NCBI GenBank assembly: GCA_018402545.1
Contig: JAGYIL010000002.1
Span: 310,001 to 374,000 of the forward strand
Source of the DNA: Saccharospirillum sp.
GTDB taxonomy: Bacteria; Pseudomonadota; Gammaproteobacteria; Pseudomonadales; Natronospirillaceae
Direction: 5' to 3'
DNA length: 64,000 bases
Below the pieces are notes generated by a model, which made no database searches, was not told where the DNA came from, and saw only the letters and a list, made by a program, of their open reading frames with translations. Below are positions 1 through 64,000 of the stretch, piece by piece (positions within the stretch are counted from its first letter, which is position 1; each line of letters opens with the position of its first letter). Position numbers and translations under genes: made by a program.

Positions 1-354
1 GGGCAATGCTTCAAGCAGCGTCGAATGCCATTGCTCTGCACATTCCGGCCTTGGCGGCGCGTCGCCGCCGCCTGCCTTGCCGGGGTAGCAAAACCCCATG
101 GGTACAATTGCAAAACGGGCCGGGTCGTAAAAAGCGGCCCGATCCACGCCCAGCCAGCTGCGTAACCGGTCGCCACTGGCATCGTCAAAGGGCACACCAC
201 TATCATGAGCGCGACGTCCGGGTGCTTGGCCAGCGATCAGAATGGTGGCGCGGGGGTCGGCCTGGAGGATGGGTTTGGGGGCCAGTGGAAGATGTAGGGC
301 GCATGTCTGGCAATGACGTATGCGGGTTAATAAGGCGTCGAATTCTGCCGTCAC
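1..354 (-). CDS. uracil-DNA glycosylase family protein (partial, C-terminus outside window)
   Basis: The reverse strand is open from a GTG at 354 to the window edge, giving 118 codons with no stop. The translation has a CxxC-like segment (HCQTC), then GQAPGRRAHDSGVPF and a following DDASGDRLRSWLG stretch, the signature of UDG-superfamily proteins that excise uracil or other damaged bases. It continues with IVPMGFCYPGK, the segment after the active site in this family. GTG is chosen because a GGGGG Shine-Dalgarno-like run lies 9 bases upstream and the more upstream in-frame ATG runs into a stop. The protein is truncated by the window end, so the C-terminal half cannot be judged. It is divergent from the Wadjet operon. 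The family assignment is strong; exact substrate is unknown. Confidence 0.8.
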   Translation of the reverse strand, partial: MTAEFDALLTRIRHCQTCALHLPLAPKPILQADPRATILIAGQAPGRRAHDSGVPFDDASGDRLRSWLGVDRAAFYDPARFAIVPMGFCYPGKAGGGDAPPRPECAEQWHSTLLEALP

Positions 355-482
355 GGTGTTAATCCCCCATCCTGATTATTCCTTTTTCACCCATTCTTTC
401 AGTTCGGGTTACCAAAATACAGGCCGACTCCATCTCTGGCATAATGCCCTGGGTTTCCTATCATCGACCGGGTAAACGCTGT

Positions 483-1772
483 ATGGCATCGCCGAAAAGC
501 CTGATTTTCCAGCTGCATCGCCACTGGGAGGTCATTGAATTACTCTGCCGGCAATCCCGTGAATTGCCTGCCTTTGAGCAATCCCATTTGCTCGCGGTGA
601 TCGAGCGCTTTACTAATGCAGAAGACCCTACAGAACCGGCGGCCATTCTGCGTTCGCTGTGCGCGGCGGACTTGCTGCAACCCCTGAGTCGCTCTGACTA
701 TTTGCAAATCAACCCCCTAGTACTGGACTTCGTGCGTGGCCTGACCCGCGAGCATGAACTCGGCCTGTCGGCGGTGCTCAAGGCGCGTGTCGAAGCCGTT
801 CGCGAAGCCACGGCAACGCTGGCCGAGGGTATTGATGAACAGGATATGGACAAGGTGCGTACTGGGGCCGCGCGGCTGTCGGACCTGTTCCGGCAAATTG
901 CACGGCAACTGGATGCCGACCGACATGCCATTCTGGAACTGGCCGAAAAAGCCAAGGCCAGTGATGCCGCCATGCCCATCGCACGTCGCTACCGGGCGGT
1001 GTTGGATGCCTACGACCAGTACGTCGAGCCGATGAACGAAATGATGGACAGTGGCCTGGGCGGTACCTTTTACCCCCATCTCAAACTGGCGGTGCAAAAT
1101 CTGGATCGTGCCGAGGAGGCGCTGGCCATTCGCGGTGCGCTTTATACCCAGCGGCTTCAACTGCGCCAGGTCGCGCAACAGGCCAAGGAGCTGCGCCGAC
1201 TCGGGCGTCTGGTCGCCCTGCAATGTTCGGATACCCTGTTGCCTTTGCGTGAAGAGGCGCGCCAGCACAATGTGCTGTCCAGTGCGATCGGCGACCTGTT
1301 GGGCCAGGTGCGTAAGCGCGGTTTAAAAGCAGTGCTGCGCTCAGCACCTGGTCGCCCGAAGCTGCCCGGCTGGCAGCGTGAACGGCGCACCCTGGTGCAT
1401 CTGGGCGACGAGATTCGTACCCTGATGGCCGATGCAATGCGCTTTGAGCCCCGGGTGCAAACCTTCCCCGAGCCGGTGGAAAGCAGCCCGGCTGATCTGA
1501 GCGACTGGGTCGATGAACCTCGCTTGAAGCAGGCTCTCGCACAGGCGTTGCCTTTAGATAACCTGCTGCTCTGGATACAGCAGAACTACCCGCAACTGAA
1601 AGACGCCACTCTGTTGAGGCTTTATGATGAACTGGTGCGCGAGTCTGGCTGGGATGCCACTCTGACCCCGGATCAAACCCGCACCCCGTTGAAAGCCGTG
1701 CAGGTGGTGTACCATCCGCATCGACTGGATCCTGTCGTGAAGGAAGAGACCCGAGATGACTCAAGCCATTGA
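483..1772 (+). CDS. jetA: Wadjet system protein JetA (MukF/MksF-like kleisin)
   Basis: A protein of about 429 residues opening a four-gene overlapping operon. Its N-terminus (LIFQLHRHWEVIELLCRQS) and helical middle resemble the winged-helix and kleisin layout of MksF/JetA. In Wadjet, JetA bridges the JetC SMC heads and binds JetB, forming a loop-extruding complex that detects circular plasmid DNA. The assignment rests mainly on context: it precedes a small JetB/MksE-like gene, an SMC-like ATPase and a TOPRIM nuclease. An upstream ATG at 444 is in frame, but it overlaps a CATAAT -10-like hexamer (440-445), so 483 (MASPKS...) is preferred. No good Shine-Dalgarno is visible for either. It overlaps jetB by 17 bases. 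Confidence 0.8.
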   Translation: MASPKSLIFQLHRHWEVIELLCRQSRELPAFEQSHLLAVIERFTNAEDPTEPAAILRSLCAADLLQPLSRSDYLQINPLVLDFVRGLTREHELGLSAVLKARVEAVREATATLAEGIDEQDMDKVRTGAARLSDLFRQIARQLDADRHAILELAEKAKASDAAMPIARRYRAVLDAYDQYVEPMNEMMDSGLGGTFYPHLKLAVQNLDRAEEALAIRGALYTQRLQLRQVAQQAKELRRLGRLVALQCSDTLLPLREEARQHNVLSSAIGDLLGQVRKRGLKAVLRSAPGRPKLPGWQRERRTLVHLGDEIRTLMADAMRFEPRVQTFPEPVESSPADLSDWVDEPRLKQALAQALPLDNLLLWIQQNYPQLKDATLLRLYDELVRESGWDATLTPDQTRTPLKAVQVVYHPHRLDPVVKEETRDDSSH

Positions 1773-2337
1773 TCTGGCTCGGCTGCCGAATGTGGCCGAG
1801 CTGTTCAAACTGTTCAACAGTGGCAAACACCTGAACCGTTTGTCCGACGCCGCCCTGTGGGCCGATCTGGAACAGCAGAGCGACGCCTATACCGCCCTGT
1901 TTCGGGCGCTGGGCTATGAACTGCGCATCGACGGGCGGGGCTTTGCCTGGTTTCATACCGACGAGAAAAGCGCCACCCTAAGCCACCAGTCGCGCCAGCT
2001 GGCCCTGTTGTTTATGGTGATTTTCGATTCCCAGGCCGACGCCGGCAAAGCCCTGAGCCGATTCAGCGACTGGCCCATCGACCGGGCCTTGCTCACAGGT
2101 GCCTATGAGCAACATCAGGAACTGCTGCTGGCCGAAGGGCTGGATGTCGACGGCCTGCTGACCTTGCTTGAAAAAGCCGAAACCTTCGGGTTTGCCCGGC
2201 GTGAGGCCGGTCACTGGCAGTTATTGCCCGCTGTTTGCCGTTATCTCGATCACTTTGAAGCATTGGCCGAGCAGCACCGCGACGACGCCGAAGACGTCTT
2301 AGACAGCGAAGCAACACCGGATGAGGACAGCCAATGA
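1756..2337 (+). CDS. jetB: Wadjet system protein JetB (MksE-like)
   Basis: A 193-residue acidic helical protein, the usual size of the KITE subunit JetB/MksE that binds the JetA kleisin in condensin-like complexes. The N-terminal part (ELFKLFNSGKHLNRLSDAALWADLE) and the central LSHQSRQLALLFMVIFDSQ segment suit the paired winged-helix build of the family. Identification comes mainly from position between jetA and the SMC gene. It starts inside the end of jetA (17-base overlap) and its stop overlaps the jetC start in an ATGA, so the three proteins are probably translationally coupled and made in fixed ratio. The C-terminus is a charged tail (DDAEDVLDSEATPDEDS). Confidence 0.75.
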   Translation: MTQAIDLARLPNVAELFKLFNSGKHLNRLSDAALWADLEQQSDAYTALFRALGYELRIDGRGFAWFHTDEKSATLSHQSRQLALLFMVIFDSQADAGKALSRFSDWPIDRALLTGAYEQHQELLLAEGLDVDGLLTLLEKAETFGFARREAGHWQLLPAVCRYLDHFEALAEQHRDDAEDVLDSEATPDEDSQ

Positions 2338-5108
2338 TTCGCTACGGATTTCAGCGCCTGGCGTTACTCGGCAGCGCGGGCTATCAGCGCGCCGAACTGC
2401 CGCTGGATGATGCCGTCTCGCTGATTGCTCCGAACAACACCGGCAAAACCAGTCTGATCAACGCCCTGCAATTTCTGCTGATCATCGACCGCCGGCGCAT
2501 GGATTTCGGCTCTCATGAATTCGAGAAAACCCGCAAATTCTACTTTCCCAATAACAGCGCTTATATTCTGCTGGAAGTGATGCTGCCGCAAACCGGAACC
2601 GTCGTTTTTGGTTGCGTAGGCAAAGGCGCAAGTAATGAGTATGTCTACTTCGCTTATAAGGGTGAACTGAAACTGGGCGACTTCCGCCAGGCCGGGGATA
2701 CCTTGGTGCAGCAGCCAGACCTGATCACCCATCTGGCGGAAAAGGGGCGCACCGTCTTCCAGTACGACGCCACCGACTTCGCCAAACTGATCTATGGCGG
2801 CAGCCAGAAGCGACGCAGCGTCGAGCCGGACTTCACCGTCTTCAAACTGGAAAACCCCTCCGATGCCCGGGTCTTCCAGCAGGTGCTGACCCGCACCTTG
2901 CGGCTCGACAAGCTCACTTCGGCCGATGTCAAAACCTACTTGCTGCAAATATTCCGCCGCGACCTGCCCGATGCCGGTATCGACTTTAAACAGGAGTGGG
3001 ACAAGGCCTTTCACGACGTCAATGCCGACAGAGCCCAATATCTGGCCGCCAAAAACCAGCTCAAGCGCATCGAAACACTGGAACAGGCTTTTGAAGAACG
3101 TCTGACACTGCGCGGCAAACTCATCGACTGGCGGCCACGTATCGATGAAGGTCTGTCCCGCTGGCAAGCGCACTTTGATGATAAAATTAGCCAGTTAAAG
3201 GCAGAAGCAGACCACCTCAGAGAGCAGCAACAGGCGCAATCGGAGCGCATCAAAACCTTGGCTCGTGCTGAGCTTGACCTAGGCACGCAACTGAGCAAAC
3301 TGAAAGAAGACGACACCCGGCAGAGTGCCCTGCAACAACAATTCGCCCTGGTTTCTGATCGCGCTGTGCTGGAGCAGCAGTACCAGCAGGCAACCGCTGA
3401 ACTGGAAAAAATCACCGCCATTCTGACCCAGGCCGATGGCCGCCCACCGGCCGTCATTGAGCGCGCATTGAAAGAAGCAGAGCGACGCCTGCAAACGCTG
3501 ACGCAGCAGAAACGCAACCTTAACGACAACCTCTACCTGGCGCTGAGCCAGCAGTTGTCAGCCGAAGACGCCGACAGGCTAAACCGCGCACTGAATGGCC
3601 AGGCCATGGTGCTGGCGGCCGATGCCTTCGCGCTGGATGCGTCGGCACTGCGCAGTGCCTTGCAGAGCACCTCGTCAGAGCGACTGAAACTCGCCGGGCT
3701 CGACGTGTCGCTGAACGAGCTCAGCCCGCAACATCAGCAACTCACACCCGCCGAACTCGACGAACAGATCACCGACACCGAACGTCAGCTCGCCGGTCTG
3801 GCACAGCAGCTTGAGGCCGCCCACTCACTGCAACAGACCCGGGAGCGCAAGGCGGCGCTGGCTAAAGAATGCCGGGCGCGGGAACAGGATCTGGCCGACT
3901 ACGATCAACTACAAACGCTGATTCAGCGCGAACCCGAACGGCAACAAGAGCAACACCGGCTGAGCGCCGAACTGGAAACGGTGGTACACCAACTGGCCAC
4001 GGCCAACGAACACAGCGACCAGGTGCAGGCACGGGTCAGAGAAAACGACCGTGAACAGGACAACCTGCAGCGGGATCACCGCGCCATCGACCAGTTACGC
4101 GATACCCGGACCGACACTGCTGAGGAGTTCAGCTACCTCGACGCCCTGGACCACCACAAATGGCTGGGCGAAACAGACTGGCCGTTGTCGCAACTGGCCG
4201 ACAAGCTGCAGCAGTACCAGCGGGACTGCAAAGCCCTGCAACAGCTCAACCGGGAGCTGAGCGCAGGCCTTGCGGAACTCCATGCCGGCGGGCTAACCAA
4301 ATATCAGTACAGCGATTCCCGCGACCTGGAACTCAAGCGCATTATCGACTTCAGCCATCAACTGCCACGGGAGCAGGAAGCGCTGGAGAAGAAAGCGCGC
4401 AGTGCCGTGGTGAATGTGACGGCCAGCTTGCGGGAACTGCGCGACGGGCTGTTAAGCTTCCAGAGCAAGATGAACAGCTTTAACCGCTTGATAGGCCATC
4501 GCCAATTGTCCGACCTGGCCATCTTCAAGATTGATGCAGAAGACGAGCAGCACCTGGTAGACGCCATCGATGTGCTGATCGACAAGGCCAACCAGGTCGA
4601 TACCGGCGACAGTTTTGAACTGTTCAACCAGGCCAGTGTGCTCGACGACGCCAAACTCGACCGCGCCAAGCAGATACTGATCGACGAAGGCAATGCCCGC
4701 CAGGGCCTGAAAGTCGCCGACCTGTTCCGGCTGGTGTTTGTGGTGGGCAAGAAAGACCAGAAACCCGAATCCTTTGAAGAAATCGACAGCGCCGCCTCCA
4801 ACGGCACCGTGCTGATGGCCAAGCTGGTCACCGGGCTTGCCATGCTGCACCTGATGCAGGACAAACGCCACGCCCTGCATGCCATCTGCTACCTCGATGA
4901 AGCCCTGGCACTCGACAGCCGCAACCAGACCAGCCTTATCGCCACCGCACAGGACTTCGGGTTCGCGCTGATCTTCGCCTCACCGGCCCCCCTGACCACG
5001 GTGCGCTACTGCGTGCCCATTCATCACCACCAGGGGCAAAATCACATTAGCCAGCAAAGCTGGCAGATTCTGGAACCGCTGGACAGCGCCGTCGGTACCA
5101 CCGCATGA
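2334..5108 (+). CDS. jetC: Wadjet system SMC-like ATPase JetC (MukB/MksB-like)
   Basis: A 924-residue SMC/MukB-type ATPase. The N-terminal head carries a P-loop APNNTGKTS at residues 32-40. Long Gln/Glu/Arg-rich coiled-coil segments occupy roughly residues 225-700. The C-terminal head has a signature-like ASNGTVLMAKL and a Walker B CYLDE with the Asp-Glu pair at 855-856. In Wadjet this motor extrudes DNA loops, and the complex cleaves small circular DNA via JetD. Two oddities: the first Gly of the usual GxxxxGK[ST] loop is Ala, and the protein is shorter than the roughly 1,100 residues I expect for better-known JetC proteins, implying short coiled-coil arms. It overlaps jetB and jetD by ATGA. 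The subtype (I, II or III) cannot be settled from sequence alone. Confidence 0.85.
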   Translation: MIRYGFQRLALLGSAGYQRAELPLDDAVSLIAPNNTGKTSLINALQFLLIIDRRRMDFGSHEFEKTRKFYFPNNSAYILLEVMLPQTGTVVFGCVGKGASNEYVYFAYKGELKLGDFRQAGDTLVQQPDLITHLAEKGRTVFQYDATDFAKLIYGGSQKRRSVEPDFTVFKLENPSDARVFQQVLTRTLRLDKLTSADVKTYLLQIFRRDLPDAGIDFKQEWDKAFHDVNADRAQYLAAKNQLKRIETLEQAFEERLTLRGKLIDWRPRIDEGLSRWQAHFDDKISQLKAEADHLREQQQAQSERIKTLARAELDLGTQLSKLKEDDTRQSALQQQFALVSDRAVLEQQYQQATAELEKITAILTQADGRPPAVIERALKEAERRLQTLTQQKRNLNDNLYLALSQQLSAEDADRLNRALNGQAMVLAADAFALDASALRSALQSTSSERLKLAGLDVSLNELSPQHQQLTPAELDEQITDTERQLAGLAQQLEAAHSLQQTRERKAALAKECRAREQDLADYDQLQTLIQREPERQQEQHRLSAELETVVHQLATANEHSDQVQARVRENDREQDNLQRDHRAIDQLRDTRTDTAEEFSYLDALDHHKWLGETDWPLSQLADKLQQYQRDCKALQQLNRELSAGLAELHAGGLTKYQYSDSRDLELKRIIDFSHQLPREQEALEKKARSAVVNVTASLRELRDGLLSFQSKMNSFNRLIGHRQLSDLAIFKIDAEDEQHLVDAIDVLIDKANQVDTGDSFELFNQASVLDDAKLDRAKQILIDEGNARQGLKVADLFRLVFVVGKKDQKPESFEEIDSAASNGTVLMAKLVTGLAMLHLMQDKRHALHAICYLDEALALDSRNQTSLIATAQDFGFALIFASPAPLTTVRYCVPIHHHQGQNHISQQSWQILEPLDSAVGTTA

Positions 5109-5989
5109 ACCGTCCGCTCGCTGCCGCCCTGCAAAAACTGCTCAGCGCCGAGGGCGGCCAGCTGTCGGCTTCAGACCTGACGCCGGCACAGCAACGTGCC
5201 CTCGACGAGTTTCGCCAGCGCACCGGGGCCCTGATGCAACAGCGCAGTGGCCGTGGTCGTATTTTTCGCATTGTGCTTCGCCGCGTGGTTGAACAGCACC
5301 TGACCGAACTCGCCCCGCTGGCCGGAATCGATTTGGCCGATACCCTGCCGGAGCGCGCCGCCAATATTGGTCGCACCCGTTCCAGCAAAAGCGGCAAACA
5401 GGGCCACGACGTTCACTACCTGCTGCTCAAGACACGGGGCCAGCCCCTGTGGCAAAACAACCTCGGCCAACGTCTGGATCTGGACGAACAGACCCGAAAC
5501 CAGGGCGCGGCCGTGCTCACCATTGGCTCCGAAGCGCATTCTGTCTGGCACACGCGCAACCCGCTCTGGCTGGTCGAAAACCAGGCCCTGTTCGACAAGA
5601 CAGACTGGATACCCGGAACCGAACCCCTAACCCTTGGCTGGTACAGTGGCCACCTGCGTATACAACTCATCGACTGGCTGGCAAAGCAGACAGAGGGCAC
5701 AGTCACCCTATTTCCAGACTATGATGGTGTGGGGCTACACAATTATGTGCGTTTGAAGCAATACCTTGGCTCGCGCGCCCGTTTTTGGCTGATGCCTGAC
5801 TGGAAAGACAAACTGCTTCGCTTTGGCAGCAACTCGCTCTGGCAAGATACACAGAAGGACTTTCAGGCCGCCGCGCGAGGGCTTGAGGGAATACTCGGGG
5901 ATGAGCCTGACCTGAAGCACCTCATCGACACCATGCAAGCCAATGGGCTGGCGTTGGAGCAGGAAGCCATTTGGCTGGAGAGTCTCTGA
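5105..5989 (+). CDS. jetD: Wadjet system TOPRIM nuclease JetD
   Basis: A 294-residue protein with a C-terminal TOPRIM fold: LWLVENQALF supplies the catalytic Glu (E159) and LFPDYDGVG the DxD pair (D205, D207). JetD is the nuclease that cuts plasmid DNA after JetABC loop extrusion stalls. The N-terminal 110 residues (basic, with RTRSSKSGKQG near residues 90-100) are probably the arm that contacts DNA or JetABC. It is shorter than the roughly 380-residue JetD of well-known systems. Its ATG overlaps the jetC stop (ATGA). The catalytic acids are intact, so the system is likely functional. No obvious terminator follows before the lipocalin gene 73 bases downstream. Confidence 0.82.
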   Translation: MNRPLAAALQKLLSAEGGQLSASDLTPAQQRALDEFRQRTGALMQQRSGRGRIFRIVLRRVVEQHLTELAPLAGIDLADTLPERAANIGRTRSSKSGKQGHDVHYLLLKTRGQPLWQNNLGQRLDLDEQTRNQGAAVLTIGSEAHSVWHTRNPLWLVENQALFDKTDWIPGTEPLTLGWYSGHLRIQLIDWLAKQTEGTVTLFPDYDGVGLHNYVRLKQYLGSRARFWLMPDWKDKLLRFGSNSLWQDTQKDFQAAARGLEGILGDEPDLKHLIDTMQANGLALEQEAIWLESL

Positions 5990-6062
5990 ACAACGCAGCA
6001 CCGACCGCACAGTCAGATAGTCGGTAGGTAGGGCCCAAAACTCAATTAAAAGGACAATCACC

Positions 6063-6593
6063 ATGACCATGCTAAGGCTAGCACCCGCACTATTACTGCT
6101 GGTATTAACAGGCTGCACCGGCCTCCCCAAAGGCATCGAACCGGTCACCGGATTCGACCAGGAGCGCTTTCTGGGCACCTGGTATGAAATCGCCCGGCTC
6201 GATCACCGGTTTGAGCGAGGCCTGAGCCAGGTAACCGCCGAGTACAGCCTGAATGATGACGGCAGCATCAGCGTTCTCAACCGTGGCTATAACGAAGCGG
6301 AAGGTGAATGGCAGGAGGCCGAAGGCCGGGCGGTGTTTGTGGGTGACAGCGATGTAGGCCACCTGAAAGTGTCGTTCTTCGGGCCTTTCTACAGCTCCTA
6401 TGTGGTGTTTGATCTGGACAAGGAAGACTATTCCCGGGCCTACATAACTGGCTACAATCGAGACACCCTCTGGTTTTTGTCTAGAACACCAGAGGTCAGT
6501 GATGAGGCGCTGGAACAGTTCAAGGCGCAGGCTGAGGCGGAAGGGTTTGAGTTGGATGAGTTGATTGAGGTGGATCAGTCTCGCAATCAGTAA
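6063..6593 (+). CDS. blc: outer-membrane lipocalin lipoprotein Blc
   Basis: A 176-residue lipocalin. The N-terminus is a lipoprotein signal peptide ending in the lipobox LTGC (Cys near residue 18), so the mature protein is likely anchored in the outer membrane. The lipocalin start motif GTWYEIARLDHRFE is at residues 38-51, and YSLNDDGSISVLNRGYN follows as in Blc, which binds lysophospholipids or fatty acids. Length equals the E. coli protein. AAAAGGA lies just upstream of the ATG. It shares the strand of the Wadjet operon but starts 73 bases after jetD, so co-transcription is possible while a functional link is not implied. It converges with the helicase fusion gene. Confidence 0.88.
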   Translation: MTMLRLAPALLLLVLTGCTGLPKGIEPVTGFDQERFLGTWYEIARLDHRFERGLSQVTAEYSLNDDGSISVLNRGYNEAEGEWQEAEGRAVFVGDSDVGHLKVSFFGPFYSSYVVFDLDKEDYSRAYITGYNRDTLWFLSRTPEVSDEALEQFKAQAEAEGFELDELIEVDQSRNQ

Positions 6594-6662
6594 GCCGTGT
6601 TTCCTGCCAGATCGGAGCATGGCTATAGTGTAGGTCAAGTGGATCTTAAAAGTGGTTATCTT

Positions 6663-8852
6663 TTAGTCAATCACGCAAACAAACTCTCCCACCACCCGGT
6701 ACCGCAAAGCTTCGTCTTCTGTCAGTTCAAGGGGCTGAAAGCTGTCTTCATGTGAATTGGGGTTTAACTGAATAAGGGTATGGTACCAGCCGTGCTTGTT
6801 TTCAGTTTTGAAACTTTTATAAACTTTGACGGTATATCGGGAGCCTGAGTCGGCATCTATGGTGTCGATACATTCCACCAGGACCGTTTTTCCGTTTCTA
6901 CTTCCACCTCTATCGGAACGGAACAGACACAGAGTACCATTGGCGATTACACGATTCATGGATTCACCGACAACCCGGCAGGCAAACATTCCCTCCTGAG
7001 GCCGGATACCATCGGGTACGGCAACCCAGTCTCTGTGTTCAGCGGTCTGAACGTCGCTGAAATCACCGGCCGCTGCTTGTAGGTCAAAAACAGGTACCGA
7101 ATTGACGTAAGGTACCAGTTCTACCATGTCCCCGGTTTCAGACCCGGGTCTGGTATCGGTGTGACGTGGGATATGCTGTTTGAAGTATTCTCGTAGCGCA
7201 TCGTCGCAGGCGTACAAAAAAGTGCCGCTAATGCCTCGCAACATGATAGTCCGGTAAATATTGATGATGTATTGCTTCAACTCTTCCGGATTCTTGATAC
7301 CTTGTCCGCCATTCCGATCGCAGTATCGGTCCCTGTCTATCAAAATGGACTGAGTGTCCCGGTCGTACCGGATCTCTTCTCCGAATATGATACCCGCGTA
7401 GTTCAGGTCGTAGCCCTGAGTGGTATGAATACAGCCCACTTCTTTGTGGGAGTCTTTCTTGTTGATCCAGTCGGTGTTGGTGCTGTTCCAGCGCAGTTGA
7501 ACGTCGCCAATAGTAATGTCATAAGCGGTGCTGTCTTTTTTGGATGCCCATGGCCATGAATAACCGGCGATGAGGCGAGACAGCCCGACCTGATGTTCCT
7601 TTTGATTGATGGTGTTGATCATTTCGTCGAGCGAGTCGAAAACCTTAAGTTCATAGTTATCGAAGGTAAGGATGGACTCATCGGTAACTCGGCAATTTAG
7701 CAGGTTGTCTACAAATTCTACATAAGGTTGTCCGGCCTTGACCCGGAACTGTGACAACAACTGATGTGTCACCGACTCCCTGTCTGCTTTGAGGCGTTGA
7801 AAAACCTCACCATCGGTATCAGAGGGTTTGATGGATTGCCCCTGGTCGTAAAAGAAAATGGCTTTGTTGGCTTGCTTGCATACCCATTCCACTTCGCTGC
7901 AATGGTGCTTGTCCATGCCCAGTAAGGCACAGGTCTTGTCAAAGTTGCCGAAATAGGCGCCCAGATTCTTTCGTTTTCGCAACCGGTGGGACTCGTCCAC
8001 TAGAACAATATCGTAGTGTTGTCGAGCAAGTTCTGATGGACTGATGACCATGCTTGGGCTGAGACCCGAAACGTGTTTGAAGGCTTTTTTCAAGGTGGTC
8101 CGGAATGAAGTCATCGGCACCACCAGTGCCATCTTCGGGTTTGGCATCGCTTGCCTGAGTGATGTCAGCAGCGTTCGTATCTCCGCCTCTTCATCGGAGA
8201 ATTCCCGTAAATCAAATGTGTTGTCTTGCGAGTTGAGCAGTTTGAACAAAAAGATCGCCAGAACGGATTTTCCGGTTCCGGCGCCCCCTTCCACCACGAT
8301 GTTTTTCACTCCGGGATTCAACAGCTCATGCATGATGGTAAGCAAACCCTGGCGCTGATCGAAAGACAGTGTTTTATAAGGGGAGTACTTGAACACATCC
8401 GAGTTATCGAGGTGGTCCAGAGTGCGGGATACCACACCAAGAGCAATCAACCGGTTCCAGACTTCCCGAAATACGTCGTCGTAGAGCGCATCCCTCTGGT
8501 AATAGTTGTGATCCGCAAGTCCAAGATTGCCGTTAAGTAGAGTGTATTTGCCATCAGCAGCCATGTATTTGATCAGCATCGATTCCACGTCCAACGTGGC
8601 GGATTTGTTGAAATATTCGCTGGTGATCAGATGAACGGCAGTCAGCAATTGTTTTTCGTCGTGCTTGAGGTGCGTGCTCATGCGCGTGAGCGTGTCAGTG
8701 GTTTCGCCAATGTAAGCGCGCAACTGCGCCTCGTCACTGATGAGGTACACCAAAGGCCAGTTGCCAGAGGCGAAAGCGTTGTGGCGCAAATCGTCCAGAG
8801 CTCTCCGACTGAATGGAAAGCGCTGAACCTCCACCATGGGGGAGCGGCTCAT
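6663..8852 (-). CDS. GIY-YIG nuclease / Schlafen-group-3-like helicase (DUF2075) / S24 LexA-like protease fusion
   Basis: A 729-residue three-part protein. (1) The GIY-YIG nuclease has VYLISD at 35-40, AYIGET at 46-51 and the conserved Glu as E90 (LDVESMLIKYM). (2) The DUF2075 / Schlafen-group-3-like helicase has Walker A GGAGTGKS (189-196) and Walker B DIVLVDES (281-288). The GCIHTTQGYDLNYAG segment resembles a superfamily 1 helicase motif. (3) The C-terminal S24 domain has VPVFDLQAAAGDF, then GESM (S631) and TVKVY (K676), which fit the LexA/UmuD Ser-Lys dyad. An Ala595-Gly596 bond sits where LexA-type proteins self-cleave. The start overlaps the MazG-like stop (ATGA), so the two are one operon. 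By eye it is more AT-rich than its neighbours, suggesting transfer. A defence or damage-response role is inferred. Confidence 0.85.
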   Translation of the reverse strand: MSRSPMVEVQRFPFSRRALDDLRHNAFASGNWPLVYLISDEAQLRAYIGETTDTLTRMSTHLKHDEKQLLTAVHLITSEYFNKSATLDVESMLIKYMAADGKYTLLNGNLGLADHNYYQRDALYDDVFREVWNRLIALGVVSRTLDHLDNSDVFKYSPYKTLSFDQRQGLLTIMHELLNPGVKNIVVEGGAGTGKSVLAIFLFKLLNSQDNTFDLREFSDEEAEIRTLLTSLRQAMPNPKMALVVPMTSFRTTLKKAFKHVSGLSPSMVISPSELARQHYDIVLVDESHRLRKRKNLGAYFGNFDKTCALLGMDKHHCSEVEWVCKQANKAIFFYDQGQSIKPSDTDGEVFQRLKADRESVTHQLLSQFRVKAGQPYVEFVDNLLNCRVTDESILTFDNYELKVFDSLDEMINTINQKEHQVGLSRLIAGYSWPWASKKDSTAYDITIGDVQLRWNSTNTDWINKKDSHKEVGCIHTTQGYDLNYAGIIFGEEIRYDRDTQSILIDRDRYCDRNGGQGIKNPEELKQYIINIYRTIMLRGISGTFLYACDDALREYFKQHIPRHTDTRPGSETGDMVELVPYVNSVPVFDLQAAAGDFSDVQTAEHRDWVAVPDGIRPQEGMFACRVVGESMNRVIANGTLCLFRSDRGGSRNGKTVLVECIDTIDADSGSRYTVKVYKSFKTENKHGWYHTLIQLNPNSHEDSFQPLELTEDEALRYRVVGEFVCVID

Positions 8853-9169
8853 AGATCTGTGTACTTCTTGGCGATGCCCCTGGCTTTGCTGATGGGGTAT
8901 TTCTGTTCGTTCACTGCGATCTTGTCGAGAATGATCTGTTCCACATCCAGGTCATAGCTGTCTGCAAGCAACAGTGCGTAGGCAAGGACGTCTGCCAGCT
9001 CTTCCCTTATTTTGCTTGTGTCGGCCTGTTCCGGCGACTTCCAGAGGAAGACTTCCAATAGCTCCGCTGCCTCTATACTCAGGGCCAGGGACAGATCCTT
9101 GGGGTTGTGAAACTGCTTCCAGTCTCTGTCATCCCGAAACTGACGCAATCGGGCAATAGCCTCTTTCAT
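8849..9169 (-). CDS. MazG-like nucleotide pyrophosphohydrolase
   Basis: A 106-residue all-alpha NTP pyrophosphohydrolase of the MazG superfamily. Metal-binding motifs are visible: SIEAAELLEVFLW (E33, E36) and REELADVLAY (E57, D60), the ExxE...ExxD pattern. Such enzymes hydrolyse (d)NTPs to monophosphate and pyrophosphate and act as house-cleaning or nucleotide-depleting enzymes. ATG at 9169 is chosen over the in-frame TTG at 9172 because GGGGGA lies about 6 bases upstream. Its stop overlaps the start of the nuclease-helicase-protease fusion (ATGA), so the two proteins are translationally coupled. In that setting a role as nucleotide-pool effector or as a partner in phage defence is a reasonable inference, not shown. 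Confidence 0.85.
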   Translation of the reverse strand: MKEAIARLRQFRDDRDWKQFHNPKDLSLALSIEAAELLEVFLWKSPEQADTSKIREELADVLAYALLLADSYDLDVEQIILDKIAVNEQKYPISKARGIAKKYTDL

Positions 9170-9614
9170 CAAGGTCCCCCTTTTGGGTGCAACGGACGGT
9201 AGCTACACAGCTTCAAATGAGTCCGTGAAGCTTGGATCCAGAACATTAGCAGATTTATCAAGGATACAGATACCCATGTGTCTCCTTGGTTAGCCGTGCG
9301 CTAATGCCCATTTAATAAGGCCTTATGAATCTGTTTCCGGTGAAAAGGCCCGTAGGCCATTGCAGCTGGGAGTCGAAATGGCCCTGGGCTCAGGGCCATT
9401 ACCTTTCGGGGCTTGCGCCGTTTTTGTAAGTGAGTTCCTGATTGTCGCCCTACCAGCTGGCTTCAATGAGTTGCTGGTCGATCAGTAACCTGGTGAGCTC
9501 ATTATTCAGCGCCAGGGTACCGCTGGCTGCCCTGAATGGGCAGTCAGCCAGTGTTCGATGTTACCGGTTTAGAGACAGCCTATAGCAGTCTTCCCGGGAT
9601 GCCACCGTGGGTGT
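9170..9614. other. intergenic gap of about 445 bp between MazG-like and CNNM genes
   Basis: No convincing complete gene was found. The part nearest 9170 must hold the promoter of the minus-strand MazG-helicase operon, but I could not pick clear -35/-10 hexamers. A perfect hairpin sits at 9377-9400. On the minus strand, 9450-9560 is an open frame of 36 codons without a start codon, ending at a TAG; it may be a gene remnant or chance. Presumably the end of the accessory block lies here, since housekeeping-type genes follow. Confidence 0.4.
9377..9400. terminator. perfect 10-bp-stem hairpin, possible terminator
   Basis: AATGGCCCTG and CAGGGCCATT pair perfectly around a 4-base loop (GGCT). No T-tract follows on either strand, so it is at best a weak or Rho-assisted terminator or an mRNA-end stabiliser. 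It lies in the gap between the accessory block and the CNNM gene. Confidence 0.35.
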
Positions 9615-10643
9615 TCAGGAGGCACTGTCCGACAGGTCTTTCAGCCGGTGCTTCCAGCGGCGCCGGGCCAGGCGGCGCATGTCGGGGATGTTGTCGGTTT
9701 CGTCGATGATCGACTGGCCGATGATGGTTTCGATGATGTCTTCCAGCGTAACCAGGCCCAGCCAGGTGCCGTATTCGTCGTACACCAGGCACATGTGCTG
9801 GCGTTCTTCCATCAGCCGTGCCATGAGTTTTTCGGCCGATAGCTGATCGGACACCACGCTGATGGGTTTCATCACGTCGGCGACGGTGGTTTTGCCGCTT
9901 AAATCGAGTACGTCGTGGCGGAAGACGATGCCCAGTGGCTCTTCGGCTTTGTCGAGCACCGGGTAGCGGGAAAACTGGCCGGTTTTCACCCGTTCGACCA
10001 ACGCTTCGACGGTCTCATCTGGTCGCACGGTCACGCATACCGACCGGGGCGTCAATATCTGGCGCACCTTAATATCGTGCAGATCCAGAATATTGGAGAT
10101 CACCCGCTGCTCATCGGCATCCAGGGCTTTGTGTTCACGGCCGAGGGCGGCCAGTGCCTTGATTTCCTGGCGTACATTGCTCTCGAACTGGCCGGTGCCA
10201 AACAGTTTCATCACCTGGTCTGAGAGCCAGATAAAGGGTTTGAACAACAAAATCAGCATGCGCAGCGTAAATGGCAGATAAGGCGCCAGTGCCGGCCAGT
10301 AACGGGCACCCACTGTTTTCGGAATGATCTCAGACAACAGCAGAATCAGCAGGGTCATGATAGCGGAGGCGACCGCGAGGTAGCCGTCGCCAAAGACCAC
10401 GGCCACCTGAGCGCCAACCCCGGTGGCGCCTACGGTATGCGCAATGGTGTTCAGGGTCAGAATGGCGGCCAGTGGCTGGTCGATGTGTTCTTTCAACTGG
10501 CGCAGCTTATGGTGCAGCTCGGGGCGTTCGCCCTTCTGGTGCGCGATGTAGCTCGGGGTGATCGACAGCAGTGCCGCTTCCAGAATCGAGCAGATAAAGG
10601 AGACGGCGATGGACAGCACGGCGAATGCGATCAGCAGGCTCAT
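9615..10643 (-). CDS. CNNM (DUF21) / CBS-pair membrane protein of the HlyC/CorC family
   Basis: A 342-residue protein. The first ~150 residues are hydrophobic DUF21/CNNM helices (opening MSLLIAFAVLSIAVSFICSILEAALLSITPSY; also ILLLSEIIPKTVGARYW). Two CBS modules follow at roughly residues 200-310 (ILTPRSVCVTVRPDETVEALVERV; ISVVSDQLSAEKLMARLMEE). The family is linked to magnesium or cobalt efflux. The usual C-terminal CorC_HlyC domain is absent: the protein ends about 30 residues after the second CBS, so it belongs to the shorter CNNM-CBS subgroup. It is divergent from gmk. Substrate ion is not known. Confidence 0.82.
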   Translation of the reverse strand: MSLLIAFAVLSIAVSFICSILEAALLSITPSYIAHQKGERPELHHKLRQLKEHIDQPLAAILTLNTIAHTVGATGVGAQVAVVFGDGYLAVASAIMTLLILLLSEIIPKTVGARYWPALAPYLPFTLRMLILLFKPFIWLSDQVMKLFGTGQFESNVRQEIKALAALGREHKALDADEQRVISNILDLHDIKVRQILTPRSVCVTVRPDETVEALVERVKTGQFSRYPVLDKAEEPLGIVFRHDVLDLSGKTTVADVMKPISVVSDQLSAEKLMARLMEERQHMCLVYDEYGTWLGLVTLEDIIETIIGQSIIDETDNIPDMRRLARRRWKHRLKDLSDSAS

Positions 10644-10870
10644 GGGTTGCTGGTATAACCTCAGTAACTGGGATGTCGACAGTTTATGGCAGGCCTGACT
10701 GCCGGGCTACATCGATGCCAGACAGCCGTCTCATCGCAAGCGGGTCACTCTCGCTGCAGGCCTTGGCCGGTCTCGTTTTCAGTAAGTGGTAAATCCTGTG
10801 TAAGTCAGTATCAGAGCCTTTCCCGGCCAGTGGCCACGGAATCAGCCATGCTGATTGGCCGAAAACCCCC

Positions 10871-10876
10871 TATAAT
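10871..10876 (+). promoter_or_regulatory. gmk promoter -10 box
   Basis: A perfect TATAAT hexamer upstream of gmk; the expected -35 position (about 10848-10853) has no good TTGACA match. Its position argues against the in-frame TTG at 10885 as translation start, because transcription would begin at about the same place. That favours ATG at 10915 or 10924. Confidence 0.6.
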
Positions 10877-10878
10877 AG

Positions 10879-11583
<705 letters not shown>

Positions 11584-11599
11584 GCCATTCAACCTGCGA

Positions 11600-12358
11600 T
11601 CAACGGTGATAAAACCCAACCGGTTTGTTCTGGATGCGCTGAATGCTCATCTCGATGCCGTACAGATCATGCATGATGGCGGGTGTCATCAGTTCATCCG
11701 GGGTGCCCTGGTGGGCGATGCGGCCCTGGTCCATGGCGATGATGGTGTCGGCGTAGCAGGAAGCGAAGTTGATGTCGTGCAACACCAGCACGATGTGTTT
11801 GCCGAGTTCGTCAGCCGCCCGGCGCAGCAGTTTCATGATGTCGACGGCGTGCTTCATGTCGAGGTTGTTCAGCGGCTCATCGAGCAGTAAGTAATCGGTG
11901 TTCTGACACAACACCATGGCGATGCAGGCCCGCTGGCGCTGTCCCCCCGAGAGCTCATCCAGAAAGCGATGCTTCAAACTGTGCAGGTTCAGGTAGCCGA
12001 GGGCCTGGTTGATCTGGTCGGTGTCTTCATCGGTCAGTCTGCCCTGGCTGTAGGGGTAGCGGCCGAAGGCGACCAGTTCGAAAACGGTGAGGCGCAGGCT
12101 GATTGGGTTGTCCTGACGCAGAATGGCCAGCTTGCGGGCGAGTATGGCGTTGTCGGTGCTGTGCACATCCAGATCGTCGATCAGCACCTGGCCCGTATCG
12201 GGTTTTTGCAGACGGCTCATGATGCCCAGTAGCGTTGATTTCCCGGCACCGTTTGGCCCGATCAGGGCGGTAACTCCTTTGTTAGGCAGGGTCAGACTCA
12301 CCGACCTGAGTACCGGTGTGTCGCCATAGTGTTTGGTTACCGAATTTACCTCAATCAT
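11600..12358 (-). CDS. siderophore ABC transporter ATP-binding protein
   Basis: A cytoplasmic ATPase of about 252 residues in the FepC/FatE-like iron-chelate class. It has Walker A GPNGAGKST at 34-42, signature LSGGQRQR, and Walker B DYLLLDEPLNNLD. ATG 12358 is chosen (MIEVNSVTKHYGDTPVL) rather than the longer frame from 12385, because AGGGG lies upstream and it forms an ATGA overlap with the permease stop. It is last in the four-gene operon: binding protein, permease, permease, ATPase. It powers import of a ferric siderophore across the inner membrane. The chelate type cannot be read from sequence. Confidence 0.9.
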   Translation of the reverse strand: MIEVNSVTKHYGDTPVLRSVSLTLPNKGVTALIGPNGAGKSTLLGIMSRLQKPDTGQVLIDDLDVHSTDNAILARKLAILRQDNPISLRLTVFELVAFGRYPYSQGRLTDEDTDQINQALGYLNLHSLKHRFLDELSGGQRQRACIAMVLCQNTDYLLLDEPLNNLDMKHAVDIMKLLRRAADELGKHIVLVLHDINFASCYADTIIAMDQGRIAHQGTPDELMTPAIMHDLYGIEMSIQRIQNKPVGFYHR

Positions 12359-13359
12359 CGTCGCCCCTGTTGAATTACCAGCCATAGAAAAAACAGCCCG
12401 CCGACAAACTCGACCACGATGCTCAGGCTGGTGCCAAAGTGCAGCAGATGTTCGAGCACGGCCTGGCCGCCGATCAGCGTTGCGACCGCCAGCAGGGTTG
12501 CCATGGGTAGAATGAAACGATGCTGATGACTGCCGGCGATGGCGTACGCCAGGTTGGCCACCAGCAAACCGAAGAAAGTTACCGGCCCGACCAGGGCGGT
12601 CGATACCGAGACCAGCACGGCAATGGCTACCAGCAACTGCAGGGTCAGCCGCTCCTGGTTCAGCCCTAGGTTGATCGCCGGGGCGTCGCCCAGCAGCAAG
12701 ACATCGAGTTTAAACCGTTGGTGCCAAACCCAAGCCGAGATCACCGCGACCAGAAGTGCAGCGATGCCGAGCAAGGGTGAGTCGATGCGGTTGAAGCTGG
12801 CGAACATCACATCCTGCAGCACGTCGAAGTCGGCCGGGTCCATCATGCGGGTGATCAGGCTATTCACGCTGCGAAACAGGGTGCCGAAAATAATGCCCAC
12901 CAGAATCAGCACATGCAGATCCCGTTTCTGGCGCAAAAACAGCCAGTAATAGAGCCCGCAGAGTGCCCCCGTCATCAGCAATACTTCGCACAGCCATTTG
13001 ATGTGCGGGTTTAACTGGATATAGAACAACCGGCCCAGGGTTAATAGCAGTACCGATTGCAGCAACATATAGAGCGCATCAAAACCCATGATGCCCGGGG
13101 TCAGGATGCGGTTATGCGTCAGTGTCTGAAACAGCACGGTCGACAGCGCAATGGCGAAACCGACCAGCGCCATGGCCGCCACTTTCTCGGCCCGAAACGG
13201 CACCGTAAAAGCCCAGCCTGCCCGGACGTTCAGGGTCATGAAGCCAACAATAGCCAGGGCCACAAACAACAAGGCCAGCACCAGGCGTTGCCCCGGCGTT
13301 ACCCGGGGCCAAAAAGGCGAGCCAGCGGCGTTCATTCCGGATGTGTTCAGTTCAGACAT
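12355..13359 (-). CDS. siderophore ABC transporter permease (second)
   Basis: A 334-residue FecCD-type inner-membrane permease with about nine or ten hydrophobic helices. It resembles the permeases of the anguibactin/vibriobactin type (FatC/VctG): VGIIFGTLFRSVNSLITRMMDPADFDVLQDVMFASFN, then LLGDAPAINLGLN (coupling to the ATPase) and VGPVTFFGLLVANLAY. Its start overlaps the end of the upstream permease by 8 bases, and its stop overlaps the ATPase start. With the first permease it forms the heterodimeric membrane channel. Confidence 0.88.
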   Translation of the reverse strand: MSELNTSGMNAAGSPFWPRVTPGQRLVLALLFVALAIVGFMTLNVRAGWAFTVPFRAEKVAAMALVGFAIALSTVLFQTLTHNRILTPGIMGFDALYMLLQSVLLLTLGRLFYIQLNPHIKWLCEVLLMTGALCGLYYWLFLRQKRDLHVLILVGIIFGTLFRSVNSLITRMMDPADFDVLQDVMFASFNRIDSPLLGIAALLVAVISAWVWHQRFKLDVLLLGDAPAINLGLNQERLTLQLLVAIAVLVSVSTALVGPVTFFGLLVANLAYAIAGSHQHRFILPMATLLAVATLIGGQAVLEHLLHFGTSLSIVVEFVGGLFFLWLVIQQGRR

Positions 13360-14335
13360 AGGCTGGCCGGGTCCGTTTCAGCAGCAAATAAATAAAGAGC
13401 GCACTGCCCAGCACGCCCATTACCGTGCCGATTGGAATCTCGTAGGGGTAGCGCAACAGACGGCCGAGCAGGTCACAGACCAGCACCAGCACCGCGCCCA
13501 GCCAGGCTACCCAGGGCAGGCTGCGGCGCAGGTTGTCGCCCATCATCAGGCTGACGACGTTGGGTACGATCAGCCCGAGAAACGGAATGACACCGGCGGT
13601 GACGACGGTAACGGCGCAGATCAGTGACACGATGATCAGGCCCAGCAGCATTACGCTGCGGTAACCCAGCCCCAGGTTCATCGCCAGGTTGCGGCCAAGG
13701 CCGATAAGGGTGAAGCGGTTGGCGGCCGTATAGGCGATGCCGGTTAGGGCGGCGGTCAGCCACAGCAGTTCGTAGCGCCCGCGCAGCACGGCGGAGAAAT
13801 CACCATTGGTCCAGTTCGCCAGCGATTGCATCAGGTTAAAGCGATAAGCGATGAACAGCGTCACCGAACCGATAACACCGCCGAGCATAATGCCGACCAG
13901 CGGCACCATCACCACCGACCGCAGCGGAATGGCCCGCAACAGCGCCATAAACAGCAGGCTGCCACCGAGGGCACATAAAGCAGCGACCAGCATTTTGGTG
14001 AATACGCCCAGGCCTGGCGCGAACAGCGCCATCAGTAACAGTCCAAGGGTCGCCGCTTCCAGGGTGCCGGTGGTGCCGGGCTCGACAAAGCGGTTGCGCA
14101 CCAGCATTTGCATGATCAGGCCCGACACCGCCAGTGAAGTACCGCACAGCACCAGCGCCAGGGTACGCGGCAGGCGACTGACCAGTAAAATCAGCCAGTC
14201 CTGATCCGACAGTGCCGCCCAGGACAAGTCAGCCGCGCCCACCAGCAGGCTGGCCAGCATCAGTGCCAGTAACAACAGCAGCGCCAAGGGCGGTGCGAAA
14301 CGGGGCGCTGGCGCCCCCTGGGAAACCGTGGTCAT
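13352..14335 (-). CDS. siderophore ABC transporter permease (first)
   Basis: A 327-residue FecCD-type permease. Visible hallmarks: SRLPRTLALVLCGTSLAVSGLIMQMLVRNRFVEPGTTGTLEAATLG near the N-terminus, the coupling loop LGLGYRSVMLL, and GVIPFLGLIVPNVVSLMMGDNLRRSLPW near the C-terminus. The RFVEP variant of the usual N-P-L-A-P motif places it in the FatD/VctD branch of iron-chelate permeases. It lies 15 bases after the binding-protein gene and overlaps the second permease, so the operon is tightly packed. Confidence 0.88.
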   Translation of the reverse strand: MTTVSQGAPAPRFAPPLALLLLLALMLASLLVGAADLSWAALSDQDWLILLVSRLPRTLALVLCGTSLAVSGLIMQMLVRNRFVEPGTTGTLEAATLGLLLMALFAPGLGVFTKMLVAALCALGGSLLFMALLRAIPLRSVVMVPLVGIMLGGVIGSVTLFIAYRFNLMQSLANWTNGDFSAVLRGRYELLWLTAALTGIAYTAANRFTLIGLGRNLAMNLGLGYRSVMLLGLIIVSLICAVTVVTAGVIPFLGLIVPNVVSLMMGDNLRRSLPWVAWLGAVLVLVCDLLGRLLRYPYEIPIGTVMGVLGSALFIYLLLKRTRPAYV

Positions 14336-14350
14336 GTCGGTAGGTCGGCG

Positions 14351-15262
14351 TCAGTTCGACAAGCCGGCGATCACTTCTTCAACCATCTGCTCGACAGCGG
14401 GCAGGCCCGACATCACGATGTACCAGTTCACCGAGTCCAGATAGACGATGCGGTCGTTCTGGTAAGCCCGGGTGCGTTTGACCAGGTCGTTATCGAGCGT
14501 AGCGCGGGCGGCCTGGTTGGCCTGGTCGATGGCGCCGTCCCGATCGATCACGAAGATCACCTCAGGGTCGGTTTCGAGCAAGTATTCGAAGGAAATCGGG
14601 TCGCCGTGGGTGGCGTCTTCCAGGTCGGTCACTGCTGAGCTCAACCCCAGGTCGTCGTGGATCCAGCCAAAGCGTGAACCCGGGCCATAGGCGGTCAGTT
14701 TGCCGCCGCTGGTCATGACGATCAGGCTGTCACCGGCGTCGGCGGCCAGCGAGCGGGCGTGTTCAATTCGGGTATCCAGAGCGCCAAGGCGTTGTTCCAC
14801 CTCGTCGGTTTTGTCGAAAATAGCGGCCAGGTTGCGGGTTGTGGTGGTGAATTGCTCCAGAAAGCCTTCGCCCCATACCGTCATATCGATGGTGGGGGCC
14901 AGTTTGCTGAGGTCGTCATAGGCCGTAGACGATCGATTGGCCACGATAATCAAGTCTGGTTGCAGTGAAGCGACGGTTTCATAATCCGGTTCAAACAGGG
15001 AGCCGATGTTGGTGTAGGCGTCGTCCCGGTAGTGGCTCAGGCGAGGCGGTAGTGAGGCTTGCGGCATGCCAGCGACCTCTACGCCCAACGCATCCAGGGT
15101 ATCGAGGCTGGCAATGTCGAAGGTCAGCACGGTGTCGAGTGGTTGTGAAAGAGTGGTTTCGCCCTGAGCGTGGCTGACGACGGTGTCGGCCTGGACCGGT
15201 GCAAGGGTGAAGAGGGCCGCCAGACTGAGCGGTGCGAGCAAGGTTCCCGGTGAAATACGCAT
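14351..15262 (-). CDS. periplasmic siderophore-binding protein of ABC transporter
   Basis: A 303-residue class III solute-binding protein. The N-terminal signal peptide is LLAPLSLAALFTLAPVQA, cleaved before DTVVSHAQ. It lacks a lipobox Cys, so it is periplasmic. The body has the two-lobe pattern of FatB/VctP/CeuE-like proteins: VLTFDIASLDTLDALGVEVAGMP, YTNIGSLFEPDYETVASLQPDLIIV and EYLLETDPEVIFVIDRD. AAGGGAT upstream of the ATG acts as ribosome-binding site, and a Fur-like box lies about 25 bases further upstream. It heads the four-gene operon and captures the ferric chelate for the permeases. Confidence 0.88.
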   Translation of the reverse strand: MRISPGTLLAPLSLAALFTLAPVQADTVVSHAQGETTLSQPLDTVLTFDIASLDTLDALGVEVAGMPQASLPPRLSHYRDDAYTNIGSLFEPDYETVASLQPDLIIVANRSSTAYDDLSKLAPTIDMTVWGEGFLEQFTTTTRNLAAIFDKTDEVEQRLGALDTRIEHARSLAADAGDSLIVMTSGGKLTAYGPGSRFGWIHDDLGLSSAVTDLEDATHGDPISFEYLLETDPEVIFVIDRDGAIDQANQAARATLDNDLVKRTRAYQNDRIVYLDSVNWYIVMSGLPAVEQMVEEVIAGLSN

Positions 15263-15284
15263 GATAGATCCCTTTTATAAACGC

Positions 15285-15303
15285 TAATGACATTAATTAT
15301 CAG
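15285..15303 (-). promoter_or_regulatory. Fur-box-like operator of the siderophore operon
   Basis: On the minus strand the site reads GATAAT, then TAATGT, then CATTA. The first and third hexamers fit the Fur consensus and the middle one is poor. It lies 23 bases upstream of the binding-protein start, in a strongly AT-rich patch (15270-15320), where an iron-repressed promoter would be expected. Confidence 0.5.
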
Positions 15304-15378
15304 TTAGATTAATTATAAGGGTTGAACCGGAACCGTCAACGACGGTGATCCCTGATCTGGCGCTGGGTCAACTGCCCC

Positions 15379-15406
15379 TTGAGCTTTTGCTCAATCCGCG
15401 TACAAT
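15379..15406 (+). promoter_or_regulatory. sigma-70 promoter of rpoZ
   Basis: TTGAGC (15379-15384) and TACAAT (15401-15406) are separated by 16 bases and lie about 40 bases before the rpoZ ATG. This gives rpoZ its own promoter, which fits its separation from gmk by the siderophore operon. Confidence 0.6.
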
Positions 15407-15446
15407 CCCGCGTCCGTAATGGCTATATCACCCGTAGGAGACCTTG

Positions 15447-15656
15447 ATGGCTCGAGTCACTGTTGAAGATTGCCTGGAAAATGTGGCAAATCGTTTTGAA
15501 CTGATCATGGTCGCCAGCAAGCGTGCCCGCCAAATTGCCAACGATGGCGCTGAGCCTCTGGTACCGATCGAGAACGACAAACCGACGGTCATCGCGCTGC
15601 GTGAAATCGCCGGGAAAAAGATCACGCCGTCGATTCTCGACGAACTCGAAGAGTGA
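15447..15656 (+). CDS. rpoZ: RNA polymerase omega subunit
   Basis: A 69-residue omega subunit that helps assemble the beta-prime subunit and forms part of the ppGpp-binding site of RNA polymerase. Conserved features: [29 protein letters not shown], then [11 protein letters not shown]. It is shorter than E. coli omega (91) because the variable tail is missing, ending at [11 protein letters not shown] 15447 follows GTAGGAG at good spacing; a TTG at 15444 overlaps it but is less likely. A strong terminator at 15701 separates it from spoT. Confidence 0.95.
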
Positions 15657-15700
15657 TTCAGATACTCAATACAGTCGGCCTAAATCGTCGATAGCAAAAA

Positions 15701-15725
15701 AACCGGGCTCTGACCCGGTTTTTTT
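15701..15725 (+). terminator. Rho-independent terminator after rpoZ
   Basis: AACCGGG and CCCGGTT pair around a 6-base loop and are followed by T8 (counting the two stem Ts). The A-run on the left makes it potentially bidirectional. It sits between rpoZ and spoT, so spoT transcription needs read-through or its own promoter. Confidence 0.85.
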
Positions 15726-15779
15726 ATTGCTGTGTTTTGTGCTTTCATTACACTCAAGCTAGCCGAGGCCTTTAAAACC

Positions 15780-17927
15780 GTGCCTCTATCACTGTTATTG
15801 GACGATCCTGCCTTGCCCACCGTCGACGCGCTGACCAAGCGGCTCGAATCTTACCTGGCACCGGAAAAGGTGCGCCGGGTGAAACGCGCTTATTTTTACG
15901 CCGAGCAAGCCCACGAGGGGCAGATGCGGCGCAGTGGTGAGCGGTACATTACCCACCCGCTGGCGGTAGCGAACATCCTCTCTGAAATGCACATGGACCA
16001 TCAAAGCCTGATGGCCGCCATGCTGCACGATGTGATTGAAGACACGGCGGTTACCAAGGAAGCTCTCAGCGAACAATTTGGCCCGGGGGTGGCTGAGCTG
16101 GTCGATGGCGTTTCCAAGCTGACCCACCTGGAGTTCGAGACCAAGAAAGAAGAGCAGGCCGAAAACTTCCAGAAAATGGTGCTGGCGATGTCGAAGGACA
16201 TCCGCGTTATTCTGGTCAAGCTGGCCGACCGGCTGCACAACATGCGCACTCTGGGTGCCATGCCGCCGGAGAAAAAACGCCGTAAGGCGCGGGAAACGCT
16301 CGATATTTACGCCCCCATCGCATTGCGCCTGGGCATCAACGACTTGCGTATCGAGCTGGAAAACCTGGCGTTTGAATCCCTGTACCCGCTGCGCTCCAAG
16401 CGTATAGCCAGGGCGATCCGGCAAAGCCGCGGGCATCGCAAGGAACTGCTGGTGCAGATCCGCCAGGCGCTGCAGGAACGCATTGAACACGAAGCGCTGT
16501 CCGTGCAGGTGGTGGGCCGGGAAAAGCATCTGTTCTCGATCTACAGCAAGATGCGCGACCAGCGCAAAACCTTGCAGGAAATCCTCGACGTGTACGGCTT
16601 CCGCATCATTACCGACTCGGTCGACTCCTGTTACCGGGTATTGGGTATTGTGCACAATTTCTACAAGCCGGTGCCGAACCGCTTCAAGGATTACATCGCC
16701 ATCCCCAAGGCGAACGGCTATCAGAGCCTGCACACCACGCTGATCGGCATGAACGGTGTACCGATCGAGATCCAGATCCGCACTCAGGAAATGGAAGACA
16801 TGGCCAACCACGGCATCGCCGCGCACTGGTTGTACAAGAATGACGATTCGTCCGAATCGAGCCCGACCCATGCGCGGGCCCGGCGCTGGGTGAAGGGGCT
16901 GCTGGAAATGCAGGAACGAGCCGGCAACCCGGTCGAGTTCATTGAAAACGTGAAGATCGACCTGTTTCCGGACGAAATTTACGTCTTTACCCCCAAAGGC
17001 AAGATTCTGGAAATGCCCAAGGGCGCCACAGCGGTCGATTTCGCCTATGCGGTGCACACCGACATTGGCAACAGCTGTGTCGGTTGCCTGATCAACCGCC
17101 AGATTGCGCCGCTGAGTCAGCCGCTGGAAAGCGGCGATACCATCAAGGTGATCACTGCCCAGGGTGCCCGGCCCAATCCGGCCTGGGTGAATTTTGTAAT
17201 TACCGCCAAGGCGCGCTCGAACATCCGCCATTTCCTGAAGAATCTGAAGCAAGCCGATTCGATTGCGCTCGGCCGCAAGCTGCTGAACAACGCCCTGAAA
17301 AATTTCGATACCGAGCTGGAGGCTTTGTCTGAGGAAACCCAGGCCACGCTGTTGCATGAATACGGCCTGGAAAAAATGGACAGCCTGCTTGAAGACATTG
17401 GCCTGGGCAACCGCGTGGCCTATGTGGTGGCACGCCGCATGTTAAGCCGTGAAGCCCCGCTCGAAGGCAGCGAAAGTCACGATAAGGCGATGACGGTGAA
17501 GGGGACCGAGGGCTTGCTGATCAGCTACGGCAAGTGCTGCCGGCCGATTCCCGGTGACCCCATCGTAGGGGTCATCAGTAAGGGCAAGGGCATGGTGATT
17601 CACGTCGACAGCTGCCGCAACATTGTCGATATGCGCAAAGACCCGGATCGCTGCGTGCATCTGCGCTGGGAAAAGTCGATGGAAGGCGAGTTTGTGGTCG
17701 ACCTACGGGTCGAGATGCGCAACGCCCGAGGCGTGCTGGCCAGTGTTGCCAACGCGGTCTCCCAGGCCGATGCCAACATCGAGAGCATCGAAATGCAGGA
17801 GCGCGATGCGACGATCAGCCGCCTGAACCTAACGGTATCCGTGGCCAGCCGCCAACATTTGGCCCGAGTCATTCGCCGCCTGCATAGCCTCAAGCCGGTC
17901 GGCCGAATCGAGCGAGTACAAAGCTAA
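15780..17927 (+). CDS. spoT: bifunctional (p)ppGpp synthetase/hydrolase SpoT
   Basis: A RelA/SpoT homologue of about 715 residues, the E. coli SpoT length. In order: the HD hydrolase (RYITHPLAVANILSEMHMDHQSLMAAMLHDVIEDT), intact for ppGpp breakdown; the synthetase (DVYGFRIITDSVDSCYRVLG, KDYIAIPKANGYQSLHTTL); TGS (DEIYVFTPKGKILEMPKGATAVDFAYAVHT); a zinc-finger/helical part (GKCCRPIPGDPIVG); and a C-terminal ACT domain. GTG 15780 (VPLSLLLDDPALPT) is preferred: GAGG lies 11 bases upstream, and the more upstream GTG at 15732 falls just after the terminator T-tract. The usual downstream partners trmH and recG are absent; a structured repeat follows instead. Confidence 0.95.
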   Translation: MPLSLLLDDPALPTVDALTKRLESYLAPEKVRRVKRAYFYAEQAHEGQMRRSGERYITHPLAVANILSEMHMDHQSLMAAMLHDVIEDTAVTKEALSEQFGPGVAELVDGVSKLTHLEFETKKEEQAENFQKMVLAMSKDIRVILVKLADRLHNMRTLGAMPPEKKRRKARETLDIYAPIALRLGINDLRIELENLAFESLYPLRSKRIARAIRQSRGHRKELLVQIRQALQERIEHEALSVQVVGREKHLFSIYSKMRDQRKTLQEILDVYGFRIITDSVDSCYRVLGIVHNFYKPVPNRFKDYIAIPKANGYQSLHTTLIGMNGVPIEIQIRTQEMEDMANHGIAAHWLYKNDDSSESSPTHARARRWVKGLLEMQERAGNPVEFIENVKIDLFPDEIYVFTPKGKILEMPKGATAVDFAYAVHTDIGNSCVGCLINRQIAPLSQPLESGDTIKVITAQGARPNPAWVNFVITAKARSNIRHFLKNLKQADSIALGRKLLNNALKNFDTELEALSEETQATLLHEYGLEKMDSLLEDIGLGNRVAYVVARRMLSREAPLEGSESHDKAMTVKGTEGLLISYGKCCRPIPGDPIVGVISKGKGMVIHVDSCRNIVDMRKDPDRCVHLRWEKSMEGEFVVDLRVEMRNARGVLASVANAVSQADANIESIEMQERDATISRLNLTVSVASRQHLARVIRRLHSLKPVGRIERVQS

Positions 17928-17970
17928 TAATGCAAGTTTGGAGTTCGGTTGGCTGCAACGCCATGAACCC

Positions 17971-18083
17971 GCGCCGGCTACCAGGGATGCTCCTGCGGGG
18001 GCGCCGTGAATACCTCCATGTAGGCTTAACTTCGGCATCCATGCCTCAGATACCCCCGCATGAGCATCCCTGGCAGCCGGCGC
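17971..18083. repeat. structured palindromic intergenic repeat, copy 1
   Basis: A 113-bp element just after spoT. The outer arms, 31 bases each (17971-18001 and 18053-18083), pair with about two mismatches. They enclose a core with CCATG, TAGGC and the inner hairpin GGCATCCATGCC. It belongs to the same family as 33599, 40718, 54153 and 54403 but is the most diverged in the core. Same orientation as copies 3 and 4. Short open frames across it are chance. Confidence 0.85.
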
Positions 18084-18156
18084 TAGCCTGTATCGCCAAC
18101 TCCAAAACTTGAACAAATATGCCCCGGCACAACCAGGAAATATCATCTATTCTCAC

Positions 18157-18170
18157 CAACCCTAGGGTTG
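18157..18170. promoter_or_regulatory. 14-bp perfect palindrome upstream of speE
   Basis: CAACCCTAGGGTTG is a perfect inverted repeat ending 22 bases before the speE ATG. Its position suits an operator for a dimeric repressor. No regulator gene lies next to it, so the function is unknown. Confidence 0.4.
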
Positions 18171-18192
18171 CTCATTGTTATCAGGAACACTC

Positions 18193-19056
18193 ATGTCAGT
18201 AATGCCCGAAAACGAAAGCTGGTTCACCGAAGTCTGGTCACCGGAAGGCTCGGCCTTCTCATTGGAAGTGACTGCCAAATTACATGAAGAGCAAAGCGCT
18301 TTTCAGCACATTGAGATTTATCAGACCCGGCAATGGGGCAAGCTGATGGTGCTTGATGGCTGTTATATGGTGACCGACAAGGACAACTTTCTCTATCACG
18401 AAATGATGACGCACCCGGCGTTGTTTACCCATCCAGACCCGAAAAAGGTACTGGTTATTGGCGGTGGCGATTGCGGTACCTTGCGCGAAGTCTTGCGTCA
18501 CCCCGGGCTTGAGCAAGTCTGGCAGGTGGAAATTGATGAGCGGGTGACCCGGTTGTCGGAAATTCATTTCCCCGAGTTGTGTGAAGCCAACGATGACCCT
18601 CGGGCCAGCCTGCTGTTTGAAGATGGTATTGCCTGGATCAAGAACTGCCAGCCGGGTGAGCTGGATTTGATCATCGTTGATTCAACAGACCCGGTTGGTC
18701 CGGCAGCTGGTTTGTTCAACCGGGAATTCTTTGGCCATTGCCTTCGTGCTTTGGGTGACGATGGTTTGCTGGTGCAGCAAAGTGAAAGCCCGCTGTTTCA
18801 TACCGATAATCTGATCGCCGAAATGATCGGCGAGATGCGCGCGGCCGGGTTTGAATCGCACCATACCCTGCCCTTTCCCCAGCCGATTTATCCGTCGGGT
18901 TGGTGGAGCTGTACCCTGGCCAGCAAGGGCCTGACGGTGACCGACTTTCGCGAGCAGGACGCCCGAGACAAGGCCTTTGAGACCCGTTATTACAACGCGG
19001 ATATTCACCGTGGTGCGCTGGCCGTGCCTGAATTCATGAAGACACTGTACCGATAG
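18193..19056 (+). CDS. speE: polyamine aminopropyltransferase (spermidine synthase)
   Basis: A 287-residue class I aminopropyltransferase that moves the aminopropyl group of decarboxylated S-adenosylmethionine to putrescine. Motifs: WFTEVWSPEGSAFSLEV, QWGKLMVLDG, HEMMTHPALFTHPDPKKVLVIGGGDCGTLREV for cofactor binding, and IIVDSTDPVGPA with the catalytic Asp. ATG 18193 follows AGGA at 6 bases; upstream TTG 18175 lacks a ribosome-binding site. No speD (decarboxylase) is adjacent in this window. Confidence 0.92.
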   Translation: MSVMPENESWFTEVWSPEGSAFSLEVTAKLHEEQSAFQHIEIYQTRQWGKLMVLDGCYMVTDKDNFLYHEMMTHPALFTHPDPKKVLVIGGGDCGTLREVLRHPGLEQVWQVEIDERVTRLSEIHFPELCEANDDPRASLLFEDGIAWIKNCQPGELDLIIVDSTDPVGPAAGLFNREFFGHCLRALGDDGLLVQQSESPLFHTDNLIAEMIGEMRAAGFESHHTLPFPQPIYPSGWWSCTLASKGLTVTDFREQDARDKAFETRYYNADIHRGALAVPEFMKTLYR

Positions 19057-19072
19057 GGTGTGTGTGATCCGG

Positions 19073-19951
19073 ATGTGTCAGGCTGGGAAATATTGGCGGG
19101 CTGTGAAGCCCGCTCTGGCGCTGGGTCTGTTGCTAAGCTGGGCGCTGGCGGCACCGGCTGAAACCGTTCGGGTTGCTTCCTTTAACATCCACTACACCAC
19201 ACCGAACCAGGACGACATTGTCTGGGATGAGCGGCGCGAAGCCGTTCGACAGGTCATTGGCGAGATGCAGGCCGACATCATTGCTTTTCAGGAGATGGAG
19301 ACTTTTGTTGGCGGGCATTTTAACACCGAGAACAGTCAGCTCGACTGGGTGCTGGAACACTACCCGGAATACAGCGTCGGTGCCTATGGCGATGCCGCCG
19401 AGTTTCCCATTACCCAGCCGATCCTCTTTCGCACCGATTCGTTTGTACTCCGCGACCAGGGCTGGTTTTTCTATTCCGAGACGCCCGACGAGATCTACAG
19501 CCGAACCTATAACGATTCCTACCCGGCGTTCACCACCTGGGTAGAGCTGGAGCGACGCAGCAGTGGCGAGCGGCTGGTGGTGGTCAACAATCATTTCGAT
19601 TATGGCAGTGGCAGCAATCGGCGGCTGTCAGCCAGGCTGGTCGCTGAACGCATTGAGCCCTGGCTTGAGGCCGGGGTACCCACCGTTGTGCTGGGCGATT
19701 TCAATGCGCCGTCTTTCTGGTCGCCCATGGGGTTTCTGAAAAAACAGGGGCTTGAGTTGTTGCGCCCGGCGGGAAGCACTTTTCACCATAACCGGGGCTG
19801 GAATCTGATACCGGCGATCGACCATATTCTGATCAACCCGGCCTTGAGTCCGGTCGGCCGGTTGCAACGGTTTGATGACGCCTATCAAGGTATTTACCCC
19901 AGTGACCATTACCCTGTGCTGGTGGAACTGTCATGGGCCGGTAAACCGTGA
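19073..19951 (+). CDS. exported endonuclease/exonuclease/phosphatase family protein
   Basis: About 292 residues. The N-terminal signal peptide (PALALGLLLSWALAAPAE) indicates export. The catalytic fold of the EEP superfamily is clear: VASFNIHY, IIAFQEME, VVVNNHFDYGSG, VVLGDFNAPSFW and the terminal SDHYPVLVEL. Members cleave nucleic acids, phospholipids or phosphoinositides. An extracytoplasmic nuclease or phosphodiesterase is likely, but the substrate cannot be assigned. GTG 19058 is an alternative start; neither has a good ribosome-binding site. It follows speE by 16 bases and may be co-transcribed. Confidence 0.82.
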   Translation: MCQAGKYWRAVKPALALGLLLSWALAAPAETVRVASFNIHYTTPNQDDIVWDERREAVRQVIGEMQADIIAFQEMETFVGGHFNTENSQLDWVLEHYPEYSVGAYGDAAEFPITQPILFRTDSFVLRDQGWFFYSETPDEIYSRTYNDSYPAFTTWVELERRSSGERLVVVNNHFDYGSGSNRRLSARLVAERIEPWLEAGVPTVVLGDFNAPSFWSPMGFLKKQGLELLRPAGSTFHHNRGWNLIPAIDHILINPALSPVGRLQRFDDAYQGIYPSDHYPVLVELSWAGKP

Positions 19952-20029
19952 CCCGCCAGACTCCCTGTTTTGCCTCAAATACCGGTAAAATGAAATTCAC
20001 TCTGCATTGACCGAGTAAAAGGATCCCGG

Positions 20030-20539
20030 ATGTTGAATCGAATACACCGCCTGTTGTTGACCCCCTGGTATTGGCTGGCCATCGTGCTGGTGGGCCTGGG
20101 TCTGGAAGGTGTCGCGCTGTTTTATCAGCATGTACTGGACGAGCCGCCCTGCGTACTGTGCATTCATGCCCGGGTGTGGACGCTTGGCGGCATCATTGCC
20201 GGCAGTGTCGGCCTGGTGTTGCACCGGCTGTATTGGGGCCGTCTGATTGCCCAGCTGGGTGTTATCGTCTGCGTCGCTGGCCTGATGGAACGAAGTTATC
20301 GCACCATGCAGGTTGAACGCGGTACCTACGAGGGGGTGTGCAACTTCGATGCGGGTTTCCCCGCCTGGCTGCCGCTCGATGTCTGGTTTCCGAACGTGTT
20401 CGAAGTCTGGGCCATGTGCGGTTATTCGCCGAATTTCATTCTCGGCCTAACCATGGTCGAAGGCCTGACGTATGGCAGTGCTGTCCTGTTGGCCATTGCC
20501 CTGGCGGCTCTGGTGCTTATGCTGCGCCGAAGCGACTAG
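20030..20539 (+). CDS. dsbB: disulfide bond formation protein DsbB
   Basis: A 169-residue inner-membrane protein with four hydrophobic helices that re-oxidises DsbA and passes electrons to quinones. The first periplasmic loop has the CVLC pair (C41, C44), and the second has C104 and C130, the two cysteine pairs needed for activity. Upstream AAAAGGA precedes the ATG. The sequence is otherwise a typical DsbB with LMERSYRTMQVERG between the pairs. No dsbA lies in the window. Confidence 0.9.
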   Translation: MLNRIHRLLLTPWYWLAIVLVGLGLEGVALFYQHVLDEPPCVLCIHARVWTLGGIIAGSVGLVLHRLYWGRLIAQLGVIVCVAGLMERSYRTMQVERGTYEGVCNFDAGFPAWLPLDVWFPNVFEVWAMCGYSPNFILGLTMVEGLTYGSAVLLAIALAALVLMLRRSD

Positions 20540-20735
20540 CTTGCTGTAACAGGCATGTTTTGGGAAAGCAGCGAACATCACATTTTTTGACTCTCGTGTT
20601 TTTGAAAAATGCAGGACGCTTTGTTCAAGAACCTATAAAGAGGGGGGCGCGAATGCGCCTCCGGCGACTCACGGGTATAGAGGTTGGCGCCAATAGTGTC
20701 TATTCTGTGTCAAGGCACATGGACTCTGAGCCCTC

Positions 20736-21404
20736 ATGGCAGACAAACCCGAAACCAAGACCGCGACTTTCGAATCACTGCAACTCTTGCCCGGCCAACC
20801 GCTGCAGCTTGAGATCGACGGCTACACCACCGAGCGTGACCGCAGTATTCTGGTCGGCTACCGGCCCGGAAAATCCGTGATTGTGACCACACCGCTGGCG
20901 CACGGTCACCCGATTTCCGTCAAACTCGATACCAACCTGAACGTCCGTTTATTCGCCAACAAGATCAATGGCGCCTGCGCGTTTCGAACCCACGTCATTC
21001 ACGTGTCGGTGGCACCTTTCCCGCATTTGCACCTGGCGATGCCAAATCAGCTGTTCCTTGGTGAAGTGCGCAAGGCCGTGCGCGCCAGGGTCAGCGTGCA
21101 TGCGACCCTGGTGTACCAGGGTGAGCGCAATAATTCGGAGATCATCGACCTCAGCACCGATGGCGGTCGGCTGCGAGCCCGGGTTCAAGCCATTGATCCG
21201 GGTGAAGTGATCACCCTGATCACCAAGCTCAATCTGGGCTCGGTGGAGAAGGTGATGCGCTTGCAAGGCATCGTTCGCTCCTTCGTGCTCGACAGTGAAA
21301 AAGGCACCAGCACCATTGGTCTGCAATGGCAAAAGCTCGAGGAAAACGACGCCATCGCCTTGCAGGCCTTTGTATTGACGAGGCTTCATGACAACCCCCA
21401 CTGA
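20736..21404 (+). CDS. PilZ-domain c-di-GMP receptor with YcgR-like N-terminal domain
   Basis: A 222-residue protein. The N-terminal half (LQLLPGQPLQLEIDG, GYRPGKSVIVTTPL) matches the YcgR-N/PilZN layout. The C-terminal PilZ domain has the c-di-GMP motif RKAVRARVS near residue 113 and DLSTDGGRLRA near 144. Such proteins act as flagellar brakes or other c-di-GMP-controlled switches. It overlaps the pirin gene by 17 bases. No flagellar genes lie nearby apart from the distant fliL-like gene. Confidence 0.85.
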   Translation: MADKPETKTATFESLQLLPGQPLQLEIDGYTTERDRSILVGYRPGKSVIVTTPLAHGHPISVKLDTNLNVRLFANKINGACAFRTHVIHVSVAPFPHLHLAMPNQLFLGEVRKAVRARVSVHATLVYQGERNNSEIIDLSTDGGRLRARVQAIDPGEVITLITKLNLGSVEKVMRLQGIVRSFVLDSEKGTSTIGLQWQKLEENDAIALQAFVLTRLHDNPH

Positions 21405-22263
21405 ACCGACCCTATTGCGCCCGCGCGAGCAGGATCTGATGGGCCTGCCGATTCGCCGGGTATTGCCCCAGTCGGCCGCGCGTCACTGTGGCCCCTTTGT
21501 GTTCCTGGATCACATGGGCCCGCACACCCTGCCCAAAGGCCAGGGCGTCGATGTCCCCCCGCATCCGCACATCGGCCTGGCAACGGTTACCTGGCTGTTT
21601 GCCGGCAAGATGGTGCATAAGGATTCACTCGGCAGTAATCAGGTCATCGCTCCGGGCGATCTGAACTGGATGACCGCAGGCCATGGCATCGCCCATTCGG
21701 AACGCAGCCCCGACTCCGAACGGCAATTCGACAGCCCGATCGAGGGACTGCAGTTCTGGGTCGCTCAGCCTGAAGCCACTGAAACCGGCACACCCCGATT
21801 CGAACATGTCGCAGGCAAAGACTTGCCCCACTGGCAGGAAGCTGGCGCCAACTGGGTGCTGGTAGCCGGTGAATGGCAAACACGGCGAGCACCGGCCGAG
21901 GTTGATTCACCCCTGGTGCTGCTCGACAGTCGCAGCCAGCAAGCAGGCCAGATCACGATGCAGAAGCCCTCGGAAACCTGGCAATGGGGGCTTTATTTAC
22001 TGAAAGGTAAACTCAGCGCCCAGCAGCAGCCGATCGATAAACATCAGTTACTGATAACCGGCGAATCGCTGATGATCACCTGGGAAGCAGGCGCGCACTT
22101 TGTGGTGTTCGGCGGCGAACCCCTGGGCCCGCGACGAATGGACTGGAATTTTGTGGCAACGGACCCGGCGCTGATCGACGACGCCCGGCAGCGCTGGCAG
22201 AACCATCAGTTTGATCCCGTACCCGGTGATGACGGGTATGTGCCCTATCCGTCGAAGAAATAA
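21388..22263 (+). CDS. pirin family protein
   Basis: A 291-residue bicupin. The N-terminal cupin has the metal-binding set VPPHPHIGLATVTWLF with SLGSNQVIAPGDLNWMTAGHGIAHSE, typical of pirin. Metal-binding residues H, H, H and E are visible. Bacterial pirins have been reported as quercetin dioxygenases or as regulators of metabolic enzymes; the role here is unknown. It overlaps the PilZ gene, so the two are probably translationally coupled, and it converges with a diguanylate cyclase 5 bases away. Confidence 0.9.
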   Translation: MTTPTEPTLLRPREQDLMGLPIRRVLPQSAARHCGPFVFLDHMGPHTLPKGQGVDVPPHPHIGLATVTWLFAGKMVHKDSLGSNQVIAPGDLNWMTAGHGIAHSERSPDSERQFDSPIEGLQFWVAQPEATETGTPRFEHVAGKDLPHWQEAGANWVLVAGEWQTRRAPAEVDSPLVLLDSRSQQAGQITMQKPSETWQWGLYLLKGKLSAQQQPIDKHQLLITGESLMITWEAGAHFVVFGGEPLGPRRMDWNFVATDPALIDDARQRWQNHQFDPVPGDDGYVPYPSKK

Positions 22264-22268
22264 GCTCA

Positions 22269-23477
22269 CTAACCTGCCTTGACGCAGTTACGACCCGCCT
22301 GTTTGGCTTTATAAAGCGCCTTGTCCGCTCGTTGCAGTGCGGCGTCGGGTGAGGCGTCTGCTTTGGTGGCGTCGGTAACGCCAAACGACAGGGTGATGCT
22401 GACCTGTTTGGCCGGGTTGGATTGGCCACGCTGTCGCTTGCCCTTGCGTCCCGAGGCGGGCCGACCCGGTTTGCGCACGGTCAGTGGGTAGGCCGCCACT
22501 CGTTCGCGCAGGGTGTCCAGTATCGGAGTGGCCTGCTCTACGGTCATGCCTCTGAACACCAGGGTGAATTCCTCCCCGCCATAGCGGAACACCTTCACCG
22601 GCAAGCGATGCTGCGACAGCACCCGAGCCACCAGCTTTAGTACCTGATCTCCCGTCTCATGCCCCCAAGTGTCGTTAAATGACTTGAAATGGTCGACATC
22701 TCCCATGGCAATGGCGTAGTGCCGGCCCAGGGTGCGCTGCAGCTGAGTCAGAGCCCGGCGGTTGGGAATGCCGGTCAGCGCATCGCGATAGGCGACCGAG
22801 TAGGCATCGGTCATCAGCAAGGCCGCAATAATCGCAGCCCAGCCGGCCCACACCAGAGGCGCACCCACAGGCTGCAGACTCAACCACAGCGTCAGTGCCC
22901 AGCCCACCAGTTGCCAGGGCCAACTGGCCCCTGGCGCCAGAAAATACCGGAACAGAATGGACAGCAGGGCCAGAAACGCCAGGCACAGCGTAAGTGCGGG
23001 CAGACCTACGCCGGGCAGCGGGTTCAGCCCGGGCAGGTCAGGCGTCAGCAGGGCCGCTGGCAACGACAGACCCTGAGCTCCGGCGGCCGCGATGAGCACT
23101 AGCCCTGGTAGCCAGATCGTCGGGCGGCGCAGGGCATGGTCGGATCGCCACTGGGCGCTCAGCCAGCCCAGCCAGAGAATCGCCAAACTCCAGACGGGAA
23201 CCGGCGTACCCACCGCGTCGGGATGCACAGCGAACAGAACCCAGCCCAGGATCACCAGTAAAAACCAGTGCACCCGGTGAAACAAAAAGGCCAGCGCCAT
23301 GACGGCCAGGAACAGGGCGTGCACACCGAGCTCAAGGCCTTCGGGGAGATGGCCGATCAGTAACTGGTAATAGTGGAAAAGCGGACTGTCGGTCACGGCG
23401 TGCCAGGCGCTCGTTGGAATACACCTGATAAGGAAAACACAACGGCGGCGCGCTGTCAGGTATTGGTTGATGTACAC
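22269..23477 (-). CDS. membrane diguanylate cyclase (GGDEF)
   Basis: A 402-residue protein. Residues ~30-225 form about six to eight hydrophobic helices, followed by a GGDEF domain starting at DALTGIPNRRAL (232). The active site YGGEEF is intact (GGEEF at 300-304), so it should make c-di-GMP. The inhibitory I-site is degenerate: RLPV replaces RxxD at the usual five residues upstream. An insertion rich in Gly/Lys/Arg (RKPGRPASGRKGKRQRGQSNPAK) interrupts the domain after residue 335. The start is uncertain; a GTG inside (VTDSPLF, residue 28) would remove a non-hydrophobic extension. Confidence 0.85.
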   Translation of the reverse strand: MYINQYLTARRRCVFLIRCIPTSAWHAVTDSPLFHYYQLLIGHLPEGLELGVHALFLAVMALAFLFHRVHWFLLVILGWVLFAVHPDAVGTPVPVWSLAILWLGWLSAQWRSDHALRRPTIWLPGLVLIAAAGAQGLSLPAALLTPDLPGLNPLPGVGLPALTLCLAFLALLSILFRYFLAPGASWPWQLVGWALTLWLSLQPVGAPLVWAGWAAIIAALLMTDAYSVAYRDALTGIPNRRALTQLQRTLGRHYAIAMGDVDHFKSFNDTWGHETGDQVLKLVARVLSQHRLPVKVFRYGGEEFTLVFRGMTVEQATPILDTLRERVAAYPLTVRKPGRPASGRKGKRQRGQSNPAKQVSITLSFGVTDATKADASPDAALQRADKALYKAKQAGRNCVKAG

Positions 23478-23624
23478 ATCAGTGCGGTTGGGCCGGGCGT
23501 ATGATCACTGTAAGGGAGAAGACAATCCCGAAGGCGCGCTTTACACTGAGCCGGGTGTGGTGTTCGTGATTAACCCGGCGCCCGTGAACCATTTCCGCTA
23601 TGCCGGATTGTAGGGAGATTCAAC

Positions 23625-24860
23625 ATGAATCCGTTAAGCATTTCTCGACCAGGGCTGCTCAGTGCCGCTTTGATCTGTGCCACTCCGTTTGCGGCAGCCC
23701 AGGAGCCTGTTGCCGCTGACTGGCTTTATTTAACCGGAAATGGCAGCTGGGTAGCCCGTTCAGCCACTCTGCGTCAGGCCGTAACACCGCTGCCGCTGCC
23801 GGTAGACCAGTTATCGTCCGGAACGTTCTGGTGGTCGGCGACCGATCCCGATCTGCAAGTGACCTGGCAATCGACCGATTCGGTTTCCTGGGTCAGTGAA
23901 GGCTCGCTGGTACAGGTTGGCGACTGGCCGGGCTCCTGGACCGTTGTCAGTGTAACGGAAGACGTGCTGATCCTGTCTCAGGCCGGCGTGCGCCGCTCCT
24001 TGCCAAAGACCGCCTGGGACCGGCTGAGCTGGGTTGTTGGCCAGAACCAGGAAGAGAACCTGGCCTTGCGGGTACATCAGCCAGACGATCGCACCAATGA
24101 CCTGGCCTATGCCTGGCTTGATAACCGGATATCGGCTGAAGTTCGTTACAGCCTCGATTACCGAGCTGAAACCCCGGTGCTGTTGCAGCAACTGGTGCTT
24201 CACAATGACGCTGATTACGATCTGAATGCACCGGGCTACAGCTATGCCCAGAGCAGCCAGCAACCGGTCACGATGATGGCAAGAAATGCCATGGCAGACC
24301 TAGAGTCGGCCGATGTAAGCCGTCCTCAGGCCGGTGACAGCAGTGGCCAGGCCACTCTGAGCTCGGACGAGCCTATCCGGATGCCGGCGAACAGCCATGC
24401 CTGGATTCCAGTTGAAGAAGTGGCTTTGGCCAGTGTTGATCACCAGTATCGTTTTAACTGGTCAACTCGCCAGCAAGGCAGTATGCCGGGCCAGTGGCAT
24501 ATGACCGTCAGCGCTGAAGAGGCCCTGCCCGCCATTGCCGGACCCTTACAGATCGCTGTCTGGGACCAACAAGTCGCCCTGCTTGAGACGCATTACCAGC
24601 CGGAACAGGAAACCCGGACGACCTTGTCTCTAGGGTCGTCTGACATGGTGACGCTGGGTACCGAATCGCTAAGCGGGCAGCAATGGGAGCTGGTGTTGAC
24701 GAACCGCAACAGCCATGACGTTGAAGCCGTACTGGATCTGTCCCACTGGGATCAGAACCGCAACGATCAGGCAGGCATCAGTTTGCCGGTGCCCGCCAAC
24801 GACAGCGTACGGTTGCAGGTGCGTCTGAGCAGTACGCAGTTAACCGTACGCCCGCAGTAA
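23625..24860 (+). CDS. exported protein of unknown function
   Basis: A 411-residue protein with a signal peptide (LLSAALICATPFAAAQ) and no transmembrane helices afterwards. The body is Trp, Ser and Gln rich with a beta-strand-like pattern. The middle segment (ISAEVRYSLDYRAETPVLLQQLVLHNDADYDLNAPGYSYAQS) faintly resembles the DUF4139 style of beta-sandwich proteins, but I do not claim membership. GTAGGGAG precedes the ATG. It stands alone between a divergent cyclase and a GNAT gene, so context gives no function. Confidence 0.7.
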   Translation: MNPLSISRPGLLSAALICATPFAAAQEPVAADWLYLTGNGSWVARSATLRQAVTPLPLPVDQLSSGTFWWSATDPDLQVTWQSTDSVSWVSEGSLVQVGDWPGSWTVVSVTEDVLILSQAGVRRSLPKTAWDRLSWVVGQNQEENLALRVHQPDDRTNDLAYAWLDNRISAEVRYSLDYRAETPVLLQQLVLHNDADYDLNAPGYSYAQSSQQPVTMMARNAMADLESADVSRPQAGDSSGQATLSSDEPIRMPANSHAWIPVEEVALASVDHQYRFNWSTRQQGSMPGQWHMTVSAEEALPAIAGPLQIAVWDQQVALLETHYQPEQETRTTLSLGSSDMVTLGTESLSGQQWELVLTNRNSHDVEAVLDLSHWDQNRNDQAGISLPVPANDSVRLQVRLSSTQLTVRPQ

Positions 24861-25156
24861 ATACGAGCGCATCGACTTGCGCCTGGTTATGGCAATTGAG
24901 GTCATGCTGGGTTTCGTGCTGAAAAGTGGGGCGGTGGGTACCACCGGCGTTAAGCCCGGCAGTAGCCAGCCCAACCGCCCTCATACAGGGGTAATCCCCC
25001 ATCACAGGTGAAGCCCGGTTCAGTTCCGAAGCCTCACTGTTGAAAGTAGTTCAGCACTGCGCAATTGGTAGCCCACCTTACAAAAATGCACAGGATGGAA
25101 CGCAGCGTCACGGCAGTGGCACGATACCGTCTTGTGCAGAATGGGAGCCCCTGGTC
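24861..25156. other. intergenic region with potential RNA structure
   Basis: No gene. Two stems stand out: GGGCGGT (24929-24935) with ACCGCCC (24974-24980) enclosing smaller CCGG stems, and the tight hairpin GGGG-TAAT-CCCC at 24988-24999. They could form the 3' end of the upstream mRNA or a small RNA. No T-tract follows. The 40 bases before 25157 hold GGGAG, the likely ribosome-binding site of the GNAT gene. Confidence 0.35.
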
Positions 25157-25723
25157 ATGAAACTGGAGACAGAACGCTTTCGGTTAAACCGTTACAACCC
25201 CGAAACCGACTTGCTTGAACATCAGGCGATGTATCAGTCGGAGGCCGTGCGCCTGCCCCTTGGCTGGACCGACCCGCCAGACCTGGGCCTGATGACCCGG
25301 CTGTATGTCGATCGTGCTGAACGCTGGGAGGCTCATACCCCGGGTTCCGGCACCTTTACCATCCGCTGGAAAGACAGCGGCCGACTGGCAGGCATCATCC
25401 TGCTTAAGGCGCTGCCATTTGGTGACGACTCTTTTTCGGAACATATCGAGATTGGCTGGCACGTGGCGGAGCCAGACTGGGGCAAGGGTGTGGCAACCGA
25501 GGCGGCCAGCAAGGTAATGGCGTACGGATTCGAGCAATTGCAACTGCCCGCGGTGTGGGCGATCGCAGCGACGGATAACTATCGCTCTCACCGGGTGATG
25601 GAGCGCATCGGGTTGCGTTTTACCGAAGAAACGGATCGATACTACGGTGAAACCGGGGTTCTTTACGGATTGCTCCGGGAGGAGTACTACAGCGCCGACA
25701 GCGAACCCGTCTCAGGGACTTAA
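25157..25723 (+). CDS. GNAT family N-acetyltransferase (RimJ/RimL-like)
   Basis: A protein of 188 residues. It opens with MKLETERFRLNRYNPETD, typical of RimJ/RimL-type acetyltransferases. The acetyl-CoA site follows: IEIGWHVAEPDWGKGVATEAASKVMAYGFEQL, then AATDNYRSHRVMERIGLRF. ATG 25157 has GGGAG 9 bases upstream; the longer open frame from 25040 looks like leader. The stop overlaps the ectR stop region at the 3' ends (convergent). The substrate is unknown and may be a small molecule or protein N-terminus. Confidence 0.88.
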   Translation: MKLETERFRLNRYNPETDLLEHQAMYQSEAVRLPLGWTDPPDLGLMTRLYVDRAERWEAHTPGSGTFTIRWKDSGRLAGIILLKALPFGDDSFSEHIEIGWHVAEPDWGKGVATEAASKVMAYGFEQLQLPAVWAIAATDNYRSHRVMERIGLRFTEETDRYYGETGVLYGLLREEYYSADSEPVSGT

Positions 25724-26214
25724 CGTCCCTGAGTGCCCGTCAGGTGATGCGTGACATCGCCTACATACAGCACAGGCGAGGCGTCAATATCGGACGCCTG
25801 CATCAGCTCAGCCAGCTTTTGAACGCTCGACAGCAACATGGTCTGCTCCCATTCCGGGAGTTGATCGAACTTCTCGACAAAGCTCTCCTGCAAGGGGCTC
25901 GGGGCGTCTTCGACGACCTTTTTGCCTTCCTCGGTCAGTTGCGCGTGCACCCGGCGACGATCGACCTCGCTGCGTACCCGCCGCACCAGATCCCGCTTTT
26001 CCAGCCGGTCCAGAATGGTCGTTACGGTGGCCTGACTGAGGTTCACGTCCTTGGCGACGGTACCTATGGTGACATCGCCAAGCTTGCTGATCGCCATCAG
26101 AATCAGTAACTGGGGAGAGGTCAGCCCGCTGTGCTTGCTTAACTGCTTCGAATGAATGTCTGTAGCGCGAATAATTCGGCGCAATGACACCAGTACTTCA
26201 TCCACTCGTTTCAT
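25720..26214 (-). CDS. ectR: MarR-family regulator of ectoine synthesis (EctR-like)
   Basis: A protein of about 164 residues with the MarR winged helix: SGLTSPQLLILMAISKLGDVTIGTVAKDVNLSQATVTTILDRLEKRDLVRRVRSEVDRRRVHAQLT, ending in a dimerisation helix. It is divergent from ectA, the position of EctR1, which represses ect transcription in methylotrophs and related halophiles. ATG 26214 is selected: AAGGA lies 8 bases upstream, and a TATAAT on the minus strand (26260-26265) places the transcript start downstream of the in-frame ATG at 26271 and close to the one at 26250. Assignment as EctR is from family plus context. Confidence 0.8.
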   Translation of the reverse strand: MKRVDEVLVSLRRIIRATDIHSKQLSKHSGLTSPQLLILMAISKLGDVTIGTVAKDVNLSQATVTTILDRLEKRDLVRRVRSEVDRRRVHAQLTEEGKKVVEDAPSPLQESFVEKFDQLPEWEQTMLLSSVQKLAELMQASDIDASPVLYVGDVTHHLTGTQGR

Positions 26215-26259
26215 TGTCTGGTCCTTTACCCACGGTGTTTGGTCGCCCATCAGGGCCAG

Positions 26260-26265
26260 ATTATA
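26260..26265 (-). promoter_or_regulatory. -10 box of the ectR promoter
   Basis: TATAAT read on the minus strand, about 45 bases before the chosen ectR start. The matching -35 is poor. It is used to choose the ectR start. Confidence 0.5.
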
Positions 26266-26396
26266 TCGCATGATAAAAGGTTCGTCCTCTAATGAAACAA
26301 TTTCGAGACGCTATATAGATTAGCCTTTTTACCCATTCCATCACAAGTTAAATTTTAGAAAGCGAAAGGTTTCACAAAACGATGTCGCCATCATGC

Positions 26397-26427
26397 TTGA
26401 TCTTTAGGGCAGTAACTGTGTTAAAAT
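26397..26427 (+). promoter_or_regulatory. candidate ectA promoter
   Basis: TTGATC (26397-26402) and TAAAAT (26422-26427) with a 19-base spacer (18 if TTAAAA is used) in an AT-rich stretch about 80 bases before ectA. The region is shared with the divergent ectR and is the natural place for EctR binding and for salt-responsive transcription. Confidence 0.45.
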
Positions 26428-26509
26428 GATTCGCATACTAAAGATTAGATACATAATTAACGTTCAGCCCGGCCCACTGAGGGTCGCCAAACGAGGTGAA
26501 CAACTGACA

Positions 26510-26995
26510 ATGAGCATCACATTGAGAACACCCCGGTCCGACGAAGGTCTGGCCGTTCACCGGCTGGTAGAGCAAAGCCCGCCGCTGGACACCAATTCGC
26601 TGTACTGCAACCTGTTGCAGACCACGCATTTCGGCGAAACCGCCGTAGCAGCGGAGCTGGACGGGGAGCTGGTAGGGTTTGTTTCCGGCTATATAAAGCC
26701 GGGCAATCCGGATACCTACTTTTTGTGGCAGGTTGTGGTCGGTGAGGCAGCACGCGGCAAGGGTCTGGCCAAGAAAATGATCCAGCACCTGATGGCGCGC
26801 GACACAATGCACACCGTCAGCTGGCTCGAAACCACCATCACCCCGGACAACGAACCCTCTCAGCGGTTGTTTAAAGCGCTGGCCCGGGAGTGGGAAGCCG
26901 AGCTGGACGTCGGTGTTCTGTTCGACAAAGACCAGCATTTTGGTGGCAAGCACGAATCCGAAGAGCTGTATCGCATTGGGCCCATCCGTCGCTGA
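26510..26995 (+). CDS. ectA: L-2,4-diaminobutyrate acetyltransferase
   Basis: A 161-residue GNAT enzyme, the second step of ectoine synthesis: it acetylates diaminobutyrate to N-gamma-acetyl-diaminobutyrate. Diagnostic segments: LVEQSPPLDTNSLYCNLLQTTHF, then GFVSGYIKPGNPDTYFLWQVVV, and the acetyl-CoA loop GEAARGKGLAKKMIQHLM. ATG 26510 (MSITLRTPRSDEG) is preferred because GAGGTGA lies 10 bases upstream; the upstream frame from 26426 begins inside the promoter. First gene of ectABC-ask. Confidence 0.94.
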   Translation: MSITLRTPRSDEGLAVHRLVEQSPPLDTNSLYCNLLQTTHFGETAVAAELDGELVGFVSGYIKPGNPDTYFLWQVVVGEAARGKGLAKKMIQHLMARDTMHTVSWLETTITPDNEPSQRLFKALAREWEAELDVGVLFDKDQHFGGKHESEELYRIGPIRR

Positions 26996-27083
26996 GACAC
27001 GCGGCCTGGTGCAGTTCTGAGACTTTTATTGAAACGTTTAGTCAACTAACCCTTTTTTGAATTCACAGCATTGGAGACACAAC

Positions 27084-28361
27084 ATGGATATTTTTAACCA
27101 GGTTGAATCACAAGTTCGTTCGTACTGCCGGTCATTCCCCACCGTGTTCACCACGGCCAAGAATGCCCGCCTGACCAACCGTGAAGGCCAGTCCTACATC
27201 GACTTTCTGGCCGGCGCCGGCACCTTGAACTACGGTCACAATAACGATCTGCTGAAACAACCGCTGATCGACTACATTGCCAGCGACGGCGTAACCCACG
27301 GTCTGGACATGTACACCGATGCCAAAGAACGCTTCCTGCAAGCGTTTCAGGACATCATCATGGCGCCGCGCGGCATGAATTATAAAGTTCAGTTCACAGG
27401 CCCTACTGGCACCAACGCTGTAGAAGTGGCCTTGAAAATCGCCCGTAAGGCCAAGGGTCGTGCCGGTATCGTGTCGTTTACCAATGGCTATCACGGCTGC
27501 ACCCTGGGTGCCCAGGCGGTAACGGGTAACAAGGGTCAGCGTGGCGGTGCCGGTGTATCGCTGGGCGATGTGACGCGCATCCCTTATGACAACTACGGCC
27601 ATGAAGGCGATGATTTCATGGGCCTGAAATTGCTCGACCAGATGCTGACCGACCCGGGCAGTGGCGTTGAAGTGCCGGCTGCCGTCATTGTCGAAACCGT
27701 TCAGGGCGAAGGTGGCTTGAACGCCGCTCGCATGGACTGGCTGCAGGAGCTGGAAAGCCTGTGCCGCAAGCACGACATGCTGTTTATTATTGATGACATT
27801 CAAGCCGGCTGTGGCCGCACCGGTACCTTCTTCAGCTTTGAACCGGCGGGCGTGAAGCCAGACATCGTTACCCTGTCCAAATCACTGTCGGGCTACGGCC
27901 TGCCGTTTGCGGTGACCCTGATGCGTCCGGAACTGGACCAGTGGGAACCCGGTGAGCACAACGGTACCTTCCGTGGCAACAACCTGGCCTTTGTAACGGC
28001 CCGGGTCGCGCTGGAAGAGTACTGGAAAGACAACGCCTTCGAAGGCGAAATCGCCAAGCGTGCCGACATCCTTGAGAAACGCTTCACAGACATCATTAAA
28101 CGCTTCGGTGAATCTGAAATGCATCTGAAAGGCCGTGGCATGATGCGCGGTATCGCGGTCGCCGATGGTGATATTGCAGGTGCGATCTGCAAAGAAGCCT
28201 TTGCCAATGGCCTGATCGTTGAAACCAGCGGTCCCTGGGATGAAGTCGTTAAATGCCTGTGCCCGCTGACCATTCCGCTGGACGATCTGAACAAGGGCAT
28301 CGACATCCTCGAGTCGGCCTTTGCCAAGGTATTGCCGGAAGCTCGCGCAAAAGCCAGCTGA
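27084..28361 (+). CDS. ectB: diaminobutyrate-2-oxoglutarate transaminase
   Basis: A 425-residue PLP-dependent class III aminotransferase that turns aspartate-semialdehyde into diaminobutyrate, the first dedicated step of ectoine synthesis. Features: [13 protein letters not shown] near residue 50, [18 protein letters not shown], the PLP aspartate in [13 protein letters not shown], and the Schiff-base Lys in [15 protein letters not shown] 27084 follows TTGGAG; the earlier in-frame codon at 27057 is not needed. Confidence 0.96.
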
Positions 28362-28397
28362 GCCAGCGCTATTCACTCATTTGTTGCGGAAACACTC

Positions 28398-28417
28398 GCC
28401 TGCCCCACGGGGCAGGC
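28398..28417 (+). other. hairpin between ectB and ectC
   Basis: GCCTGCCCC and GGGGCAGGC are perfectly complementary and separated by two bases, 17 bases before the ectC ATG. It has no T-tract, so it is more likely an mRNA-processing or stability element that tunes ectC relative to ectB than a terminator. Confidence 0.45.
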
Positions 28418-28434
28418 CCAAAGGAGACTGTTCA

Positions 28435-28833
28435 ATGATTGTACGTACCCTGGAAGAATGCCGAAAATCCGACCGCCGTGTAGCCAGTGATACCTGGGAA
28501 AGCGTGCGCATGTCGCTGAAAGATGATGGCATGGGCTTCTCATTCCACATCACCACCATCTATGCCAACACCGAAACCCCGATTCACTACAAGAATCATC
28601 TGGAGTCGGTGTACTGCATTTCGGGTGAAGGGTCGATTCTTGATAAGGCCACCGGCATCGAGCATGACATCAAGCCGGGAACCATCTACATTCTCGACAA
28701 GCATGACGACCACATCCTCAAGGCCAAAAAAGAACTGCAACTGGCCTGTGCCTTCAACCCGCCGTTGAATGGCAAGGAAACCCACGGCCCGGACGGTGCC
28801 TACCCGCTGGAAGCGGACGCCGTTACTGACTGA
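28435..28833 (+). CDS. ectC: ectoine synthase
   Basis: A 132-residue cupin that closes N-acetyl-diaminobutyrate to ectoine. Sequence fits the family: [16 protein letters not shown] at the start, the substrate/iron face [17 protein letters not shown], then [17 protein letters not shown]. Length is typical. AAGGAG sits before the ATG. No ectD (hydroxylase) is present, so ectoine rather than hydroxyectoine is the expected product unless ectD lies elsewhere. Confidence 0.96.
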
Positions 28834-28847
28834 GGTGCAATAATCGA

Positions 28848-28871
28848 GAAGCCTGCCGACGAGCAGGCTTC
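28848..28871 (+). terminator. hairpin after ectC, possible partial terminator
   Basis: GAAGCCTGC and GCAGGCTTC pair perfectly around a 6-base loop. No T-run follows, so it may only partly reduce read-through into the aspartokinase gene. Confidence 0.4.
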
Positions 28872-29065
28872 CAAGACCGTTTTCGAGCACTGGGTGTAAG
28901 CAATCAGTGCCCGAAGTCGGTTTTAGGTTCGATCCAGGTCAGTTTTATTAGAGCGCTGCTATCGGCGCGCAATCAATACAGTGTAATCAGAGTCAGCCAG
29001 ACCCGCCGCGGCAGGAAACGCCGTATGCAGACCGGTCTGGTGAGAGCTCAGGAGGTTTTAGGTTA

Positions 29066-30502
29066 ATGGCACAGCATACTGTCGAGAAAATCGGTGGGAC
29101 ATCGATGAACGACTACGTCGCAGTGCGCGATAATATTGTACAAATCCACCGCGACCCGGAAACGCTTTACCAGCGTATCTTTGTGGTATCGGCCTACGGC
29201 GGCATCACCAACCTGCTGCTGGAACATAAAAAGAGCAAGGAACCCGGTGTTTACGCCCTGTTCGCCAACGATGACTCCGACTGGGAGTGGAGCGAGCGCC
29301 TGACCGATGCGGCCAAGGCGATGCGTGAAGTGAATGCCCGCATGTTTGAAATGCCGCATTCGCGCAAACAGGCCGACCAGTTCATTACCGAACGCATGGA
29401 AGGCATCCGCAGCTGTCTGCTCGACTTGCAGCGGGTCTGCTCTTTCGGCCACTTCCAGATTGAAGAGCACCTGGCGACGGTTCGTGAAATGCTGGCCGGT
29501 GTCGGTGAAGCGCACAGCGCCTTCAATACTGCCCTGTTGCTGCAGGCCGAAGGCATCAACGCCCGCTTTGTCGACCTGACGGGCTGGCGCGAGCCGGACA
29601 ACCTGATGATGGATGAGAAAATTCACAAGACCTTCAGCCGGTTTGACCTGAGCCAGGAAATGCCGATTGTGACGGGCTATACCCAGTGCAAGGAAGGCCT
29701 GATGAAGACCTTCGACCGGGGTTACAGCGAAATCACCTTCAGCAAGGTCGCCGAACTGACCGACGCCCGCGAAGCGGTGATCCACAAGGAATACCATCTG
29801 TCGACGGCCGACCCGAAAGTGGTCGGTGCTGATAAGGTGATGCCGATCGGGCGCACCAACTACGATGTGGCCGACCAGCTGTCACTGATCGGGATGGAAG
29901 CGATTCACCCGAAAGCGGCCAAGGGCCTGCGCCAGAAAGGCATTGCCTTGCGGGTCAAGAACACCTTTGAGCCGGATCACGATGGTACCCTGATCACCAA
30001 CGATTACCGCAGTGAAAAACCGTGCGTCGAAATTGTTGCCGGTAAACCGCATATTTTTGCACTGGATGTATTCGATCAGGACATGGTTGGCGAGCCAAAT
30101 CAGTTCCTGGAAATCCAGAAGCTGGTGCAGGATTTCGAAGTGCCGATGCTGGCCAAGGAACACAACGCCAACACCGTCACCATGTATCTGGATACTGGCC
30201 TGAAGGTGATCAAGCGCATCAAATCGCGCCTGGAACGCTACTATCCAGGAGCGGACATTTCCAGCCGCAAGATATCCATGGTCTCGGTCATTGGCAGTGA
30301 CATGAACGTGCCGGGCATTCTGGCGCGCATCAGTCAGTCGCTGGCGGAATCCAATATCAGTGTGCTGGCGATACATCAGGGCATGCGACAGGTAGACATT
30401 CGTCTTGTAGTCGAGGACGATCAGTATGAGGCGGCACTGAAACTGCTGCACGAGACACTGATCGAACCGAACAAACAGGACAAAAGCCAATGCGTAGCCT
30501 GA
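29066..30502 (+). CDS. ask_ect: ectoine-operon aspartate kinase (Ask_Ect)
   Basis: A 478-residue aspartokinase that feeds aspartyl phosphate into ectoine synthesis. The kinase motif KIGGTSM begins near residue 8, and IFVVSAYGGITN and the ITFSKVAELTDAREAVIHKEYHLSTADP segment form the active site. The C-terminus has ACT regulatory domains (ISMVSVIGSDMNVPGILARISQSLAE). Ask_Ect enzymes are thought to escape the usual lysine/threonine feedback. AGGAGG precedes the ATG. It overlaps the next gene by 13 bases, and 232 bases separate it from ectC. Confidence 0.93.
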   Translation: MAQHTVEKIGGTSMNDYVAVRDNIVQIHRDPETLYQRIFVVSAYGGITNLLLEHKKSKEPGVYALFANDDSDWEWSERLTDAAKAMREVNARMFEMPHSRKQADQFITERMEGIRSCLLDLQRVCSFGHFQIEEHLATVREMLAGVGEAHSAFNTALLLQAEGINARFVDLTGWREPDNLMMDEKIHKTFSRFDLSQEMPIVTGYTQCKEGLMKTFDRGYSEITFSKVAELTDAREAVIHKEYHLSTADPKVVGADKVMPIGRTNYDVADQLSLIGMEAIHPKAAKGLRQKGIALRVKNTFEPDHDGTLITNDYRSEKPCVEIVAGKPHIFALDVFDQDMVGEPNQFLEIQKLVQDFEVPMLAKEHNANTVTMYLDTGLKVIKRIKSRLERYYPGADISSRKISMVSVIGSDMNVPGILARISQSLAESNISVLAIHQGMRQVDIRLVVEDDQYEAALKLLHETLIEPNKQDKSQCVA

Positions 30503-31398
30503 CCGGGCTAGTTTCCCTGCTCATCATCTCGGTGCTGGCCCTGCCAGCCTGGGGTGAACCCGCTGACCGGCTGCCCACGGCAGCCGATACCTACTCTGAA
30601 GACGATGTCGTTGAGGCCATTGAAGACCTCGACGAAGCCATGTACAACCCCTTTATCGAACGCTACCTGCTGGATGAAGTCCGCCAGCTGCGGCTCGATA
30701 TGGCTAATTTCCGGGTCGAGTACTCAGACAAGCTGAACGCCAAGCAGCTAGAGCTGGCCACCCAGTCGGTTACCTATTCCATCGATACCGTCACCTACTT
30801 CTTTTACCTGATCGCCGGGGTTACCTCACTGCTGGTCGTGGTGGGCTACGCCAACATTCGCGACATCAAGGAAAAGGCCCACACCTATGCCGACCGCGAA
30901 GTCTCCAAGCTGGTGGCCTCCTATGAGAAACGGCTGAAAGCGCTGGAGCGCAACCTGAAGCAGAAGTCGCAGGTGATCGAGGAAAACCGGGAAGAGATTG
31001 AAAAGACCAACGAGATCCATTCGTTGTGGCTGCGCGCCAGTCAGGAAACCAACCCGCACAGCAAGATTCAGATCTACGATCAGATTCTGACACTGCGCCC
31101 GTTCGACACCGAGGCACTGACCTACAAGGCCGATGCGGCGCTGGAAATCGATGAAACCAAATGGGCGATCAACCTCAGCCAGCAAGCCCTTGACATCGAC
31201 CCGGACCACGCCCACGCCTACTATCAAATGGCCTGTGCTTATGCCCAGAGCGATGAGCCGACGGTAGCGATGGAGTTTCTGGAGAAGGCGATTAACCTGA
31301 CACCGTCGTATCGCGACGAGGCGAAGACCGACGACTCCTTCAAGAGCCTGCGCCGCAATGCCGAGTTCAAGGCGCTGACGACCGACTCGGCGATCTAA
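30490..31398 (+). CDS. TPR-repeat membrane protein, unknown role
   Basis: A 302-residue protein starting inside the 3' end of ask_ect, so it is likely translationally coupled to it. It has an N-terminal signal sequence (LTGLVSLLIISVLALPAWG), a second hydrophobic segment (SIDTVTYFFYLIAGVTSLLVVVGYANI, residues ~98-120), a coiled-coil linker (RLKALERNLKQKSQVIEENREEIEK), then TPR-like repeats from ~170 to 275 (YDQILTLRPFDTEALTYKADAALE; DPDHAHAYYQMACAYAQ). The TPR part therefore probably lies in the cytoplasm. No function can be assigned. Confidence 0.75.
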   Translation: MRSLTGLVSLLIISVLALPAWGEPADRLPTAADTYSEDDVVEAIEDLDEAMYNPFIERYLLDEVRQLRLDMANFRVEYSDKLNAKQLELATQSVTYSIDTVTYFFYLIAGVTSLLVVVGYANIRDIKEKAHTYADREVSKLVASYEKRLKALERNLKQKSQVIEENREEIEKTNEIHSLWLRASQETNPHSKIQIYDQILTLRPFDTEALTYKADAALEIDETKWAINLSQQALDIDPDHAHAYYQMACAYAQSDEPTVAMEFLEKAINLTPSYRDEAKTDDSFKSLRRNAEFKALTTDSAI

Positions 31399-32351
31399 AG
31401 ATCCCCGCACACCTGGTTGCGGCCGGCGTACTTGGCCATGGCCAGGCGCTGGTCGGTCTTGAACACCAGCTGTTCCAGCGACAGCCCCGGTTGCCATTCA
31501 ATCACCCCTGCACTCAGCGTCAGAGAGCGTTTGATGCCCGGTACCCGGGTTTCACTGAAACGCCGACGCAGGCGGTCGAGCGTACTGATGCCGGCGTCGA
31601 TGCCGGTTTCCGGCATCAGCACCATAAACTCTTCCTCGCCGTAGCGGGCGCTGATGTCGGCGTCACGCAGCTCTTCCTGTATCAGCTCACCCAGGGTGCG
31701 CAGCACAGTATCGGCCACGGTGTGACCGTAGGTGTCGTTAACGCCTTTGAAGTGATCGAGGTCGATCAGCGCGATGCAGAACCGGGAGCGGTAGCGCTTG
31801 GCCAGGGCATTCAACTGGCCGAGCTCATCGAGAATGTAGCGCCGGTTGAACAGGCCAGTCAGAGAATCCCGCGTGCGAGCCTGCTCCAGCGCCTGTTGCT
31901 GTTGCACCACATCCTGCTGCAATCGCTGTTCAGCGCTGACGTCCTGAATGACGACCAGCACCTGGGCATCGGCCATCAGGGTGACGGGAATGGCGGTCAG
32001 ACGCAGCCAGTGGCGTTCGCCGTCGCGGCGCACCGTCTGAATGTTGGACAGCGGCCGGTCTTCCTGCAGTGCCCGCGTCAGTATGCAGTCGTGCCCGGCT
32101 GGGTCGGCTTCGCTGTCGACTTCAAACAAATCGCCCGGCTGGGGCATTGGGTCTCCGGGCCGGGGCACAAAGCCGAAGAGGGTTTCTGCCAGCTGATTAT
32201 GCGACAAAATATTTAACTGGCCATCCAGTAGCAGGAAGCCGCTCTGAGTAGCGTCGAACACTTCGGTGTAGTGATGCACCAGGGTACTGAGGAACTGCGC
32301 GCGCTGGTCGGCATGAGGAAGTTGTTGATAGTGACTGATCCAGTTTTCCAT
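31395..32351 (-). CDS. PAS-GGDEF sensor with GEEEF motif
   Basis: A 318-residue soluble protein. The N-terminal PAS-like domain spans roughly residues 28-140 (FDATQSGFLLLDGQLNILSHNQLAETLFG; a PAC-like end at LVVIQDVSAEQRL). The GGDEF domain starts at DSLTGLFNRRYIL (162). The active-site motif is GEEEF (238-242) instead of GGDEF/GGEEF: the second Gly is Glu, which may impair cyclase activity. The RDAD inhibitory I-site (R229 to D232) is kept five residues upstream, so it could still bind c-di-GMP. It is convergent with the TPR gene with a 4-base overlap. Confidence 0.85.
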   Translation of the reverse strand: MENWISHYQQLPHADQRAQFLSTLVHHYTEVFDATQSGFLLLDGQLNILSHNQLAETLFGFVPRPGDPMPQPGDLFEVDSEADPAGHDCILTRALQEDRPLSNIQTVRRDGERHWLRLTAIPVTLMADAQVLVVIQDVSAEQRLQQDVVQQQQALEQARTRDSLTGLFNRRYILDELGQLNALAKRYRSRFCIALIDLDHFKGVNDTYGHTVADTVLRTLGELIQEELRDADISARYGEEEFMVLMPETGIDAGISTLDRLRRRFSETRVPGIKRSLTLSAGVIEWQPGLSLEQLVFKTDQRLAMAKYAGRNQVCGDL

Positions 32352-32572
32352 AGCAGCAGTTCAAGGTCGGAAGCGTAACGACAGTATAGCTAAATCAACA
32401 GATTTCGCTGCTTTGACCTGCCTCTCAGAATCGGTCACTCTCAGTGGGTATGCTGAGCAGGCTATCTAACTCGACTTGACCCTCAGGCTACCCGGCAGAC
32501 GGCACTTGTTAACGTGATCACTTTCAACTGGGTATTCCAGAACGTAGTAATCAACAGGTAAGGAGTTTTTTT

Positions 32573-33562
32573 ATGAAAGCTTTGTGGACAGTCCCTGTTT
32601 TGGCGCTAGGTGTGGCTTCTGCTCCTCATGCCGCGACCACGATATATGGTACGGCCAATGCCAATACCTTTGTATTGAACCAGGACGCCGGAACCAGCAT
32701 GGGTATCGATGGGAGTCTATCTCATTTCGGGTTTCGCGGAGATTCGGATATAGACTCTTCCATCTCAGCTGTGTTCGATGCGCGATTTTATGCCGACATA
32801 GTTGAGGGCGAATTTAACTCAGCAGCAGGTGTGCCACAGGCATTGCGAGGACATGCTGGCTTAGAGGGCGACTTTGGGACAATTCGCATTTTTGGAGGCC
32901 CTACACCACTGACCAAAACTCAAAATTACCTTAATTTGATGGATGAAGATCCGATCAACTTCTCACTGATACTGGGTGACGGAATCCTAACGCCGGGCGC
33001 GACATTACCTACGGGTGCGAAATACAAAGGCTATAACAGTGGCATTAACTTCACCAGCGCCGACCTGGGCAATGGTCTGAGCTTCGACGGTGCTGTGCTG
33101 CCCGCCCAGAACCCCAATGGTGAAACGGGTATCTCCCTGGCGGCAACCATGGCCCAGCAGGCGTTCAGCGTGTCCGGTGCATTTGAAGTTAACGGCGGAA
33201 ATACCAACACTCAGGTGTTTCGGTTGGTGGGTGAGTACTATTTGAACGAAATCACCGTGGGCGGCTTGCTGCAATTTGCCGGTAATGGGGATCAGGATCT
33301 CAACGGCACCAGTTTTGTCGGTTTCGCTGAGCTGCCGCTGGACATCACCCGCTGGCAGAATCGGCTGCGTTTAACGGGTGGCTATTCCGCCCAGGAAAAC
33401 GACGCTGAAACCATTGAAGAAACGCAGCTGATGTTTGCCGGCATGCATGAAATCCGGTTCTCCAACCAGGTGAGTGCCTACAACTTTGCCGAGGTGTTTC
33501 TGCCGGAAGAAAGCGAGGGAAATACTACGCGGTTTGGAACCGGTTTACGGGTTCGGTTTTAA
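32573..33562 (+). CDS. outer-membrane porin
   Basis: A 329-residue exported beta-barrel protein. The signal peptide is MKALWTVPVLALGVASAPHAA. Alternating strands (GIDGSLSHFGFRGDSDIDSSISAVFDARFYADI; GLEGDFGTIRIFGG) and the C-terminal GLRVRF ending in Phe are hallmarks of Gram-negative porins. AAGGAG precedes the ATG. Composition in the first half is more AT-rich than the rest of the window, usual for highly expressed or acquired surface proteins. Solute specificity is unknown. Confidence 0.82.
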   Translation: MKALWTVPVLALGVASAPHAATTIYGTANANTFVLNQDAGTSMGIDGSLSHFGFRGDSDIDSSISAVFDARFYADIVEGEFNSAAGVPQALRGHAGLEGDFGTIRIFGGPTPLTKTQNYLNLMDEDPINFSLILGDGILTPGATLPTGAKYKGYNSGINFTSADLGNGLSFDGAVLPAQNPNGETGISLAATMAQQAFSVSGAFEVNGGNTNTQVFRLVGEYYLNEITVGGLLQFAGNGDQDLNGTSFVGFAELPLDITRWQNRLRLTGGYSAQENDAETIEETQLMFAGMHEIRFSNQVSAYNFAEVFLPEESEGNTTRFGTGLRVRF

Positions 33563-33598
33563 ACTAGCAATTCAAGTTTTAAAGTTAGCACAATATAA

Positions 33599-33713
33599 GC
33601 GTCAGGTGCCGGTATTGCCTCTGTGGGGGAAGTCCGCAGCAAGGATGCTGCGGTCTAGGCTCCATGGACGGATTCACGCCGACCCCCTCAGAGGCAATAC
33701 CGGTAGCTGACGC
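33599..33713. repeat. structured palindromic intergenic repeat, copy 2
   Basis: Element of about 115 bp between the convergent porin and slmA genes. Outer arms 33599-33629 and 33683-33713 pair with three mismatches. The inner hairpin is CGCAGCAAGGATGCTGCG, and the core reads GTCTAGGCTCCATGGACGG on this strand. Orientation is inverted relative to copies 1, 3 and 4. The inner stem differs from other copies but is again self-complementary. Confidence 0.9.
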
Positions 33714-33724
33714 GGACCCTGGGC

Positions 33725-35370
<1,646 letters not shown>

Positions 35371-35408
35371 CTACCTGAGGTGCCCGGTGCTTTCCAGAAA
35401 ACGCCGCA

Positions 35409-37994
35409 TTAAAAGGGAATCTGTAACTGGCTGTCAACGGCTTGCAGCTGCGAGCGGAAGGCATCCTGAATGCGAGACATCGCCTGGTCGGTGTCGGCTT
35501 CGAACCGGCACACCAGTTTGGGCGAGGTGTTGGAGGCGCGCACCAGGCCCCAGCCGTCCGGGAAATCGACGCGCAAACCATCGATGTCGGTAATGCGTCC
35601 GCCGGGAAAGGCGGCATTGCGCTGCAGTTGCTCGACGATGCGGAACTTGCGGTCATCGGGCGCGGAGATGTTCATTTCCGGGGTGTTGATGTCTTCCGGG
35701 AAGCTGCCAAACAATGCATCCAGGCTGTCGCTGCGGGTGGAGATGATCTCCAGCAGGCGGCAGGCCGTGTAGAGTGCATCGTCAAAACCGTACCAGCGTT
35801 CCTTATAGAAGATGTGACCGCTCATTTCACCGGCGAGCAACGCATTCACTTCTTTCATCTTGCGTTTGATGTGCGAGTGCCCGGTTTTCCACATCAGCGG
35901 CTTGCCGCCGTAGCCGACAATCAGCCCCTGCAAGCGGCGGCTGCATTTGACGTCGTAAATAACGGTCGCGCCCGGGTTGCGGGTAATCATGTCCTTGGCC
36001 AGCAACATCAGCAGCCGGTCGGCCGGAATGATCTTGCCCGAGTTGGTGACCAGCCCAATGCGGTCGCCATCGCCATCGAAAGCCAGGCCGATGTCGGCGC
36101 GTGTTTCGATGACCGTGCGCGCCAGATCCTGCAGGTTTTTCGGATCGCTCGGGTCCGGGTGATGGTTCGGGAAGTTGCCATCGACGTCGCAATACAGGGG
36201 CAGAACGTGACAACCGAGTGATTTGATCAGTTTGGGTGCGATGTTGCCTGCCACCCCGTTGCCGCAGTCGATGACCACCTTCAGCGGCCGTGAAACCTTC
36301 ACATCTTCAGTGACCCGATTGATGTAGCTGGGTGTAATCTCGCTGCTGGTGCTGCTGCCGTTGCCGCTGTGGAAGCGTTCTTCCTCTATGCGCCGGTGCA
36401 GGTTCAGAATTTCGTCGGTCGACAGGGTGTTGCCCGCCAGTACGATCTTAAAGCCATTGTAGTTGCTGGGGTTATGGCTGCCGGTCACCATTACGCAGGA
36501 GGGCGTGCCCAGCGTGTGGGTGGCGAAATAGGCGAGCGGTGTGGGTACCACGCCGATATCGATGACATCGCGTCCGCTGGCGGTCAACCCGGCGATCAGG
36601 GCTTTGCTCAGTTCCGGGCTCGACAGACGGCCGTCGCGCGCTACAACAATTGTCTGCTCGCCGCGGTCCAGCGCCTCGCTGCCAATGGCCAGGCCGATCT
36701 TGCGGGCGATGTCGCTGTCTAGGGTTTCGCCCATAATGCCGCGAATGTCATAAGCCCGGAAAATGTCGGCAGACACCGGCGAGCTGTGGCCCATTTGCAT
36801 CGGCGCCGGAGAATCCATACCCAGCAGGTCGTCGTCGCTTTCCAGCATGCTGACGTCGAAGTCGTCATCGGCTTCTTCGGCCACCGGCAATGGCGGCGGG
36901 GTCTGACCATATGGCTGGCCGCCCTGGGAGACCATGGCCGGTGCGCTGGGGCGCGTACCCTTGCCCATGCGCAAGCGGTTAACGCTTTTGGCCAGCGAGT
37001 TGAACAGGCCCAGCCGGTAGGGTTGATTGTCGACCGACTGATTGCTCAGTACCCGCTGAATAAAACGGGCAAACAAATTCGCATCGTGCCGCATGGCGGC
37101 CTGCAACCGACTGGCGGCGATCAGCATCGAGGCGAGCGCGATGATGAAAATCAACCCAAAGGTGGCCCAGAGGTTGGTGGCGGCAAAGACCGTCGATTGC
37201 GCCAGTTCGTCGGAGGGCTGGAAGGTCAGTGTCCAGTTCGGGTTATCCGACCGCAGGGTGCGCACCGGGTTTGAGGTTTTGACGCCGTACGTCAGCAAGG
37301 TCTGCTGACCACCGCCCTGAAACTGCTGCACCACCACGACGTTGCCCTGGGTGCTGTCGATGCCGTTCAGGGATTCCTCCAGAAAGGCCATGTCCTGGCT
37401 GACGCTGAGGGTGCCGATCAGGGTGCCCGTTGCGTTGCGCACCGCGATGACCGAATGCAGGTAAGGTTCTCCGTCGAGCTGGTGGGCTTCCCATGGCAGA
37501 TTCTGGCCCTGCTCGGTGCGTCTGATCATGTCCATGCCGGCGAACGCCAGCGGCGGCATGGCATTGGGTTGCTGGGATGCCTGGCCGAGCGGGAACAGAT
37601 GCACCGCAAGACCGTAGGGCAAGTTGTTGACCAGACGTGCTTCGGCGTTATCGAGTTCGGTTCGGCTGGCGTTTTGCAGCAGGTCGATAAGCTGATCACC
37701 ACTGGCCAGACGCTGCATCAGTGTGCGGTGCTGGTTCAGAACATTGTTGAAGTAGGCTTCGTACTGCTCGCCAACCTGGCTGATCAGCTGCTGTTGGTGG
37801 GTTTCGTTAACCGGGCCGATGGCCTGGTTAATGACCCACCAGGCCGACGCTCCGATCGACAGGGCAATGGCCAGCATCGGCACCATCATGTAAGTGAATA
37901 CACTGCGATTAGCCGCGTTGCCTGTGGTGCTCGGAGTCGACTTCTCACTGGCCTTGGGTTTGTTCTTCTTGTTGCCGAGTAACGCCACAGACAA
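35409..37994 (-). CDS. algC: phosphomannomutase/phosphoglucomutase AlgC, long membrane-anchored form
   Basis: An 861-residue protein. Residues ~409-861 are the alpha-D-phosphohexomutase: FRAYDIRGI, phosphoserine loop VTGSHNPSNYNG (S506), and the metal site FDGDGDRIG. It supplies mannose-1-P and glucose-1-P for exopolysaccharide, LPS and rhamnolipid. Ahead is a long extension with two hydrophobic segments (34-55 and ~272-294) flanking a periplasmic sensor-like domain, then an acidic Pro-rich linker (~345-405). The long form is known in Pseudomonas-type algC. It belongs to the radC-coaBC-dut-algC-argB synteny group. Confidence 0.92.
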   Translation of the reverse strand: MSVALLGNKKNKPKASEKSTPSTTGNAANRSVFTYMMVPMLAIALSIGASAWWVINQAIGPVNETHQQQLISQVGEQYEAYFNNVLNQHRTLMQRLASGDQLIDLLQNASRTELDNAEARLVNNLPYGLAVHLFPLGQASQQPNAMPPLAFAGMDMIRRTEQGQNLPWEAHQLDGEPYLHSVIAVRNATGTLIGTLSVSQDMAFLEESLNGIDSTQGNVVVVQQFQGGGQQTLLTYGVKTSNPVRTLRSDNPNWTLTFQPSDELAQSTVFAATNLWATFGLIFIIALASMLIAASRLQAAMRHDANLFARFIQRVLSNQSVDNQPYRLGLFNSLAKSVNRLRMGKGTRPSAPAMVSQGGQPYGQTPPPLPVAEEADDDFDVSMLESDDDLLGMDSPAPMQMGHSSPVSADIFRAYDIRGIMGETLDSDIARKIGLAIGSEALDRGEQTIVVARDGRLSSPELSKALIAGLTASGRDVIDIGVVPTPLAYFATHTLGTPSCVMVTGSHNPSNYNGFKIVLAGNTLSTDEILNLHRRIEEERFHSGNGSSTSSEITPSYINRVTEDVKVSRPLKVVIDCGNGVAGNIAPKLIKSLGCHVLPLYCDVDGNFPNHHPDPSDPKNLQDLARTVIETRADIGLAFDGDGDRIGLVTNSGKIIPADRLLMLLAKDMITRNPGATVIYDVKCSRRLQGLIVGYGGKPLMWKTGHSHIKRKMKEVNALLAGEMSGHIFYKERWYGFDDALYTACRLLEIISTRSDSLDALFGSFPEDINTPEMNISAPDDRKFRIVEQLQRNAAFPGGRITDIDGLRVDFPDGWGLVRASNTSPKLVCRFEADTDQAMSRIQDAFRSQLQAVDSQLQIPF

Positions 37995-38137
37995 TTCCTT
38001 AAAATAGGATGGTTGAATACATCGTGCTGCTGAGCAACCGGCCTACCCGCGTACTGACGGGTGCAGTGATTGCTCACTTCATTCAGCTACTTTAGCCCAA
38101 GCTCAGTGACAGGTTAAGCCTTGTTGAACAATTCCGA

Positions 38138-38596
38138 CTAATGTCGACCGGTGTGGCCAAAACCACCGGCGCCCCGGTCGGTTTCCTCGAAACTTTCAAC
38201 CCACTGAAAATCGGCCTGTACAACCGGTACCAGCACTAGCTGGGCGATGCGTTCGCCAGGTTCTATGGTGAACTCGGTACTGCCCCGGTTCCAGCACGAC
38301 ACCATCAGCTCGCCCTGGTAGTCGCTGTCGATCAGGCCCACCAGGTTGCCCAGCACGATGCCGTGCTTGTGACCCAGGCCAGAGCGCGGCAGGATCATGG
38401 CGGCGTAAGCCGGGTCTTCCACGTAGATGGCAAGCCCGGTACCGATCAGTTCGGTTTGGCCGGGCTTGAGCGTCAATGCCTCATCCAGGCAGGCACGCAG
38501 GTCGAGCCCGGCTGACCCCTCGGTGCCGTAGTGCGGCAATGGCAGGGTGTCACCCAGGCGGGCATCGAGTTTCTTGATCTTCAGCGGTTTCTTCAT
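38138..38596 (-). CDS. dut: deoxyuridine 5'-triphosphate nucleotidohydrolase
   Basis: A 152-residue trimeric dUTPase that turns dUTP into dUMP and pyrophosphate, keeping uracil out of DNA and feeding dTMP synthesis. The five motifs are visible: [45 protein letters not shown] and the C-terminal [12 protein letters not shown]. Length is standard. It follows coaBC by 44 bases on the same strand. Confidence 0.96.
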
Positions 38597-38640
38597 GGAG
38601 AGTCGAGGTTCCGGTGTTTGGGTTTAGAGGTCGGGTGGTG

Positions 38641-39852
38641 TCAGCTAATGGTCGCGATGATAAAGCGTGCGACCGCGCTTTTCGAGGCGGGCCCGAAGGC
38701 TTCCTGATGATCAGCGCCAACCAGCATTATTTCGTTTTGGTCGCTGCCAAAGGCGATGTCGGTGCGGGACACGTCGTTGGCCACAACCCAGTCGACCTGT
38801 TTGCGGGCGAGCTTGGCCCGGGCGTAGGCTTCCACATCCTGAGTCTCCGCTGCGAAGGCGACTACACAGACAGGCCGCTTAGCGTGGCTGGCCACGGTGG
38901 CGATGATGTCCGGGTTCTGGACCAGGTGCAGCGTCAGCTGTTCCGAGCCCGGGGTCTTTTTCATTTTCTGGGTGGCCGTTTCCGCGGGGCGGTAATCAGC
39001 GACGGCAGCCGTACCGATAAACAGATCAACATCGCCCAGTTCACCGAGCGCGGCCTCAAACATCTGTTGCGCGCTGATAACATCGATGCGGTTGACCCGG
39101 TCGGGTGTCGGCAGGTGCACCGGCCCGGCAATCAGGGTGACCCGGGCACCGGCCTCGGCCGCCGCTTGCGCCAGGGCGAAGCCCATCTTGCCGCTGCTGT
39201 GATTGCTCAGATAACGCACCGGGTCCAGTGCTTCGCGGGTAGGGCCAGCGGTAATCACCACCCGCTTGCCGGTCAGACTGCCACGATGAAACAATCCACC
39301 GGCGAGTTCGGCCAGATTATGGGGTTCGAGCATGCGGCCCGGGCCGACATCGCCACAGGCCTGCTGACCGGCATCGGGACCGAACCAGGCAAGTGTCGGG
39401 TAGAGCTGTTGCAACCGGGCGACATTGGCCTGGGTGGCGGCATTGAGCCACATTTTCTCGTTCATGGCCGGCGCCAGCGCACGCTGCGCCGTGGTCGCCA
39501 GCCAGAGGGTACTGAGCAGGTCGTGGCCCGAGCCCGCCGCCAGATGCGCAATGAAGTCGGCGGTGGCTGGCGCAACAAGCAACAGATCAGCCCAGCGTGC
39601 CAGTTCAATATGGCCCATGCCCATTTCAGCGGCTTCATCGAGTAGTGAATGATGCACCGGGTTGCCGCTGAGTGCCTGTAGCGTGAGCGGCGTTATGAAT
39701 TCCCGGGCCGCATCGGTCATCACCACCCGCACCTCGGCCTCAGCCCGAACCAGCTCGCGCACCAGTTCAGCCGCCTTGTAGGCGGCGATGCCGCCGGTAA
39801 TGCCGACAATGATGCGCTTGCCAGCCAGCGTCTCCAGGTTCGGGGTTTGCAT
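38641..39852 (-). CDS. coaBC: bifunctional phosphopantothenoylcysteine decarboxylase/phosphopantothenate-cysteine ligase
   Basis: A 403-residue coenzyme A biosynthesis enzyme. The CoaC flavoprotein domain has VGITGGIAAYKAAELVREL, the catalytic His in GNPVHHSLLDEAAEMGMGHIELARWAD, and LAPAMNEKMW. The CoaB domain has KRVVITAGPTREALDPVRYLSNHSSGKMGFALAQAA and VQNPDIIATVA. Both halves are intact. It is upstream of dut on the same strand and divergent from radC, the normal arrangement in gammaproteobacteria. Confidence 0.96.
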   Translation of the reverse strand: MQTPNLETLAGKRIIVGITGGIAAYKAAELVRELVRAEAEVRVVMTDAAREFITPLTLQALSGNPVHHSLLDEAAEMGMGHIELARWADLLLVAPATADFIAHLAAGSGHDLLSTLWLATTAQRALAPAMNEKMWLNAATQANVARLQQLYPTLAWFGPDAGQQACGDVGPGRMLEPHNLAELAGGLFHRGSLTGKRVVITAGPTREALDPVRYLSNHSSGKMGFALAQAAAEAGARVTLIAGPVHLPTPDRVNRIDVISAQQMFEAALGELGDVDLFIGTAAVADYRPAETATQKMKKTPGSEQLTLHLVQNPDIIATVASHAKRPVCVVAFAAETQDVEAYARAKLARKQVDWVVANDVSRTDIAFGSDQNEIMLVGADHQEAFGPASKSAVARFIIATIS

Positions 39853-39994
39853 GCTCGTGCTCTGCCACTCAAAATAGACGGCAAGAATACCATAAGGGAT
39901 TGGTGTTCATCACAGCGGGGCGGGTGACAACGCGGTTGGCACCTCAGCTTCGTGACCGGCAGACAAGGGTGTCTGCCCAAAAAAGGACGCAACC

Positions 39995-40669
39995 ATGTCA
40001 ATAAAGGACTGGCCGGCTTCAGACCGGCCACGGGAAAAACTGCTGCAACGTGGGGCCAGCGCCCTGACCGATGCAGAATTACTGGCCATCTTCCTGCGCA
40101 CCGGCCTGCCTGGCGTCAGCGCCGTAGACCTGGCCCGCCAGCTACTGACCGACTATGGCAGCCTGGGCACCCTGCTGGCGGCAGACCAGGCCCGCTTCTG
40201 CCAGGGCAAGGGCTTGGGCTCGGCGAAGTTTGTGCAACTGCAGGCGGTGCTGGAAATGAGCCGGCGCTATTTGCTGGATGACCTGAAAGCCTCGCCTTCA
40301 CTCACCTCGCCGGCAGACACCCGCCACTATTTGCTGGCACAGATGCGCGGCCTGCCCCACGAGGTGTTCGCCTGCATCTGGCTCGATAACCAACACCGGG
40401 TGCTGCAATATGAGCCCCTGTTCACGGGCACCATCGACGGCGCGGCGGTCTACCCGCGTGAAGTGGTGCGCACAGCCCTGAAGCACAATGCAGCGGCGGT
40501 GATACTGGCGCATAACCACCCCAGCGGTGTCGCCGAACCCAGCCAGGCCGACCGGCAGATTACCGACCGGCTGGTGGAATCACTGCGCGCCATCGATGTA
40601 CGGGTACTGGATCATATGGTGGTGGGTGCCGGGGTGGTGGTCAGTTTTGCCGAACGAGGCTGGATATAG
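39995..40669 (+). CDS. radC: RadC-family JAB/MPN protein
   Basis: A 224-residue protein. The N-terminal helix-hairpin-helix-like part ([28 protein letters not shown]) is followed by a JAB1/MPN domain with the metal motif ILAHNHPSG (H173, H175) and D186. RadC was linked to DNA repair and recombination but its true activity remains unclear; the fold suggests a metallo-isopeptidase or nuclease. The gene is divergent from coaBC, as in many gammaproteobacteria. A structured repeat follows 48 bases after the stop. Confidence 0.92.
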
Positions 40670-40717
40670 GGTTAACTCAAGTTTCGGAGGTGGGGTTTGT
40701 GTTGGTGCCAGGAGTCC

Positions 40718-40844
40718 GTGTCCGGCACCGGGTATGCTTATCTGGGTGGTGCGACACTCGACCGGCGTGGACCCATCCATGGGGCCTAGACTTCGGCATC
40801 CATGCCTCAGACTTCCCCAGATAGGCATACCCGGCACCTGACAC
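40718..40844. repeat. structured palindromic intergenic repeat, copy 3 (long form)
   Basis: A 127-bp element between radC and rpmB. Outer arms 40718-40746 and 40816-40844 pair with about five mismatches, mostly at the outer end. It carries the core CCATCCATGGGGCCTAGAC (40773-40791), the inner hairpin GGCATCCATGCC and the extra segment TGGTGCGACACTCG found only here and in copy 5. Same orientation as copies 1 and 4. Confidence 0.9.
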
Positions 40845-40910
40845 TCAGTTGGTGGCGAACGCCGAAACTGGAGTTAATAGGCATTTCGCTCAATTATTCG
40901 CCGCTTTCTC

Positions 40911-40939
40911 TTGAGCTTGATGGCGTGTTCTGGTATAAA
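40911..40939 (+). promoter_or_regulatory. promoter of rpmB-rpmG
   Basis: TTGAGC (40911-40916), a 17-base spacer, and TATAAA (40934-40939) preceded by TGG, an extended -10. The transcript would start near 40946 with a leader of about 130 bases. The leader contains the hairpin ATCCGG-GCC-CCGGAT at 40954-40968. Confidence 0.65.
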
Positions 40940-41074
40940 TCGCGCCTCATTTTATCCGGGCCCCGGATTAAAAGTGCGGATCGGGGGCTAGAAGCGGCCG
41001 AACCAATACATGTCGGGGGGTCGATCGGTTTATGTTGAACCTCGGTGGCACCGAAGAATCGGAGGCGATTAATA

Positions 41075-41311
41075 ATGTCCAGAGTTTGCCAAGTTACGGG
41101 AAAGCGTCCTGTAACCGGGAATAATGTTTCCCACTCACATGTCAAAACCAAGCGTCGGTTCCTGCCGAACCTGCACACTCACCGTTTTTGGGTTGAGGGT
41201 GAAAAGCGTTTTGTCAAACTGCGTGTCTCGTCAAAGGGCATGCGCATCATCGACAAGAAGGGCATCGAGGCCGTACTGGCTGACGTTCGTGCCCGTGGCG
41301 ACAAGATTTAA
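41075..41311 (+). CDS. rpmB: 50S ribosomal protein L28
   Basis: A 78-residue L28: [38 protein letters not shown], then [21 protein letters not shown]. It has the normal length. GGAGGC lies 8 bases upstream of ATG 41075, so the longer open frame from 41045 is not used. It is first in the standard rpmB-rpmG pair. Confidence 0.97.
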
Positions 41312-41322
41312 GGAGCCGAACC

Positions 41323-41478
41323 ATGCGTGACAAGATCAAGTTGGTATCCAGCGCTGGCACTGGCTACTTCTACACCACAGACAAGAACAAGCGTAATACA
41401 CCCGACAAACTGGAATTTAAAAAGTTCGACCCGGTGGTTCGCAAGCACGTCATGTTCAAAGAAGCCAAGATCAAGTAA
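41323..41478 (+). CDS. rpmG: 50S ribosomal protein L33
   Basis: A 51-residue L33: [19 protein letters not shown], then [23 protein letters not shown]. It is the Cys-free form, which does not bind zinc. AAGGAG lies 9 bases upstream of the ATG. It is 11 bases after rpmB and is followed by a strong terminator. The gene is short and easily missed. Confidence 0.97.
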
Positions 41479-41500
41479 GACTGGCGAAACTGAACAAAAA

Positions 41501-41526
41501 AAGCCCGGCTCTGGCCGGGCTTTTTT
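41501..41526. terminator. bidirectional Rho-independent terminator
   Basis: AAGCCCGGC and GCCGGGCTT pair around TCTG, followed by a T-run (41521-41526) and preceded by an A-run. It ends rpmB-rpmG and, read from the other strand, the clpP-like gene at 41544. Confidence 0.9.
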
Positions 41527-41543
41527 GTGCCTGCAAGAAAGAG

Positions 41544-42110
41544 TCAGCTAATTTCTTTCGACGAGCGAACGACCTGGCTGACAATGCCGTACTCGATGGC
41601 TTCAGACGTGGTCAGCCAGCGATCCCGTTCGATGTCGGAGCGCACGCGTTCAATGGGTTGGCCGGTGGCATTGGCGATGATTTGTGCCAGACGCTCGCGC
41701 ATGCGAATGATCTGCTCGGCCTGAATCGCAATGTCGCTGGCCTGGCCACCCACTCCGCCTGATGGCTGATGAATCAGGAAGCGGGTGTTGGGCAGGCAAT
41801 AACGGTCTTCTTTATCGGCTGCCAGAAAGATATGGGTACCGGCGCTGGCGACGTAACCGGTGCCGATCACTTTAACCCGGGCATCGACGTACTGAATCAT
41901 GTCGTGAATGGTGTCGCCGGCTTCAACGTGGCCACCCTGGCTGTTGATGAACAAATGGATGTCCTCGTCGGACTCATCGGCCATGGCCAGTAGCTGACCA
42001 ATAACGCGCTTGGCCATGGACTGGTTGATCTCCTCGCAAATAACCAGCTTGCGGGATTTGATCAGTCGGTCGGCGACCGGGTCGAAACTGCGTTCTTCAT
42101 CTTTTTTCAT
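41544..42110 (-). CDS. stand-alone ClpP-like serine protease
   Basis: A 188-residue ClpP family protein. Catalytic Ser in GTGYVASAGTHIF (S89), His in RFLIHQPSGG (H114) and Asp in ERDRWLT (D163) are all present. The Ser region (GYVASAG) departs from the GMAASMG of housekeeping ClpP, and no clpX or lon follows, so it is a second, divergent ClpP paralogue whose partner ATPase is unknown. A GGAG-like site precedes the ATG. It shares a bidirectional terminator with rpmG. Confidence 0.88.
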   Translation of the reverse strand: MKKDEERSFDPVADRLIKSRKLVICEEINQSMAKRVIGQLLAMADESDEDIHLFINSQGGHVEAGDTIHDMIQYVDARVKVIGTGYVASAGTHIFLAADKEDRYCLPNTRFLIHQPSGGVGGQASDIAIQAEQIIRMRERLAQIIANATGQPIERVRSDIERDRWLTTSEAIEYGIVSQVVRSSKEIS

Positions 42111-42403
42111 GGTGTTCTCCTAAAAGGTGTGTCCGGATTGCACGGCTTGTCCGGGTCTTGAAAAAGCATCGGGTAGCGCTGAATTCGGATTCTAACCCCG
42201 GTCGATACTCGGTTTTATTCACAATTGGCCACTCAGCGTAGCTGCCCGGGCAGCCCCGGCATTCTGACCGGTTGTCAAACCCTAATGCCTTGATTTTAAT
42301 AGCGTTTAAGGCGTTGATTCATTTTTCACCCTGAGCTGGAAATGGCCATTGGCTGGGGCCTGGCGGCATGTGCCCAAGGCTTGTCCAGAGACTTATCCAC
42401 AGA
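42111..42403. other. intergenic region with palindrome and DnaA-box-like hairpin
   Basis: No gene. A perfect 14-bp palindrome GCTGCCCGGGCAGC is at 42241-42254, about 130 bases upstream of the clpP-like start. At 42393-42401 there is a consensus TTATCCACA, and TCCACA pairs with TGTGGA at 42407-42412 to make a small hairpin at the yheS stop. The promoter of the clpP-like gene must lie here but no clear hexamers were picked. Confidence 0.4.
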
Positions 42404-44305
42404 TTATGTGGACAGTTCAGCCGCCTCTATTTGCTCCGACAGGGTTAACCATTGCTGTTCCAGGTCGTCAACCTTCTGGCGGCCATCGGCCTGTGCCTGA
42501 AGGGTTTTCTGCAAGGTGGCTTTCTGTTCTTCCTGATACAAGGTGGTGTCGGCGAGCCGGGCTTCAAGCTCTGCCAGGTTGGCCTGGGCGGTTTCGAGAT
42601 CGCCCTCGACCTTCTTCAGCTGCCGCAGCAGGGGTTTGAGGCGTTCCCGCTCGGCTGCTTTTTGCTGGCGCAGGGCCTTTTTATCGGCCGCTGATGACTC
42701 CTTGTCGCTGGCTGTTGAATGCCCCTGGAGTTTATCGGGTTGTTTCAGCAGGGTCTGGAAGTAGTCCTCAAGATCACCACTGTACTCCGTAACCCGGCCG
42801 CCGTTGACCCACCAGAACGTATCGGCCGTATTGTTCAGCAAATAGCGGTCGTGCGATACCAGCACCACCGCGCCATCGTATTGCTGCAGTGCAAAGTTCA
42901 GCGAGTCCCGCACTTCCAGATCGAGGTGGTTGGTCGGTTCGTCGAGCAACAGTACGTTCGGTTTTTGCCAGGCGATCAGTGCCAGGGCAACCCGGGCCTT
43001 CTCACCACCGGAAAACTGGCCGACCGGTTCATCGGCGCGCTCGCCGGCGAAACCAAAACGGCCGATAAAATTGCGGAAGGTCTGCTCGCGCACCGTCGGA
43101 TCGAGCCGGCGCAAATGCTCCATGGGGCTGGCCTGGCTGTCGAGCGACTCCAGCTGATGCTGGGCAAAATATCCTATGCGCAAATGCTGGCCGCGCACCA
43201 TCTCGCCGCTTTGTGGTTGCAAGGTGCCCGCCAGTGCCTTGACCAGCGTAGACTTGCCGGCGCCATTCAAACCCAGTAAGCCGACGCGCATGCCCGGATG
43301 CAGGGTCAGTTCGACGTTGCTGATGACGGTGCGGTCGCCATAACCGAGGCTGACTTCGCTGAGGCTGAGCAGCGGGTCGGAAACTTTGTCATAGCAGGGA
43401 ATGGACAGGTCATAGCCATTGTCGACATGCGCTGGCGCCGTTAGCGTCATCTTTTCCAGCATTTTTACCCGGCTCTGTGCCTGTTTGGCCTTGGTCGCCT
43501 TGGCTTTGAACCGGTCGACGAAGGACTGAATTTCCGCAACCCGTGCCTGCTGTTTCTCATACTGGGCCTGTTGTAACCGCAGCCGTTCACTGCGCTGGCG
43601 TTCGAACTGACTGTAGTTGCCGCGATAGAGTGTCAGCTGCCGTTGTTCAAGGCTGAGCACCTGGGTGGCAACACCGTCCATAAAGTCCCGGTCGTGGGAA
43701 ATCAGCAGCAGCGTTCCGGGGTAGCGTTGTAGCCAGCGTTCGAGCCAGTAACAGGTGTGCAGGTCGAGGTGGTTGGTGGGTTCGTCGAGCAGCAACAGAT
43801 CGGCCGGTGACATCAGCGCCCGGGCAAGGTTCAGCCGGACCCGCCAGCCGCCCGAGAAATCGGAGACAGGCCGGGTGAAGTCGGTAACGACAAAACCCAG
43901 CCCCATCAGCAATTGTTCGGCTTGCGATTGTTTTTCGAAGGCCTTGTAGGTATCGAGCGCGCCAAGAGCATGGGCAATGCGGTCGTCATCGCCGGCGGCC
44001 TGGGCAGACGCAAGTTCTGCTTCCAGTTCACGCAGGTGGCCATCGCCGTCCAGCACAAAATCGAGTGCCTTGCGGTCGACGGCATCGACTTCCTGAGCCA
44101 TGTGGGCGACGCGCCAGTTGGCGGGTACCCGGGCGGTGCCGCCATCGAGGCTCTGGTCGCCCTGGAGCACCTGAAACAGGGTGGACTTGCCGCTGCCATT
44201 GGCACCGATCACGGCAATGCGTTCGCCGGGGTACAGGGTGGCGGAGGCGTTTTCCAGCAACGGCTTGCCACCGCGCTGCAGTTGAACATTGGATAAGGTA
44301 ATCAT
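42404..44305 (-). CDS. yheS: ABC-F ATPase YheS
   Basis: A 633-residue tandem ABC ATPase with no membrane domain. First cassette: Walker A GANGSGKST (34-42), VSDFSGGWRVRLNLARAL and LLLLDEPTNHLDL. Second: GLNGAGKST, QFSGGEKARVALALI and LLLDEPTNHLDLEV. Between them is the linker with RFKAKATKAKQAQSRVKMLEKM, and the end is a coiled coil (KADKKALRQQKAAERERLKPLLRQLKKVEGDL). ABC-F proteins act on the ribosome E-site. It is divergent from the TIGR02444 gene, its usual neighbour in Pseudomonas relatives. Confidence 0.93.
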   Translation of the reverse strand: MITLSNVQLQRGGKPLLENASATLYPGERIAVIGANGSGKSTLFQVLQGDQSLDGGTARVPANWRVAHMAQEVDAVDRKALDFVLDGDGHLRELEAELASAQAAGDDDRIAHALGALDTYKAFEKQSQAEQLLMGLGFVVTDFTRPVSDFSGGWRVRLNLARALMSPADLLLLDEPTNHLDLHTCYWLERWLQRYPGTLLLISHDRDFMDGVATQVLSLEQRQLTLYRGNYSQFERQRSERLRLQQAQYEKQQARVAEIQSFVDRFKAKATKAKQAQSRVKMLEKMTLTAPAHVDNGYDLSIPCYDKVSDPLLSLSEVSLGYGDRTVISNVELTLHPGMRVGLLGLNGAGKSTLVKALAGTLQPQSGEMVRGQHLRIGYFAQHQLESLDSQASPMEHLRRLDPTVREQTFRNFIGRFGFAGERADEPVGQFSGGEKARVALALIAWQKPNVLLLDEPTNHLDLEVRDSLNFALQQYDGAVVLVSHDRYLLNNTADTFWWVNGGRVTEYSGDLEDYFQTLLKQPDKLQGHSTASDKESSAADKKALRQQKAAERERLKPLLRQLKKVEGDLETAQANLAELEARLADTTLYQEEQKATLQKTLQAQADGRQKVDDLEQQWLTLSEQIEAAELST

Positions 44306-44374
44306 GGCGCGCAGTTTACCAATGCGCTGTGATACTGTCTCTGATTACCGATGCCGTTCCAGATATTCATCATC

Positions 44375-44839
44375 ATGAATCAGACACCCGACAACACCGA
44401 GACCGAAAGCGATCGCTCGGCCGACCTCTGGTCCTTTGCAGTACGCTGTTATGCCATTGAGCAAGACCATTTGCTGTCGCTGCAACAGAACGCCCGGTTG
44501 CACATTAACGATGCCCTGGTGGCTGGCTACGCCGTTACCAACCAGTTGGCGTTAAACGCCAGTCGCTGGCAAGCCGTACGGGCGGGTCGTCCGCGTCGGG
44601 TATTGCATCGGGTGCGTCGCTGTCGTCTGGCTATGGAGCGGTCTGACCCGAAACGGGCCCGCTTACTGGATTGGGAGCTGACACTGGAGCGATGGGATTT
44701 GTCGTTGCTGGCAAGGTGTCTGGGTAGTGAGCAGTCAGATCAAACTGATCATGGTCGTATCGTCACTCAGTTGAGTGAAGACTGTGATTTGTCCGTCGAC
44801 GAGGTGGAGGCCTTGCTAGACAGGATGCAGAGGGTTTAA
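44375..44839 (+). CDS. TIGR02444 family (DUF2390) protein
   Basis: About 154 residues. The N-terminal DLWSFAVRCYAIEQDHLLSLQQNARLHINDALVAGY, and the RLAMERSDPKRARLLDWELTLERWDLSLLARCLG segment, fit the TIGR02444 family, which lies beside yheS and algP in Pseudomonas-type genomes. It is a small helical protein of unknown function. Start is uncertain: ATG 44351 is also in frame and neither has a clear ribosome-binding site. A hairpin terminator follows the stop. Confidence 0.8.
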   Translation: MNQTPDNTETESDRSADLWSFAVRCYAIEQDHLLSLQQNARLHINDALVAGYAVTNQLALNASRWQAVRAGRPRRVLHRVRRCRLAMERSDPKRARLLDWELTLERWDLSLLARCLGSEQSDQTDHGRIVTQLSEDCDLSVDEVEALLDRMQRV

Positions 44840-44863
44840 CCAGGCCTCGCTTGCTGGATGACC

Positions 44864-44902
44864 GGGCCCAGAGTGAACAACGGAAGAGTCCACTCTGGGC
44901 CC
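44864..44902. terminator. 12-bp-stem hairpin between convergent genes
   Basis: GGGCCCAGAGTG and CACTCTGGGCCC pair perfectly around a 15-base loop. It lies between the TIGR02444 stop and the algP stop. No T-tract on the plus strand, so it may act with Rho or mark both 3' ends. Confidence 0.6.
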
Positions 44903-44911
44903 GACTTCGCA

Positions 44912-46066
44912 TCAGGCGTCTTTTTTCGGATCGAACAGGCTGCGGCCTTCATCAGACGGCACGGTGTTCACCAGCGGCTGCTTGGGTGCTGCCGGTTTTT
45001 CAGGTGCCGGTGTCGGTGCGCTGTTGCCCGGGCTACTCACGGCCGGTGCACTGGGTGCTGCCGGCGCGGCTGAGGGTGCCGCTTGCGGTGCTGCCGGTGC
45101 CTTGGGTGCAGGCGCTTTAACCGGGGCTGGTTTTTTTGCAGCTGCTTTTTTCGCCGGCGCTTTCTGGGCGGCCGCTTGCTTCTTGGTAGCGGCCTTCTTG
45201 GCTGTTGCTTTTTTCGGTGCCGCTTTCTTTACGGTTGCTTTAGGTGTGGCTGCCTTTTTGGCGGCGGTTTTCTTGGGGGCTGCTTTTTTCGCCGGCGCTT
45301 TCTTGGCTACGGTTTTCTTGGCAGCGGCTTTCTTCGGTGCAGCCTTTTTAGGGGCAGCTTTGCGGGTGCTTGCCTTTTTGGCAGCAGCTTTTTTCACCGC
45401 TGTCTTTTTGGGTGCTGCACTGGCTGCTGCTTTCTTGGCGGTCGTTTTCTTGGCCGCCGCTTTCTTGGGTTTGGCCTTGGCTTTTTTGGCCTTGGCTTTG
45501 GCGGCTTTGGCAGCCTTGTCGGCGGCTTTCTTGGCAGCGATGGCAGCTTTCTTTTCTTCTGCCTTGCGGACTTTATCCAGCGCTTTGTTCAGAGCATCAG
45601 CCGCTTTTTTCTCATTGGCGGCTGCCACGTAGGCATCCTTGGCGGCGTCGAATTCCTGTTTCAGATCGTCAGCGGCTGATTTGGCAGCCTGATAGGTTGC
45701 CTTGGCCTTGGCCAACTGGCTTTTTGCTGCCTGGGTAGCGCTGCTCTTGGCGCGCAGAGCTGCTGCCTGCTGTTTGGCCTGGGCGGCGGCAACTTTCTTG
45801 CGTGCCGCATCGAATTTTTTCTTGAGCTGGTCACGGGTTTTAGCGCTGTCTGCGACCGTTTTGTCGCGCATCTTTTCGAGTTCAACCTGGAGTTTGCCGA
45901 TTTCTGTTTTCAGGACATCAACCGGTGAGGTCATTGCGGCAGACGAGGCCGTGCGTTTTGCAGCAGTCTTGCGCGTCGCCGGAGTTTTACGCGCGGGTGT
46001 TTTGCGTGCGGCAGTTTTTTTGGCGGTGCGTGTCTTTGGTGTCGCTTTCTTCTTGGCGGCGGCCAT
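44912..46066 (-). CDS. algP: AlgP-like histone H1-like protein
   Basis: A 384-residue protein. The basic N-terminus ([25 protein letters not shown]) is followed by a coiled coil (~50-170), then a low-complexity Lys/Ala/Pro tail of KKAAAKK/KKAAPKK repeats (~190-320) and a Pro/Ala-rich end ([17 protein letters not shown]). This is the AlgP/AlgR3 layout, a DNA-binding regulator of alginate genes in Pseudomonas. Opposite-strand open frames across the repeat are artefacts. The neighbours yheS, TIGR02444 and rsd support the assignment. Confidence 0.88.
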
Positions 46067-46353
46067 GAGTCTATCCCCTCAGTTGTTCTCAGTGTTCCCG
46101 ATTTCTGGCAGAAGCGAGGTCGGTATTGATAACCGATAATACGCTTCAATGTTGACTGGAAACGAACACCTGAAGCAGGCGCGTATCCGTCACTAATTTC
46201 TGCACTGTACTATTGTCAGCCACGATTGAAAATTCAAGCGTTGAAGGCATTAAATATCGGGTTTTCGCGAAAAAAACACGATAAAAAGGAAGATAACGAA
46301 GGATTCGGGGTTTAACCGGGTGGTTACAGGCAACGATTGGGTGGCAAACCGGT
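46067..46353. other. intergenic region between algP and parA-like genes
   Basis: About 290 bases with no gene recognised. It must hold the algP promoter on the minus strand. The middle (46230-46310) is AT-rich, including a GCGAAAAAAACACG stretch. No terminator with a T-tract was found for the parA-like gene. Confidence 0.35.
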
Positions 46354-47061
46354 TTAGCTGTCGATCCAGTCGATCAATGCCTGCCAGTCGAGCAAGTCAT
46401 TATTCTGGGCGTTATCCAAGTCGAAAAGGCCGAGGCCGTACTCGGATGCGCGCACATAAAATTGGGTGTCGCGGAAGGTGGTGATGAAGGGGATTTTCAG
46501 GCTGCGCAGAAACAGTTCCAGCTTCGAATACACCAGGGTGTTCTTGCGCGCCCTGTTGGCAACCACGGCAACCCTCTTGGGCGAGGTTCGAAAGACCGGA
46601 CACAGCAGCAGGTCTTTGATGAACAGCGTGGTCGCCCGAATGTCGATGGGTGAAGGTGTGACGGGAATGATGATGATGTCGCACTCACGCACCAGTTCAT
46701 TGAGCAGTGAGCCGGTCAGGCCTGAGGGTGTGTCGATGATGACTTTTGAGGTATCCGGCGGAATGTTGCGCAAGTGAAATGAGCGTGTGACCTGGGCGTT
46801 GGCGTTGCGATAGGCCGCTACACCGTGAATGCGGGCCCGGTCGGGCTGGCGCGACTGCAGCCACTGCGTAGCGGAGCCTTGTGGGTCGTAATCGATCAGC
46901 ACGGCTGTTTCGTTGCGGTTGGCAAAAAGGCTCGATAGATTGGTCGCAATAGTGGTTTTGCCACTGCCGCCTTTGGCATTGGCGATTAACAGGCGAGTGG
47001 GCTGAGGGGCTGAAATAACCCGCGCTGTATTTTTGTTTTCATCCGAGGGATAAAACGACAT
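46354..47061 (-). CDS. ParA family ATPase
   Basis: A 235-residue Walker-type P-loop ATPase. Deviant Walker A NAKGGSGKTTIATNLSSLFA is near residue 28. VLIDYDPQGSATQWL is the A-prime/Walker B region, and VIIDTPSGLTGSLLNELVRECDIIIIPVTPSPIDIRA follows. Such proteins position chromosomes, plasmids or cell-pole structures. No parB lies next to it, so its cargo is unknown and it is not the chromosomal parA, which normally sits by gidB. It runs between algP and a WD40 lipoprotein gene. Confidence 0.88.
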   Translation of the reverse strand: MSFYPSDENKNTARVISAPQPTRLLIANAKGGSGKTTIATNLSSLFANRNETAVLIDYDPQGSATQWLQSRQPDRARIHGVAAYRNANAQVTRSFHLRNIPPDTSKVIIDTPSGLTGSLLNELVRECDIIIIPVTPSPIDIRATTLFIKDLLLCPVFRTSPKRVAVVANRARKNTLVYSKLELFLRSLKIPFITTFRDTQFYVRASEYGLGLFDLDNAQNNDLLDWQALIDWIDS

Positions 47062-47229
47062 CCTGTTACGCTACCCTACTGCTGATTAAACCATGCTCTG
47101 GTGTATGAGTGGCCGCGGCCATATCAATGAGGTTCAAGTCATTGATTTCGGGAGAAAAGCTAACAACTCACCCGGTGTTGTTCGGGGTTTGAATTCAGTA
47201 GCAGGCCATCGCCATGCAACCGGCTGGGT

Positions 47230-48195
47230 TCAGAATGCGTAGAGGTAGCCGTCTGATCCCAGTGCCCATAGTCGTTCATTACGCCATCTCATATCAAGTA
47301 CCGTGGCACTTTGGTAGGTGCCACTCCAGAAGCTGCCGATTTGCCACAGGCCCGTTCGCTCACCGGATTCAACATTAAACTGCAGTATGCGACGCTGGGT
47401 CGTGCCGATCAATAACCGACCGGCCGACTCAAAACGGGCGCTGTATATGCGAACGTCGCCGGTGGCCAGTTCAGCGATCTGTTCTCCGGTTGCCAGGTTC
47501 CAGAGCTGGGCGGGCTCATCGGCCGGGGCCAGTAACGCCAGGCGGGCATCGCCGGTGAGTTTGACCAGTTTGACCTGATTCGGCAGGGTGAAGGTTTGCA
47601 AGCGGCGGTTGTCGGTCACGCTCCACAACCGGGCAGTCAGGTCTTCCGAACCGGTCAGCGCGATGCGGGCATCGTCCGACAGAGAAACGCTGATGACCGG
47701 GCCTTCGTGATCGAAGCTGCGCAACACGCCACCATTGACGGCATCAAACAGCACTGCCTGGTTGTTACTCAGCCCCAGTAGTGCGAGGCTGCCGTCGGCC
47801 GACAAGTCGACCGCCTGGATGCGGGCCGGAGCGGTCCAATACCACACGGGTTCACCCGTGCGAGTATTCCACAGTGCCAGGTTGCTGTAGTCGGCGGTCA
47901 GGGCACGCTGGCCATCGGCAGAGACATCGGTGTACAGCACTTCGGTGTAACTGTTCGGATCGTGGTTCCAGTTGAACTGACGAGCGGGCGGGTGCAACGA
48001 CCAGAAACTACCACCGTGGTGAATGGAACCGACGACCGCGCCATTGGCATTGGGTGTCAGGGTGCCGTGGTAGGCACCCCGGGTCGCCAGTTCAAATTGA
48101 TCGTCAGGGTTTTGCGGGAAGCAGCCGCCGAGCGCCAGTGCCAACAGTGCCGCTATTGTCAGCTTTCGTGCTGAGGCGGAAGACACCGCCCGCAT
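47230..48195 (-). CDS. WD40/beta-propeller lipoprotein
   Basis: About 321 residues. The signal peptide ends in the lipobox LALGGC (Cys near residue 25), so the protein is lipid-anchored, probably outside the cytoplasm. The body is made of WD40-like repeats: VSADGQRALTADYSNLALWNTRTGEPVW, LSADGSLALLGLSNNQAVLFDAVNGGVL and LSDDARIALTGSEDLTARLWSVTDNRRL. It probably scaffolds a protein complex. ATG 48195 gives a normal-length signal peptide; the ATG at 48237 adds 14 residues. It lies just after rsd on the same strand. Confidence 0.8.
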   Translation of the reverse strand: MRAVSSASARKLTIAALLALALGGCFPQNPDDQFELATRGAYHGTLTPNANGAVVGSIHHGGSFWSLHPPARQFNWNHDPNSYTEVLYTDVSADGQRALTADYSNLALWNTRTGEPVWYWTAPARIQAVDLSADGSLALLGLSNNQAVLFDAVNGGVLRSFDHEGPVISVSLSDDARIALTGSEDLTARLWSVTDNRRLQTFTLPNQVKLVKLTGDARLALLAPADEPAQLWNLATGEQIAELATGDVRIYSARFESAGRLLIGTTQRRILQFNVESGERTGLWQIGSFWSGTYQSATVLDMRWRNERLWALGSDGYLYAF

Positions 48196-48281
48196 GGAGT
48201 GGTGCCAGACTTGGGTTTGCGGGGCAGACTTAGCCATGGCGGTCGCCCGGCTCAGTGGCGGTTGGGTCGTGCGGCAATCAC

Positions 48282-48746
48282 TCAGGCGACCTGCTCTTTG
48301 TGAATGTTGTGCAGCCGCTCGATCATCTGATCTTCCATTTCGAAGCGCTCGGTCATGGCTTCACCCAGCTTGGACAGGTCGGCCGGCAAATCGCTGACGT
48401 GCTGATTGGTGTGATCGCGGGTGTCGTATTTGTCGTTGAAATCGACAATGACCTGGGTCGTCGCCTCTACTCGAGGGTAGAGCTTGCGGGCCAGTTCGAT
48501 GCCGCCGTCATCGAACTCCCTGGCTTCGCGCACCAGTTGTTCGTAAATTTCGAAGTGGCCGGCCGAGACGTAATCCATCAGCGATTCACAGAACGACTGT
48601 AACAGGGTGCTTTGCTGATCGGCTGCGGTATCCGAGGATATATCGAAATAGCGAACCAGGGTTTCCTGGCGCTGGCCTAGCCAGCGGTCGATCATTTGGT
48701 GGGTTCCCCCCCACCGCTCCCGGGCTGTTTTGCAATTCTCGAGCAT
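48282..48746 (-). CDS. rsd: regulator of sigma D (Rsd/AlgQ)
   Basis: A protein of about 154 residues of the Rsd/AlgQ family, which binds sigma-70 and alters sigma-factor competition in stationary phase (called AlgQ in Pseudomonas). The all-alpha sequence starts MLENCKTARERWGGTHQMIDRWLGQRQ, with WGG and DRWL typical. GGAG lies 7 bases upstream of ATG 48746 (the upstream ATG 48758 is in frame but lacks a site). The algP-rsd neighbourhood mirrors Pseudomonas, which supports both assignments. Confidence 0.9.
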   Translation of the reverse strand: MLENCKTARERWGGTHQMIDRWLGQRQETLVRYFDISSDTAADQQSTLLQSFCESLMDYVSAGHFEIYEQLVREAREFDDGGIELARKLYPRVEATTQVIVDFNDKYDTRDHTNQHVSDLPADLSKLGEAMTERFEMEDQMIERLHNIHKEQVA

Positions 48747-49135
48747 GGGTAACTCCATTCAACCGTAAGGTGTTTAGCGGCAACAGCTCATCAATTGGCT
48801 CTGATAAACGAATGTTGGGTGCCGGGGCTCCCGACATCTGGCCACTTATGTCAGACCACAAACTATAGGCCAGCGGCGGATTCGGGACAACAACAGCCTG
48901 AGTAAAGCTCCCAGACAACACCCGCCCGGGTCACAGCGGTCACTTGAGTGTAAGGCTGAGAGGGCTCAGAGTTTCATATCGGTCTTAATGTTCCGGCTGC
49001 GCGGTCGATAGTGATTGTATTGATCCTTAAAACACGGGCTAGCTCAGCTAGATGGCATTATGTCGACTGGGGTGGCTATACTGAGTTGCTATTGTTCCAG
49101 GCTGACCGGTTGTCTGAATTCAGAAGGGGTGCTGT
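48747..49135. other. intergenic region upstream of rsd and fliL-like genes
   Basis: About 390 bases without a supported gene between two divergent genes, so it should contain both promoters. No pair of strong hexamers was identified. A stretch near 49035-49055 (GGGCTAGCTCAGCTAGA) looks like a tRNA D-arm but has no matching acceptor, anticodon or T arms. Confidence 0.35.
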
Positions 49136-49564
49136 TTGTTGCCATTGAGCTACATTTTTAAACCGTTCCACCTGCTGTTGTTGGCGGTCACGCTGTGGTT
49201 TTGCCTGTCCTTGCCGGCTAACGCGGAAGACGCCACAGCTACTGGCCCCACCTACGTTGAGTTGGAGCCGAGCTTTACCATAAATTACGGTGAAGGGTCG
49301 CGGTTGCGTTATCTGCAGGCCAGTATCAGTTTACTGGTACCCGACGGCACGGCCGCGCTCGAGGTGAGTACTCACTCCGATGCAATCCGGCATGAAATTA
49401 TTATGCTGATCAGCGCCCAGGACCGGGAAACACTGACCTCAACCACGGGCCGTTCGGAGCTGCAAAGCCAGTTGCTGGAGCAGATTCAGGGTTATATGGA
49501 ACAGGAAACCGGCGCCCCGCAGGTCGACCAGGTGTTGTTTACGGCGTTTGTGATTCAAGGTTAG
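49136..49564 (+). CDS. exported FliL-like protein
   Basis: A 142-residue protein with an N-terminal signal or anchor segment (FHLLLLAVTLWFCLSLPANA) and a FliL-type domain: YVELEPSFTINYGEGSRLRYLQASISLLV, then the paralogous end HEIIMLISAQDRETLTSTTGRSELQSQLLEQI. FliL sits at the flagellar basal body, but no flagellar genes are nearby, so this is a stand-alone paralogue. It starts with TTG at 49136 (AGGGG 7 bases upstream), with a second TTG at 49139. Confidence 0.78.
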   Translation: MLPLSYIFKPFHLLLLAVTLWFCLSLPANAEDATATGPTYVELEPSFTINYGEGSRLRYLQASISLLVPDGTAALEVSTHSDAIRHEIIMLISAQDRETLTSTTGRSELQSQLLEQIQGYMEQETGAPQVDQVLFTAFVIQG

Positions 49565-49633
49565 CGTAGTCGAGTTAAAAAACCGGGTATACCGTGGTGC
49601 CATGCAGGCAAAGGCGGGATCGTCGAAGGTCGG

Positions 49634-49840
49634 TCAGGCGCGTTTGCTGGAAGACAGAAAGCTGGTGTCGGCACTGGGCTTTACGCCCTTATGGCGCTGA
49701 AAGCCATCATCCCAACCGGCTTCCCAGGCTGCAATCAGAACATCGTTTTCATAGGGGGGTGAATCGGCCCCCTGGCCCGTCAGGCCCGTCATGTAGCCTT
49801 GTTGATAGGCCTTGTTCAGTGTTTCCAGCGTCCAGTGCAT
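49634..49840 (-). CDS. Rmf-like (ribosome modulation factor family) small protein
   Basis: A protein of 68 residues. The pattern KAYQQGYMTGLTGQGADSPPYENDVLIAAWEAGWDDGFQ matches the RMF family layout (GYxxGxxG, then P, then W..GW..G). RMF binds 70S ribosomes and makes inactive 100S dimers in stationary phase. A TTG at 49849 could extend it by three residues. The tail SSSKRA is basic. The exact family member cannot be fixed from sequence alone. Confidence 0.65.
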   Translation of the reverse strand: MHWTLETLNKAYQQGYMTGLTGQGADSPPYENDVLIAAWEAGWDDGFQRHKGVKPSADTSFLSSSKRA

Positions 49841-49996
49841 GGTTTCCAAAGACCCTGTCTCCCTGTGATCGATCCGAACATCATACGATGATCCGTTATC
49901 TTAACCGGAAGTTGGTTCACACTTTCAGCAATAAAGGTTAAAAACGTGAACCAAGTCACATTCTCTGGGTCGATTGGTTAACAATAAGTGCTTGAA

Positions 49997-51547
49997 CTAC
50001 TGCCGTAAATACGACGTCAGGAAGTCGTCGAAACTACCCTGATCTGTTGCTTCTATCTGGCTTTGCTCGTCGAGGCTGCGCTGCGCTGCGCTGGTAAGGG
50101 CTAGATGATCTTCTGCCGCCAGGGTTTCAGGGGCCAGACGCTGACGGTGTTGCTCTGCCAGTTCCAGTGCAGTCTGGCGGAATGAACCCTGTTGTTTGAT
50201 CAGCTCCAGAAACCGGGCCGAGGGCGTCAGTGATACATCGTCTATTTTAGCCAGTTGCTTAGCTACGGCTTGCTGATAACGATCACCGCCAAGCAAGGCA
50301 TCCATTTCCACCGCAAGCTCAGACAGGGAGCTCAATACCTTGTGCCCCTGGTCCTGCAGCCGCACTGATTCGCCCTGAATGTTCAGCTTTAACTCGGGGT
50401 CGCGACCAAAGGCCGCCACATTGAGGTTGTTTTCGCGCAGCTTGAAGCACTCTTCCTTGGGAACCAGGCCGTTATCCTGAACCAGACACCAGAACAGGAA
50501 GAGATCAACAAACACCATGCGGTCGGTATCGACACCCAGGGGGGTAAAGGGGTCGATATCGAGGCAGCGCACTTCAATGTATTCCACGCCCCGCTCGTTC
50601 AGTGCGCGGATGGGTTTTTCTCCACTGCGAGCCACCCGCTTGGGGCGCAGGTCGCTGTAATATTCGTTTTCAATTTGCAGCACATTGGCGCTGATTTGCC
50701 GGTAATCGTCCCCGACCCGGGTACCCAGCGCCTGATAAGCCGGATAGGGCGTGTGAATGGCGTCGGTGAGGGTTTCGGAATAGGTTTGCAGGCTGTTGAA
50801 GCACACATACAAGCTGCTTTGGGCGTTATTGGAGTAGCCCATGTCGCTCATGCGCAGCGTGGTGGCGTACGGTGAGTACAGGGTGTCGTCGCCCAGCGGC
50901 AGCAATTCGGTATGCCCCTTGTGACCAAAGCTGCGGTCGATGGCCGGTGAGGCACCGAACAGATAGAGCAGCAACCAGGAGTGGCGCCGAAAGCCGCGGA
51001 TCAGACCAAAATATTCTTCGTTGATAAAGCGTTGCAGGTCGCCTTCCCAGCCAGACCGTTGCGCCCAGTCCTGCCAGAACTCGGTGGGCATCGACCAGTT
51101 GTAATGCACCCCGGCGATGGTTTGCATGACCCGGCCATAACGGTGCCACAGACCATGACGATAGACGGTTTTCAACCGGCCAACGTGGCTGGTGCCATAC
51201 TGGGCTATGGGGATCTCGGTTTCGGCCGGTAATGCTGAGGGCATGCTCGAAGGCCACAGCTGCTCGTTGGGTAACTGGGTGTAGGTGAACCGGTGCAGAC
51301 GGGCCAGTTCATCCAGGGCGGCTTCGGGCCGGTTATGAACTGAGGTAATAAACTCGAGCAGCGACTCCGAGTAATCGGTGGTGATCGACGGATGCGTCAA
51401 TGCAGACCCCAGGCCTTTCGGGTGCGGCGTCTGCGCCAGGTGCCCTTCACCGTCGACGCGCAGGGTTTCCCGTTCAATACCGCGATTAAAGCGCAGCCAG
51501 TCGGGGTTCAGGTCGGCCAGATGGCCCAGGCGAGTCAGCGTTGGCAA
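49997..51547 (-). CDS. gshA: glutamate-cysteine ligase
   Basis: A 516-residue enzyme, type 1 (proteobacterial) GshA, the first step of glutathione synthesis joining glutamate and cysteine with ATP. Visible motifs: RFNRGIERETLRVDGEGHLA, HPSITTDYSESLLEFIT, MQTIAGVHYNWSMP, and EVRCLDIDPFTPLGVD. The gene stands alone on the minus strand. The promoter region upstream (51548-51658) shows no clear hexamers. Confidence 0.95.
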   Translation of the reverse strand: MPTLTRLGHLADLNPDWLRFNRGIERETLRVDGEGHLAQTPHPKGLGSALTHPSITTDYSESLLEFITSVHNRPEAALDELARLHRFTYTQLPNEQLWPSSMPSALPAETEIPIAQYGTSHVGRLKTVYRHGLWHRYGRVMQTIAGVHYNWSMPTEFWQDWAQRSGWEGDLQRFINEEYFGLIRGFRRHSWLLLYLFGASPAIDRSFGHKGHTELLPLGDDTLYSPYATTLRMSDMGYSNNAQSSLYVCFNSLQTYSETLTDAIHTPYPAYQALGTRVGDDYRQISANVLQIENEYYSDLRPKRVARSGEKPIRALNERGVEYIEVRCLDIDPFTPLGVDTDRMVFVDLFLFWCLVQDNGLVPKEECFKLRENNLNVAAFGRDPELKLNIQGESVRLQDQGHKVLSSLSELAVEMDALLGGDRYQQAVAKQLAKIDDVSLTPSARFLELIKQQGSFRQTALELAEQHRQRLAPETLAAEDHLALTSAAQRSLDEQSQIEATDQGSFDDFLTSYLRQ

Positions 51548-51658
51548 AGAAACATCCTCAAAAAACAGTCACGGTGGCGCAAGCACCCAAGGCACCCAGA
51601 GTTGGGGCAGGCTGATAAAGTTCAAGCAACACTTTAGCAGGCCCTGCCACGACGTCGA

Positions 51659-53983
51659 TTACAATCGACCGCCTTTTTTCTTCATGGCTTCCTGCAACAG
51701 TGACGCCATGGCGGTTTGCCCGGCCGGGGCTGCTGAACCCTGGTTTTTATCCCGGCGGGGCGCTGAGTTGCGGCGGTTGTTGCTGCCGGTGTTCTGATCG
51801 CGATCCGCCGGTTGGGCTTCATCGTCCAGTCGCATGGACATGGCGATCCGGTTGCGGGCCACATCGACGTCCATGACTTTGACTTTAACGATGTCACCGG
51901 CCTTAACCAGCTTGGACGGGTCGTCGATGAACTGATGGCTCATCGCCGAGATGTGGACCAGGCCGTCCTGATGCACACCGACGTCAACGAAGGCGCCGAA
52001 GTGCGTCACGTTGGTGACCACGCCTTCCAGCACCATGTTCTGGCGCAGGTCCTTGATGGTTTCGACGCCGTCCTGGAACTCGGCCGTCTTGAACTCAGGG
52101 CGCGGGTCGCGGCCGGGCTTTTCCAGTTCCTGCAAAATGTCGGTGATGGTCGGCAAACCAAAGGTATCGTCGACGTATTGCTCGGCCTTGAGCGACCGAA
52201 TGAACCGGCTATCGCCGATAAGTGCGGTCACATCGCGGCCGGTATCGGCAACGATGCGCTCCACCACCGAATAGGATTCCGGGTGGACCGCTGAGCCATC
52301 CAGCGGGTTGTCGCCATTCATGACTTTCAGAAAACCCGCAGCCTGTTCAAAGGCTTTCGGGCCCAGACGACTGACGTCTTTCAATTGTTTGCGATTCCTG
52401 AAAGCCCCTGCTGCATCCCGATGCGCGACGATGTTGTTTGCAATGGTGCTGTTCAAACCCGATACCCGGCTCAGCAAGGGAGCTGACGCAGTATTCAGGT
52501 CGACACCCACACCGTTCACACAGTCTTCAACCACGGCATCCAACTGACGTGCGAGTGCCAGTTGCGAGACATCATGCTGGTACTGGCCGACACCGATCGA
52601 CTTGGGTTCAATTTTCACCAGCTCCGCCAGCGGATCCTGCAGCCGCCGGGCGATGGAAATCGCGCCGCGAATGGTCACATCCAGATCTGGAAATTCACGC
52701 GCGGCAAATTCAGAGGCCGAGTAAATGGACGCACCGGATTCATTCACCAGCAACGCCTGGGCGTTGATTTCCGGGTGCGATTTCAGCACCGCTTTCACGA
52801 ACCGCTCGGTCTCACGGCTCGCCGTGCCGTTACCAATGGCGATCAGCTCTACGTTGTGCTTTTTGCACAGCGACACCAGCATCTGCTCGGCTTCGCGGAT
52901 CTTGTTCTGCGGCGGTGTCGGGAACATGGCACCGTGATCCAGCACCTTTCCGGTGGCATCGACCACCGCGACTTTCACACCGGTGCGCAAGCCCGGGTCC
53001 AAGCCAATGGTTGCTTTTGGGCCAGCCGGTGCGGCGAGCAGCAGGTCTTTCAAATTCTTGGCAAACACATCAATGGCGGCTTTTTCTGCTGATTCACGCA
53101 CCCGGTTGAACAGGTCGGTTTCAATATGAGTCAGCAACTTGACCCGCCAGGTCCAGCGCACTACTTCGCCGAGCCAGGCATCAGCGGCACGGCCGCTGTC
53201 TTTGATATCGAAATGCTCGGCGACAATGATTTCACCCTGGCTGGTGCTGCGCGGTTCTTCGCCCGCCAACACCAGTGAGAGCTGCAAAAAGCCTTCGTTG
53301 CGACCCCGAAACATCGCCAGTGCCCGGTGGCTGGGCACCTTCTTGATGGCTTCGTTATGCTCGAAGTAATCCTGAAACTTGGCGGCCTCGTTTTGCTTGC
53401 CGTCGATGACCCGCGCCTGCATCTCGCCATGCTGCCATAGGTATTCACGCAACTTGCCAATCAGCCCCGCGTCTTCGGCGAACCGCTCCATTAGAATGTA
53501 GCGCGCGCCATCAAGTACGGCCTTACTGTCGGCAAAGCCCGCATCGGCATTCAAATAGGTTTCGGCTTCACGAGCGGGGTCTAGCGTAGGGTCACTGAAC
53601 AGGGCATCGGCCAAAGGTTCCAGACCCGCTTCGATCGCGATCTGGCCCTTGGTGCGGCGCTTCTGTTTGTAGGGCAAATACAGGTCTTCAAGTTCGGTCT
53701 TGGTCGCGGCGGCTTTAATATCGCGACTCAGGCTATCGGTCAGCTTGCCCTGTTCTTCAATGCTCGAAAGAATCGCCGCACGCCGGTCTTCCAGCTCGCG
53801 CAGATAGCGCAACCGCTCTTCAAGATTCCGCAGTTGGGTGTCGTCCAGCCCACCGGTCACTTCTTTACGGTAACGACTGATAAAAGGCACGGTAGCGCCT
53901 TCATCCAAAAGGGCCACGGCCGCCTTAACCTGAGCGTCGGCGACCTGAAGTTCCTGGGCAATACGATGTTCGATACTGATCAT
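51659..53983 (-). CDS. tex: RNA-binding transcription accessory protein Tex
   Basis: A 774-residue protein of the Tex family. In order: helical N-terminal region ([52 protein letters not shown]), YqgF-like RNase H fold ([23 protein letters not shown]), helix-hairpin-helix part ([28 protein letters not shown]), and a C-terminal S1 domain ([26 protein letters not shown]). Tex interacts with RNA polymerase and affects virulence and stress in several bacteria. ATG 53983 ([12 protein letters not shown]) is the family start; the frame to 54055 is an extension. A Gln/Arg-rich tail follows S1. Confidence 0.95.
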
Positions 53984-54152
53984 AAGACGATGACTCGGTG
54001 AAGCGAAACGGGAAGCACGCATCATTAGCCAAAGCCGCAAGCATTTCAAGGCCACTTACAACTCGCTAACACCTTGATTTATAAATAAAACCAACGTTGG
54101 TTCGCTCTCACCCCGAGGTTAAACGTTACTCTTGCTACAGTGCCATGAGTTC

Positions 54153-54265
54153 GTGCAGGCAGCCGGGTAGTCCTGTTTGGGGTCGGCGTGAACCCGTCCA
54201 TGGGGCCTAGACCGTAGCATCCATGCTACGGACTTCCCCAAACAGGACTACCCGGCCACCTGCAC
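54153..54265. repeat. structured palindromic intergenic repeat, copy 4
   Basis: A 113-bp element. The outer arms of 30 bases (54153-54182 and 54236-54265) pair at 28 of 30 positions. The inner hairpin CCGTAGCATCCATGCTACGG (54212-54231) is a near-perfect palindrome. The core GTCCATGGGGCCTAGAC matches copy 3. The outer and inner stem sequences differ from other copies yet stay paired. Confidence 0.92.
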
Positions 54266-54402
54266 TTGGTTGGTAGCCTGCTCCGGTTTTAGTTCAACAC
54301 TTCCTTTGACAGCAACGATTTCTCGATAGCCTACTGATTTATGAATAAACCCTAAGCCTGTGAAACTTAAATACGGAGGGATGGACGTTGGCAACATTCT
54401 GA

Positions 54403-54529
54403 GTGCTGGCTGCCGGGTGTACCTGTCCGGGGAAGTCCACAGCATGGATGCTGTGGTCTAGGCCCCATGGATGGGTCCACGCCGAGCGAGTGTCGCACCA
54501 CCCGTACAAGTACACCCGGTGGCCAGCAC
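54403..54529. repeat. structured palindromic intergenic repeat, copy 5 (long form)
   Basis: A 127-bp element, inverted relative to copy 4 and 137 bases after it. Outer arms 54403-54432 and 54501-54529 pair with a few mismatches. The core GTCTAGGCCCCATGGATGG (54456-54474) is the exact reverse complement of the copy 3 core. It shares the long-form insert with copy 3. Confidence 0.9.
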
Positions 54530-54563
54530 GGACTCAAGCCACAGTAGACAACCGAACCACAGG

Positions 54564-54592
54564 TTGCCTGAGAGCATACCGAACCGCATAAT
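54564..54592 (+). promoter_or_regulatory. promoter of mnmH-selD
   Basis: TTGCCT (54564-54569), a 17-base spacer, and CATAAT (54587-54592), placed 32 bases before the mnmH GTG. It is immediately downstream of repeat copy 5. Confidence 0.5.
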
Positions 54593-54624
54593 CGCGTCCT
54601 GCCATTCTTGCCTAGAGGTCCGCC

Positions 54625-55731
54625 GTGCGCGACCCCCACCGCGACGACATTGACGCCAGCCTGGATCTGCTGCTCGACCAGACGCCGTTTATGGATGTGC
54701 GCGCCCCTGTTGAATTTGAACATGGTGCCATTCCTGGCGCGGTTAATGTGCCGATTCTTGATGATGATCAGCGGGCTGCCATTGGTACCCGGTATAAAGA
54801 GTCGGGCCAGGACGCTGCCATTGAGCTGGGTCTGGAACTGGCGACGCCTGACATTCGTGCCGAGCGCCTTGATGCCTGGGCGACGTTTGCCCGGCAGCAT
54901 CCAAATGGCTATCTCTACTGTTTTAGGGGTGGTTTGCGCTCCAATACCACTCAGGCCTGGCTGCGCGAAGCGGGTATTCACTATCCGCTGGTGCGCGGTG
55001 GTTACAAGGCGCTGCGCCGGGTTCTGATTGATGCGTTCGACGAGCGCCTGGCGACTCGCACCTTGCAGGTGCTGGCGGGGCCGACTGGCAGCGGCAAGAC
55101 GGAAGTGATTCATGCCTGGCCCGTCAGTCTGGATCTGGAAGGCCGTGCCGGACATCGCGGCAGTGCCTTTGGCGCGACCTTTACGCCGCAACCGGCGCAG
55201 ATTGACTGGGAAAATCAGATTTCTCTGGATTGGGCGCGTCTGGATGGCCATGGCGACGTGCCTGTGCTGGTCGAAGACGAAGCGCATTTGATCGGTCGCA
55301 TTCATCTGATCCCCGAGTTGCACCAGCGCATGCAGGCCTCTCCGGTCATCGCACTGGAAGCGCCGATGCAGGAGCGGGTTGACCGCCTGCTTGATGACTA
55401 TGTGAACCATGCGCTGCAGCATTTCAGTCGGCAAGAACCTGAAAACCCCTGGCCCTTGCTAGGTGACTATGTGAGCCAGAACCTGCGGCGCATTCGTAAA
55501 CGCCTGGGCGGGGTGCGCCATGAGCAACTGCAACAAGCCGTACCGGACGCGGTAGATGCGATGGCCCGGCAGCGGGATCCGGGCGGCTTTAACCACATTA
55601 TCGAAACCCTGCTGACCGATTATTACGACCCCATGTATCAGTACCAACTCAGTGGCCGGGCTGACCAGGTCGTGTTCCGGGGTGACGCCCGGGCCGTGCT
55701 CGACTGGCTGGAGCACCAGCGCCATGTTTGA
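54625..55731 (+). CDS. mnmH: tRNA 2-selenouridine synthase MnmH
   Basis: A 368-residue enzyme that uses selenophosphate to change the 2-thiouridine at the wobble position of certain tRNAs into 2-selenouridine. The N-terminal rhodanese domain has the catalytic Cys in LYCFRGGLRSNTTQ (C99); a P-loop domain has LAGPTGSGKTE (152-160). It starts with GTG (AGAGG upstream). Its 3' end overlaps the FAD-SelD gene by 8 bases, tying selenophosphate supply to its user. Confidence 0.93.
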   Translation: MRDPHRDDIDASLDLLLDQTPFMDVRAPVEFEHGAIPGAVNVPILDDDQRAAIGTRYKESGQDAAIELGLELATPDIRAERLDAWATFARQHPNGYLYCFRGGLRSNTTQAWLREAGIHYPLVRGGYKALRRVLIDAFDERLATRTLQVLAGPTGSGKTEVIHAWPVSLDLEGRAGHRGSAFGATFTPQPAQIDWENQISLDWARLDGHGDVPVLVEDEAHLIGRIHLIPELHQRMQASPVIALEAPMQERVDRLLDDYVNHALQHFSRQEPENPWPLLGDYVSQNLRRIRKRLGGVRHEQLQQAVPDAVDAMARQRDPGGFNHIIETLLTDYYDPMYQYQLSGRADQVVFRGDARAVLDWLEHQRHV

Positions 55732-57889
55732 ACGCGATCTCGTTCTGGTCGGTGGCGGCCATACGCATGCTTTGTTGATTCGAACGCTGGCCATGAAGCC
55801 AATACCGGGAGTGCGGGTAACACTGGTATCGGAGTCGACGCTGACGCCCTACTCCGGCATGTTGCCCGGCCTGGTTGCCGGACATTACCGGGCTGTCGAG
55901 GTGCACATCGACCTGAATCGGTTATGCCGCTGGGCCGGTATTCGCTTTATTCAGGGTCGGGTGACCGGTGTAAACCCTTCAGCCAAAACCCTGTCTGTGC
56001 AGCACCAGCCCACCCTCTCTTACGACAAAGTCTCCTTCGATACCGGTTCCACGCCCGATCTCAGCCTGCCCGGTGCGCGCAGTTTTGCCGTTGGGGTCAA
56101 GCCGGTTAGCCGGTTCTATGCAAAATGGCAGCAGCTACTGAGCAGTCATGACCGGGAGCGCAACACCGACACCCGACACTGGGGCGTGGTCGGAGCAGGC
56201 GCTGGCGGGGTTGAGCTGGTGCTGGCCATGGCGCACTGTCTGGGGCCGGATCGCGACGTGCAACTGCACCTGATTTACCCGGGCGACCGCATACTAAGTG
56301 GCTACCCCGAACGATCAGCACGGGCGGCCGAAAAAGCCCTGCACCGGTATGGGGTGGTCTGCCATTCCAACTTCAAAGTTGCCGCCGTGAAGAAAAGCGG
56401 GCTGGTGGCTGCCAACGGCAATGCGCTGTCACTCGACCAGACCATCTGGTGCACCAGAGCGGCGGGTCCGGAGTTTCTGAGCCAGAGCGGTCTGGACGTG
56501 ACACCTGCTGGCTTTATCTCCGTCAATCGCTACCTGCAAAGCACCTCGCACCCGGATGTGTTCGCCGCCGGTGACGTCGCCGATATGGTGTTTGACCCAC
56601 GGCCCAAGGCCGGTGTCTATGCGGTACGTCAGGCGCCGTTTCTGTATGAGAACCTCAAGCTCGCCTTTGCCAGCCAGCCAATGAAACCCGCGCGTTTGCA
56701 GAAACAGTTTCTGTCACTGTTGTCGCTGGGTGACCGCCAGGCTGTTGGTCACCGGGGCCCGTTCGTCGCCAGCGGTGCCTGGGTCTGGCGCTGGAAAGAC
56801 CGGATAGACCGTGCGTTCATGGAGAAATTTCAGTCGCTGGGCGCGCCGAAAATGATGGCCACCATGCCCACCGGAGCAGAGGCCGAGATGCACTGCGCCG
56901 GTTGCGGCAGCAAACTGGGCCCGGCGATTTTGCACGATACCCTGAGCACTCTGCCGCGCATGAACAAACCCGGTCTGACCCCGGCTCTGGAAGCCGCCGA
57001 AGACGCCAGCCTGTGGCAACCGACCCCGGGCCTGACCCAGGTGCAAAGCCTCGATGGTTTTCGTAGCTTCAATGACGATCTGTACCGTTTCGGCCAGGTC
57101 TGCGTAAACCACGCCCTGAGTGACCTGTACGCCATGGGCGCGCAACCGGTCTCGGCCCAGGTCTGGATCAACCTGGCCCACGCCCACCCGCGCTTGCACA
57201 AAGCGGATTTCCAGCGACTGATGCGTGGCATTCACCGGGCATTGAGTGACCAACAGGTAGCGCTGGCGGGTGGACACAGCACCGAAGGCGCGGAAACCCA
57301 TGTTGCGGTCGTCGCCAACGGCGAAGTCGACCCGGCCCGTCTGTGGCGTAAAACCGGAGCACAACCCGGCGATGTTCTGATTCTGACCAAGGCACTTGGT
57401 ACCGGCGTGATCTGGGCGTCAGATGCCGCCGCCCAGGCTCCTGCCGGAGCGGTTTCAGCGGCCTGGGAGAGCATGCTGGTCAGCCAGAAAGCCGCCTGGG
57501 AAGTACTGCAAACACTGGAACCCCATGCCGTTACTGACGTCACCGGTTTTGGCCTGCTGGGTCACCTACTGGAAATGGTCAGCGGCGATGAGATAGAAGC
57601 CCACCTAAATCTGAACGCCATCCCCGCCCTGCCCGGTGCTCGCGACCTGTTGGAGCAGGGCTTTCGCTCCAGTTTGCACCCTCAGTTAATGCCCTACACG
57701 CTGGAATGCAGTGGGCTTGAATCTGTTAGCGAGGCTGATATTGCTTTGCTGATCGATCCTCAGACTTCAGGTGGCTTGTTGGTAGCCCTCGACCCGGATC
57801 AGGCAGAAATCTTTCTCGGCCAACTACCGGATGCCCGAGCTATTGGTCAGATTGCGCATCGGTCTGAGAATAGGAAGGTGGTGGTTTAA
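55724..57889 (+). CDS. selD: FAD-dependent oxidoreductase fused to selenide, water dikinase SelD
   Basis: A 721-residue fusion. The N-terminal half (residues 1-~375) is an NDH-2-like FAD/NAD(P)-binding oxidoreductase: LVLVGGGHTHALL at 7-19 for FAD, GVVGAGAGGVELVLAMA for NAD(P), and VFAAGDVADM near the end. The C-terminal half is SelD: HCAGCGSKLG (catalytic Cys and Lys, residues ~389-397), HALSDLYAMGAQPV, GGHSTEGAETHVA and TDVTGFGLLGHLLEM. It makes selenophosphate; the oxidoreductase may supply or sense selenium redox state. The active-site residue is Cys, not selenocysteine. ATG 55724 overlaps the mnmH stop. Confidence 0.93.
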   Translation: MFERDLVLVGGGHTHALLIRTLAMKPIPGVRVTLVSESTLTPYSGMLPGLVAGHYRAVEVHIDLNRLCRWAGIRFIQGRVTGVNPSAKTLSVQHQPTLSYDKVSFDTGSTPDLSLPGARSFAVGVKPVSRFYAKWQQLLSSHDRERNTDTRHWGVVGAGAGGVELVLAMAHCLGPDRDVQLHLIYPGDRILSGYPERSARAAEKALHRYGVVCHSNFKVAAVKKSGLVAANGNALSLDQTIWCTRAAGPEFLSQSGLDVTPAGFISVNRYLQSTSHPDVFAAGDVADMVFDPRPKAGVYAVRQAPFLYENLKLAFASQPMKPARLQKQFLSLLSLGDRQAVGHRGPFVASGAWVWRWKDRIDRAFMEKFQSLGAPKMMATMPTGAEAEMHCAGCGSKLGPAILHDTLSTLPRMNKPGLTPALEAAEDASLWQPTPGLTQVQSLDGFRSFNDDLYRFGQVCVNHALSDLYAMGAQPVSAQVWINLAHAHPRLHKADFQRLMRGIHRALSDQQVALAGGHSTEGAETHVAVVANGEVDPARLWRKTGAQPGDVLILTKALGTGVIWASDAAAQAPAGAVSAAWESMLVSQKAAWEVLQTLEPHAVTDVTGFGLLGHLLEMVSGDEIEAHLNLNAIPALPGARDLLEQGFRSSLHPQLMPYTLECSGLESVSEADIALLIDPQTSGGLLVALDPDQAEIFLGQLPDARAIGQIAHRSENRKVVV

Positions 57890-57910
57890 AAACACACGTC
57901 TTAAGCTTCG

Positions 57911-57943
57911 AGCTCACAGCTCACAGCTCACAGCTCACAGCTC
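57911..57943. repeat. short tandem repeat of AGCTCAC
   Basis: Four perfect 7-base copies of AGCTCAC (57911-57938) plus a partial fifth, between selD and pbpC stops. It could vary by slippage. Confidence 0.85.
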
Positions 57944-57944
57944 C

Positions 57945-60266
57945 CTACCGCACCCGAGTCTGTATCTGAATTCGGTCGCTTTGGCCGCTTTGGTCAACCA
58001 GAACGATCTGATAGCGGTGCAGGGGTGCCAGGGCCAGATCCAACTCGGGTTCCTGAGTGGTGAGTTGTTCGCCGTTCAGATACCAGTGAAACGGGGGTTG
58101 GCCGCCCTCGGCCCAGAGTGACAGATCGATGTCCTGACCCGGGTCGACCATCAGGCGGGTGCCGTCGGATGCGCCTTTCAGGGCCAGGGGTTGCTGGGCC
58201 ACCGGAACCAGCTGCGGTGGGCAGCGCGGGTCGAAACCGGGCAGGCGTTCTCGGCTGCGCCAGTCGGTTTGTAGCCAGCCTTGCACGGGCGCTGGCCAGA
58301 GTGCGACCTGGGTTCGGGTGGCGGGCAGATCGCAGCCCAGCGGCACCTGCAAGCCGGATTCAGGGTTGAGGTTCAGGGACGTGACCGGCCGGTTGAAGCT
58401 CAGGCTGGCATCGCGGCTGTGCATCCAGGTGCTGGGAAAGGTGCCGTCCAGCACCCAGGCTTCCTGGGGCTGGTCACACAACGCCTCGTTTTCAGGTCGA
58501 CCGCTGGGCCAGCAGATAGTTTCGCGGGTCACGCTGGCGGGTTGGGCGGGCAACGCCGGGCTGTCGCCGACCATGGCCGCGACCTGGGCCAGTAACGGCA
58601 CGGCCGTCTGGCGACCAAAGTGACTGGGCAGCGCCGAGCCGTCCGGCTGCCCGACCCAGACACCCAGGGTGTGATGCTGGCTCACTGCCAGCGCCCAGCT
58701 GTCCCGATTGCCGTAGCTGGTGCCGGTTTTAACGGCCAAACCAGGCAAGGCATTGTCGGCATCCAGCAGGGTGCGGCGGATGATCCAGGCCGCACCGGCT
58801 GACATCAATGGGCTCCGAATGCGTGGGTCATCCGGGCTCAGACGAGGTTTAATCGTCTGGCCATCTCTTCCAAGCGCCGAATACAACCGCACCAGACTTT
58901 CCAGCGAGGTGCCGACCCCGCCCAGTGCAACCGCCAGGCTGGGGCGCGCGTTGGCGGGCAACTGGAGCTCGCCGCCGGCTTGCTGCAAGGCCAGATAAAA
59001 CCGCGCCGGGCCAATCTGCTCCAGCACCTGAACCGCCGGCAGATTCAGGCTTTGTTGCAAAGCGCTGGCCAGCGAAACCGGGCCGCTGAAACCGCCGGTA
59101 AAGTTCACCGGCCGGTAATCGCCAAAGCGCAGCGGCACATCGAGCAACAGGCTGGCGCTGTGCACCAGCCCCAGGTCCAGTGCCTGCCCGTAAATAAACG
59201 GCTTCAGCGTTGAGCCGGGCGACCGGATCGCCGACACCATATCGACGTGGGCGGCCCGGTCCTGGTCATTGAAATCGGCCGAGCCGACGTAGGTGCGAAC
59301 CAGGCCGGTGCGGTTGTCCATAATCATCACGGCAGCCGAGACCTGGCGGTCAATCGCCTGCACATAGGCCGGCACCAGCGCTTCGACCTGGCGTTGCCAG
59401 TCGAGGTTCAGGGTGGTGCGATGGGTCAGTTTTGGCGTGGAGCTTGTTGCGGCAGCATCGACCAGACGCCGCGCCAGCAAGGGCGCGGTCTGGTAGCGCT
59501 GAATCGGCACGGCGATGACCCGCTCTTCCCGGGCATCGGCCACCACCTCAGGGGACCAGGTGCCCCGGTCAGCAAGGCGTTGCATCAGTTTGTTTCGGGC
59601 CGCTTCGGCACGTTCCGGGTGACGGTCTGGCCGGTACCGGCTGGGGGCTTGTGGCAGCACAGCAAGCAACGCCGCCTGAGCCCGGGTCAGATCCTGCGCC
59701 GGATAGCCCAGGTACGACAGCGATGCCGCCTGAACCCCTTCCAGCGTGCCGCCGAAAGGCGCGTGGTTCAGGTAATAGGTAAGAATCTCGGCCTTGCTGT
59801 AATGCCAGTCGAGCTGCAGCGCGCGGACCATTTCTTTCAGCTTGCCGGTCAGCGTTCTCGTTTCCGGGTAGCGCAGCCGGGCGACCTGCATGGTCAGTGT
59901 TGACCCGCCGGATACCACCTCGCCATGCCAGAGCGCCTGACCGACAGCGCGGATCAGCGCAAAGGGGTTAACGCCGGGGTGACGGTAGAAATACCGGTCT
60001 TCGTAGCCAATCAGGGCTTCCAGATAGTAGGGCGACACCTCGGCCAGTGTGACCGGGTAACGCCAGACGCCCTCCGCATCGGCAAAGGCCCGCAGCAGCT
60101 GGTTATTGTCGGTGGTCACCACCTGGCTGCCGGGCCGGGGTGTCAGGTCCACCGGGGCCAGGCGGTCAATCACCACCAGCATCAGCAGGGTCAGCCCGAA
60201 CAGCACGCCGGGTATCGCCAGTGCGACGACCCAGGGGCGCTGCCGGAGCCGGGCCAACCCGAACAT
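57945..60266 (-). CDS. pbpC: penicillin-binding protein 1C
   Basis: A 773-residue bifunctional peptidoglycan synthase of the PBP1C class. A membrane anchor (residues ~12-34) is followed by the GT51 glycosyltransferase (GYEDRYFYRHPGVN with E89; GGSTLTMQVARL), then the transpeptidase with SPGSTLK (S352, K355), SLN and KTGTS, and a C-terminal PBP1C-specific beta domain. It shares one base with the upstream macroglobulin gene (TGATG overlap), the usual pbpC-yfhM pairing, so the partner may trap proteases that attack PBP1C-linked cell wall. Confidence 0.95.
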   Translation of the reverse strand: MFGLARLRQRPWVVALAIPGVLFGLTLLMLVVIDRLAPVDLTPRPGSQVVTTDNNQLLRAFADAEGVWRYPVTLAEVSPYYLEALIGYEDRYFYRHPGVNPFALIRAVGQALWHGEVVSGGSTLTMQVARLRYPETRTLTGKLKEMVRALQLDWHYSKAEILTYYLNHAPFGGTLEGVQAASLSYLGYPAQDLTRAQAALLAVLPQAPSRYRPDRHPERAEAARNKLMQRLADRGTWSPEVVADAREERVIAVPIQRYQTAPLLARRLVDAAATSSTPKLTHRTTLNLDWQRQVEALVPAYVQAIDRQVSAAVMIMDNRTGLVRTYVGSADFNDQDRAAHVDMVSAIRSPGSTLKPFIYGQALDLGLVHSASLLLDVPLRFGDYRPVNFTGGFSGPVSLASALQQSLNLPAVQVLEQIGPARFYLALQQAGGELQLPANARPSLAVALGGVGTSLESLVRLYSALGRDGQTIKPRLSPDDPRIRSPLMSAGAAWIIRRTLLDADNALPGLAVKTGTSYGNRDSWALAVSQHHTLGVWVGQPDGSALPSHFGRQTAVPLLAQVAAMVGDSPALPAQPASVTRETICWPSGRPENEALCDQPQEAWVLDGTFPSTWMHSRDASLSFNRPVTSLNLNPESGLQVPLGCDLPATRTQVALWPAPVQGWLQTDWRSRERLPGFDPRCPPQLVPVAQQPLALKGASDGTRLMVDPGQDIDLSLWAEGGQPPFHWYLNGEQLTTQEPELDLALAPLHRYQIVLVDQSGQSDRIQIQTRVR

Positions 60267-63200
60267 CAGCGGGGCAGAACCACCAGACGGCCGGGCGAGC
60301 GACCCAGGCTCTGGATGTCCGGCCGGTACATGTCTTCGACATAGGCGCCGGGAATGGCGTATTCACCCGGTGTGACGGCCCGCGCCAGGTAGTACAGCAC
60401 CTGGCCCTGCCACTCGTTGACGTCGAGCGCCGCCACAAAGCGGTCATCGCGGACTTCTTCGTAGGCGATGCGGTTGCGGAAATACTCGCCGACCGAATCA
60501 CCCTCGATGCGGACGTCATCCAGGTTGACGCTGGCATTGGCCAGATTCTGGTTTTCAATCTCCAGCCCCGCCGGCAGCAGATCGACCAGCAAGGCTTCTG
60601 GCACCCGGGCCTCGCTGGTGACTGATAGCCGTACGATCACCAGGTCGCCCGTGGTCAGCGGTTCGGTGATGTCGAGTGGTTCACCCTGAATGTCGAAAGT
60701 GTCGCGTTCTACTCTGAGCGTCTGTGCATAGGGCTCGGGCGCTTCGAGCGGCGCACCGCTGTAAACCAGATTGGCGAAGATCGCCTCGTCACCGGCTTCA
60801 ATGCCGCGCAGGCTGGCTAATTGATCGGCATCGATCAGGGTGTTGAAGGCCCCTTTCCGGTCGAGCCGCTGATCCAGCGCGTCGAGCTTCAGGGTGGCCT
60901 GCCAGGGTTCCGGACTGGCAGAGAATTGCAGCGCCAGCCTGGCCAGGGCGATGCGCTCCTGGGTGCTGAACCACTGCTTTTCTCGCAGCAGGTCGGGCAC
61001 CTGTTGCCACAGATCACCGGCTTCGAAGCCGTGCTCAAGCGCCAGTGCCAGAGACAGGGCAGCGTCGCGCAGCGGGCTGCCGTAGTCGCTGTAATAGCGA
61101 TGGAGGTCGCGTTCAACGGTAATGCCTTTTTCGGCGGCGACAGCTGCGCGCTGGGTATCCCCTTCGGCTTGCAGAGCCACGGCCAGTTGCATCCAGGCAA
61201 GGCCGGACTGGTCGTAGTCGCGCTCCAGTGCCTGGTCATAGAGACGGCGCAGGTCGCTCAGCGAGCCCAGGCCCGCTTTAGACAGTACCAGGGCGGCATA
61301 GGCACGTACGGCAAATTGCTGGTAGGCCGGGTCGTCACTCCAGCCGACAACCCCCATAGAGCCGCGTAACTGACCTTGCAGGACGATCAAGGCCCGGTCC
61401 AGGCGGTTACTGTCGACCGGCAGGCCCTGCTGTCGCGCATCGACCAGCAGGTCGGCCGCATACACAGTGCCCCAATGCGATTCAACCGACCCCGAATCCC
61501 AATAACCAAAGAACCCGGATTCCTTCTGCTTGGCCAGAACCCGTGCCAGGCCGGCTTCAATCTGGGTGCGCCGGAAGGCTTCGGTATAGGGTTCGTCGAA
61601 CCGGCTCTCCAGCGCCTGCACTAGCCCTAGATCCTGGGCCAGTTGTGGGTCAATCAGCAACCAGGGGTAGGTTGAGCTGATGGTTTGCTCCAGGCAGCCG
61701 TAGGGGTAATGCAACAGCGAGCGCAGGTGTTCTGCGAAATCGATGGCGGGCCGGTTCGACAGGGTCAACTGCGCCTGAACGGTCGACGTGATCAGATCGT
61801 CGGTACGCGGCTCGGGCTGCCACAGGGTATTTGGCTCGATGCGGGTGCGCTCGAAACGGGTTTGCCAGGGGTGGGCACTGCGTACGCCCAGCGACCAGCG
61901 GCGGTTGATGTCGAGGTCGTCGCCGTTACTGAGGCGCACGGCAATATCGCCGGTACCGGACTCGAACCCGGCTTCCAGCGGAATACGCAGCGTGGTTTTC
62001 TCGCCATCTTTCAGCGTCAGGCTGTCACCAGGTTCCGTGGCGCTGATGGCCCCACCGATGGCAACGTCCAGCGCCAGGGTCTGGTCGGCACCGGACAGAT
62101 TGTGCACATCCAGCGCCAGCGTGCTCTGATCGCCAAAGGCCATAAAGCGCGGCAGTGCAGCCTCAACCACCAGCCGGTCAGCGACCTCGGTTTCAGCTTC
62201 AGTGCTGCCAAAGCTGCGATCGCCCCAGGCGACGACCATCCACTTCACCCGGCCATTGAAGTCGGGCAAGTCGAAACTGACCTCAGCTTCGCCATCGACG
62301 AATTCAATGGGTTCCGACAAGTAAGACAGAATGCGCACATCGCTTTTCGGTTCTTCACCACCGCGCGACAACGCATCGTCACTCTCGGCAAAACCGCCAC
62401 CGAAACGCTGGCGCACCATGTCGAGCCCTAAATTGTTGATGATGCGGTGGTACACATCCTGATACTGGGCCTCGAACCGGCGCGGTGAGAAGAAAAACCG
62501 CTCCGGCTGGGGGCGTTCGTACCGGGTGATATTGAGCACGCCCATGTCGACCAGGGCGACAGTCGCATAGAACCGCTGGTCTGAAAAAGCGTCGGCATCC
62601 TCAATGCTCAGCTGAGCGGTGATCGGCCGGTTTGGCTCAACCCGGTCCGGTGCGCTGACCTCTACCTCAAATTCACGATCCGGACGCTGCATCGGCAGGT
62701 GAACCAGCCCCAGGGTGCGTTTCGGGGCGACTTCAGTCACCTGATCGGCCGGGGTCAGGATCATCACGGAGACATAGAGGTCGTGCCGGTTCCAGTGGGT
62801 CTCGGTGGGCAGTGTAATTTCAGATTCACCGGCCTCAACGTCCTGGTGGGTCGAGTACAGCACGCCCGCCTGGCTTTCGACATTGATCAGCGCACGACCA
62901 GAAGCGGGGGCGACTAAACGCAGTGTGGCGGTTTCACCCGGTTCATAGGCGTCCTGATCCAGCGTCAGCGGAATCTGATCGGGCCGCACTACCGAGGAGG
63001 CAGCATCGCTATAGCCGCTGTACTGAGTGCGGAAATAATGCACTGACCGGGCGCCATCGGCGTGGGTGACGTGCAGTTCATAGTCGCCCCACTGAACCGG
63101 CAACTGCACCTCGGCGCCCTCTTCGGTAACGGTGAGGGTGCGGGATTCGGTGACATAGCGGTTGGCGTCGTACTGCCAGCTCCAGCCGCTATCGTCGTCG

Positions 63201-64000
63201 AACCACCAGTAATATTCGCGATGGTCTCGAAACAGCTGAACCTTAACTTCGCCATCGATAGCCTCGCCGTCTTTTGACAGCGCAAAGACTTTGAAGCCGA
63301 CATCGGCGTTGGCTGCGGGGCGGTCCCGGAACAGCGGTTCAATGCCCACCAGAGTCTCGAACGGGGGCATCAGGATCAGTTGCTGGTTGCGGGTGACCGG
63401 CCGGCCGCCGCTTTCATACAGGCTGCCGGCGATATTGAACGCCAGGGGTACGTCAACATTGCTCCAGGCATCGGGCAAGGTCAGCAACCCGGAACCGGTT
63501 TCGTCCAGCGTGATGGCCGTCAGGCTCAGGGTATCGTTATCCAGGCTCTGGCGGGCATCGCCGACGGTAAGGTCAGGCCAGGCTTCAAACACCCGGGTGG
63601 TCGGGCGCACCGTGGCCAGGGCATCCACCTCGTTGCCCGCCGCCGGGGCACCGTAAAGATAGTCGCCCTGAACGGGAATGCCCGCCGGCAGTTCGGTCAG
63701 GCGCGGCATGCGTTCGGTGCTTCCCGGGAAGAACGATAGGGTCATTCGTTCCGGCAGGAAGGTCTCGACCTGAAAGCTGTAAATCTCGCGCTGCACGGCA
63801 CGATCGGGCTCGACGATCCACTGCCAGGTGCCGGTGGCGGCATCGTCGGGCAGCGTTACGCTGTGTTGATACAGGCCAGAGGGGCCAGCGCGCCAGACCG
63901 TCTCTTCGATCTTGCGGCCACGGGCGTCGTAGAGGTGGGCCTCCAGTGACGGGTTGGCGATGGGCTGGCCGTCGTAGTCGCGACGCAGCATGTTGATGTT
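60266..64000 (-). CDS. yfhM: alpha-2-macroglobulin-like protein YfhM (partial, N-terminus outside window)
   Basis: At least 1,245 residues of a very large periplasmic bacterial alpha-2-macroglobulin. The thioester motif CLEQ (YPYGCLEQT; coded at 61685-61696) is intact, so it should covalently trap proteases after bait-region cleavage. The region after it (GFFGYWDSGSVESHWGTVYAADLLVDARQ) is the alpha/alpha thioester domain. The frame remains open to base 64000, so the signal peptide and first part lie outside. It ends 1 base into pbpC, as in the classic pbpC-yfhM pair. Confidence 0.94.
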   Translation of the reverse strand, partial: NINMLRRDYDGQPIANPSLEAHLYDARGRKIEETVWRAGPSGLYQHSVTLPDDAATGTWQWIVEPDRAVQREIYSFQVETFLPERMTLSFFPGSTERMPRLTELPAGIPVQGDYLYGAPAAGNEVDALATVRPTTRVFEAWPDLTVGDARQSLDNDTLSLTAITLDETGSGLLTLPDAWSNVDVPLAFNIAGSLYESGGRPVTRNQQLILMPPFETLVGIEPLFRDRPAANADVGFKVFALSKDGEAIDGEVKVQLFRDHREYYWWFDDDSGWSWQYDANRYVTESRTLTVTEEGAEVQLPVQWGDYELHVTHADGARSVHYFRTQYSGYSDAASSVVRPDQIPLTLDQDAYEPGETATLRLVAPASGRALINVESQAGVLYSTHQDVEAGESEITLPTETHWNRHDLYVSVMILTPADQVTEVAPKRTLGLVHLPMQRPDREFEVEVSAPDRVEPNRPITAQLSIEDADAFSDQRFYATVALVDMGVLNITRYERPQPERFFFSPRRFEAQYQDVYHRIINNLGLDMVRQRFGGGFAESDDALSRGGEEPKSDVRILSYLSEPIEFVDGEAEVSFDLPDFNGRVKWMVVAWGDRSFGSTEAETEVADRLVVEAALPRFMAFGDQSTLALDVHNLSGADQTLALDVAIGGAISATEPGDSLTLKDGEKTTLRIPLEAGFESGTGDIAVRLSNGDDLDINRRWSLGVRSAHPWQTRFERTRIEPNTLWQPEPRTDDLITSTVQAQLTLSNRPAIDFAEHLRSLLHYPYGCLEQTISSTYPWLLIDPQLAQDLGLVQALESRFDEPYTEAFRRTQIEAGLARVLAKQKESGFFGYWDSGSVESHWGTVYAADLLVDARQQGLPVDSNRLDRALIVLQGQLRGSMGVVGWSDDPAYQQFAVRAYAALVLSKAGLGSLSDLRRLYDQALERDYDQSGLAWMQLAVALQAEGDTQRAAVAAEKGITVERDLHRYYSDYGSPLRDAALSLALALEHGFEAGDLWQQVPDLLREKQWFSTQERIALARLALQFSASPEPWQATLKLDALDQRLDRKGAFNTLIDADQLASLRGIEAGDEAIFANLVYSGAPLEAPEPYAQTLRVERDTFDIQGEPLDITEPLTTGDLVIVRLSVTSEARVPEALLVDLLPAGLEIENQNLANASVNLDDVRIEGDSVGEYFRNRIAYEEVRDDRFVAALDVNEWQGQVLYYLARAVTPGEYAIPGAYVEDMYRPDIQSLGRSPGRLVVLPR

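Follow-up and report, generated by a model that had tools for sequence, protein, structure and literature searches.

A nuclease-helicase and MazG-like gene pair with a LexA-like S24 module found also on restriction-type proteins: a candidate defence cassette with a predicted self-cleaving switch

About 150 C-terminal residues of a nuclease-helicase fusion encoded in the window (the whole 64,000-nucleotide stretch of Saccharospirillum sp. DNA that was analysed) form an S24 module which, by its sequence, is a distinct family, and the main new point of the analysis, all of it computational, is that this module family is shared with HsdR, type III Res and an HNH nuclease. The presence of the same S24 domain at the ends of several restriction enzymes suggests that bacterial immunity has an off (or on) switch within the enzyme itself, and we put forward as a real if tentative possibility that the fusion and its MazG-like neighbour make up a restriction-type defence cassette with a self-cleaving off switch built into it. 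It has long been asked how restriction enzymes spare the host that makes them once its DNA is damaged; if the proposal is true, restriction would be alleviated without transcription and defence nucleases of several classes would have one mechanism in common. With a LexA-type switch built into a restriction motor, the link between damage and immunity could also be probed by mutating single residues (S631, K676 and G596).

The gene pair and its predicted activities

Two minus-strand ORFs with overlapping stop and start codons, as described in a first-pass annotation of this DNA, are present in the sequence. Their features are as follows.

8849-9169, minus strand: MazG-like gene of the dCTP-pyrophosphatase type, 106 aa from ATG (Pfam MazG-like, 1.1e-19)
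8849-8852, minus strand: overlap of the MazG stop and the fusion start, ATGA, read from the sequence
6663-8852, minus strand: fusion of GIY-YIG, Schlafen group 3 (SLFN-g3) helicase and S24 domains, 729 aa, ATG start
8508-8771, minus strand: GIY-YIG nuclease domain, approximately residues 28-115 (Pfam 21.3 bits, below cut-off; residues invariant)
7203-8303, minus strand: Schlafen group 3 helicase domain, residues 184-550 (Pfam 217.9 bits; GGAGTGKS, LVDESHR)
6666-7109, minus strand: S24 (LexA-like) module, residues 582-729 (Pfam 24.3 bits; alignments A1, A4 and A5)
7065-7070, minus strand: predicted self-cleavage bond Ala595-Gly596 in DLQAAAGDF (Ala-Ala-Gly in 19/20 modules; LexA AAGE aligned)
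6960-6962, minus strand: Ser631 codon (GESMN), Ser in 20/20 modules
6825-6827, minus strand: Lys676 codon (YTVKVY), Lys in 20/20 modules

From an alternative TTG start the MazG-like ORF would span 8849-9172 on the minus strand.

The three-domain make-up claimed for the fusion was borne out by Pfam and by invariant residues, with the GIY-YIG match (residues 34-81, 3.3e-4) falling below its cut-off at 21.3 bits against 22.6. Residues Y36, Y47, G49, R57, H61, E90 and N107 were invariant in 15 GIY-type proteins, three of them from Bacillota, taken from alignments of 8 and 11 rows with 4 in common; the Tyr, Tyr, Gly, Arg, Glu and Asn set presumably has its nuclease roles here. Because these key residues are invariant in the 15 proteins we uphold the weak Pfam call. 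The helicase part matched SLFN-g3_helicase at 3.1e-64 (217.9 bits against a cut-off of 24) and its Walker motifs are present. E90, S631 and K676, three of the positions which the first-pass annotation had singled out, proved invariant in the alignments of relatives.

Four relatives (L010, L011, L018, L053) have kept the helicase, the S24 module and MazG with a different N-terminal domain, which carries VDFILTG..VELKQW, a pattern that on visual inspection is PD-(D/E)XK-like; in L010 and L011 this domain had no Pfam match. Helicase cores of the GIY and PD-(D/E)XK-like S24-bearing lineages were 28.4-32.2% identical (28 pairs), and the comparison of lineages rests on identities, the helicase trees being poorly resolved.

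PADLOC, which the earlier annotation had suggested as a check on the fusion, provided partial matches to Nhi, AbiO and PDC-S14 but no full-length model. NCBIfam gave no match at 0.01, and the fusion is not covered by a model in either collection. The helicase family is common to the fusion and to PADLOC PDC-S41, Nhi and AbiO, which are other SLFN-g3 nuclease-helicases, and Nhi itself is matched in part only (46.8 bits, best stretch 277-420). Literature queries on the fusion or the cassette returned nothing, an absence that weighs little since the queries were narrow and multi-term.

The best PDB matches of the MazG-like protein were RS21-C6 / dCTP pyrophosphatase 1 (1.7e-20). Residues E33, E36, E57, D60, W17 and W43 were invariant in 11 of 11 alignment rows, one of which (L018) is a fragment, and these acidic and Trp residues presumably have the roles that they have in DCTPP1. 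The suggestion that a MazG enzyme alters nucleotide pools thus stood as to family and was refined, by the PDB matches, to a dCTP-pyrophosphatase-1-like protein. With DCTPP1 (RS21-C6) the window protein has in common the MazG fold and the kept acidic and Trp residues; it differs in being bacterial and operonic with a nuclease-helicase, and its dCTPase activity is predicted.

The S24 module and its partners

Pfam Peptidase_S24 matched residues 588-679 of the fusion (2.7e-5, 24.3 bits against a cut-off of 23.3) and was above cut-off in 8/8 fusions scanned. Twenty modules were compared, 11 on GIY-SLFN proteins, 4 on PD-(D/E)XK-like SLFN proteins, 3 on HsdR-type proteins (L014, L016, L027) and one each on L028 and L012; a decayed remnant (L015) and a module truncated at a contig end (L061) were left out of the 20. 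The Ser and Lys of LexA were present in every one. With Ala-Gly (or Cys-Gly) ahead of the S24 domain as the criterion for an autoprotease site, the LexA-type Ala-Ala-Gly was found in 19, the window protein included, on five kinds of partner (GIY-YIG-SLFN, PD-(D/E)XK-like-SLFN, HsdR, type III Res and HNH). The L028 module has Val-Ala-Thr at the cleavage site and has kept Ser and Lys.

The cleavage site and Ser align with LexA AAGE, with a weak overall score. Against the LexA of the same genome (RVAAGEP..GLSMK..VTVKRY) the score was 11.5 bits, with the cleavage site and Ser again lining up. PDB profile searches with alignment A1 or A5 gave nothing under 0.01, LexA appearing at 0.16 after an unrelated chain at 0.1. 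When an AlphaFold model of the S24 part, of low confidence (pLDDT 56), was searched with Foldseek, the top 27 matches were LexA, lambda repressor or UmuD (TM 0.26-0.46), one match being under 0.001; a full-length model of the fusion (pLDDT 41) was not used. Nine matches to A5 below 1e-14 were obtained in 369 genomes, with up to ten candidates scored per genome, and no ordinary LexA or UmuD was among them. Ser, Lys and the Ala-Gly cleavage site are common to LexA, UmuD and lambda CI and to the module of the fusion, which sits C-terminally on nuclease motors, whereas the LexA, UmuD and CI type sits on a DNA-binding domain.

S24 C-terminal domains dimerise, and a non-cleaving module might serve for dimerisation, or for the docking of RecA or of an antirepressor-like signal, and so alter the enzyme without proteolysis. 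The L028 module, in which Ser and Lys are present without an Ala-Gly bond, would suit such a role; the cleavage site, Ser and Lys are jointly kept in 19/20 modules on five kinds of partner, which argues against it, and we consider docking unlikely.

Outside the SLFN proteins, L028 is a type III Res (477 bits) adjoining a type III methyltransferase, and L012 is an HNH protein. HSDR_N, SWI2_SNF2, T1R_D3-like and S24 domains are all found in L027, L050 (the L014 protein) and L055 (the L016 protein). These three HsdR-S24 proteins are 83-88% identical and so represent one lineage, not three events. At L055 the HsdR-S24 gene lies with a type I methyltransferase (MTase_I, 863 bits) and a Methylase_S gene (36.1 bits), which makes the HsdR, HsdM and HsdS set of type I restriction-modification complete, and an OLD/Gabija-like ATPase is also present. 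The vicinity of L050 contains a Methylase_S gene, a D12 adenine methyltransferase and an SLFN_AlbA_2 gene, and a Septu pair adjoins L027. Type I HsdR and type III Res, which carry the S24 module in some cases, have their motor and nuclease logic in common with the window fusion, which uses a GIY-YIG nuclease and an SLFN-g3 motor instead; no methyltransferase, HsdM or HsdS was found among the scanned window neighbours of the fusion.

S24 modules of the GIY and PD-(D/E)XK-like lineages were 38.5-51.0% identical (32 pairs), above the values for their helicases. One member of the second lineage, L013, has no S24 module though it is 58% identical to L011, and L021 likewise has none. Since the modules are closer than the helicase cores and L013 is moduleless, the module may move as one piece, by gain, loss or exchange, or it may evolve at a slower rate.

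A predicted off switch and the opposite polarity

Judging from its domains, the GIY-YIG/SLFN-g3 protein would travel on and cut foreign or abnormal DNA, and its C-terminal S24 module has the residues of a LexA-type autoprotease and would act as one. An S24 cut at Ala595|Gly596, which would release the last 134 residues, would be triggered by RecA-coated single-stranded DNA or by some other sign of danger to the host's DNA. The remaining nuclease-motor would end in Ala-Ala, a degron would be exposed and ClpXP would destroy the protein. Both the LexA N-fragment (ending in -VAA) and proteins with the ssrA tag (-LAA) are destroyed by ClpXP. The outcome would be restriction alleviation encoded within the enzyme, and on HsdR, Res and HNH nucleases the same module would have the same effect. 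More generally, a portable LexA-like module on at least five nuclease kinds could, as we tentatively propose, provide damage-driven post-translational control of immunity through an autocleavage-exposed ClpXP degron. The first-pass idea of the protease as a switch gains strength from two findings, the retention of the cleavage site and the occurrence of this module on HsdR, Res and HNH nucleases.

The same conserved S24 residues would also serve a switch of opposite sign. The intact module would restrain the nuclease-motor and self-cleavage would free it, damage or a phage product being the trigger and destruction of phage or host DNA (abortive infection) the result. Such a switch would couple damage to defence directly, and it has precedent in LexA, CI and UmuD, S24 proteins which act through a cleavage-released change of state. 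HsdR and Res subunits, however, normally operate without an S24 module; the S24-less L013 and L021 have the other domains, so that the core seems to need no release; and an exposed Ala-Ala end fits destruction better than release. We regard activation by cleavage as somewhat unlikely and favour the off switch over an on switch because a LexA-type cut leaves an Ala-Ala end. The Ala-Ala-Gly is needed for cleavage itself and is therefore not independent proof of a degron.

Excerpts of PMC3874165 and PMC4231737 describe the suppression of type I enzymes after DNA damage and the action of ClpXP on EcoKI HsdR, in which, according to the same excerpts, a ClpXP degron was sought and not found. Plasmid-induced EcoKI alleviation is given in an excerpt of PMC11109961 as independent of SOS induction and LexA cleavage, so that this is a different route and the RecA trigger proposed here is an added assumption. 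No LexA (SOS) box was conserved in 11 upstream regions, where at most one single-mismatch site (L051) was found, and SOS-box counts in the window (16, against a chance mean of 22.66) were not above chance; any coupling to damage would thus be post-translational.

The off-switch reading draws on the retention of Ser and Lys (20/20) and Ala-Ala-Gly (19/20) across five kinds of partner, on the S24 domain above its Pfam cut-off in 8/8 fusions, on the alignment of cleavage site and Ser with LexA, on the LexA, lambda repressor and UmuD matches of the S24 model, on the identity of partners as restriction motors or nucleases (HsdR, type III Res, HNH), on modules that are closer between the two lineages than their helicase cores, on MazG beside 15/15 S24-bearing SLFN loci and on the action of ClpXP on EcoKI HsdR, whose degron stayed unfound. 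Counted against it were the weak overall LexA score, the Ala-Thr site of L028, the lack of a conserved LexA box, the moduleless relatives L013 and L021, the broken MazG in G398 and L018 with the remnant in G263, and the origin of the HsdR-S24 proteins in one lineage.

Occurrence and surroundings of the cassette

The cassette is sporadic in its occurrence. The two-gene unit of the first-pass annotation, in which a MazG enzyme accompanies the nuclease, helicase and S24 domains, is conserved and recurs in other genomes: in seven named relatives (five Marinobacter, Alcanivorax and Nitrincola) MazG lies directly upstream in all, and the keeping of gene order in these genomes at 70-80% protein identity indicates that the cassette is more than chance. 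MazG was beside the helicase gene at 15/15 S24-bearing SLFN loci (the window, L002-L008, G249, G495, G398, G271, G277, G426 and the Halomonas plasmid L018), upstream at most of these, downstream in G277 and L018, and broken at two (G398, L018). Among five S24-less relatives it was intact in L021, a 41-residue remnant in G263 (L013) and absent at three Bacillota plasmid loci (L017, L019, L020), so that MazG was found at 17/20 loci overall and was intact in 14. Given the broken copies and the G263 remnant, MazG may be dispensable in the cassette.

The SLFN-g3 helicase was found in 15/369 genomes of the class sample, five of them having the window's kind and its MazG, reduced to a remnant in G263. 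None of the ten remaining genomes has MazG next to the SLFN-g3 helicase, a homologue being absent in five and elsewhere in five. Full-length PADLOC PDC-S41 was matched at 8/9 scanned loci of this other kind (901-967 bits), and these mostly PDC-S41 loci, with MazG not adjacent, are unlike the window cassette.

Within the genus the pair was present in the window's own genome only (1/6). The S24 module was found in 9/369 class genomes below 1e-14, including a remnant and a cut module, in 5/398 phylum-sample genomes below 1e-18, and in 2/78 genomes of the class of G426, both already among the known loci. Whole-fusion searches matched 40 plasmid and 4 phage records, with loci inspected in 4/40 and 1/4 of these. 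The window, L028 and L027 modules matched one Halomonas record only among plasmids, the L028 module had no match in phages, and no match of the fusion profile to viral contigs was confirmed. The S24 profile returned the same 3 phage or plasmid loci in both runs. Among them was L029, a 211-aa protein resembling an HTH-S24 repressor, which was dropped from all counts as a module carrier.

The genes on one side of the window cassette are MksB/E/F-like, with a DUF7281 gene weakly similar to JetD. The MksBEF set lies far below NCBI cut-offs (MksF, 353.9 bits against 1900), with MksE above its Pfam cut-off, and a lipocalin gene sits between the set and the cassette. The other side encodes a CNNM-CBS protein, an iron-type ABC importer, a RelA/SpoT protein and a spermine/spermidine synthase, so that apart from the MksBEF/JetD-like set the neighbourhood is mostly housekeeping. 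The description of this region as a defence-like block close to Wadjet was therefore overstated. A Wadjet partnership of the cassette was rejected, as no ORF matching the window MksBEF set was found at any of the 20-kb loci of the seven named relatives.

Defence genes were more evident at some relatives, where neighbours were picked by eye and show occurrence, not enrichment. Neighbours of G277 (L046) include AbiEi, two ThsB-type TIR genes and a phospholipase effector match, AbiEii adjoins the L018 cassette and an HNH endonuclease adjoins L006. Defence-gene neighbours of the expected sort (AbiE, ThsB-type TIRs, type IV, HNH) were thus present at some relatives.

A housekeeping setting would suit a unit for DNA repair or nucleotide sanitation and not defence, in which the helicase-nuclease would process damaged DNA, MazG would clean dCTP pools and S24 would end the response. 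In L003, L004, L005 and L008 the pair also has the same glycyl-tRNA synthetase beta gene upstream of it (Pfam on the L004 copy). The sporadic occurrence (1/6 in the genus, S24 module in 9/369 of the class), the AbiE, ThsB-type TIR or type IV neighbours at some relatives and the sharing of the S24 module with restriction enzymes of types I and III all speak against a repair unit, which we consider quite improbable.

Within a defence cassette, the MazG-like partner would by homology hydrolyse dCTP or C5-modified dCTP; an excerpt of PMC7162842 gives dCTP and its C5-modified forms as substrates of DCTPP1. We infer that it could exclude modified cytosine from host DNA or deprive phage of dCTP. A general partnership of MazG with DUF3427 enzymes was rejected, MazG being near 0/14 loci (1.5-kb flanks around the domain only). 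SauUSI-like type IV enzymes adjoin two S24-less relatives, L021 (mREase_IV, 1150.7 bits) and L013 (308.3 bits, partial ORF). These enzymes combine a PLD nuclease and an SF2 helicase, unlike the window fusion. SauUSI cleaves near 5-methyl- and 5-hydroxymethylcytosine, according to an excerpt of PMC12707154, and the SauUSI-like neighbours of L021 and L013 are a hint of modified-cytosine targeting.

Genomic setting of the pair

In four of the relatives that keep the gene order of the window (L003, L004, L005 and L008, around positions 8400-9000), one and the same glycyl-tRNA synthetase beta gene, identified by a Pfam scan of the L004 copy only, lies upstream of the pair formed by the MazG-like gene and the GIY-YIG/helicase/S24 fusion gene, and the genes on the other side of the pair differ. 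This site is possibly an insertion hot spot. The window itself also carries the following set.

window 444-5989: MksB-, MksE- and MksF-like genes and a DUF7281 gene

This is a divergent MksBEF/Wadjet-like set, in which the MksB/MksE/MksF-like members score far under the NCBI equivalog cut-offs and the similarity of the DUF7281 gene to JetD is weak.

The S24 module on other nucleases

L055:218-9089: type I restriction-modification locus, S24 module at the end of HsdR
L050:129-9968: HsdR-S24 gene and neighbours
L049:9780-12402: S24 module joined to an HNH nuclease

An OLD/Gabija-like ATPase gene sits between HsdS and HsdR in L055. The vicinity of the L050 gene contains a Methylase_S gene, a D12 adenine methyltransferase, a ParB-like ORF (judged by eye) and a protein combining SLFN_AlbA_2 with a Fic-like C-terminal domain. 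The HNH-S24 gene adjoins an ORF that carries HTH_38 and weakly matches an integrase core; by eye this ORF is IS30-like.

Decayed or frame-broken copies and an S24-less relative

L063:3531-3860: decayed S24 remnant, adjoining a 782-aa ORF
L021:3459-8710: SauUSI-like type IV enzyme, MazG and GIY-YIG-SLFN genes, all in the same direction

On the Halomonas plasmid (L018:9000-10100) the helicase-S24 junction was out of frame, as was the MazG start; since this record is nearly without annotation, these breaks may reflect sequencing error. In L021, a contig filed as phage, the MazG gene shares 20 bases with the nuclease gene, provided that the latter begins at the ATG at 6968.

Follow-up and report, generated by a model that had tools for sequence, protein, structure and literature searches.

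A two-gene unit of mnmH and an oxidoreductase–selenophosphate synthase fusion in Saccharospirillum sp., probably serving tRNA 2-selenouridine

In a 64,000-nucleotide stretch of the Saccharospirillum sp. genome (contig JAGYIL010000002.1, positions 310,001 to 374,000; hereafter the window), the gene for the tRNA-modifying protein MnmH overlaps a gene in which an FAD-dependent oxidoreductase of the NDH-2 type is fused to selenophosphate synthase (Ndh-SelD). The two genes probably form an operon that carries out those steps of tRNA 2-selenouridine formation that are specific to selenium, and the FAD half of the fusion would act as reductant. This reading is based on the gene content, full-length family matches, active-site motifs, the overlap, the conserved linkage of the two genes, the lack of any further selenium-use gene among those sought and a confident two-domain model of the fusion protein.

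The gene pair and its products

Both genes lie on the forward strand, and the 8-base overlap described in the preliminary account of the region was confirmed (Table 1). The congener G184 has an overlap of identical length. Both genes are full-length and score over curated family cut-offs, which together with the shared overlap in G184 excludes chance as the source of the pair. The overlap is of the kind associated with translational coupling, and co-transcription would be expected from what is known of these families. A mechanical list of open reading frames places the start of the fusion at GTG 55652; the ATG at 55724 is favored by the position of the FAD motif and by the relatives. The gene upstream of mnmH is divergent and encodes an S1 domain; we take it to be tex. 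Downstream of the fusion lies a convergent pbpC; with neighbors so oriented, mnmH and the fusion constitute a stand-alone two-gene unit. The inverted repeat copies upstream of mnmH are probably incidental to this unit. An Rfam search of the window gave nothing over the gathering score, and a scan of viral contigs gave no close mnmH.

Table 1. Features of the mnmH and Ndh-SelD region, in window coordinates
Feature	Coordinates	Strand	Details and basis
mnmH (ybbB/selU), predicted tRNA 2-selenouridine synthase	54625..55731	+	GTG start, TGA stop, 368 aa; family scores, motifs
Predicted FAD/NAD(P)H oxidoreductase-selenophosphate synthase fusion (Ndh-SelD)	55724..57889	+	ATG start, TAA stop, 721 aa
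Gene overlap, 8 nt, ATGTTTGA	55724..55731	+	Sequence; several relatives overlap by 1-37 nt
N-terminal NDH-2-like domain (TIGR03169, residues 5-369)	55736..56830	+	FAD motif GGGH 10-13, NAD(P)H motif GAGAGG 157-162
C-terminal SelD domain (residues 389-693)	56888..57802	+	TIGR00476 match
SelD active-site motif C391-A-G-C394-G-S-K397 (C-x-x-C)	56894..56914	+	Invariant C391, C394, K397 in aligned fusions
Sigma-70-like promoter match TTGCCT-17-CATAAT, directly upstream of mnmH	54564..54592	+	Weak: region has 2 vs 0.9 expected
Dispersed ~105-bp palindromic repeat, two inverted copies, in the gap upstream of mnmH	54160..54485	.	Probably incidental

MnmH matches NCBIfam NF008751 at 449.2 bits (cut-off 361) and TIGR03167 at 318.1 bits (cut-off 219.75), in both cases over its full length. 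Its rhodanese domain carries Cys99 within C-F-R-G, a C-x-x-G motif, and its Walker A motif is GPTGSGKT. By motif, Cys99 corresponds to Cys97, the catalytic cysteine of the Salmonella enzyme, and the Walker A lysine to K155; Cys97 is reported to be required for selenation and K155 for geranylation (PMC4830565). Of 128 loci searched, 77, the window copy included, yielded mnmH, and all 77 keep the rhodanese cysteine and the Walker lysine. From family knowledge, the product is expected to be a tRNA 2-selenouridine synthase.

The N-terminal part of the fusion matches TIGR03169 (Nterm_to_SelD) at 456 bits (cut-off 310) and the C-terminal part TIGR00476 (SelD) at 256.5 bits (cut-off 125). Against TIGR04369 (fusion_not_SelD) the protein scores 458 bits, below the curated cut-off of 700. 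Two alignments of fusions were inspected, one of 21 sequences and one of 50, the latter consisting of the window protein and 49 of the 58 complete frames among the best 80 fused loci listed. Residues C391, C394, K397, D427, D467 and D605 of the SelD half are invariant in both. Of these, C394 and K397 occupy the positions of the G-C-x-C-K motif of solo SelD, and C394, K397 and the three aspartates account for the positions known to be catalytic in E. coli SelD. No cysteine of the FAD half is invariant in either alignment.

The predicted model of the fusion has a pLDDT of 93.1 and a pTM of 0.92, with a poorly modeled linker at residues 382-386; over two domains of similar size, this pTM is taken to mean that their mutual placement is firmly predicted. 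The folds of E. coli and Aquifex SelD match the SelD half. For the FAD half, NDH-2 enzymes are the best fold matches (TM-score by target length 0.82-0.86 in the leading rows), which bears out the earlier label "NDH-2-like", although the window protein differs from NDH-2 in being fused to SelD. Sulfide:quinone reductase (SQR) comes next at 0.73-0.76. SQR has conserved redox cysteines; the FAD half has no invariant cysteine in the 21 or the 50 aligned sequences, and its sequence therefore gives no grounds for assigning it the chemistry of SQR or of a disulfide reductase.

Selenium use in the genome and linkage in the family

The preliminary description had proposed that selenium is used mainly for tRNA 2-selenouridine and had called for a genome-wide search for selA, selB and selC; the search supports the proposal, and no selenocysteine system sharing selD was found. 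The assembly comprises 4.25 Mb in 11 contigs and is 95.19% complete, so a missed gene is possible. It gave no match to SelA. Eight matches to SelB, none over the cut-off, are taken to be translation GTPases such as EF-Tu; all 14 control genomes also match, 2 of them over the cut-off. For tRNA-Sec, nine matches were obtained, again none over the cut-off, and matches were present in 14/14 control genomes (5 over the cut-off). Eight of the nine loci are ordinary tRNAs (Leu, Gly, Ser, Lys, Lys, Ser, Phe and Cys) and were rejected as candidates; the ninth scores 30.3 bits, under the cut-off. Nor did the genome match SenB (TIGR04348, a name given by both NCBIfam and the PDB and checked with one of 12 SenB genomes) or TIGR03172, which we take to be YqeC. 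The only SelD is the Ndh-SelD fusion. The genome thus shows the pattern of the selenouridine-only trait, in which SelD and MnmH are present, SelA and YqeC are absent, and neither SelB nor tRNA-Sec is found over the cut-off. Among the selenium uses covered by the search (those marked by SelA, SelB, tRNA-Sec, SenB and YqeC, besides MnmH), tRNA 2-selenouridine is the only one detected in this genome. Counting this genome, SelD is present in 6/6 sampled genomes of the genus and 18/22 of the family, and SelA in 0/6 and 0/22, respectively (SelA at E <= 1e-20).

The linkage of the two genes is conserved. In all 15 fused genomes of the sampled family (the window and 14 others), mnmH shares the strand of the fused SelD and is no more than 0.8 kb away from it. 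When gene starts are chosen mechanically, the pair overlaps by 4-37 nt in seven of the 14 relatives, is spaced by 29 to ~140 nt in three and by ~0.7-0.8 kb in four. In these last four, all of one genus (G198, G202, G203 and G204), a gene for a membrane protein of ~260 aa stands between mnmH and the fusion; the protein matches no NCBIfam family, and a single Pfam family only far below its cut-off. Within Saccharospirillum itself, mnmH comes first in the window genome, G184 and G187, and the fusion comes first in G185, G186 and G188. MnmH of the latter three is only 40-44% identical to the window protein, compared with 68% in G187 and 85% in G184, and the two halves of their fusions are 66-68% and 59-61% identical to those of the window. 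On the simplest reading of these sequences, mnmH would have been swapped for a distant homologue in G185, G186 and G188 and its linkage then regained, which speaks for selection to keep mnmH and the fusion together. Open frames of 1154 aa in G186 and 998 aa in G187 raised the idea of a three-part MnmH-FAD-SelD fusion, which was rejected; these frames extend upstream of the real start, and mnmH occupies a frame of its own. In G207, of the same order, the sole SelD is a fusion beside mnmH, yet SelA is also present.

Distribution and descent of the fused SelD

A sample of 184 genomes of the class was searched with limits of E 1e-20 or 1e-30. SelD was found in 42 genomes, MnmH in 29 (28 over the cut-off, with a partial match in G044), SenB in 12 and SelA in 6; every genome with MnmH, SelA or SenB has SelD, which for MnmH means 29/29. 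TIGR03169 exceeds its cut-off in 25/184 genomes, in 21 of them in frames of fused length and in four in frames of 387-446 aa. SelD is present in 24 of these 25 genomes versus 18 of the 159 others, with kinship ignored; the exception, G140, has a TIGR03169 gene over the cut-off and no SelD match.

The genes that would use the product of the fused SelD differ among the 21 fused genomes: eight have MnmH only, five MnmH and SenB, six SenB only and two SelA only, and none is left without such a user gene. Orphan fused SelDs were considered and rejected, all six class genomes without MnmH and SelA having SenB. Among the 22 solo-SelD genomes, 16 have MnmH (G145 also SelA, G091 also SenB, and G044 a partial MnmH), three SelA only and two neither (G106 and G114), and G137 has both kinds of SelD. 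Comparison of fused and solo genomes by Fisher's test, again ignoring kinship, gave p = 0.003 for SenB and no difference for MnmH (p = 0.53) or SelA (p = 0.66). The fused SelD accompanies SenB in 11 of 12 genomes. In the twelfth, G091, a solo SelD stands beside senB, and an unfused TIGR03169 gene lies 1.8 kb away. In 7/8 fused genomes that have MnmH only, mnmH is adjacent to the fusion and on the same strand; in 5/5 with MnmH and SenB, it is on another contig (G038, G165) or far from the fusion; overall, the fused SelD and MnmH are not neighbors in 6/13. SelA, the marker of the Sec system searched across the sample, occurs in just 2/21 fused genomes of the class.

Among the best 80 fused loci listed from named genomes, flanks of up to 8 kb contain mnmH in 32, senB in 9 and selA in one (L165), the mnmH queries being 10 of 28 mnmH loci. 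A user gene is thus nearby in 41/80, and none of the three in 39/80. By record titles, these best 80 loci include fusions from several phyla. The Ndh-SelD fusion is not tRNA-specific; it is common to MnmH, SenB and SelA genomes.

A tree of 113 SelD rows (91 fused, and 22 solo from the class sample only) was built by a quick search without bootstraps, with the CxxC stretch omitted. The branch that parts fused from solo SelDs has an SH-aLRT of 100. The window SelD groups with G047, G170 and G054 (SH-aLRT 96), a branch with long SelD branches on which mnmH has stayed attached. On this tree, SenB status requires one change among the 21 fused class rows, and across all 91 fused rows the position of mnmH directly upstream requires three.

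The CxxC motif is present in 21/21 class fusions, in 80/80 of the best named loci listed and in 20/20 further relatives; 70 of the 80 loci had been picked with a filter that includes CxxC, and the other ten, read without it, all have the motif. Among those ten, L121 and L195 are cut contigs and L151 has a split frame. None of 21 Cys-type solo SelDs has CxxC, and the single solo SelD whose catalytic codon is TGA has the motif C-x-x-U. Since the fused SelDs form one clade, the association of CxxC with the fusion is to be counted as a single evolutionary event, not many. A general tie of CxxC to the FAD protein was rejected. The motif is absent in three genomes in which an unfused TIGR03169 protein accompanies a solo SelD (G064, G091 and G092), and the FAD protein in trans therefore does not need it.

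The fusion itself, as COG1252-SelD, has been described before, mostly from aquatic organisms (PMC2398784; PMC2432076; PMC4561486), and the window protein has the same domain order and active-site CxxC, with nothing essential different. The CxxC of such fusions was reported in PMC2398784, and a role of the fused oxidoreductase as reductant for selenium was proposed in PMC2432076. The ybbB-selD operon is likewise on record (PMC1273633; PMC2432076); as in the window, genes for selenophosphate synthesis and for its use on tRNA are contiguous, and the SelD partner in the window is the fused form. Two cyanobacteria with ybbB and an extended SelD but no Sec were described in 2005 (PMC1273633); their two genes are not contiguous, unlike those of the window. 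The sen cluster for selenoneine (SenA, SenB and SenC) similarly links selenophosphate synthase to a gene that uses its product; in the window the user gene is mnmH instead, and the genome has no SenB match. The fusion, the selD-mnmH operon, the occurrence of fused SelD in bacteria with the selenouridine-only trait and the proposal of selenium reduction are thus all previously published. The freshest point is the link of the fused SelD to SenB, for which the literature listings searched gave no paper, although it may already be in print, for instance in the primary selenoneine paper (Nature 2022).

Proposed mechanism and alternatives

In the favored scheme, the SelD half would make selenophosphate from ATP and reduced selenium. 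The FAD half, docked on it, would take electrons from NAD(P)H and use them, via FAD, to hold C391-x-x-C394, the bound selenium or both in the reduced state; selenide would thereby be offered at C394 and K397 for ATP-dependent synthesis of selenophosphate. MnmH, translated from the same message, would then use selenophosphate to swap the sulfur of (c)mnm5s2U34 for selenium in tRNA-Lys, tRNA-Glu and tRNA-Gln. Both enzyme activities are assigned from knowledge of the families; reduction of selenium or of the CxxC pair by the FAD half is a proposal. More tentatively, the fusion may work on its own as a selenophosphate synthase powered by NAD(P)H, in which flavin electrons pass via CxxC to selenium in the SelD active site. 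Such an enzyme could accept elemental selenium or selenium derived from selenite without glutathione or thioredoxin, and could serve as an interchangeable head for mnmH, senAB and, rarely, selenocysteine; we consider this possible, though less likely than not.

The absence of an invariant cysteine from the FAD half and its close fold match to NDH-2 enzymes would also suit a NADH dehydrogenase linked to quinone, as in NDH-2, or to oxygen, with no part in selenium chemistry. The fusion would then tie only the expression or location of the two halves, and SelD would use selenide from the usual thiol route. The occurrence of the FAD protein in G140, which has no SelD match, points the same way. 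We regard this as rather unlikely, as TIGR03169 is otherwise found over its cut-off only with SelD, fused or not (24/25 genomes), the model predicts a fixed packing of the two halves, and fusions occur in several phyla by the record titles among the matches listed.

It is less likely still that the fused SelD of the window also feeds another, unrecognized selenium product, such as a selenometabolite or a labile cofactor, with tRNA as one of several uses. The 11 of 21 fused class genomes that also have SenB, and G207 with SelA besides mnmH, speak for multiple uses elsewhere; in the present genome, however, neither SenB nor YqeC is matched, mnmH is directly attached to the fusion, and the flanking genes diverge from or converge on the unit and do not run along it. 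Finally, the incompleteness of the assembly leaves room for a selenocysteine system that shares selD within the missing 5%, but SelA, SelB and tRNA-Sec must then all be missing together, and SelA is found in 0/22 sampled genomes of the family, which makes this explanation extremely improbable. The two-gene operon for tRNA 2-selenouridine, with the FAD half as reductant, remains the preferred reading.

Across the class, one fused SelD is common to three uses of selenium, and the presence of SelA in 2/21 fused genomes contrasts with the statement in PMC4561486 that all genomes with extended SPS genes have selenoproteins and the Sec machinery. Saccharospirillum sp. provides a clean natural case, in which a single two-gene operon would cover all the selenium use detected in the genome, and the role of the oxidoreductase fused to SelD should therefore be readable from a single product, 2-selenouridine.

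Repeats and neighboring genes in the window

A palindromic repeat of ∼105 bp occurs in the window at five positions, and inverted pairs of it are found at several places. A search of the organism's own genome gave at least 48 matches at E ≤ 0.001, with only 40 of the 217 candidates scored. The repeat folds much better than shuffled sequence (z = −6.96), and no match to it was found in Rfam. It is REP/MITE-like. A separate tract of imperfect repeats with a period of ∼15 bp perhaps encodes an alanine/lysine-rich repeat protein. The glutamate-cysteine ligase gene gshA (TIGR01434, 587.5 bits) lies one gene past the tex-like divergent neighbor of mnmH, 3 kb from mnmH itself.

Coordinates of repeats and gshA in the window
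Feature	Position	Strand
Palindromic repeat, ∼105 bp	54160-54267	+
Palindromic repeat, ∼105 bp	54402-54485	-
Palindromic repeat, further copy	18002-18095	
Palindromic repeat, further copy	33603-33686	
Palindromic repeat, further copy	40763-40856	
Imperfect repeats, period ∼15 bp	45098-45364	
gshA	49997-51547	-

Variation of the mnmH-fusion unit in relatives

Four members of a single related genus have a gene for a hydrophobic protein of ∼260 aa within the unit, between mnmH and the FAD-SelD fusion gene (loci L218 in G198, L221 in G202, L222 in G203, and L223 in G204). The G198 copy matched nothing in NCBIfam, and nothing in Pfam above the cut-off; the protein is possibly a selenium-related membrane protein. 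Three genomes of the window's own genus carry a distant mnmH homolog on the opposite side of the fusion gene from that in the window (L210 in G186, L213 in G185, and L214 in G188).

SelD and FAD protein variants elsewhere

Genome G140 (L038) encodes a strong match to TIGR03169, the family of the fusion's FAD half (415 bits, 390 aa), but no SelD match at E ≤ 1e-30; either SelD is missing there or the FAD protein has a different role. The catalytic codon of the solo SelD of G117 (L068) is an in-frame TGA, which makes the motif C-x-x-U, and SelA is also encoded in that genome. Canonical solo SelD and fused SelD occur together in G197 (L217), G202 (L221), and G203 (L222), and the fused copies score low for SelD in G202 (195 bits) and G203 (211 bits). 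Such co-occurrence may reflect a division of labor between the two forms.
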